From a virus: DNA of 27,036 nucleotides. Below are positions 1-27,036 of this stretch, piece after piece. The stretch spans positions 1 through 27,036 of IMG/VR virus record IMGVR_UViG_3300027759_000362. The stretch is one strand, 5' to 3'. Every line of letters begins with the position of its first letter. Within the stretch, counting starts at the first letter, position 1. The notes beneath the pieces are model-generated. The model saw nothing but the letters and a program-made list of their open reading frames with translations. It ran no database searches and was not told where the DNA came from. A program made the position numbers and the translations under genes.

Positions 1-51
1 TACCCCAAATGTTTCGTGTTGAATCTTGATGTTGTGTGATGCCATGTTCAT
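1..51 (-). CDS. N-terminus of an unidentified protein, cut by the window edge
   Basis: Only 17 codons are visible, reading MNMASHNIKIQHETFGV and running off the left edge without a stop. A second ATG two codons in (MASHN...) is an equally good start. A Bacteroidota-type promoter lies just upstream at 73-104, and no Shine-Dalgarno is present, as is normal for these hosts. It is the first gene downstream of the terminator that closes the large RNA. Too little is present to name a family. Confidence 0.55.
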   Translation of the reverse strand, partial: MNMASHNIKIQHETFGV

Positions 52-72
52 ATCCTTTTCCGATTTAGAATA

Positions 73-104
73 CAAAGATACAAAATTAATTCTGAAATAC
101 CAAA
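73..104 (-). promoter_or_regulatory. Bacteroidota-type promoter for the partial gene at 1-51
   Basis: On the minus strand a perfect -7 element TATCTTTG (80-73) is preceded by TTTG (104-101) with a 20-base spacer. This fits the known TTTG-N19/20-TAnnTTTG consensus of Bacteroidota primary sigma factors. It sits 22 bases upstream of the first ATG and just downstream of the RNA terminator. Confidence 0.65.
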
Positions 105-118
105 TAAAATATTATAAA

Positions 119-152
119 TAAAAAACCCCACCTGAATTAACAGATGGGGTTT
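119..152 (-). terminator. Rho-independent terminator of the large RNA
   Basis: On the minus strand AAACCCCA...TGGGGTTT pairs (152-145 with 130-123), extended by CTG/CAG after one mismatch, with a small loop, followed by a run of six T. It ends the transcript that starts at the 1123-1154 promoter. Confidence 0.8.
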
Positions 153-946
153 AGTGGCTAAAAGGTTGAGAATAAACCTGTTATTAAGAATCTTTAGAAC
201 CATTATTGTTTCGGTTCGTTTCCACATCCTTTTGAGATGTAATCCTCAGTGATAATTGGTTATACCAATTACTTCTTGACTCGTAAACTACTCTCTTAAT
301 ACTCAACTCTCTTTAACCTTGCGAGCTAACTCAGGTTTCGACACCATAGAGGTTTTTCGTAAGAATACAATCAGACTTGCGGTCTTTTTGTGCTATGGAC
401 AGCCCATAACTAAGGAATCACCTTTCATTTACGAGTGATGGACACTTGTGCTTATGATTTTTAGTTTAACTTTTACATTAACATTGTAAATTATAAGTTT
501 GTGTGTCGTGGATGTTAGAAGTGGTGGTCCACCGTAAGCTCCGTTATCTTTTGAACAACAGAATACTAAACCACTCCTTGAGATGTCCCCATCTCCATAT
601 ATCAAGTCAACTTCAAACTAAGAACCTTGGTAGATTCAAAGTAGGGATAGTAACAGCACCGCCTGTACACCATCATACCTTTCGGTTTTAAGTCCACTTT
701 CTTATTGGAACACGCAATGATGAGATTGGAGGTCACACTTCTTACAATATCCCTACGAATTATTCTTATTGGTGTTCCCACCTCAACCAAACGACCCACA
801 TCGCTTGGTCATCTCAACTCTTCACCTACAGTGTTACCCTCGGTTACTAAAGCAAAAATGATATTTCGCTTGTATACTCAAGCTCCGTTTCCGAAGCCGC
901 AAACATGTTAACACAACACATTCACTTTATATTGATGTTAATCAAT

Positions 947-1084
947 TTATTTAACGACCATATACGGCCGATTATCATTTTCAGAAGTAAATCTCAGAAT
1001 CAACCCGAAGGTCTCATCATCAACAATCTGATGGATAATAATATCTTTCAAAGAGCTTGTTTCAATTTTAGAAAAGGAAACCAT
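947..1084 (-). CDS. Possible 45-aa ORF inside the 5' part of the large RNA
   Basis: An ATG-started frame of 45 codons begins 33 bases downstream of the predicted transcript start. The product is protein-like in composition (residues 19-32 read QIVDDETFGLILRF; it ends PYMVVK). A 6-bp hairpin (931-946) immediately follows the stop. Against coding: the same bases form small hairpins, one with a UUCG loop (1012-1003), and the transcript ends pair around it. No family recognised. It could be a leader peptide, a real small early gene preceding a shorter RNA, or chance. Confidence 0.25.
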   Translation of the reverse strand: MVSFSKIETSSLKDIIIHQIVDDETFGLILRFTSENDNRPYMVVK

Positions 1085-1122
1085 AGTTTTACAACATCGT
1101 CAACCCTTTCTTGATTGGTTTA

Positions 1123-1154
1123 CAAAGGTAAGATAAACTTTTCAATTTGTCAAA
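1123..1154 (-). promoter_or_regulatory. Strong promoter of the large RNA
   Basis: Minus strand TACCTTTG (1130-1123) with TTTG (1154-1151) exactly 20 bases upstream. The flanks, including an A-rich block with AAAAAAGTTTG upstream, resemble the promoters at 1423-1454 and 2480-2511. Transcription would start near 1117. Confidence 0.75.
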
Positions 1155-1174
1155 CTTTTTTGTAAACTTTTTTT

Positions 1175-1194
1175 ATATAATATTTTAAAGAACT
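1175..1194. repeat. 20-bp direct repeat, copy 1
   Basis: The 20 bases here are identical to 2381-2400. Both copies lie in intergenic sequence a few bases downstream of a transcription unit on the minus strand (this one just past the stop codon of the gene at 1197-1397). Confidence 0.7.
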
Positions 1195-1196
1195 AT

Positions 1197-1397
1197 TTAA
1201 TCAATCACACATATCATTCTACCACAATTTTCTTTTGAGATTTGTCTATTAACACTTGAACCCTCAACAAACACCATTTTATCAGTAATTTTCTTAACCA
1301 CCCCGAACTCCAATCCTGCACCATTTGTATTACTGATATAAATAACTTTATTACCTAATGAAATTTGTTTACCTTTTACGTCTTTTGTAGTTGTCAT
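1197..1397 (-). CDS. Small hypothetical protein, 66 aa, SH3/KOW-like pattern
   Basis: Starts at ATG 1397 behind a near-perfect promoter at 1423-1454, so it is probably an early gene with its own transcript. The sequence (residues 12-40) alternates hydrophobic strands and turns, GNKVIYI...LEFGVVKKITDKMVFVEG, which resembles the small beta-barrel 'G-x-x-V-x-Y...G-x-V' pattern of many short phage accessory proteins. No catalytic residues or metal site. I do not recognise a named family. The 20-bp direct repeat 1175-1194 lies immediately beyond its stop. Confidence 0.7.
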   Translation of the reverse strand: MTTTKDVKGKQISLGNKVIYISNTNGAGLEFGVVKKITDKMVFVEGSSVNRQISKENCGRMICVID

Positions 1398-1422
1398 TGT
1401 ATATGTTTTTGGTTTTGTTTCA

Positions 1423-1454
1423 CAAAGTTAAGAAGAACTTTTCAATTAAACAAA
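1423..1454 (-). promoter_or_regulatory. Strong promoter for the 66-aa gene
   Basis: Minus strand TAACTTTG (1430-1423) with TTTG (1454-1451) 20 bases upstream, a copy of the 1123 and 2480 promoter modules. Its upstream half lies within the last codons of the preceding gene (stop at 1442). Confidence 0.75.
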
Positions 1455-2284
1455 TTTTTTTGTGAAAGTTTTTTATCGGAAGTTGTTAACAATTTTACTC
1501 TTTGTATTAGTGTTTGTTTTTCTCCATTATAGTCAGCGTGTTTTATTGTACACTTTACTTTTGAATATTCCAAATCATTTATGTTTGGCGGAGTTCCACC
1601 TTTGTATTTGTAAATTTGACCTTCCTTATTTTGATAAGTAACAATTGAACAATATCCGAATTGTGTTTCAAAGGAAAATCTGTGTATTTCGGTCAATTCT
1701 AATTCAACCTTATCTCCATTCTGATGTAGGAACGTCGTCTGAGATTTTCTTATCTCCTCCGCTTTTTTCGCTTCAAGCAATTTAACCTCCGCACAAGTTG
1801 CGTACTTTCTAATAGCGACACAATAAATAGGGTTTCTATGTTCTTCTGAACGACCGAGGTTTGAACCAATATTTTCTAACCAATCATATCTAACAAGTTC
1901 TCCTAATTCAATTAATCGGCGTCTTGCGAATGCTCTTCTCGCACCTTCGAATTGGTCATTATAACATCGAGTTAATTGCCATACATCATTACACTCTAAT
2001 ATTTCAGTTCCTTTATAGAGCCCATATCTAAATTGACTTTTAGAGAATTTAATCTCGTCTGCTCTTTCCCATGAAGATTTACGACCATACAATTCAAGAT
2101 TTGGCTCAATGTTAGGATACAAGTCATTCACTTTATCTATATCCTTACTTATGTTCTTTATGTAAACATATCTATGTTTGTATCCACCGAAATGGTGTTT
2201 TCCGTTACAATCGGTGAAATATTGCTCTTCTTTTGAATAATCCCAGAGAGTATAATATTTTGTGGCGAATCCAATTGCTATCAT
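1442..2284 (-). CDS. Hypothetical protein, 280 aa
   Basis: ATG at 2284, TGA-side end at 1442. The protein is soluble-looking, mixed alpha/beta, rich in aromatic and charged residues, with no signal peptide or membrane segment. A central helical stretch of basic character (about residues 113-130, GARRAFARRRLIELGELVRY) and a lysine/glutamate-rich helix near 165-185 stand out. C-terminal third is beta-rich (threonine/lysine). I do not recognise the family. It is flanked upstream by a terminator (2405-2453) and a weak -7 element (2314-2321), and downstream overlaps the next promoter, so it is probably transcribed alone or from the 2480 promoter by read-through. Confidence 0.75.
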   Translation of the reverse strand: MIAIGFATKYYTLWDYSKEEQYFTDCNGKHHFGGYKHRYVYIKNISKDIDKVNDLYPNIEPNLELYGRKSSWERADEIKFSKSQFRYGLYKGTEILECNDVWQLTRCYNDQFEGARRAFARRRLIELGELVRYDWLENIGSNLGRSEEHRNPIYCVAIRKYATCAEVKLLEAKKAEEIRKSQTTFLHQNGDKVELELTEIHRFSFETQFGYCSIVTYQNKEGQIYKYKGGTPPNINDLEYSKVKCTIKHADYNGEKQTLIQRVKLLTTSDKKLSQKNLFN

Positions 2285-2313
2285 AATTTTTAGTTTAAGT
2301 ATTTAAGATAGCG

Positions 2314-2321
2314 CAAATATA
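2314..2321 (-). promoter_or_regulatory. Possible -7 element for the 280-aa gene
   Basis: Minus strand TATATTTG matches TAnnTTTG 30 bases before the ATG at 2284, but no TTTG lies at the expected upstream distance. Weak candidate. Confidence 0.3.
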
Positions 2322-2380
2322 AACCAAACCAATGAGAGTAAAAAATATTTTTTATAAATTTTCACAATTTCCACTTCATA

Positions 2381-2400
2381 ATATAATATTTTAAAGAACT
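2381..2400. repeat. 20-bp direct repeat, copy 2
   Basis: Identical to 1175-1194. It lies directly after the T run of the terminator at 2405-2453 on the minus strand. Confidence 0.7.
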
Positions 2401-2403
2401 TTT

Positions 2404-2474
2404 TAAAAAACCCCACATTTAATATAGTTTTCTCAAACCATTTGTGGGGTTTTGCGAGATTCTCATCTCATTTG
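2404..2474 (-). ncRNA. Candidate short transcript between a strong promoter and a terminator
   Basis: A full promoter at 2480-2511 is followed after only about 65 bases by a strong terminator. No gene fits between (the longest ATG frame is about 15 codons). It may encode a small RNA, or the terminator may act as an attenuator for the 280-aa gene downstream. The rest of the 2285-2611 gap holds the weak -7 element, the direct repeat and a GTCC-GAAA-GGAC hairpin (2558-2547) in the sigma gene's trailer. Confidence 0.35.
2405..2453 (-). terminator. Rho-independent terminator
   Basis: Minus strand AAAACCCCACA (2453-2443) pairs perfectly with TGTGGGGTTTT (2417-2407) over 11 bp, with a 25-base loop, then a T run to 2405. 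Confidence 0.75.
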
Positions 2475-2479
2475 TTTCA

Positions 2480-2511
2480 CAAAGTTAAGATTAAATTTTC
2501 ATTTAATCAAA
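2480..2511 (-). promoter_or_regulatory. Strong Bacteroidota-type promoter
   Basis: Minus strand TAACTTTG (2487-2480), TTTG (2511-2508), 20-base spacer; nearly the same module as 1423-1454, including the downstream TGAAACAAA. It drives the short unit ending at the 2405 terminator. Confidence 0.7.
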
Positions 2512-2611
2512 TCTTTTTTGAAACTTATTTAAAATTGGGGATGTTTGTCCTTTCGGACTGAGATTATAAATATATCACAGGTTGTTGAAAAGTCAAATAA
2601 TTAAATGAAAA

Positions 2612-3238
2612 TTATGAATTTTTTTCCATATAATCCTTGAATCTCTTAGCTAAAGTACTAATATACCATTTAATAGTTCCTTCAGAAGTTCCAACTATTT
2701 CAGCTATTTCTTTATTTGGTGTTCCTTGCACTCTGAGAACCATAATATCTTTTTCTTTTTCTTTCAATGTTTTCAAGAAATCTTCAAAGGTTTTCTTAAC
2801 ATCATTATATATTGGACTATCATAATATCTATCAGATTGGGATATTTGGCTTGGGTCAATGTGTCTTGTTGATTTGAATTTATTTTGTTCTAATTCTCTC
2901 ACTTTATCTAACATTGTATTGTAAGCGATTTTTATAACCCATGAACTCAAAGAACCTTTACCTTGAAACTTATCAATATATTTTATCGCCTTTTCTAATG
3001 ATTTGGAAGCAATTAAATCAATATCATCATCGTCAAATTTTTGAGTTTTTGATTTGATGAAACTTTTTATCCTTTTATAAAATTGATTGAAAAACTCTGT
3101 TTGAGCTCTTCGGTCACCCATTTTAATCAACTCAACTAATTCAAGTTCATCTTGACTCATAAGAGTTTGCTCTGAAATTATACGATTAATTATTTTAATC
3201 AATTCAGTTTCGTTCAATCTAATAATGTTACTTTTCAT
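2612..3238 (-). CDS. ECF-like RNA polymerase sigma factor with capsid-targeting-like N-terminus
   Basis: 208 aa from ATG 3238. Region 2 spans about residues 40-115 (helices around FNQFYKRIKSFI and GSLSSWVIKIAYNTMLDKVR) and region 4 about 150-203 (KEKDIMVLRVQGTPNKEIAE then GTSEGTIKWYISTLAKRF, a helix-turn-helix). No region 1 or 3, so ECF-type architecture: it should bind host core polymerase and direct it to phage promoters. Before region 2 it carries LNETELIKIINRIISEQ (residues 8-24), in exact register with the N-terminus of the gene at 3699-4040, ending in I-S-E|Q like a T4 prohead-protease site. I chose this start because of that alignment; ATG 3277 adds 13 residues that break it. TATTTATG lies 5 bases upstream. 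Packaging into the virion is inference. Confidence 0.85.
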   Translation of the reverse strand: MKSNIIRLNETELIKIINRIISEQTLMSQDELELVELIKMGDRRAQTEFFNQFYKRIKSFIKSKTQKFDDDDIDLIASKSLEKAIKYIDKFQGKGSLSSWVIKIAYNTMLDKVRELEQNKFKSTRHIDPSQISQSDRYYDSPIYNDVKKTFEDFLKTLKEKEKDIMVLRVQGTPNKEIAEIVGTSEGTIKWYISTLAKRFKDYMEKNS

Positions 3239-3243
3239 ATCCG

Positions 3244-3251
3244 CATAAATA
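3244..3251 (-). promoter_or_regulatory. TATTTAT motif before the sigma gene
   Basis: Minus strand TATTTATG ends 5 bases before ATG 3238. Same motif as before other signal-bearing genes; candidate late promoter element. Confidence 0.3.
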
Positions 3252-3275
3252 GTTTTAATTATTCTTTTATGATTC

Positions 3276-3292
3276 ATACTATTTATTAGTAT
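3276..3292. repeat. Inverted repeat between divergent genes
   Basis: ATACTA-TTTAT-TAGTAT, perfect 6-bp arms. The right arm contains the first two bases of the DUF192 start codon (3291), and the left arm overlaps the alternative sigma start (3277). Could be an operator or a translation-control hairpin. Confidence 0.5.
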
Positions 3293-3638
3293 GAAAGTAA
3301 AAATCAACCAAAATATCTTCAAAGTCAAAACCCTTGTTGATGAAAAATCAAAATACATCGGTATGATGGGTAAAACTTTTGACGAAACTTTTGATGGTCT
3401 ATTATTTTTGATGGGCGGTGATAAACAATGTTTTTGGATGAAGAATTGTATAATTCCGTTGGACATTATTATCATCAAAAATAATGTTATTGTTAATATC
3501 CATCACAATTGTCCTCCATGTGATGATGACATGTGTCCAAGTTATTGCGGTAACGGAAATATTGTTTTGGAAATTGATGGTGGTTCTTGTGAAGAACTTA
3601 ATATTGAGCCTGGTGATTCAGTTGAGTATTTATTTTAA
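3291..3638 (+). CDS. DUF192 family protein
   Basis: 115 aa. The family signature is clear: G-x-M-x-x-x-F (residues 24-30), then FWMKNCIIPLDIIII (48-62), then VLEIDGG (92-98) and the terminal GDSVEY. DUF192 proteins are small beta-rich domains of unknown biochemical role, usually exported in bacteria; this one has no signal peptide and is cytoplasmic or virion-borne. Between strands it holds a cysteine cluster, CPPCDDDMCPSYC (74-86), that could bind a metal; related CPPC/CP-x-Y patterns occur in some family members. It is divergent from the sigma gene, which lies 52 bases away, and has TATTTATT 3 bases before the ATG. Confidence 0.85.
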   Translation: MKVKINQNIFKVKTLVDEKSKYIGMMGKTFDETFDGLLFLMGGDKQCFWMKNCIIPLDIIIIKNNVIVNIHHNCPPCDDDMCPSYCGNGNIVLEIDGGSCEELNIEPGDSVEYLF

Positions 3639-3698
3639 CATATCTTTTCCTTAAATCTGAAGTATCTCTTAAACCAATTTCGTTTAATTGTTTTTTCA

Positions 3699-4040
3699 CT
3701 ATAAACCTATCCAGTTTAAAAACTCATCAATTAATCCACCTTCTTTAGCAATTAACTTTTTCAAAAGTACTTTGTCTTGTGCAGGCATTTTATCCCATGT
3801 GTCTGGACCCCAAACCCCATCAGCAGGATATACCTTAATCTTAGCCTGATAATTAGAGATTTCATTCTCAGTTGGTGAGTTAGGTCCTGCTTTACCATTA
3901 ACTACCAATTTAGCTCCCTTTGTATTCAAAAAATTTTGAATACCTTTAATGAAGTTTAGCTCTTCAGTTTGTTCTGTGATAACTCTTTTAACGATGTTTC
4001 GTAAATCGTTTTCAGTTAATTTTATTATTTTTTGTCCCAT
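3699..4040 (-). CDS. Peptidoglycan-binding-like protein with capsid-targeting-like N-terminus
   Basis: 113 aa. Residues 8-24 read LTENDLRNIVKRVITEQ, an amphipathic helix ending I-T-E|Q, aligned residue for residue with the sigma factor's N-terminus. Residues about 30-85 resemble a PG_binding_1 domain: helix IKGIQNFLNT, then the hallmark DGVWGPDTWDK (74-84), interrupted by a polar loop. The C-terminus is a Leu-rich helix ending in FLNWIGL. Such domains normally bind cell-wall peptides; after cleavage the mature protein would be about 90 aa. It follows the ferritin-like gene with a 1-base gap, so it is co-transcribed. No catalytic domain is present. Confidence 0.75.
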   Translation of the reverse strand: MGQKIIKLTENDLRNIVKRVITEQTEELNFIKGIQNFLNTKGAKLVVNGKAGPNSPTENEISNYQAKIKVYPADGVWGPDTWDKMPAQDKVLLKKLIAKEGGLIDEFLNWIGL

Positions 4041-4041
4041 A

Positions 4042-4413
4042 TTATGATTTTAATGTTAATAAGTATTTTAATTTATTGATTTCACCCAACATTTCATCTC
4101 TAAGGTTAAGTAAATCAGTATCGTATCTTGAATCTAATTGTTCTGTCATATCAACCAAAAACTCGGTGATTCCGTCCAAAAAGTTTTGAACATTGATTGC
4201 ACTTATATCTTGGAACATAATTGAAAACTCAGGTTCAAATTCAGGTCTACCGTATTTACCCATCATGGATTCAGTAAACATATCAATTGTTTCACCTAAA
4301 TTGTCGTAGATTTCGCCGTAAGCCCTGTGTTTAGCATCTCCAAATGTTTGCCAATGCAAAAATTTGAATTGTAATTGTATCTGTACTAATTTAAGTATTA
4401 ATTCTTCTTTCAT
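4042..4413 (-). CDS. Ferritin/Dps-like four-helix protein (DUF5856-like)
   Basis: 123 aa from ATG 4413 (a TTG three codons earlier is less likely because it overlaps the preceding stop). Helical throughout. Residues 16-43 contain FKFLHWQTFGDAKHRAYGEI, then Y-x-x-L-x-E-x-x-D, matching the Dps-like pattern 'LHW...H...Y..L.E.ID' seen in phage DUF5856 proteins. His and Glu positions are consistent with a ferritin-fold metal site. In cells Dps proteins sequester iron and shield DNA; for a phage copy, protection of injected or replicating DNA is a guess. It is sandwiched between a 24-codon ORF and the PG-binding-like gene in one leftward unit. Confidence 0.7.
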   Translation of the reverse strand: MKEELILKLVQIQLQFKFLHWQTFGDAKHRAYGEIYDNLGETIDMFTESMMGKYGRPEFEPEFSIMFQDISAINVQNFLDGITEFLVDMTEQLDSRYDTDLLNLRDEMLGEINKLKYLLTLKS

Positions 4414-4422
4414 ATTGTTCAA

Positions 4423-4497
4423 TTATTTTTTATTTTTATCATCAAAATTTCGTGTAATCAATGCTAATTGTTTTTCAGTTAATATGATATTCACCAT
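4423..4497 (-). CDS. Candidate 24-aa peptide resembling the capsid-targeting helix
   Basis: ATG 4497 to TAA 4423. The peptide contains IILTEKQLALITRNF, which resembles the N-terminal helices of the sigma factor (IIRLNETELIKIINR) and the PG-binding-like protein (IIKLTENDLRNIVKR). It lacks the I-x-E|Q cleavage end. The stop abuts the ferritin-like gene, and TATTTATT lies 12 bases before the start, behind a terminator. It may be a real small gene, a leader peptide, or a remnant of a longer tagged protein. Confidence 0.4.
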   Translation of the reverse strand: MVNIILTEKQLALITRNFDDKNKK

Positions 4498-4509
4498 TTT
4501 GTTTTTACT

Positions 4510-4517
4510 AATAAATA
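4510..4517 (-). promoter_or_regulatory. TATTTAT motif, candidate late promoter
   Basis: Minus strand TATTTATT between the methyltransferase terminator (4531-4553) and the next leftward unit (4497-3699). The position right after a terminator supports a promoter role. Confidence 0.4.
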
Positions 4518-4530
4518 TCCATAAAAGAAA

Positions 4531-4553
4531 AAAAAGGGTTTTATGACCCTTTT
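4531..4553 (-). terminator. Terminator of the methyltransferase gene
   Basis: Minus strand AAAAGGGT (4553-4546), loop CATAAA, ACCCTTTT (4539-4532), then a long T run. The stem overlaps the methyltransferase stop codon at 4552-4554. Confidence 0.75.
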
Positions 4554-5424
4554 AATTAAATTCTAATTTGGTTTGTCTATTTAAATCAATAAAATGTTGG
4601 GCTCTATCTCGTCCAATCTTTGCATAATTCTCACTCAATTCAATTCCTACCCATCTACGATTCAAGGTTTCAGCTGCAACCAAACTAGTTCCACTACCAG
4701 CAAATGGGTCAAGAACAATATCATTTTTATAAGTCAATATTTTGATGGCTTTATTTGGAATATCCATTGAGAAACTTGCTTTAGTTAAAGATTTGGTATC
4801 CGCAAAGTATTTCCATTGTCCGAATACTAATTCCATAAACTCTTTCTTATCTTCTTCAAGATAAACTACTTTCTTTTTTACGGTACCATCTTCTTGTTCA
4901 ACATCTGTCGGAATACCCGTCCATTGTGGTTGTCCTTTAATTTTCTTAATGTGATGTTTTTTATATGCAAGAATCACACATTCTTTCGGATTGTAAATAT
5001 ATGGTGACGATGAACTCATCCAAGAACCCCAAGCTGTGGTCTTACTTCTATGTGGACTATCTTCTTCCAAATCAACGATACCAAAGAATTTGAATCCAAT
5101 CTCTTTCATCACTTGATAAACTTCGGAAACAAAAAATATTCTTCCACCTTTAGATTGTCGGTTAATTTCATATGGGATATTCAATGCAATTCTACCATCG
5201 TCTTTCAACACTTTATAAGCTTCGGTTAACCATTCTTTAGTAAACTTAAGATACTCTTCAATATCCATATCGTCATCGTGAACATCGTATTTGATGCCAA
5301 CACCATAGGGTGGTGATGTTACAATTAAATCAACACAACCCTCGGGGAACTTAGCCATTTCTTCAATACAATTCCCGTTGATAATCTGATTCAACACATC
5401 TTCTATATTTTCTATATTTTTCAT
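4552..5424 (-). CDS. DNA methyltransferase, TSPPY type (N4-cytosine or N6-adenine)
   Basis: 290 aa. Catalytic motif IV TSPPYG is at residues 36-41 and the SAM-binding motif I DPFAGSGTS at 239-247, an order typical of beta-group amino-methyltransferases (ParB/PvuII-like, Pfam N6_N4_Mtase). The linker between (about 100-215) would hold the target-recognition segment. TSPPY is more usual among N4-cytosine enzymes, but N6-adenine cannot be excluded. No restriction endonuclease is adjacent, so it is an orphan enzyme, probably protecting phage DNA from host restriction. It is a separate class from the D12 enzyme at 16853-17692. A terminator follows directly. Confidence 0.9.
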   Translation of the reverse strand: MKNIENIEDVLNQIINGNCIEEMAKFPEGCVDLIVTSPPYGVGIKYDVHDDDMDIEEYLKFTKEWLTEAYKVLKDDGRIALNIPYEINRQSKGGRIFFVSEVYQVMKEIGFKFFGIVDLEEDSPHRSKTTAWGSWMSSSSPYIYNPKECVILAYKKHHIKKIKGQPQWTGIPTDVEQEDGTVKKKVVYLEEDKKEFMELVFGQWKYFADTKSLTKASFSMDIPNKAIKILTYKNDIVLDPFAGSGTSLVAAETLNRRWVGIELSENYAKIGRDRAQHFIDLNRQTKLEFN

Positions 5425-5487
5425 AATATTCTTTTTTTCTTGTTAGTTGAACTTTTGAGTCATCATAAATGTAACTTAATAAATTAA

Positions 5488-5715
5488 TTATTCTCCGTTA
5501 TTTTTTTCTAAACTTTGTATTTTCCTTTCAAGATACCATAACGCTTTCTTAAGGTCTTGAAGTTCTTTGTCTGTTCCTTTCTTTCCCGCCCTTGAAATAT
5601 ATTTAACGGTATTACCAAGATGGAAATCTAAATCCCATTCTTCAATAACTTTGATGGCTTCGTATGGATTTTCTTCTCCTCCATAATGTTCTGGGTGATT
5701 AACTTGTTCGCTCAT
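5488..5715 (-). CDS. DUF3310 family protein
   Basis: 75 aa. Starts MSEQVNHPEHYGG, then FHLGNTVKYISRAGKKG (residues 31-47) and LKKALWYLERKI (55-66). The NHPxHY opening and the 'GN-x-x-K-Y-x-x-R' core are the hallmark of DUF3310, a small protein found in many tailed phages near nucleotide-metabolism or replication genes; sometimes discussed as a nucleotide kinase-like protein, but function is unproven. Length is normal for the family. Lies 63 bases upstream of the methyltransferase in the same leftward run. Confidence 0.85.
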   Translation of the reverse strand: MSEQVNHPEHYGGEENPYEAIKVIEEWDLDFHLGNTVKYISRAGKKGTDKELQDLKKALWYLERKIQSLEKNNGE

Positions 5716-5771
5716 ATTACTTTTGATTTGATAGTTTAATTTTAATTTATTTTTTGTATCCGTTTTGAATC

Positions 5772-5960
5772 TTATACGGTTTTAACCACATAATAATCTT
5801 TCGCATATTTTGATTCTTCAATAATATTGTCTTCAACTAATTTATCAATGATGTCTTTAGTTTTTTCAATTGATTCTCTAAGAATATACATTGATATGTA
5901 ATCAATGTGGATGGGTTGTCTAAGCTTACCCATTAAATTTTTGGTTACTTTTTCTTCCAT
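5772..5960 (-). CDS. Small hypothetical protein, possible winged-helix
   Basis: 62 aa. The pattern IHIDYISMYILRESIEKTKD, then IDKLVEDNIIEES...YYVVK reads as helix-turn-helix followed by a short beta wing, as in small winged-helix domains. It might be a DNA-binding regulator, but this is from pattern alone. One base separates it from the upstream 61-aa gene, indicating co-transcription. Confidence 0.6.
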   Translation of the reverse strand: MEEKVTKNLMGKLRQPIHIDYISMYILRESIEKTKDIIDKLVEDNIIEESKYAKDYYVVKTV

Positions 5961-5961
5961 G

Positions 5962-6147
5962 TTACAGGTTAATTAATTTTATTATTTCTTCAGTTGTTTT
6001 ACCTTCCACAAATAAATCATAAACTTTTTCACTCTTTTCATCGTTAAAGATAAGGGCATCACTCTTCCCATAATAATCTTTTAATTTGTTAGATTGAAGG
6101 GCGATTAAAGTATTTTGGTAATTAATATATCTCTTGTTAAATCCCAT
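5962..6147 (-). CDS. Small hypothetical protein, 61 aa
   Basis: ATG at 6147 (MGFNKRYINYQ); an upstream TTG at 6156 is possible but less likely. The C-terminal half, EKVYDLFVEGKTTEEIIKL, resembles a short helix-turn-helix tail (a segment 'G-K-T-T-E-E-I' common in sigma/response-regulator HTHs). No recognised family. Abuts the next gene by one base. Confidence 0.55.
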   Translation of the reverse strand: MGFNKRYINYQNTLIALQSNKLKDYYGKSDALIFNDEKSEKVYDLFVEGKTTEEIIKLINL

Positions 6148-6170
6148 TACACCCAATTATAAATGATTTT

Positions 6171-6944
6171 TTATTTAGAGTCAAAGTTTTTTATCTTAGT
6201 TAAGTTAGGAATTTGAAAAATATATGACATAATTTTCCTTTTCATGATTGGAACTATTGTTTGTTCCATTGGGAACTCTTGATTACACCTCATTTCAAAT
6301 ACAGGGAATGTCTTATAGTTCCTTTTAACAAAAGATGAGTTTTTTTCTATGATTGAAGATAAGGTAATATCTTCAGGGGAGTTTTCATAAATTAACTTGA
6401 TTGTTGTTTTGTTTGTGTTGGGTTGCTTTCGGTCACGTTTGATTTGATATTCCCAAACATAAACTTTGTTTTCTTTCTTTCCATAATGGAAACAATAACC
6501 CATACCTGAACCCAGATTATCCTTGTTTTTCTTTAAGGAAATTTCAACAGTATCAAAAACTAAATCCCAAATTGATTTGGCAAAATTGAATGTGTCAAAT
6601 AATTTGTAGTTTGAGTATTCTATCGTCTTCAACAATTCGTTTCGTTCTTCATCTGAAAGTTCTCTTGGTTTTTTTGGATATAAATCCCTTAACATGATTT
6701 CATCATCGCAGGATTCAAATTTTTTGTCGGTTAACAATAAAGTATTCTCTTTATTTAAAGATTGGATGTTGGCAAGATGTAACGATAACTCAACAAAATC
6801 AGGATAGATTTCAAACTTATCTAAATTTTGTTCGCACTTTTGTATATAATCCAATAAAGTGTATTTGTTATATTCAAAGTCCAATGGCTCTTTAAACATC
6901 CATTCTGGATTCAGTTTAAATAACATTTTTTTCTTTCTCACCAT
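6171..6944 (-). CDS. Hypothetical protein, 257 aa
   Basis: Begins at ATG 6944 with a basic MVRKKKMLF; a second ATG at codon 7 is possible. Soluble, Lys/Glu/Asn-rich, alternating alpha and beta. A helix-rich N-terminal half (LLDYIQKCEQNLDKFEIYP) is followed by a beta region (YCFHYGKKENKVYVWEYQIK, about 150-169). No motif I recognise, no signal or membrane segment. Separated from the WCTA protein by 30 bases and transcribed in the same direction, probably from the same unit. Confidence 0.7.
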   Translation of the reverse strand: MVRKKKMLFKLNPEWMFKEPLDFEYNKYTLLDYIQKCEQNLDKFEIYPDFVELSLHLANIQSLNKENTLLLTDKKFESCDDEIMLRDLYPKKPRELSDEERNELLKTIEYSNYKLFDTFNFAKSIWDLVFDTVEISLKKNKDNLGSGMGYCFHYGKKENKVYVWEYQIKRDRKQPNTNKTTIKLIYENSPEDITLSSIIEKNSSFVKRNYKTFPVFEMRCNQEFPMEQTIVPIMKRKIMSYIFQIPNLTKIKNFDSK

Positions 6945-6974
6945 ACGAAAATAATAATTAAAATTTTACGGGAA

Positions 6975-8729
6975 TCAATCCAATCTCATCACATAATACC
7001 ATTTGTCTAAAACCTTTTGTTCATCCGCATTTCCATCATAACCATTTAAAGTATGACCATAACCATCAGCGTCAATAACACCATCAATAAATTCATCTTT
7101 ATCAATATAATCTTCCCAATTCAAACCAAAGTCCACCATAAAACTCGTAACATCATATCTGACATCACTAACTTTATCTTGTATAGCCTCGTCAATTTTT
7201 TCTTCAGGAAAGTCACCTTCAGGGTCTTCTTCTATTTCAGTAATCTCATCATTCATCTCCTCAATTCTTTCATTCATCTCATCAATTCTTTCTTGTAGGT
7301 CATCATCGTTCTCACCATCCATCTCTTCTTCAAATTTTTCAATCATGGATTCCAATTGAGATATTCTCATTTTTAATTGTTCTATCTTTTCTTCTTGTTT
7401 GTCAGATAACATTCTATCTTCCTCATCAAAATATGATTCAGGATTTTCTCTAATATCGTCTTCATAAAACTCTTCGGCATAATCTAATACCGCGCGTTCA
7501 TCAATGAATCCTTTTGCAAAACTTTCATTGAATCCTCCGTACCCAATGTCATCAATCAATTGCTCAACATAATCATAAGCACTTGATTTAACTTCACCTT
7601 CATCACCAACAGCATATCTTCTACCCTCAACAGGACTATCTATGACTTCAAACTCTGACATATCATAATAGTTACCAGTTGGGACAATGTTATAAACATC
7701 AATTTTAGATGTAAACTCGTCCAATTCATCCTCAAGTTCGCTTATCTCATCCAATAAATCTCCTCTTACATTTTCATCATTATCGTATTCTAATTGAAGT
7801 CGGTCAATCTCATTTTGAATTCTTGCAATTTCGCCTCGGTCTTCGTTGGTTATTATTTCAACATCACCATTTGAATCCAACCAATCTAACAAGGCATGAG
7901 CTTTAAGACCTTCGTCAGGACAATCAGGACCTAACTCCCATTCATTATCTAATCTTCTGTCATTCGCTTCATCCCTTCTTCCTTCTAAAATTCTTTGAAT
8001 TCTTAATCTTTCTAATCTTTCTTTTTCTTTCTTAACCGCTTCTTTATCTGAATATATTTTAATCTGCTCAGCATACTCCGTATTCAAGTAATCGTCAACT
8101 GATGATAATATCTCTTTTAACTTGTTTGTATTATAAATCCAACCACTTTTAATTGTATCGTCTTTGGCATCATAATAAGTTTTATCACCATCAAATTTTC
8201 TTAACAAAGCAACTTTATAGAAAGGGTCATTTGTTGGGAGCGTTCTGTCCAAGATATAGAACAACTTGCCGTCATCGTTATATCTTTTGAAATTGTAATC
8301 ACTCTCAGTTGCAGTACACCACTTAGTACCTTTACCATAATAACAAGACGATTCGTGTGTTAATGGGTTAACAACAAAGTATTTACCGTCATCATAAACA
8401 ACATTACCACCTTCAACCTTTTTAACATTTCTTCTTTGTCTACCTTCATAATCACTAATGGCACCAAATAATTGTCCAACACTTTTATATTGTGTTAAAT
8501 CTGTAATAGGTAAATTACTTGAAATCTTTTCAAACTTATTCAACGCATTGGAGACCTTACCAAATGTCTCATCAAAATTTACAACATCTAAGTTCTTACC
8601 AACCCAATCCAAATATTTTTGGGGGACTGAATTAACAATCTTATTTACATTTTCTCCACCAAATTTCTGTGAATACTTGGCTTTAAAGTCATCAACCCTA
8701 CCTTCTTGTATTAATTTTAAAAAATCCAT
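6975..8729 (-). CDS. Large acidic coiled-coil protein with WCTA domain and capsid-targeting-like N-terminus
   Basis: 584 aa from ATG 8729 (a GTG one codon earlier is also open). The N-terminus MDFLKLIQEGRVDDF has a cleavage-like I-Q-E|G at 7-10, closely resembling the short leaders of T4 internal proteins. Residues 124-175 form a compact domain with ESSCYYGKGTKWCTATESDY and GKLFYILD, shared with the protein at 15488-16804. The remainder is highly acidic, with coiled-coil stretches around 295-345 and 440-515 separated by globular segments. Both 'WCT' proteins carry leaders, so a packaged, possibly injected role is plausible. TATTTATT lies 13 bases upstream. Function of the WCT domain is unknown to me. 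Confidence 0.8.
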   Translation of the reverse strand: MDFLKLIQEGRVDDFKAKYSQKFGGENVNKIVNSVPQKYLDWVGKNLDVVNFDETFGKVSNALNKFEKISSNLPITDLTQYKSVGQLFGAISDYEGRQRRNVKKVEGGNVVYDDGKYFVVNPLTHESSCYYGKGTKWCTATESDYNFKRYNDDGKLFYILDRTLPTNDPFYKVALLRKFDGDKTYYDAKDDTIKSGWIYNTNKLKEILSSVDDYLNTEYAEQIKIYSDKEAVKKEKERLERLRIQRILEGRRDEANDRRLDNEWELGPDCPDEGLKAHALLDWLDSNGDVEIITNEDRGEIARIQNEIDRLQLEYDNDENVRGDLLDEISELEDELDEFTSKIDVYNIVPTGNYYDMSEFEVIDSPVEGRRYAVGDEGEVKSSAYDYVEQLIDDIGYGGFNESFAKGFIDERAVLDYAEEFYEDDIRENPESYFDEEDRMLSDKQEEKIEQLKMRISQLESMIEKFEEEMDGENDDDLQERIDEMNERIEEMNDEITEIEEDPEGDFPEEKIDEAIQDKVSDVRYDVTSFMVDFGLNWEDYIDKDEFIDGVIDADGYGHTLNGYDGNADEQKVLDKWYYVMRLD

Positions 8730-8742
8730 CACACTTTTATTT

Positions 8743-8750
8743 AATAAATA
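8743..8750 (-). promoter_or_regulatory. TATTTAT motif before the WCTA gene
   Basis: Minus strand TATTTATT, 13 bases before ATG 8729. A TATCTTTG element (8780-8773, minus) lies further upstream but lacks a TTTG partner. Confidence 0.4.
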
Positions 8751-8815
8751 TTCTTTTATGTTTATATTTCATCAAAGATAATATTTATTATTGAGAAATA
8801 ATAATTTCAATTTTT

Positions 8816-9403
8816 ATGAATTCTGGTATCTACAAAATAACTAACACCACTAATAACAAGGTTTACATTGGTAGTAGTGTTAATATTTCAAACCGAGAAT
8901 ATAAACATTTTTGGATGTTGGATAAAGGTATTCACGATAATGAATATTTACAAAAATCATATAACAAATACGGTAAAGATGTTTTTATATTTGAAATTGT
9001 TGAATATTGTGAACCTAGTGAGTTAATTGAATCTGAAAATAAATTTATTACACTATATGAATCTAATAATCTTAAAAATGGTTATAATTTAGCTTCGGTA
9101 AACGAATTTAGACGAAACACATTCAATGATGAAGTAAAAATTAAATTATCAAAATATAATTTAAATAAGAATGGGAATATATATAAATTTTCATTAACAA
9201 ATCTTGAAACTAATGAAGAATTCATATTTGAAACTTTGGTTGATGGTGCAAATTATTTAATATTAAATGGATTTGCGAAAGGTAAACCAAGAAATGTTAG
9301 AATGTGTATTTCAAATTGTTTAAGAGGTATTAAATTAAATAATGGACATAAAGGTTCAATTAGAAAAAGTTGTTACAAACATAAATTTAAAATAATAAAC
9401 TAA
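8816..9403 (+). CDS. GIY-YIG homing endonuclease with NUMOD-like C-terminus
   Basis: 195 aa. GIY at residues 4-6 and YIG at 17-19, the conserved Arg (R27), a Glu in IESENKFI (71-78) and the NGYNLA segment (88-93) complete the nuclease domain. Residues about 122-185 match the NUMOD pattern 'Y-x-F-S-L-x-N-x-E-T-x-E' followed by a helix-turn-helix-like ISNCLRG, typical of free-standing phage homing endonucleases. It cuts an intronless allele to spread itself. It starts the rightward island, divergent from the WCTA gene, and is even more AT-rich than its neighbours, consistent with an insertion. Confidence 0.92.
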   Translation: MNSGIYKITNTTNNKVYIGSSVNISNREYKHFWMLDKGIHDNEYLQKSYNKYGKDVFIFEIVEYCEPSELIESENKFITLYESNNLKNGYNLASVNEFRRNTFNDEVKIKLSKYNLNKNGNIYKFSLTNLETNEEFIFETLVDGANYLILNGFAKGKPRNVRMCISNCLRGIKLNNGHKGSIRKSCYKHKFKIIN

Positions 9404-9420
9404 AAAAAAAAATTAAAATC

Positions 9421-9585
9421 ATGGGTGGATGCGGATGCAAAAATAAAGGAAACGAATCACAACAGCCTACTGTTCAACAAGTACAAGCGGCACAAGCTCA
9501 AAAACAACAAACAAATGAGAGTGTTAAAAGTGCAATCAAGAAAACTATTGAAAAGTACTACAATGTGAATAAGACAAGTAAGTAA
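9421..9585 (+). CDS. Small Cys- and Gln-rich protein, 54 aa
   Basis: ATG 9421, TAA 9583-9585. Starts MGGCGCKNKG, followed by a Gln/Ala-rich low-complexity segment (residues 14-31) and a basic C-terminal helix SAIKKTIEKYYNV. The Gly-Gly-Cys-Gly-Cys opening may bind a metal. It lies 17 bases downstream of the GIY-YIG gene and is followed by a clear terminator, so it ends that transcript. Short proteins with this opening recur in Bacteroidota phages in my memory, but I know no function. Confidence 0.7.
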   Translation: MGGCGCKNKGNESQQPTVQQVQAAQAQKQQTNESVKSAIKKTIEKYYNVNKTSK

Positions 9586-9610
9586 TTGTCTTACATTTAA
9601 CAAAATTTAA

Positions 9611-9638
9611 AAAGGGATAAAAATTTATCCCTTTTTTT
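9611..9638 (+). terminator. Terminator after the 54-aa gene
   Basis: AAAGGGATAA-AAAT-TTATCCCTTT (9611-9634), then T run. The next gene begins at 9652, so this separates two rightward units. Confidence 0.85.
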
Positions 9639-9639
9639 G

Positions 9640-9647
9640 TATTTATA
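9640..9647 (+). promoter_or_regulatory. TATTTAT motif, candidate promoter
   Basis: TATTTATA directly after the terminator and 4 bases before ATG 9652. Confidence 0.4.
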
Positions 9648-9651
9648 TATT

Positions 9652-10653
9652 ATGGATATTCAGGAATTAATTGAAATGTTTAATGATGGTGATACCGATT
9701 TCATCAAATATATTGGTGATGTTCAAACATTTTTTAAAATACTACATAAAAGAGATTTATTAGATGAGTTAGACCTTGATGGAAAGGTTATGGATGAGTA
9801 TCAAAATGATTTATTGTTATTTTATTATGAAAATGATAAAGAGAAGTTTTGGAAATATGTCTTAAAGTATTTGGGTGATGTTGAATTAGTTAATGGTGAA
9901 CCATATTTGGTTGTTCATGGCCAAGGAGACCTTGCAGAATTATTTTGTGATAATAGAAGAAACGACATTTCAAGAGATACGGTTGAGGCGTTATTAAGTG
10001 GTGAGTACGATAGTCATTCTTATGGTTGGAGTTATCACGATTTAACCGACAATGTTTATCGTGATGTAATTGAAGAACTAACCAAAGAAAACTTATTACA
10101 CCTAAAAGAGTATATTATCAAATCGTTAGAAGGTAAACAAATTGAACCATACACCGACTTACTTGAAGATTACGCCAAACAACAAGGTCATCCTGAATAT
10201 GTTACTATTGACCAATCCAATATAGACCAAGTAGTTGATAATGAAGAAACCATGGAAGAATTAATGGGTAATGAACTTGAAGAATTAAAGAGTGAGTTGT
10301 ATAATATCTATGGTAACTCATACAATAGCGCATATGAAGAAGAATTGTATGAAGATGTTTGGAGTGAGCTTTCAACCTACTTTGGAAAAGGTGAATGGGT
10401 GACAAGACCACACATATACAAGAAAGATACTGAAGTTCAAAAATTTAGAGTGCCAATTCACAACTTTGAAAGTAATATTTTTGATTACTTAAATGAAAAT
10501 AAAGGATATACTTATGGCACACTGGAATATTGGGGTTCCTACTTGGGTATTTTAAAAGAAGGTATGGATTGTTTAAGTGTTTATCCTCCTGATTATCCTG
10601 ATTCAAGAAAAGTTGATAAGAACATCAACATGTACTTCGGCGATTATATTTAA
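9652..10653 (+). CDS. Hypothetical acidic protein, 333 aa
   Basis: ATG 9652 (MDIQELIEMFNDGDTDF) is preferred over an upstream TTG that lies in the terminator's T run. Acidic and aromatic-rich, mainly helical. A middle segment (about 98-125) reads LVVHGQGDLAELFCDNRRND, and the C-terminal part (about 275-333) is beta-rich with repeated Tyr/Gly. No recognised domain or catalytic motif, and no targeting signal. It precedes the putative protease by 6 bases, so the two are co-expressed, and may be a partner or regulator of it. Confidence 0.75.
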   Translation: MDIQELIEMFNDGDTDFIKYIGDVQTFFKILHKRDLLDELDLDGKVMDEYQNDLLLFYYENDKEKFWKYVLKYLGDVELVNGEPYLVVHGQGDLAELFCDNRRNDISRDTVEALLSGEYDSHSYGWSYHDLTDNVYRDVIEELTKENLLHLKEYIIKSLEGKQIEPYTDLLEDYAKQQGHPEYVTIDQSNIDQVVDNEETMEELMGNELEELKSELYNIYGNSYNSAYEEELYEDVWSELSTYFGKGEWVTRPHIYKKDTEVQKFRVPIHNFESNIFDYLNENKGYTYGTLEYWGSYLGILKEGMDCLSVYPPDYPDSRKVDKNINMYFGDYI

Positions 10654-10659
10654 TAGTAA

Positions 10660-11502
10660 ATGATTAAGTTTCTTAACATATTATCAAACGTAATATCTGA
10701 ACAAAAAAGATATAAGTTATCCCCTGAAGATTATACAAAACTTTTGGAGTTGACCGACAGGTTGTGGGCGTTACGTAGTAAAGAAATTCCAAGAAAGGTT
10801 GAAGTAGACCAAATGGAATTCAAAACTGCGGATGGTAGTGATGGTAAATTCAAAGTGTTCTTGAATCCAAGATATAAAAATTATGGTCAAATGGATTTAA
10901 AACCAAGAACAACAAAAAACCCACAGAAGTTTGAAATGCAACTTAATCCTAAATTATTTGGTTCCAAAAAGAATTTATTCTTAACTCTATATCATGAATT
11001 GATGCATGCCACTGACCCCAACTTCACAACACAATATAATGAAAAATATTTTGCAGAGTATGACCCTAAGGTTGACGAAAAATACTGGGGTCATCCTATT
11101 GAGTTTAGAGCTATTACAAATGAATTTTTAGAAGGTCTTGTTAATGAGTTTAAAAGAAGAGATAGTAGAACAAACAAAATGGAAAATAGAGTATTGTTGT
11201 CAAAGTCATTGACTAACATACTTAATTACTTTGCCAAAGGAGAACCTTTATTAAGAATATCATTAGATATTTTAAATAGAATTAGTGATGAAAAATTAAA
11301 GGACACCAGAATGTCTAACTTGGTTGCAAACATTTCAACCGATTACCCTGAAACTAGTGAGTTCGTAAAAAATAAAAACCCTTATTACTTGAAGTTGATT
11401 GAGACCGTCCATAGTTTTGGTCCTGGTATGTGGCCAAGATTTTTGAAGATGTTATACGACACAACAGAAGAAATTAAAGATATTATAAATAAAGGAGTCT
11501 AG
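10660..11502 (+). CDS. Putative zincin metalloprotease with capsid-targeting-like N-terminus
   Basis: 280 aa. Leader MIKFLNILSNVISEQKRY has the cleavage-like I-S-E|Q at 12-15. The zinc motif HELMHATD is at residues 112-119 (HExxH plus an Asp), with WGHPIEFRAITNEF (143-156) downstream supplying a possible third ligand (His145 or Glu148). This is the gluzincin/metzincin-like arrangement of small secreted or phage zincins, though no standard family fits exactly. The C-terminal 120 residues are helical. If packaged it could act on host or capsid proteins or on cell-wall peptides during entry. Its stop codon lies inside a terminator hairpin. Catalytic activity is inference from the motif. Confidence 0.78.
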   Translation: MIKFLNILSNVISEQKRYKLSPEDYTKLLELTDRLWALRSKEIPRKVEVDQMEFKTADGSDGKFKVFLNPRYKNYGQMDLKPRTTKNPQKFEMQLNPKLFGSKKNLFLTLYHELMHATDPNFTTQYNEKYFAEYDPKVDEKYWGHPIEFRAITNEFLEGLVNEFKRRDSRTNKMENRVLLSKSLTNILNYFAKGEPLLRISLDILNRISDEKLKDTRMSNLVANISTDYPETSEFVKNKNPYYLKLIETVHSFGPGMWPRFLKMLYDTTEEIKDIINKGV

Positions 11503-11516
11503 TTGACTCCTTTTTT
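11491..11516 (+). terminator. Terminator overlapping the zincin stop codon
   Basis: AAAGGAGTC-TAGTT-GACTCCTTT (11491-11513), then T-rich sequence. The TAG stop (11500-11502) is in the loop. Confidence 0.85.
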
Positions 11517-11580
11517 CTTTTACATTCTAATTTCAATACATTATATTTAATAAAATAATAAAAGTTAAAGAACCGAAGTA

Positions 11581-12339
11581 ATGATATTGAAATCACCGAT
11601 TAGTAGATTATCCCTTGTAAATTTATTTGCAGATTTTATTTTAAATCAAATCCCTAAAGAAGAAGAAACCATAATTCAAGTTGTTGATTGTATTAATTTC
11701 TATGTAATCAAAGGCAAAACAACTTATAACGACCCCTTAAACATTGGAAAATTAAAAGATGATTTCATTGTTAAGTTTGAAAGTTATATGGGAGATGTTA
11801 AACTAACCCATACTATTGATTTAATTGAATATGATTGTAATTTAAGACCTTCAGATTTATTATCGTTCACCTATCATAACACAAGTAGTTGTTCGTACAA
11901 TCACCAACAAATACAATCATTTGAAATTGATGAAACACTATCTTACAATTACAAGTATTCATTAGAGACAATATCTGAAGATAATAACTTTACTCATATT
12001 TCTGAATTTCCACACGGTTATTCGTTAGGTCAGGGAAGGTTATTATATTACTATGGTAAACACATAACCTATAACATCCCATCATCTTATCCTTTCAACT
12101 ATTTAACCCTTGAATTATCAAATAATAAAGATAAGTCTGGTGACCAGATGTTCTCCGTAAAAAATGAATCAAACGAAATTGATTATACTCTAACATCAGC
12201 AATTTTAGATATGTTTGATTTTGATTTTAGTTGGTTGAAAAATGAAATAAAAAAAGTGGAATGGTATTCTGAAATAACCAATCCACTTGAAGATTATGAT
12301 TTCCTTAAAAAGAAAATCAAAGATTTTATAATTTTTTAG
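11581..12339 (+). CDS. Hypothetical protein, 252 aa
   Basis: Starts at ATG 11581 with an amphipathic helix (SRLSLVNLFADFILNQI, residues 8-24) that resembles the tagged proteins in shape but lacks an I-x-E|Q end. The rest is mixed beta/alpha, Ser/Asn/Tyr-rich, with no motif I recognise. It follows the 11491 terminator and a TATTTAATA sequence near 11544, so it is probably a separate unit. It converges on the glutaredoxin gene, overlapping it by 4 bases tail to tail. Confidence 0.7.
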   Translation: MILKSPISRLSLVNLFADFILNQIPKEEETIIQVVDCINFYVIKGKTTYNDPLNIGKLKDDFIVKFESYMGDVKLTHTIDLIEYDCNLRPSDLLSFTYHNTSSCSYNHQQIQSFEIDETLSYNYKYSLETISEDNNFTHISEFPHGYSLGQGRLLYYYGKHITYNIPSSYPFNYLTLELSNNKDKSGDQMFSVKNESNEIDYTLTSAILDMFDFDFSWLKNEIKKVEWYSEITNPLEDYDFLKKKIKDFIIF

Positions 12340-12635
12340 ATTATTCCGAGTTTATTTTTATGTTCCTTGATTATATCAAGCGCTTCAGTCAACTCGTTAT
12401 AATTTCTCTCAGGTGCATATAAGAATGATTCGTGAGAATTTTCATCACCTTCAATAATTAACATAGAAGGAATCATTTCATTACTTGTTATCTCAACAAA
12501 TAAATCATATTCATCTTTATATTCATCAATATCTCTATCAAAAAATTCTATGTTTTCATTAACCAACATGTCTTTGAAGTCCGTACAGAAAGGGCAACCT
12601 TTCATTGTGTAAACAACAACATTTAAATTCTTCAT
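12336..12635 (-). CDS. Glutaredoxin-like thiol oxidoreductase
   Basis: 99 aa from ATG 12635 (MKNLNVVVYT), one base after the thioredoxin stop; a start 18 bases earlier would overlap that gene. Active site CPFC at residues 14-17 after the first beta strand, and the conserved cis-proline segment MIPSML near 54-59. CPFC is a glutaredoxin-type dithiol motif. It would reduce disulfides, for example of ribonucleotide reductase, in the host cytoplasm. The C-terminal part departs from the usual family (no clear TGGxxD glycine motif), so it is a diverged member. Co-transcribed with the thioredoxin. Confidence 0.82.
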   Translation of the reverse strand: MKNLNVVVYTMKGCPFCTDFKDMLVNENIEFFDRDIDEYKDEYDLFVEITSNEMIPSMLIIEGDENSHESFLYAPERNYNELTEALDIIKEHKNKLGII

Positions 12636-12636
12636 A

Positions 12637-12954
12637 TTATAAGTTTTTAGCAACTTGTATTATTTGCTCAGTTTTAAGAACACCCGTATTATGATACACT
12701 TCATTACCATTAACAAAACCCTTAATAGTTGGAACACTTCTGATACCCAAATCTTGAATAGCATATTCTTTATCTTCTTCAAGATTCATAGTATAAAGCT
12801 GAATTTCCGCATTTTCATCTTTAAGTTTAGTTGAAGCCAATTCAAACATAGGTTTCATAACGCCGCAGGGACCGCACCAGTTTGTGAAGAAATCAACTAA
12901 TAATTTCTCACCATTTTCAATTTTTTGTTTTAATTCTACACTTGTAATTTCCAT
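12637..12954 (-). CDS. trxA-like: Thioredoxin
   Basis: 105 aa, the normal length. Active site WCGPC at residues 26-30 after strand LLVDFFTN, and the cis-proline loop IRSVPTIKGF at 71-80, with the C-terminal helix present. It is a complete cytoplasmic thioredoxin, likely supplying reducing power to phage nucleotide metabolism (or serving as a polymerase processivity partner as in T7, for which there is no evidence here). It heads the thioredoxin-glutaredoxin pair, with 185 bases of gene-free AT-rich DNA upstream. Confidence 0.95.
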   Translation of the reverse strand: MEITSVELKQKIENGEKLLVDFFTNWCGPCGVMKPMFELASTKLKDENAEIQLYTMNLEEDKEYAIQDLGIRSVPTIKGFVNGNEVYHNTGVLKTEQIIQVAKNL

Positions 12955-13139
12955 ATTTATTTATTTTTTATTTGTTTTATTTATAAATCACCCCACCTGT
13001 TACCATTTTTTTATACCATATAAAGTACTGGTAGTTACTTGGGGATACATTTTTGAAAGTTTTTTAACCGAAAACCCCTGTTTGTATTTTATATATTTTA
13101 CCGTTAGTCATACTCATTAGTGTGTTACCATAACTATCA

Positions 13140-13454
13140 CTACATCACATAATTGTTAAATTGCTTTAATAATTGTTTTATAAAAATTGTTAATTCACTC
13201 AATTGCGGTTCTTTATAATATATGGTCATATCAATTGTTTCATCATCACGAAATGATAAATATATAAAGAATTCTTGTTGTGTTTGATAGATTTTACATT
13301 TGTATTTAATAACACCAGTATTTGAATCTGAAGTTGATTCACTATACACGGTTTTCATTTTTTTGTCTTTCAAAAAAACATCAAAACCTTCAGACATATG
13401 GATATAAATCTTGGAAAAGATTCCTTCCTTTTTGATATATTCAGGTGTTTCCAT
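13140..13454 (-). CDS. Hypothetical protein, 104 aa
   Basis: Starts METPEYIKKEG at 13454, overlapping the preceding stop by one base (TAATG), so translation is coupled to the PcfJ-like gene. Predominantly beta strands (VIKYKCKIYQTQQEFFIYLS, about 48-67) with a C-terminal helix LTIFIKQLLKQFNN. No recognised family; coupling suggests a partner of the upstream protein. Confidence 0.65.
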   Translation of the reverse strand: METPEYIKKEGIFSKIYIHMSEGFDVFLKDKKMKTVYSESTSDSNTGVIKYKCKIYQTQQEFFIYLSFRDDETIDMTIYYKEPQLSELTIFIKQLLKQFNNYVM

Positions 13455-15121
13455 TAAAAAAAATTGTTTATAAAAAAATCAGTTCCTTGATTTTGTTTAA
13501 TTTGTTCGTAAGTCCATATGAGATAACCATTATCATTCCAATGAGAATCAGATTTAAGTTCCACACCGTTTTTACAAACCTTATTGATTTTAACGGTATC
13601 AAATTTTTCATCTTTTATATAATATAACATTATCTCATCTAATTTAAATAGAACCTCTTTCCATTCTTCACTTAAAATACCATTAAATCTCCCCAAACTT
13701 TGGATTCTTTTTACCTCAACTTTACCACTTGGAACTTGCTGTAAAGAATATTCTATTGTTGCTCTTTCATCTGAGTTGATATCTCCCTTACGAACGGATA
13801 TGATAATTGATGAACATTTACCTATATAGGTCTTTACACAATTAGATTGTTGGGCACTTTCTTTATTGTACCCATCACTATCATTCAATAATACAGGGTA
13901 ATATGTATTACCTCCGATGTCTATGGCTTGTTGTATAAAATCATAGCTATATTCAGGATAAATTCTTGTGTAAAACCCTTGACGATAATGTTCCAACTTA
14001 TCAGACCAATCCAAATGTTCTTCTCTAAAATTGAATTTACTATCGTTTGATGACATCCATCTCAAATCGGTCTCACCAAATCGTTTTAATTCGGTATACA
14101 TTCTTATATGGTCAAAGTAAGTGTATGAATCTAAGGTCTGATATATAACAACTTCTTTAATAAGTTCAAACGCTCTTCTCAATTCTTCGGTTGTCATATA
14201 ATCACGGAATTCGTTAGGGACTGCACCTAACCCCGATTTGTAGTTTAAACAAGCTAGAATTAACTTATTATCTTGATTTAACCAATCATCCCCAAATAAA
14301 TCTCTAACAACCTTATAGGTATTTAGATTCAAACTATCACAATTATGCAACGCCTTTTTAAGTTGCTTGCCTGATAACTTATACCTTTCCATAATACTAT
14401 CAACCATCTTGTTATCGTTCTTTTTTAGAATTTTTCTGATTTCGGGACCATACCAATAATCCACAAAAGAATAAAAATTATTAGGGAATTTGATATTTCT
14501 TTTATTCAGATAAAATTTGAATAGTCGTTGATTAAAATTTAAACTACCGAAATTATTTATTGGGTCTATTTCATCCATAAAAATGGACATTGCATCAGTA
14601 GCAACAGTTTCATTACCTTCGCCTTCCAAATTATTTTTAATTGCCGCCATCGTGTTACTTATAGGATTATTCAAAAAATAATTTCTTCTGATTCGTTTTC
14701 TGCATTCTCTTTTTAAATGATATTTTTGAATTCCTCCAACATATACATCACCTGTTTTTGTATTTACAGTTATAAACTCCATATCTTTTCTAACTTTAAA
14801 CCAATGAACACCAGGTCTACGATATTTAAAACCATAAAACAATTTTATCGCAACTTTATCACCGTCTTTTTCAACAACAACCATGAAATATTTTTTTTCA
14901 ACAGACCACATAGGATTTCCAAAATTATCAGCATAACATTGTTCAGTTGAATCTGATAGTTCATACTTAAATACAGGATGTTTTTTTGTTGGCATAGGTT
15001 CAAACGAAAAGATATTATCATGGTTTTCCACTTCTTTTTGAATGAAATTGATTGGTGTTGAATCTTTATACTTTACACTTGAAAATTTGGTATATTCTTT
15101 CTTATATAGTATCTGCTTCAT
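13454..15121 (-). CDS. PcfJ-like domain protein, 555 aa
   Basis: The C-terminal third carries QSNCVKTYIGKCSSIIISVR (from about residue 422) followed by ERATIEYSLQQ, the signature of PcfJ-like proteins (PF14284), known from conjugative plasmids and phages; function unknown. The N-terminal 400 residues include helical DNA/RNA-binding-like basic segments (KRECRKRIRRNYFLNN near 137) and are typical of full-length PcfJ relatives. The Cys plus Tyr core is reminiscent of the WCT domain in two other proteins here. A terminator lies just upstream, and a TATATTTG -7-like element ends 4 bases from the ATG, suggesting a very short or leaderless message. Confidence 0.8.
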   Translation of the reverse strand: MKQILYKKEYTKFSSVKYKDSTPINFIQKEVENHDNIFSFEPMPTKKHPVFKYELSDSTEQCYADNFGNPMWSVEKKYFMVVVEKDGDKVAIKLFYGFKYRRPGVHWFKVRKDMEFITVNTKTGDVYVGGIQKYHLKRECRKRIRRNYFLNNPISNTMAAIKNNLEGEGNETVATDAMSIFMDEIDPINNFGSLNFNQRLFKFYLNKRNIKFPNNFYSFVDYWYGPEIRKILKKNDNKMVDSIMERYKLSGKQLKKALHNCDSLNLNTYKVVRDLFGDDWLNQDNKLILACLNYKSGLGAVPNEFRDYMTTEELRRAFELIKEVVIYQTLDSYTYFDHIRMYTELKRFGETDLRWMSSNDSKFNFREEHLDWSDKLEHYRQGFYTRIYPEYSYDFIQQAIDIGGNTYYPVLLNDSDGYNKESAQQSNCVKTYIGKCSSIIISVRKGDINSDERATIEYSLQQVPSGKVEVKRIQSLGRFNGILSEEWKEVLFKLDEIMLYYIKDEKFDTVKINKVCKNGVELKSDSHWNDNGYLIWTYEQIKQNQGTDFFINNFF

Positions 15122-15135
15122 AATGCAAATATAAT

Positions 15136-15163
15136 AAAAAAAGTGGGAATTAATCCCACTTTT
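15136..15163 (-). terminator. Terminator between the 97-aa and PcfJ-like genes
   Basis: AAAAGTGGGA-ATTAA-TCCCACTTTT (15139-15163) followed on the minus strand by a T run. Also T-rich on the other side, so it may work in both directions. Confidence 0.85.
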
Positions 15164-15170
15164 TATAATT

Positions 15171-15464
15171 TTAGTTTAAGAATATGGGACCAAACTTTGT
15201 TCCCATAATATAACTCTGAACTTCTTCTTCAACAACTTTATCTTCCTTAGGTATTTTACCGTTTAAGATAACACAGATATCAATCATTTGTTTTTGACTT
15301 AAAGGTACGTCTTCACCTTTATCAACATTTTGAATCGCGGTTTCTCTTATCTTATCGTAAAACTCATCTTCTTTGTCTTTTGGAACTAAGTTCAAGAGGT
15401 CGTTAGGATTTGATTTGAAAAATTTGACAATGTTATTCATGTATATTTCAACATCAACACTCAT
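15171..15464 (-). CDS. Conserved-looking hypothetical protein, 97 aa
   Basis: ATG 15464 (MSVDVEIYM); codon 9 (MNNIVKFFKSNPNDLLNL) is an equally good start. Helical: FFKSNPNDLLNLVPKDKEDE, then QKQMIDICVILNGKIP. The pattern 'F-F-x-S-N-P-x-D-L' is familiar to me from small proteins of T4-like environmental phages but without a function. It follows the LRR gene by 23 bases and ends at a strong terminator, so it closes that transcript. Confidence 0.7.
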   Translation of the reverse strand: MSVDVEIYMNNIVKFFKSNPNDLLNLVPKDKEDEFYDKIRETAIQNVDKGEDVPLSQKQMIDICVILNGKIPKEDKVVEEEVQSYIMGTKFGPIFLN

Positions 15465-15487
15465 ATAATAAATTTAAAAGTTAAAAA

Positions 15488-16804
15488 TTAGTCCTGTAAA
15501 TCCCACATTCCGCCGCCCATGTCAGTTCCTTTTTCTTTGATTTTTTCAGGAATATTAACATTTTGACTTCCTTTAAGATTCAAGAAATACAAGTTTGGTA
15601 AATCTGCAATACATTCAGGGATTTCTCTAAGTCCTTGGTTATCAGGTAACGCTAAGAATCTCAATTTAGGTAATGTACAAATTGAATCGGGGATATGTTC
15701 AACACAATTATCTAAAAGAATCATAGTCAATTCTTTGAATTTACCGATTGACTCAGGGATATTGATAATGACACTGTTCTTATCTTTGTTTTGGATTGAG
15801 AATTGTTTCAATGTTATAGGCAAGTTCTCAATTAAATCGTCAAGACCGTAAAGTCCGATGAATTTACCAACCGGTCCACTACTGAAACTATCTATAACAA
15901 GTTTTTCTCCTCCCATTGTTAAACCTTTTGCAAATTCAGGTTTGAAGAAATCTTTTAACTCAGACATAGGTCCGTTCAATAACTTAATCAAATCTTGTTG
16001 ATGGTCATCTTTATCCATGAATTGATTACTTGGGAAGTGGAACTGATATCTTTCTTTTGGAAGACCTGTTTCAGGAGAAACATCAGTATCATCTGTCTTA
16101 TAAAGAACATACAGCGGACCATCTTTAATATATCTATCAAAGTATGTTAAACCAGGTGCTGAAGTACACCATCTTGTCTCTTTGTTGTGTCCTCCGTAGA
16201 AACAAGCAGCTTCTTTACCAATAGCACCTTTATCTTTGATTTCAATAATTGTCCATGTTGGACCTTGATATAATAATTTAGCACCTGGATGTACATTTGC
16301 CGCCTTTCTTTCTGCCTTTGTTGTTGTCGCTAAAGTCAAATCAAAATCTTTAACCACATTGTATAATGTAGTAGGTGTCAATTTGTTGATATCCCTCATA
16401 TCTTGAGGAAGTCTGTTTTTGAATCTTTCAAACTTTTTAAGGTCATCGGTAACCTTATATAAGTCCTCCATGAAAGTTTCCTTAACTTGTGCCACCTCTC
16501 TATCATAACCATTATCACCAGGTTGTCTTTCAGTTGTTGGTGTTAGATAATTCTTAATTAACCACTGTACGAATTTACCAGCTTTGACTTTACCAAGTTC
16601 TTCAGAGTCCGCAGTTGACAGGTCAACATTGTTAGTACGAGTTGTTGGGTCGGCATTAACCAATTCAATAAATTCATCTTTAGTTAATTTTGGCTTTAAC
16701 TTTTTCCCTTCTTTGTCTTTTGATGGATTAGTTAATGCATCAAACAATAACTCAAATCTTGATTGTTCAAGAATAACTGTTTTTAATAACGACGTAAATT
16801 TCAT
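15488..16804 (-). CDS. Leucine-rich-repeat protein with WCTS domain and capsid-targeting-like N-terminus
   Basis: 438 aa. Leader MKFTSLLKTVILEQSRFELL has cleavage-like I-L-E|Q at 11-14. A charged helical region (40-160) leads to a domain at about 175-265 with AACFYGGHNKETRWCTSAPG and DRYIKDGPLYVLY, the same core as in the 6975-8729 protein. Residues 328-420 are three to four leucine-rich repeats (IPESIGKFKELTMILLDN; IPDSICTLPKLRFLALPDNQ; IPECIADLPNLYFLNLKGSQ), a protein-binding solenoid of the 'IPxxIxxLxxLxxLxL' type. LRRs are unusual in phage. Together this suggests a packaged or delivered protein that binds a host partner. The TATTTATA motif lies 19 bases upstream. Confidence 0.85.
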   Translation of the reverse strand: MKFTSLLKTVILEQSRFELLFDALTNPSKDKEGKKLKPKLTKDEFIELVNADPTTRTNNVDLSTADSEELGKVKAGKFVQWLIKNYLTPTTERQPGDNGYDREVAQVKETFMEDLYKVTDDLKKFERFKNRLPQDMRDINKLTPTTLYNVVKDFDLTLATTTKAERKAANVHPGAKLLYQGPTWTIIEIKDKGAIGKEAACFYGGHNKETRWCTSAPGLTYFDRYIKDGPLYVLYKTDDTDVSPETGLPKERYQFHFPSNQFMDKDDHQQDLIKLLNGPMSELKDFFKPEFAKGLTMGGEKLVIDSFSSGPVGKFIGLYGLDDLIENLPITLKQFSIQNKDKNSVIINIPESIGKFKELTMILLDNCVEHIPDSICTLPKLRFLALPDNQGLREIPECIADLPNLYFLNLKGSQNVNIPEKIKEKGTDMGGGMWDLQD

Positions 16805-16823
16805 TTGTGGTGTATTTTTATAT

Positions 16824-16831
16824 TATAAATA
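16824..16831 (-). promoter_or_regulatory. TATTTAT motif before the LRR gene
   Basis: Minus strand TATTTATA within an 11-base block (16822-16832) identical to 24050-24060, and followed in both cases by an A-rich tract and TACAC before the ATG. Confidence 0.5.
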
Positions 16832-16852
16832 TATTGATGAAGCAAAAGTAAG

Positions 16853-17692
16853 CTAATAATTTAAAATTAACAACTCTTCACCCATATTTTGTTTTGCACC
16901 TTTTTTTGCCGACGCCGCTTTGGCAAACTCTTTTTTCTCCCATCTATATTGATTTTCAGGAAACCACTCAGATAATATTGGGAAATCATAGTAAGACATA
17001 CCAAATTTACCTTTAACTCTTTTTAAAGTATTTGCCAATCTTTCGTGGTCATTCCTATCAAAATCATGATTTGAATAGTAGTTTTCTGTTTTCCAATATG
17101 GAGCATCCACATAGTGGAATGTTTTATCAGAATCATACTTTAATATTAAATCTTCAAAATCCATATTTTCAATATGAGTAATTTTAAGAAAATACTCCAC
17201 CCAATCAGGCTTAGAAAGTTTATCTCGGAATGTTAAATATTTTGACTTATACTTTCCTTTAAGGTCAATAAACGAACTTGTTTCTGGTTTAGAACCACTA
17301 AAAACTTGAGTAACAACATAAACGTACTTAGCAGCAATTTCATAATCGTAAGCCTCTACCCTGAAATTCTTATCAAATATTTCAGCCTGAAACCTGATAA
17401 ATTGTTCTTTACATGTTTCAGGAGTTGGAAAGACATCTTTTTCTTGACACGGAATTTTATTTATCTCCTCCAATAATCTTGAAGGATTTTTAATACATTG
17501 AAATAAATTATAATTTAACGGATTTAAATCATTATACACAATTTTTTTAAGATTTGGGTACTTACTTAAATCCATATTAAAATAACACCACATCATGCCC
17601 CCGAAACTTTCAGTATATATCTCCATATCATTTGGATAATACTCCACTAACCATTTTCCTATTTTACTTTTACCACCAATCCAACTTAACAT
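16853..17692 (-). CDS. D12-class (Dam-like) DNA adenine methyltransferase
   Basis: 279 aa. SAM-binding start WIGGKSKIGKWL (residues 4-15) and ESFGGMMWCYFNMDL (29-43) correspond to the D12-family opening and motif I (FxGG). The catalytic motif, normally DPPY, reads DAPYW (about 197-201) in FHYVDAPYWKTENYY; one Pro is replaced by Ala, which is tolerated in some relatives. The order motif I then IV is the alpha group, unlike the enzyme at 4552-5424. It methylates N6 of adenine, most often at GATC-like sites. It lies one base downstream of the LAGLIDADG gene, consistent with the homing element targeting a conserved phage gene border. Confidence 0.88.
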   Translation of the reverse strand: MLSWIGGKSKIGKWLVEYYPNDMEIYTESFGGMMWCYFNMDLSKYPNLKKIVYNDLNPLNYNLFQCIKNPSRLLEEINKIPCQEKDVFPTPETCKEQFIRFQAEIFDKNFRVEAYDYEIAAKYVYVVTQVFSGSKPETSSFIDLKGKYKSKYLTFRDKLSKPDWVEYFLKITHIENMDFEDLILKYDSDKTFHYVDAPYWKTENYYSNHDFDRNDHERLANTLKRVKGKFGMSYYDFPILSEWFPENQYRWEKKEFAKAASAKKGAKQNMGEELLILNY

Positions 17693-17693
17693 A

Positions 17694-18539
17694 TTATTTT
17701 TTTCTATATTTTTGTTTATTTTTTATTGTTTCAATAACCTCATCAAATATAATCTTTTTTCTATTAAGAAACAATATTGAATCATCATAAAATCCGTGAT
17801 ATATTTTTTCAATATCTGTCATACCCGCCCATCCAATGTATCTATAATCTTTGTCTTTTGGTCCGTATAGTTTATTTATATTTGTACCAAACAAAACATT
17901 CATCCTTCCATTTATTTTATTTAACATATCTAATGAACCACTGACAATCCTTAAATCCCCTCTTTTTGAATTATCTCTTTTATCTTCATTAATTCTTATA
18001 CATCCATCTCCATCAAAATAACCTCTTAAAAAATGCCTTTCTAATGTTTCGTTAATTTTAGGATATTGTAATGTAAAGGTTTTATTTGGTATTACACCTA
18101 AATTAATTAAATCGTTAACAGTTTTTTTACTTGAAAAACTAACTTCCACCATTTCTCTTTGACCGTGTTTCCATACAGACATTTCACCGTTAATACTTTT
18201 AATAAAAGAATCTAATATATGTGTATCTTTGGTATGTAATTTTAACGCAACTCTATTTCGATATTTTTTAGGGTCATTGGTCACACAACCATCAGCAAAT
18301 ATAAATCCTAAAAAATACGCCTTTTCTTCATTATCAATTTTTTCAAAAAAGTTCTCATCAAAAAAATATTTATGTTTCTTAATATAATTCTCATCTTTTC
18401 TTTTTATAGTTTGACTTTGATTATAATCTTTAACACATAAAATACAAGATTCTCTAACACCACTAATATTCCTTGTTGTTTTATAATATTCATCTAATTC
18501 TTTATCAACATGACATTTACTACATACTTTTCCCATCAT
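17694..18539 (-). CDS. LAGLIDADG homing endonuclease with N-terminal zinc ribbon
   Basis: 281 aa. Two LAGLIDADG helices, AYFLGFIFADG (74-84) and RHFLRGYFDGDG (168-179), each ending in the catalytic acidic residue, so it acts as a monomer. N-terminal CSKC (6-9) and CILC (32-35) form a zinc-ribbon/finger of the type seen in HNH-like and homing enzymes. Two ATGs in tandem open it at 18539 and 18536. It overlaps the RHH gene by 20 bases upstream and abuts the Dam-like gene by one base downstream. The interrupted-allele homing role is family knowledge; the target site is unknown. Confidence 0.9.
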   Translation of the reverse strand: MMGKVCSKCHVDKELDEYYKTTRNISGVRESCILCVKDYNQSQTIKRKDENYIKKHKYFFDENFFEKIDNEEKAYFLGFIFADGCVTNDPKKYRNRVALKLHTKDTHILDSFIKSINGEMSVWKHGQREMVEVSFSSKKTVNDLINLGVIPNKTFTLQYPKINETLERHFLRGYFDGDGCIRINEDKRDNSKRGDLRIVSGSLDMLNKINGRMNVLFGTNINKLYGPKDKDYRYIGWAGMTDIEKIYHGFYDDSILFLNRKKIIFDEVIETIKNKQKYRKK

Positions 18540-18684
18540 AATACTCTTTAACTAATTTTTGAATAAACTTGGAAATACTAATTCCCTCATTTTTCATTTT
18601 ATCAAAAAGATATCGGTCAATACTAATCCCGTATTTTACTTTTTTATCTTTCTCGTCTTTATACGGTTTTCCTTTTGTTGCCAT
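18520..18684 (-). CDS. Ribbon-helix-helix DNA-binding protein, 54 aa
   Basis: ATG 18684 (MATKGKPYKDEKDKK). The core VKYGISIDRYLFDKMKNEG followed by ISISKFIQKLVKEYYDG is a ribbon-helix-helix fold: a short beta strand, then two helices separated by a Gly turn. RHH proteins dimerise and bind operator DNA. Its end overlaps the homing endonuclease start, so the two are translated together; it may repress its own cassette or supply DNA-binding specificity. A TATCTTTG -7 element lies 19 bases upstream. Confidence 0.72.
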   Translation of the reverse strand: MATKGKPYKDEKDKKVKYGISIDRYLFDKMKNEGISISKFIQKLVKEYYDGKSM

Positions 18685-18702
18685 ACATAATATAAATATA
18701 AA

Positions 18703-18710
18703 CAAAGATA
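18703..18710 (-). promoter_or_regulatory. -7 element for the RHH/homing cassette
   Basis: Minus strand TATCTTTG, perfect TAnnTTTG; the upstream -33 position is only TTTA-like. It would give the homing cassette its own transcription. Confidence 0.45.
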
Positions 18711-18743
18711 AGAAAAGTGCGTTAAAAGTAAATAAAAATTAAA

Positions 18744-18920
18744 TTATTTATAACAATTTTTGTATGGACGGCAGGACGCCTTTTGAGTAAACCCCATATC
18801 CTTACACGAAGTTTTTTCACAATATGATTTACTATACTTACGCGGTTTCTTATATTCTTTTTGGTCTTTCTCATCAAGATATTGATGAATAACCCTTTTA
18901 ATAATTTGCTCAAGTAACAT
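18744..18920 (-). CDS. Conserved small Cys-rich phage protein, 58 aa
   Basis: ATG 18920 (MLLEQIIKRVIHQYLDEKD) is chosen because the upstream extension to 19037 reads through the divergent gene and looks non-coding. The C-terminus, YCEKTSCKDMGFTQKASCRP followed by YKNCYK, matches a motif I remember in small proteins of T4-like marine phages (four Cys, possible zinc site). The N-terminal helix resembles the tagged leaders and ends L-D-E|K, so it may be processed too. TATTTATA lies 3 bases upstream. Confidence 0.7.
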   Translation of the reverse strand: MLLEQIIKRVIHQYLDEKDQKEYKKPRKYSKSYCEKTSCKDMGFTQKASCRPYKNCYK

Positions 18921-18933
18921 AATTATAAATACT

Positions 18934-19092
18934 ATGGAAAACAAAAAACAAACAAAAGAATGTAAATCATGTAAATCTAAAAACCCAATATCAAAACCAA
19001 AAAATTTAATTTTTCTCGGTGGGTTTATATTATTCACTTCAATTTATGGAACCATAGAGTTAGTGAAACATATAGTATCTTGGTTTAAATAG
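18934..19092 (+). CDS. Small single-pass membrane protein, 52 aa
   Basis: ATG 18934, TAG 19090-19092. Residues 8-14 contain KECKSCKSK (a CxxC), then a hydrophobic segment LIFLGGFILFTSIYGTIEL (25-43) and a short tail ending in HIVSWFK. Divergent from the Cys-rich gene with 13 bases between starts, and its end overlaps the dnaJ end by 8 bases. Real because the frame is open, short, and fills the gap exactly; function unknown. Confidence 0.6.
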   Translation: MENKKQTKECKSCKSKNPISKPKNLIFLGGFILFTSIYGTIELVKHIVSWFK

Positions 19093-20026
19093 ACCTTTCA
19101 AACTTAACATTTAATTTAACATACATATCCCCTCCCATAAATCCCTTTCCTCTTAACCTCAAAGGTTTTGTTGTGTCAAACAATGTTGGGGCGTTCATGA
19201 TTAATTCTCCATCAGGATGTGGTATTGTGAACTTATCTTTTTGGGCTTCTTCCAAATTAAGAACCAAGTTATAAATTAAATCATTATTCATTTTTTCAAA
19301 TCCATCTGACGGAACAACTTCTATTTGAATAACCAAATCTCCGTATTCACCATTTCTAAAATCTCCTAAGTCAGCAAGTTTTAAATACTGACCATTATCA
19401 ACCCCAACTGGTAGTTTTACACTTATTTCATGAGTTGCTGGTTTAACCCCATTACCACCACAATTATAACATCTGTGAACCAATGTATATCCTCTACCCG
19501 CACAGGTTCCACATGCTGTTCTTATTTGTTGAGTCATAAATCCAGTTCCGAATGATTTAACTTGGAACCCTGAGCCCGCACAGGTATTACATCTTTGTTG
19601 GTCACCACCACTTCCACTACAGATATCACACATATTGTCTTTAAGGTATTGGATTTTTTTATCTATTCCTCTATAAGATTCAATCGGTGTGATTTGAACT
19701 TTAATTATCTTATCAGGTGCCGACTTTCGTCTTTGGGTGGAACCAAATGGGTTACCCATTTGTCCCCCAAACATTTGATTAATTAAATCTTCATAAGGCA
19801 CACCACCTCCCCCACCAGCAAAGGGGTTATTTAGTTGATTATCATATTCTCTTCTCTTATTCTCATCACCCAAGGTTTCATAAGCTCTTGCAATCTCTTT
19901 AAATTTTTCAGCACCCTCAGGGTTTCTATCAGGATGGTATTGAATTGCAAGTTTTCTATAGACCTTTTTTATCTCATCTTGCTTTGCGTCTTTACTTACT
20001 CCTAAAATTTCGTAATAATTATTCAT
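19085..20026 (-). CDS. dnaJ: DnaJ/Hsp40 co-chaperone
   Basis: 313 aa. J domain at 1-65 with HPD at 31-33, the Hsp70-stimulating motif. A G/F-rich linker (66-97) follows. The zinc domain has four CxxCxGxG motifs at 133, 146, 172 and 186, all cysteines present. The C-terminal beta domain (200-313) binds substrate. Thus a class I (type A) DnaJ, somewhat shorter than bacterial DnaJ because the linker and C-terminus are compact. It recruits host DnaK to fold phage proteins or aid assembly; no DnaK gene is in the window. It starts 2 bases from the divergent gene at 20029. Confidence 0.96.
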   Translation of the reverse strand: MNNYYEILGVSKDAKQDEIKKVYRKLAIQYHPDRNPEGAEKFKEIARAYETLGDENKRREYDNQLNNPFAGGGGGVPYEDLINQMFGGQMGNPFGSTQRRKSAPDKIIKVQITPIESYRGIDKKIQYLKDNMCDICSGSGGDQQRCNTCAGSGFQVKSFGTGFMTQQIRTACGTCAGRGYTLVHRCYNCGGNGVKPATHEISVKLPVGVDNGQYLKLADLGDFRNGEYGDLVIQIEVVPSDGFEKMNNDLIYNLVLNLEEAQKDKFTIPHPDGELIMNAPTLFDTTKPLRLRGKGFMGGDMYVKLNVKFERSI

Positions 20027-20028
20027 AT

Positions 20029-20667
20029 ATGTCGAACTATTTGGTAGTCCTTTTTAAAAATAAAACAAGAAAAAAAATTATAAATAAATTTATAACATTA
20101 TCTCGTGCTAAAAGTTATTTTAATAAGATAATAGAACAATCCAATGAGGTTATTTTTGAAGTTTTGGTTGAAAATGGTAAAGGTTGCAAGTTTGAATTGG
20201 GATTGATTGAAATGTCGGTAAATCAATCCGCACCAGTTTACATGACAGATGAACATGGTAGAAATGTTAAAGTAAAACTTGAGGATGATGGGATGTCAAT
20301 TCTAATGATTTCTCCATATAAAGAAGAAGATTTGTTATATGATGTTAAGAACAAATCTAAAATCACAACGCAAGAGTTTATTAAAACCTATTTGAAAGGT
20401 GATGGATTAAAAATGATATCAGTACTGAATAATAAAATTATCCTACAAAAAGATGAACAAATTAACTTATTTTCACTGAAAAATGAGTCAGAATGTTCCA
20501 GATTCGTTGATTGTTTATCCTCATATTTCTTTAAAATAAAAAGAGGGGATTGTCTCTTTATTAAAGATTACTCGTCCCCTCAGCGTAAATACCTATATGA
20601 ATTATTGGAATCCAATGGATTTGATAAAAAAGTGTTGTATCGTAAATTTACGACTTATCCGAAATAG
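20029..20667 (+). CDS. Conserved hypothetical phage protein, 212 aa
   Basis: ATG 20029 (MSNYLVVLFKNKTRKKIIN), only 2 bases from the dnaJ start on the other strand; an earlier start would lie inside dnaJ. Opens with a beta strand, basic helix, then FKNKTRKKIINKFITLSRAK. The middle has YMTDEHGRNVKVKLEDDG (about 77-94) and the C-terminus RKYLYELLESNGFDKK. This overall pattern is familiar to me from T4-like environmental phages without a known function. It converges on and overlaps the 83-aa gene by 20 bases. Confidence 0.75.
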   Translation: MSNYLVVLFKNKTRKKIINKFITLSRAKSYFNKIIEQSNEVIFEVLVENGKGCKFELGLIEMSVNQSAPVYMTDEHGRNVKVKLEDDGMSILMISPYKEEDLLYDVKNKSKITTQEFIKTYLKGDGLKMISVLNNKIILQKDEQINLFSLKNESECSRFVDCLSSYFFKIKRGDCLFIKDYSSPQRKYLYELLESNGFDKKVLYRKFTTYPK

Positions 20668-20899
20668 AATCTTTCGGTTCTTCCATTAAAATAAAATGAA
20701 ATTCTGTCCCTGAAATATCTATTGAAAATTGTTTGTGGTGTCTATCAATTTCTCTGAAATGTTGGATGACGCTTGTATACTCGCCTTTTGGTAATTCAAA
20801 TATGATGGTCCCCTTTCCACTAAACATTGATTGAACTGACTCAGCGATTAGTGCCAACTTTTCTAACTCCCCAAGAGTAATATTTTGATTTTCCGCCAT
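20648..20899 (-). CDS. Hypothetical protein, 83 aa
   Basis: ATG 20899 (MAENQNITLGELEKLALIAE). An N-terminal helix precedes beta strands GTIIFELPKGEYTSVIQHF and SGTEFHFILMEEPKD. Small single-domain protein, unrecognised. The first 37 bases overlap the end of the 64-aa gene, implying translational coupling in a tight leftward string from 21832 to 20648. Confidence 0.65.
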   Translation of the reverse strand: MAENQNITLGELEKLALIAESVQSMFSGKGTIIFELPKGEYTSVIQHFREIDRHHKQFSIDISGTEFHFILMEEPKDSISDKS

Positions 20900-21057
20900 A
20901 AACTTAATTTAACTGGTTTTGGAAAAAGGTCTTCCTTTTTCATATTCTTCATTTCTTTAATTATTTTTAGTTTTTCTTTGTCGAGTTGTCGTTGGTCTTT
21001 TAGTTTTTCACTATTGAGCCAATTCAACAGCGTCTGACTCCTGTTCGTCGTGCTCAT
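20863..21057 (-). CDS. Small basic hypothetical protein, 64 aa
   Basis: ATG 21057. Highly charged, Lys-rich helix (KLKDQRQLDKEKLKIIKEMK) followed by LSLWRKIKILLLGS, an amphipathic tail that might touch the membrane. Its start overlaps the preceding gene's end by 47 bases in another frame. Similar 'SLWxRIKxxLLG' tails occur in small phage proteins in my memory. Function unknown. Confidence 0.6.
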   Translation of the reverse strand: MSTTNRSQTLLNWLNSEKLKDQRQLDKEKLKIIKEMKNMKKEDLFPKPVKLSLWRKIKILLLGS

Positions 21058-21472
21058 CTTCTAATTCTGTTTCTGTTTCAGTGTTTAAATCTATATCCAA
21101 ATCATCTTCATCAAAATCAAAATACAAATTTTTAAGTTTATCTAAATCGGTTTTTTCGAAAGTTTGTTTCAATTCTTCTACAGTTTGTTTGAACAATCTC
21201 TCTTTCAATTCCCTCTCTTTATTCAACTTAATCAATTTACCTATTTTAACTAAGGTGACTGACATATCTCGTTCGTCAATTGGACAAACAAATGTAATAC
21301 CTTTTGAATTTGCATCTTCTACCGCAAATCCTATAACTTGTCCCTCTTCTACTATACTCTTTGGTATAGACCATTTTGATGGGAATTTCATATCAAAACT
21401 TAGATATGATTCCAATTTTCTTATTGAATGGACATATTCAATAAATGGTGCTATTTCTTTATAAAAACTCAT
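21011..21472 (-). CDS. Conserved hypothetical phage protein, 153 aa
   Basis: ATG 21472. Begins MSFYKEIAPFIEYVHSIRKL, then a beta region with GITFVCPIDERDMSVTLVKI (58-77), a coiled-coil helix (LIKLNKERELKERLFKQTVE...) and a strongly acidic tail rich in Asp/Glu/Thr from residue 115. The layout recurs in T4-like environmental phages in my memory; the function is unknown. The acidic tail overlaps the next gene. Starts 4 bases inside the end of the 62-aa membrane gene. Confidence 0.72.
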   Translation of the reverse strand: MSFYKEIAPFIEYVHSIRKLESYLSFDMKFPSKWSIPKSIVEEGQVIGFAVEDANSKGITFVCPIDERDMSVTLVKIGKLIKLNKERELKERLFKQTVEELKQTFEKTDLDKLKNLYFDFDEDDLDIDLNTETETELEDEHDEQESDAVELAQ

Positions 21473-21657
21473 TTTTGTATAAGATATGTTATTATATAAC
21501 TAATTGATACCCCTAATAGGATAAGTTCCCTGTTACTAAAGACCAATGGTTTTGGTTCTTTTTGTAACAGGGCGCTTAAAAACTTTGTGACATTTTTTAA
21601 TGACACTAATATTGTAAACACAAATATAAAAAGATATATCGTATCAATATTATGCAT
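21469..21657 (-). CDS. Small membrane protein, 62 aa
   Basis: Two hydrophobic segments, TIYLFIFVFTILVSL (6-20) and LILLGVSISYIITYLI (45-60), joined by a polar loop with basic residues. Overlaps the histone-like gene by 8 bases upstream and the next gene by 4 bases downstream. Could be a holin-like or other inner-membrane protein; there is no direct evidence. Confidence 0.6.
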   Translation of the reverse strand: MHNIDTIYLFIFVFTILVSLKNVTKFLSALLQKEPKPLVFSNRELILLGVSISYIITYLIQK

Positions 21658-21832
21658 CTTTCTCTGTCTTGTTGTGTTCTAAAACTTCACCTCTTAATTT
21701 TTGAAGTAAAGCTTTTAACTCCTGAGCTGACTTTCTAGCTCTCGTACCTGCACTTTTGTTCCCGCTAAAGAACTTTGTTGTATCTACCGAAAGTGTTTCA
21801 GTCAATACTTTAATTTGCTCTAATGTTTCCAT
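21650..21832 (-). CDS. Histone H1-like (Hc1 family) DNA-binding protein
   Basis: 60 aa. The core FFSGNKSAGTRARKSAQELK followed by ALLQKLRGEVLEHNK matches the Hc1 family pattern 'GNKxAGTRxRKxLQExKxLxQxLRxE' found in Bacteroidota and Chlamydiae. Basic patch plus helical C-terminus. It probably binds and condenses DNA; a phage copy may help package or protect the genome, or dampen host transcription. Its presence supports a Bacteroidota host. First of a tight overlapping string running left. Confidence 0.85.
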   Translation of the reverse strand: METLEQIKVLTETLSVDTTKFFSGNKSAGTRARKSAQELKALLQKLRGEVLEHNKTEKDA

Positions 21833-21912
21833 TTTCTAAAATTTATAATTGTTTATTTTTATAATACTTAAAAAGTAAGTTTTTTCTTTCTGGTGTAAAT
21901 AGAATCAAGGAT

Positions 21913-22371
21913 TTATTCAATATTTTTTTCCATCAATTTATATAATTCCGTCAATAAATCTAAATCTAATTTTGAAAAAGTGATATCGGTATCAAATATT
22001 TCAGTTAAAAACTTATCAATTGATTGTTTAACACTATCTTTTGATTGATTATAAAATGTATCCATAAAAAATGATTTGAAGTAATCTCTATGCTCTCCAT
22101 CCACCTTTATAATAATATTTTCTTTTCCGAAATTTTCAACCATTTTATTCCAACACCAATCAAAATGTAATTTATTATCATCATTAGATAAAAATATTTT
22201 GGTCTCAGAGACATTTTCTCCGAGATACGTGTCCGAAATTATTTTTGTTAGGGATTTGGAAATATCACCATACAATTCAATTTTTTCATAATTCATATTA
22301 TGAATATTGAACCATGTTATTACTTCGTCATGTGGTATTGGCTTAGTCATCCAAATAAAAAAATTCTCCAT
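21913..22371 (-). CDS. Conserved hypothetical phage protein, 152 aa
   Basis: Starts MENFFIWMTKPIPHDEVITW; the inner ATG at 22350 (MTKPIPHDEV) is a second candidate. Features: KPIPHDEVITWFNIHNMNYE near the start, a conserved-looking HFDWCWNKMVENF (69-81), then GEHRDYFKSFFMDTFY (92-107). I recall this combination from T4-like phages of uncultured hosts; function unknown. Its outer start codon and first codons lie in a terminator hairpin and its T run (22363-22394), so expression from read-through would be controlled. Confidence 0.75.
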   Translation of the reverse strand: MENFFIWMTKPIPHDEVITWFNIHNMNYEKIELYGDISKSLTKIISDTYLGENVSETKIFLSNDDNKLHFDWCWNKMVENFGKENIIIKVDGEHRDYFKSFFMDTFYNQSKDSVKQSIDKFLTEIFDTDITFSKLDLDLLTELYKLMEKNIE

Positions 22372-22394
22372 AGAGTTTTGTTTCTATGGAGAAT
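22363..22394 (-). terminator. Terminator hairpin overlapping the next gene's start codon
   Basis: Minus strand ATTCTCCATAG (22394-22384), 10-base loop, CTATGGAGAAT (22373-22363), 11 bp perfect, then TTTTTT. The ATG of the 152-aa gene (22371-22369) is in the 3' arm, and the T run encodes its Phe-Phe. Confidence 0.8.
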
Positions 22395-22423
22395 TATAAG
22401 ATAGTTTTATAAAATGTGAATTT

Positions 22424-24037
22424 TTATTGTGTTTTTCTGTTGTATGAAATCAAATTCTTCATTTTTTGAAGGTCTTCTTTAATAATTTTTGTCGCCTTAT
22501 CTTCAGTAGATTCTAATTGACTCATTATTTTGTTCGCCTTAGTTGTTGACCCTCCTTTAATACTTTTTAAAGAACCTGATTGTTTTTTATCACCAGCAAT
22601 ATCAACAGGAGCTATTGTTTTTTTATAGGTACCGTTCATTTGTTCCGCACCATATAAATTTTCATCAAAATTTTTCTTGAATCTGTCACCAACCTTTGTA
22701 CTTCTTTTTGAAACATTACCTAAAGCCTTACCATCTTTACTAGTAACTGCGTTACCGTTTTTAGAATCACCTTTAATTTGTTTTGTAATCATTTCATCAT
22801 CAGGTTTAATTTCATCATAAACAAGATTTGTCATACCAGGATAAGAGAAAGCCTCAATGTATTCTTCAACCGCATCTGATGGATGATACTTCATCTCATT
22901 ATGTTCTTTCTCCATGTCGTAGTTACTTTGAGGGAAATCGTCAGGATTTTCATTATAACTTCCTCCACCCATATACATATCTTTCATGTAATCTTTCATT
23001 TTCTTAACAACACTTTTGGCATAGTCGTCATTTTCTTTTTTACTTTCACCTTGAGCTTTCTTAGTTTTTTTCAAACCTTGTGGTTCTTTAACACTGAAGT
23101 TATTTTTTTCAGATGGGTCTTTAACAATTTGTTCTTTAACAATATTTTCAATCATGTCAATCAACTCATTTTCTGTCAAAGCCAATGTATCTTTACTTTC
23201 TTTAAGACCACCCAAAGTAAGTGCCATGTTTACTTGTTTCAATAATTTAGAATCAACCGCGGAAAGTTTTTTATCACCTTTAGCCTTAGCCATCAAATAT
23301 TTTTTAAGCGAATTTAATTTTGATTTTGGTATTTTGTCACCTTCAGGTATATTTAATTTCTTATGTAATGCACCTTTTTTCATATCAGTATCTTGAATCC
23401 ATTTATTTTTAGATTCATACATACCTTTGTTCCCACATTCATTACATTCACCTTCTTCCAAATCTTTAGCAATTCTAACTCTAAATGGTTTACCACCAAA
23501 TTTTTGTTGATACACATTAAATAACTTTTCACCGTCATTTGGCCCAAACCATCTTTGATTTTTACCATGTTTTGACATTAATGATGGGAAATCTTCAAAT
23601 TCCTCTTCTTCATAATCAAAATCAAAATCACCTGAATGTTGTCTATCAGATTGGTCAAACCAACCGTGTTCATCATCAAATGAACCAAACATTTTGTTTC
23701 TGATTTTATTTTTAATTTTATTGTCAGCCAAACCTTTACCAACATATGTTGGTTCGTTTTGAGACAGTTCTTCAGCTTCTTCCTCATCGTTGTAGAAAAA
23801 TTCTTCAACCTCTTTTTTGTGAGTTTTGGCATCTCTTAACTTTTTAAAATCTGCAGCAGTAATTTTACCTTTAGGTTCCGCAACATCAATCTTTGATTGA
23901 TTACCATGTAATTCTTCGTCCATATCAATTTCTTCCCATTGACCTTTTGTCTCTGTGATATGTTTAACTTTAGATTCAATTTCTTCATTAAGAATTTTTG
24001 AAACTAATTTATCAATATTTGTTTGAAAGTTCTTCAT
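22424..24037 (-). CDS. Acidic/lysine-rich protein with two cleavage-like motifs, possible scaffold or precursor
   Basis: 537 aa. Leader helix FQTNIDKLVSKILNEE has L-N-E|E at 16-19. A second tag-like helix, LTENELIDMIENIVKEQ, sits inside at 287-303, of the same form as the N-termini at 3699 and 2612. Other parts: an acidic region (80-150), a CNEC pair (198-201) with a following CG, a KGALHKKLNIPEGDKIPKSK segment (221-240) of a type recurrent in phage proteins, and a Lys/Gly-rich low-complexity C-terminus. Composition and multiple putative sites suggest a scaffold, core or precursor cut by the prohead protease, as T4 gp22 and internal proteins are. TATTTATA lies 14 bases upstream. Confidence 0.72.
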   Translation of the reverse strand: MKNFQTNIDKLVSKILNEEIESKVKHITETKGQWEEIDMDEELHGNQSKIDVAEPKGKITAADFKKLRDAKTHKKEVEEFFYNDEEEAEELSQNEPTYVGKGLADNKIKNKIRNKMFGSFDDEHGWFDQSDRQHSGDFDFDYEEEEFEDFPSLMSKHGKNQRWFGPNDGEKLFNVYQQKFGGKPFRVRIAKDLEEGECNECGNKGMYESKNKWIQDTDMKKGALHKKLNIPEGDKIPKSKLNSLKKYLMAKAKGDKKLSAVDSKLLKQVNMALTLGGLKESKDTLALTENELIDMIENIVKEQIVKDPSEKNNFSVKEPQGLKKTKKAQGESKKENDDYAKSVVKKMKDYMKDMYMGGGSYNENPDDFPQSNYDMEKEHNEMKYHPSDAVEEYIEAFSYPGMTNLVYDEIKPDDEMITKQIKGDSKNGNAVTSKDGKALGNVSKRSTKVGDRFKKNFDENLYGAEQMNGTYKKTIAPVDIAGDKKQSGSLKSIKGGSTTKANKIMSQLESTEDKATKIIKEDLQKMKNLISYNRKTQ

Positions 24038-24051
24038 CGTGTATTTTTTAT

Positions 24052-24059
24052 TATAAATA
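24052..24059 (-). promoter_or_regulatory. TATTTAT motif before the 537-aa gene
   Basis: Minus strand TATTTATA, 14 bases before ATG 24037, with surroundings nearly identical to 16822-16832 (ATATTTATAAT...TACAC). Confidence 0.5.
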
Positions 24060-24062
24060 TCT

Positions 24063-24869
24063 TTATTTTATTCTTTTACCTATATTTTCGTACTCATGTT
24101 CTAAAATAGTCATGATAACATCTTTACTGACACCAAGTTTCTTAGCAACATTATCAATTGCTTCTTTAACCGACTCATTCTTACTGATTTTCAAGTTATT
24201 AATATCTCCTTGATTACAATAAGGGAACTTAGTACATTTCTTTTTTATTTTAACAAATCCTCCACCAGGGTATTGAGTTTTTCTACTTGGACCCCAATCT
24301 TTCTTACTTGTTGATTTTGCCCACATAGACGGTGATTCATATGCACCCGATGAACCAGTAGTTGTTGCTTCTTTAGCTTCAACTTTATCAAATTCACTTT
24401 CTTTTAATTTCGGATTTTCAGCCCGACTTTTTTTCCAAAACTCATCATTACCACCAAAAACAGGTCCCGAATATGCACCTGAAGAACCTGAACCCGTTGC
24501 TTCTTTAGTTTCGGATTTATCTAATCTACTATATTTCTTCTTATTAATAAATGGGTCTTTATATGCCACATTTGGTGTACCAAAACTATATTTTGTCCTA
24601 TTGTCAGTATATTCCGCATTTTTTTTAAACTCCAAATAATCTTTGTCAACCATCAAATCTTTATTGAATTGGTCTTTAGCCGATTTTTTTAGTTTTTTAC
24701 TTTTAGATAAAAAAGTTTCGTACTCGTTATCGTCATCATCCACTTCCTCAGTGAAACCTGATTTATATTTATTTGCATCCATCATAGTGCTAGTATTGAT
24801 TTTAACATTTGGTTGAGTTGTAAATGCTTTATCAATAGCATTTTTAAATTCTTGTCCTGAACTTTTCAT
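24063..24869 (-). CDS. Hypothetical protein with repeated GSSGAY motifs, 268 aa
   Basis: ATG 24869 (MKSSGQEFKN) is preferred; the longer frame would overlap the preceding stop. Disordered-looking, Lys/Ser/Gly-rich. Two repeats: EATGSGSSGAYSGPVFGG (123-140) and EATTTGSSGAYESPSMW (167-183), each followed by a charged stretch with a Trp. Then KTQYPGGGFVKIKKKCTKFP (197-216), YCNQGDI, and a C-terminal helical bundle. This 'EAT-x-x-G-S-S-G-A-Y' pattern recurs in proteins of environmental T4-like phages in my memory. Two Cys (212, 218) may bind metal. Possibly a virion component, but unproven. Confidence 0.7.
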   Translation of the reverse strand: MKSSGQEFKNAIDKAFTTQPNVKINTSTMMDANKYKSGFTEEVDDDDNEYETFLSKSKKLKKSAKDQFNKDLMVDKDYLEFKKNAEYTDNRTKYSFGTPNVAYKDPFINKKKYSRLDKSETKEATGSGSSGAYSGPVFGGNDEFWKKSRAENPKLKESEFDKVEAKEATTTGSSGAYESPSMWAKSTSKKDWGPSRKTQYPGGGFVKIKKKCTKFPYCNQGDINNLKISKNESVKEAIDNVAKKLGVSKDVIMTILEHEYENIGKRIK

Positions 24870-24871
24870 AA

Positions 24872-25117
24872 TTAAGCGTTTTTTAATCTTGGTTCCCAAT
24901 AGCTACGATTTATCCACATAAATTGGTAGAATTCTCTAAACATTTTTAGGGTTATGTCTTTTACATCATCTTCTAGTTTACCTTTTTTGATTTCTTTTGA
25001 AATCTTATCCATTAACTTATCTTCGAATTGTTTGATGGTATTGTTTTCCATAAAGCTCTTTATTTCTTTACGAATTATGATTTCAATTTCTTTTTGTTCT
25101 GAACTTGTAAGTGCCAT
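24872..25117 (-). CDS. Conserved small helical phage protein, 81 aa
   Basis: ATG 25117. Reads MALTSSEQKEIEIIIRKEIK, then MENNTIKQFEDKLMDKI, SKEIKKGKLEDD and ITLKMFREFYQFMWINRSYW (54-73). Strongly helical, conserved in spirit with a protein of T4-like marine phages I remember. The Trp/Tyr-rich end suggests protein binding. One-base overlap with the upstream spanin-like gene and 2 bases from the GSSGAY gene, so all share a transcript. Confidence 0.75.
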   Translation of the reverse strand: MALTSSEQKEIEIIIRKEIKSFMENNTIKQFEDKLMDKISKEIKKGKLEDDVKDITLKMFREFYQFMWINRSYWEPRLKNA

Positions 25118-25530
25118 TATTTTATTATTAAGAAGAAGGTTAATGCCGCGACGGCAACACCAGATAAAACGGATGTAAATTTATTTTTGACTTTTTCTTT
25201 TTTTAGGTCCCACTCTACTTTTTTAGTGTGAGTTTCTAAAGTAGAATATTTTTGATTTTGAACATCAGCAATAACATTGTAGTTAGATTCTTTAACTCTC
25301 AATAGTGATATCACACTATCTTTCAGTTCAACCTTTTTCTCAGTTTCCAATAGTTGGTCTCCAACTAATTTCAATTGAGCTTTCGCGGAATCCCCACTCA
25401 TTAAATCTTTTATAATTAGTTTAACAACAGGTATTGGGAAACATTTTGTTGGTTGATTATTTGTATCTGTTTGAGAAAAAGCTGTCAATCTCAGGGTCAG
25501 TATACATATCAACACGAATAATTTCTTCAT
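25117..25530 (-). CDS. Exported coiled-coil protein with C-terminal membrane anchor, possible spanin component
   Basis: 137 aa. An N-terminal signal-like segment KKLFVLICILTLRLTAFSQ (2-20) is followed by a Gln/Asn-rich linker, a CFPIPVVKLIIKDLMSG segment, a long coiled coil (about 60-115) and a C-terminal hydrophobic helix VLSGVAVAALTFFLII (121-136). It overlaps the preceding gene by 74 bases in another frame, as spanin pairs often do. It lacks a clear lipobox, so it is not a classical o-spanin. Location next to an amidase supports a lysis function, but a structural role is possible. Confidence 0.65.
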   Translation of the reverse strand: MKKLFVLICILTLRLTAFSQTDTNNQPTKCFPIPVVKLIIKDLMSGDSAKAQLKLVGDQLLETEKKVELKDSVISLLRVKESNYNVIADVQNQKYSTLETHTKKVEWDLKKEKVKNKFTSVLSGVAVAALTFFLIIK

Positions 25531-25807
25531 GATATTTTTTTCCTGTTTTTTCTTTATTTGTTTTTATTTTTGATATGTCATTATCAATCTTATCATCTTC
25601 TTTATCAACACTATCTATTTTAGTTTCTAAAACAATTTGTTCTTTGTTGATTTGATTTACAATATTAGTTAATGAGTCAAGTTTAGATATGTCTTCTTTA
25701 CTCATAGTACTACCAGGTGTTAAAACAAAAATAACCCAATATAAAAGAAACAACCCACCCAAAAAGAGTAGAATTGTTTTATAATATTTTGTTATGAAAT
25801 TTTTCAT
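25457..25807 (-). CDS. Inner-membrane coiled-coil protein, i-spanin-like
   Basis: 116 aa. An N-terminal membrane anchor ILLFLGGLFLLYWVIFVL (12-29) is followed by a periplasmic coiled coil (36-90, repeated I-x-x-x-D/K patterns) and a YTDPEIDSFFSNRYK tail. This is the layout of Rz-type i-spanins. Overlap with the downstream exported gene (74 bases, other frame) is typical for spanin pairs. Two genes upstream lies the amidase, completing a plausible lysis cassette; no holin is recognised. Confidence 0.65.
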   Translation of the reverse strand: MKNFITKYYKTILLFLGGLFLLYWVIFVLTPGSTMSKEDISKLDSLTNIVNQINKEQIVLETKIDSVDKEDDKIDNDISKIKTNKEKTGKKYHEEIIRVDMYTDPEIDSFFSNRYK

Positions 25808-25808
25808 G

Positions 25809-26381
25809 TTATTCTGGTGATTCTTTAGTTTTCTTTCTGTTAGCTAAAACTTTACCCCATTTAGATTTAAACTTTTGGTAGAATTGTTGAAGTTTATTTA
25901 TACTATCTAAAAATTCTTCGTCAACTTTAATCATATCACCATTGATGTAGATTCCACTATTCTCTCCAATTGTGAGCGTAAAATCAATATCTTGGTCAAT
26001 AATTTTACCTGACCAATCAACATTGTTTTGATAAACATTCAATGTGTTGAAATCCGCCAAATCAGAAACTTCTTCCACAAATTCATCCATCGTTTCTTGG
26101 AAAGCAACTTTCTCATCTGTCGTGATATCTAAATCACCTCTGTCTTTACCATGTAAAGCCATGATACCACCAGATATCCTATACTTTTGTGTTTTATCTT
26201 TTGGAGAAGGAGTTTTATCCTCTTCTCTGTCATCTACCGCAGTTTCGTAATCCATGTCTTGGTCGATTCTACTTTGGACGCTTAGTGCCATGTTATCTTG
26301 AGTTTCTTGCTCAAATAACATTTTTGATTTTTTTAACAACGACTTAATTTCGTCGTATCTGTCGTTATGTAAATTGCCCAT
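25809..26381 (-). CDS. Hypothetical protein with capsid-targeting-like N-terminus, 190 aa
   Basis: Opens MGNLHNDRYDEIKSLLKKSK, then MLFEQETQDN, with cleavage-like L-F-E|Q at 22-25. The remainder is acidic, with DREEDKTPSPKDK as a linker (51-63) and a beta-rich middle (FTLTIGENSGIYINGDMIKV, near 133-152) and C-terminal helix. No recognised family. Starts within the end of the amidase gene (17-base overlap), and ends one base before the spanin-like gene. Confidence 0.68.
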   Translation of the reverse strand: MGNLHNDRYDEIKSLLKKSKMLFEQETQDNMALSVQSRIDQDMDYETAVDDREEDKTPSPKDKTQKYRISGGIMALHGKDRGDLDITTDEKVAFQETMDEFVEEVSDLADFNTLNVYQNNVDWSGKIIDQDIDFTLTIGENSGIYINGDMIKVDEEFLDSINKLQQFYQKFKSKWGKVLANRKKTKESPE

Positions 26382-26970
26382 GTTCTAATAATTTATTAAA
26401 AGTTTCAAAGTTAAAAGATGGATTTAAATCTGTGTATTTTGAATTGAAATTGCTTCTTGAAACAATCCCTTCAAATCCCTGAATACCATCAATTTTGGTA
26501 TTGTGGCCAACACAATTCTTTTTAATTCGGATTTCAGTTGTTAGGTGATAACATAATTCAGCAACAGTTTCAACCTGTTTGCTGTTATATGGTTCCCAAA
26601 AAAAGAAATCTCTCCATTTTTTCTCGTAAACCTGTTGATTATAAATACTCCCTTTCCAGTTAATATGATAATCTGTTAGAGGTTTCTTTTCTAACCAACC
26701 TAAATTTTCTAAACAGACGACAATTCCATTCCTATTTATATTGTCATCTTGAAAAAAATTGGTGTATCCGTCGTTGGTCAACAATTGTAATATCGTTCCA
26801 TTCTTAGTTATTACATAATTTGGAATCTTATCATAATTGGAATTACACCTAAATTCAAGGGAGGTTAAGTATTCCTCAACTTCCCTTGAAGTATGACATA
26901 AGATAATTTGTTTTTTCTTTTTCTGTTTACCTACTGATTTGAAATTTCCGTATTTTTCAATATTAAGCAT
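26365..26970 (-). CDS. N-acetylmuramoyl-L-alanine amidase-like endolysin (Amidase_2/PGRP fold)
   Basis: 201 aa. QIILCHTSREVEEY (21-34) provides the first zinc His (26), YVITKNGTILQLL (52-64) is the conserved strand-turn, NGIVVCLENLG (81-91) the core strand, and CVGHNTKIDG (153-162) the second His (156). The usual DPG near the third ligand is replaced by DLNPSF (181-186). It should cut the amide between MurNAc and L-Ala in peptidoglycan at lysis or, if virion-bound, at entry. No signal peptide, so a holin or other export would be needed. Ligand set is incomplete compared with canonical members, so activity is likely but not certain. Confidence 0.82.
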   Translation of the reverse strand: MLNIEKYGNFKSVGKQKKKKQIILCHTSREVEEYLTSLEFRCNSNYDKIPNYVITKNGTILQLLTNDGYTNFFQDDNINRNGIVVCLENLGWLEKKPLTDYHINWKGSIYNQQVYEKKWRDFFFWEPYNSKQVETVAELCYHLTTEIRIKKNCVGHNTKIDGIQGFEGIVSRSNFNSKYTDLNPSFNFETFNKLLEHGQFT

Positions 26971-27036
26971 CTCTTTTGGTGTAACTTAGGATTTTTTTCT
27001 CGGGGTCATCGTTTGTTGGTTCTTCTTGGATTTCTT
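26963..27036 (-). CDS. C-terminal end of an unidentified gene, cut by the window edge
   Basis: The final 23 codons (EIQEEPTNDDPEKKILSY, then TKRDA) are acidic and end at TAA 26963-26965, overlapping the amidase start by 8 bases. A coupled upstream gene in the lysis/structure operon is likely; the fragment is too short to name. Confidence 0.5.
   Translation of the reverse strand, partial: EIQEEPTNDDPEKKILSYTKRDA

Follow-up and report, generated by a model that had tools for sequence, protein, structure and literature searches.

GOLLD and ROOL are giant RNAs of phages, and their sequences are unrelated. Both form cages, and one GOLLD, env-38, has been solved by cryo-EM as a 14-mer (PMC12286853). 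In that structure the RNA has a two-domain layout, the linker lies inside the cage, and a kissing contact between L20 and J13/15 is made between chains (PMC12286853). GOLLD accumulates during lytic infection (PMC7567579, PMC12286853); for a Lactobacillus brevis prophage, as far as the account cited in PMC7567579 goes, it accumulates in lytic infection and is dispensable for phage production. The phage ICP1 also makes an abundant non-coding transcript of ~800 nt (PMC7567579). The GOLLD cages are now solved structures, and the control of their expression has been little studied.

The other system that bears on the present locus is the boxA element of rRNA leaders. In E. coli, boxA RNA binds NusB/NusE, and the resulting complex prevents Rho termination in reporters, while its main role at rRNA, it has been argued, lies in correct folding and maturation (PMC4807359). 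A survey of gammaproteobacterial boxA elements states that non-coding RNAs were left out (PMC5725501). We did not find boxA mentioned together with GOLLD in the largely open-access GOLLD literature that we searched.

The DNA studied here, referred to as the window, comprises positions 1 to 27,036 of IMGVR_UViG_3300027759_000362, an IMG/VR virus record with phage-type genes. Near one end, on the minus strand, lies a transcription unit spanning ~1118-113, which consists of a promoter, a structured RNA of ~1 kb and an intrinsic terminator. Its parts, in the order of transcription, are as follows.

1123-1154, minus strand: promoter of the Bacteroidota -33/-7 (sigma-A) type, recognised from the sequence and kept in relatives
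947-1084, minus strand: small leader ORF of 45 aa, judged non-coding from a frame that is not conserved and a blank Pfam search
1046-1056, minus strand: boxA-like element GCTCTTTGAAA in the leader, a motif shared with relatives and with Bacteroidota 16S leaders
579-970, minus strand: 5' domain of GOLLD, which the Rfam model does not cover, defined by columns 10-540 of alignment A1 and their compensatory changes
163-578, minus strand: GOLLD 3' domain (RF02032, full model 1-416; 297 bits, E 2.4e-84)
451-507, minus strand: variable AT-rich linker with no tRNA inside, from the alignment and a tRNA search
123-152, minus strand: intrinsic terminator hairpin, from the sequence, with a U-tract to ~113

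The promoter is exact in its parts, with TTTG at 1154-1151, a spacer of exactly 20 nt and TACCTTTG at 1130-1123, and a comparison of leaders showed the same promoter to be conserved among GOLLD relatives. Since the Bacteroidota -7 box TAnnTTTG spans -12 to -5 (PMC9723704), the start is predicted near 1118. At the other end, the hairpin at 152-123 has 12 pairs, 6 of them GC, and is followed by the U-rich tail TTTATTTATA. The GC content over the unit is 0.33-0.40, compared with about 0.25-0.36 in the surroundings, and the RNA folds more stably than its shuffled versions (z -4.3; 0/20 shuffles as good). For the leader by itself the fold is no more stable than in shuffled versions (z -1.0), and for this reason we do not claim a structured leader. 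A preliminary description of this DNA had placed a less AT-rich, structured kilobase with its own promoter and terminator at 119-1117. Those coordinates are right within a few bases, the promoter, terminator, base composition and fold are all borne out by the values above, and the strand, which it did not name, is minus. Its remarks that the transcript was the most abundant-looking one and early are unsupported, as sequence cannot show either, and its suggestion of high expression is unsupported too.

A cmscan of the window, a check which the preliminary description had proposed, returned a single family, GOLLD (RF02032), at 578-163 on the minus strand, with 297 bits and E = 2.4e-84. The match spans the full model from 1 to 416 at twice the gathering cut-off of 150 bits. 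ROOL gave no match in the window at the gathering threshold, and a search of positions 1-1500 that admitted E values up to 5 found none either. The RNA is like ROOL in being a giant phage RNA of similar size, and in belonging to a cage-forming kind (PMC12286853), but it differs in having no ROOL match, and a ROOL identity was rejected on that ground. The earlier assignment to the GOLLD/ROOL group was thus sound, and it can be narrowed to GOLLD.

The locus shares with described GOLLDs the full 3'-domain match, a size of about 800-1000 nt and a phage location, and with env-38 also the two-domain layout, the variable linker and long-range loop contacts (RF02032; PMC12286853). It differs in three respects: its 5' domain falls outside the Rfam model; no tRNA lies near the window copy within the contig, tRNA islands being frequent for GOLLD and not obligatory; and the window copy comes with a promoter, a boxA-bearing leader and a terminator of its own. 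By description, the ICP1 transcript (PMC7567579) is similar in being a giant transcript from a gene-free stretch of ~1 kb with no tRNA nearby.

In a blastn search of phage records, the 5' half of the RNA matched two huge-phage genomes, LR745206 (634,780 bp) and LR756502 (642,428 bp), and the 3' half matched an Acinetobacter phage. GOLLD is present in all three, and the 5' domain occurs in LR745206 and LR756502 as well. Bacteroidetes hosts have been assigned to the size class of 634- and 642-kb huge phages (PMC7162821). A pattern for the 5' domain was found in at least 118 IMG/VR stretches. Two sets of loci were drawn from such pattern scans; they consist of the matches listed, are not an unbiased sample, and include related loci that are not fully independent. 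In set 1, collected with the 5'-domain pattern, 46/50 records scored above the GOLLD cut-off, and in set 2, collected with a 3'-domain pattern only, 48/50 non-redundant records did so, in both cases among the matches listed. Homology extends over about 970-163 and beyond, adding a 5' domain to the Rfam match for a total of at least about 800 nt, and the closest relatives among the matches listed are 79-85% identical over the whole unit, from promoter through terminator.

As the 5' half lies outside the Rfam model, one could consider that the RNA founds a class of its own and has nothing but its giant size in common with GOLLD or ROOL. The full-length match in the window at twice the cut-off and the high proportions of relatives' records above it make this scarcely conceivable, and a new class was rejected. 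On the Rfam match, the covariation over the whole RNA described below and an upstream ORF that is not conserved, the unit is, as judged from its sequence, a GOLLD RNA of the known class and not a new RNA class. The RNA is a true GOLLD, and its phage probably infects Bacteroidota, a host that agrees with the type of promoter and with the relatives among huge phages. No plasmid relatives were found, and the 5'-domain motif had 0 matches in the GTDB collection. GOLLD was found in 0/148 Bacteroidota genomes under stricter filters with which the controls were also silent, which makes this weak evidence of absence.

Covariation was examined in an alignment of the whole RNA, A1, built from 45 non-redundant sequences among the matches listed. 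It has 194 consensus pairs, and 149/194 show compensatory changes. The proportion of paired cells is 96.8%, compared with 77.4% when partners are shuffled and 37-44% when partners are slid, and the observed pairing values were reached by 0/500 shuffles. Support for the helices is as good in the 5' domain, which is not in Rfam, as in the 3' domain. Several contacts join distant positions, all of them identified by covariation.

797-799, minus strand: GUG in a 5'-domain loop, covarying with CAC at 510-508 over a long range and outside the nested fold
508-510, minus strand: CAC partner of 799-797, in the segment just past the first 3'-domain helix
417-419, minus strand: GUG covarying with CAC at 253-251
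251-253, minus strand: CAC partner of 419-417
380, minus strand: hairpin-loop position covarying with position 450 at the end of the linker

The contact between 799-797 and 510-508 involves three column pairs, all of them 100% complementary with several pair types, and strongly covarying column pairs outside the nested fold also join 531-528 with 439-442. At 380/450 the pairs are GC in 23 sequences, CG in 18 and AU in 4, again with 100% complementarity; by comparison with the cryo-EM structure this is probably the intermolecular kissing contact L20-J13/15 (bridge B7). As far as aligned sequences can tell, the covariation shows that selection acts on the whole ~800-nt RNA, the distant loop contacts included, across a large group of phages. 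The preliminary description had made its reading depend on compensatory substitutions in homologues, and these turned out to be abundant.

The same description had seen no convincing ORF, and this view held up as well. The ORFs within the unit are at most 69 aa long on both strands, and the only plausible one is the 45-aa ORF at 1084-947. Because this frame of 45 codons runs from ATG to stop just past the predicted start in the window, the unit might be partly protein-coding, with the leader ORF translated and the RNA as its 3' untranslated region. The frame is, however, interrupted in L086, a relative with 85% identity, and missing in others, and the Pfam search with it had no match, so that its status as a gene was rejected and a coding unit appears very improbable. 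No conserved protein family, the finding that the preliminary description had named as contrary to its own reading, emerged from Pfam or from frame comparison in relatives.

The RNA itself belongs to a known kind; the new part, and one which a specialist would not expect, is its boxA leader. When the leaders are aligned, a single short block, GTTCTTTGA, stands out between promoter and RNA body as common to them; it is carried by nearly all AT-rich relatives among the matches listed. The window has the core copy GCTCTTTGA at 1056-1048, with GC instead of GT at the first two positions, and the GYTCTTT[GA]A core thus lies in the leader, on the sense strand and downstream of the promoter. Within 150 nt upstream of the body, G[CT]TC[TA]TT[GA]A was present in 100/106 leaders among the matches listed (expected 0.97), and the remaining 6/106 have GTTCTTTAC or GTTCTTTGT. 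The strict form GYTCTTTGA was found in 33/44 non-redundant leaders of set 1 (expected 0.11) and 38/50 of set 2 (expected 0.28), again among the matches listed; set 2 had been gathered by the 3'-domain pattern only in order to avoid circularity. On the reverse strand, and inside the RNA body, the strict form was found 0 times in both sets. Among the 12 leaders of set 2 without it, four have GTTCTTTAA, one has GTTCATTGA, and three belong to phages of about 60% GC. In a logo of the leaders the motif is near-invariant amid flanks that are mostly poor in information, and it sits anywhere from 20 to 97 nt from the body, which argues that the block is conserved for itself.

The motif has limits in its distribution. 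It is absent from the tRNA-GOLLD spacer of LR756502, and the examined GOLLDs of Streptococcus, Mycobacterium and Acinetobacter have no copy nearby. A boxA is therefore not common to GOLLDs in general; outside the AT-rich group such a generalization is unsupported, save for one roseophage. This phage, DSS3_MAL1, has GCTCTTTGACAATT (L246:591-604) ahead of a tRNA-GOLLD-tmRNA array, in which the annotated tRNA-Arg overlaps the GOLLD match. Three loci from phages of ~60% GC (L268, L315 and L326) have GOLLD at lower Rfam scores and are without the boxA-like motif.

The same motif family is present in 63/107 leaders of Bacteroidota 16S genes (expected 0.72), where it sits about 30 to 220 nt before the gene. 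The leader element therefore agrees with the boxA-like motif found in the rRNA leaders of the host, given a host phylum that we infer. The flanks AAGTTC[A/T]TTGA and TATTGA are common to 16S and GOLLD leaders; the fifth base of the motif is often A in 16S leaders and rarely so in those of GOLLD. The motifs also recur directly before phage tRNA and tmRNA genes. Among the phage loci in the matches listed, the density of the strict motif is 2.0 per kb in GOLLD leaders and 0.42 per kb within 150 nt before tRNA/tmRNA genes, compared with 0.03 elsewhere on that strand. Compared with the boxA of rRNA leaders (PMC4807359, PMC5725501), the GOLLD element has the same GYTCTTTGA core and the same setting, downstream of the promoter in a leader that belongs to a long, structured and untranslated RNA; it is different in being a putative Nus site carried by a phage RNA, with no rRNA or ribosome assembly involved.

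The explanation that best accounts for these results, and in which we have good confidence, is that of a ~1-kb GOLLD RNA of a Bacteroidota phage, which starts from a host-type promoter, carries a boxA leader, would engage the host Nus machinery and would assemble into a cage. Host RNA polymerase with its housekeeping sigma factor would start near 1118, and the boxA of the nascent leader would recruit NusB/S10 (NusE) and other Nus factors, as in the transcription of rRNA. The polymerase could then escape Rho termination over about 900 nt of untranslated RNA, the Nus complex would keep the 5' end tethered during the folding of both domains, and the finished RNA would assemble as a homo-oligomeric cage like the 14-mer of GOLLD env-38. 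The element and its place were observed directly; the binding of Nus factors to the GOLLD leader, and their effect there, we infer by analogy with rRNA. A long, untranslated and highly structured RNA has the same needs as rRNA, and the phage most likely passes its untranslated GOLLD through the NusB/S10 rRNA machinery of the host.

Alternatively, this could be an ordinary GOLLD whose leader motif is conserved for another reason, such as processing by an RNase or binding of a phage regulator. The Nus-factor role is read from sequence, and the absence of the motif in LR756502 and in the examined GOLLDs of other phyla would suit this alternative. We nevertheless consider it unlikely, as the motif agrees with that of host 16S leaders in sequence, strand and place, shares its flanks, and also precedes other stable RNAs. 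Returning to the boxA reading in its wider form, it seems fairly likely that Bacteroidota phages put their stable-RNA operons (GOLLD, tRNAs and tmRNA) under a copy of the host rRNA boxA, so that the host complex for rRNA transcription and folding would build the phage RNA cage co-transcriptionally. If this is true, the use of boxA extends to phage non-coding RNA. The leader boxA also offers a concrete and easily tested handle on the transcription and folding of GOLLD in the cell.

The surroundings of GOLLD in its relatives are of interest in this respect. The RNA is often found behind a tRNA of the same strand, usually Met as in env-38, and sometimes with tmRNA; among the matches listed, 25/45 relatives have a tRNA or tmRNA just upstream of GOLLD. 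The window has no tRNA, and only about 112 nt of contig follow the unit. Given the tRNA/tmRNA islands that surround the locus in relatives, we tentatively favour the possibility that the cage is a lytic-phase compartment handling stable RNA or translation components. Across the 95 non-redundant GOLLD loci of sets 1 and 2 (matches listed), 416/419 tRNA/tmRNA genes are on the same strand as GOLLD, and there are 18 tmRNAs. GOLLD occurs twice on one phage contig of 58,992 bp (L298, record G082), at 19.7 kb and again at 36.3 kb.

Several upstream genes of the window, among them a sigma factor and a methyltransferase, are shared with dozens of GOLLD loci. The phage-encoded sigma factor, of the sigma-70 family (ECF-like), is at 2612-3478 on the minus strand, upstream of the GOLLD unit, and has matches in 43 GOLLD loci. 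The minus strand also encodes two DNA methyltransferases (4552-5424 and 16853-17692, the second Dam-like), a protein with leucine-rich repeats near its C-terminus (15488-16804) and a phage-encoded DnaJ-like co-chaperone (19085-20026). Between them, at 8816-12339 on the plus strand, lies an island of opposite-strand genes with reversed GC skew, the first of which encodes a GIY-YIG homing endonuclease; it is possibly a mobile insertion.
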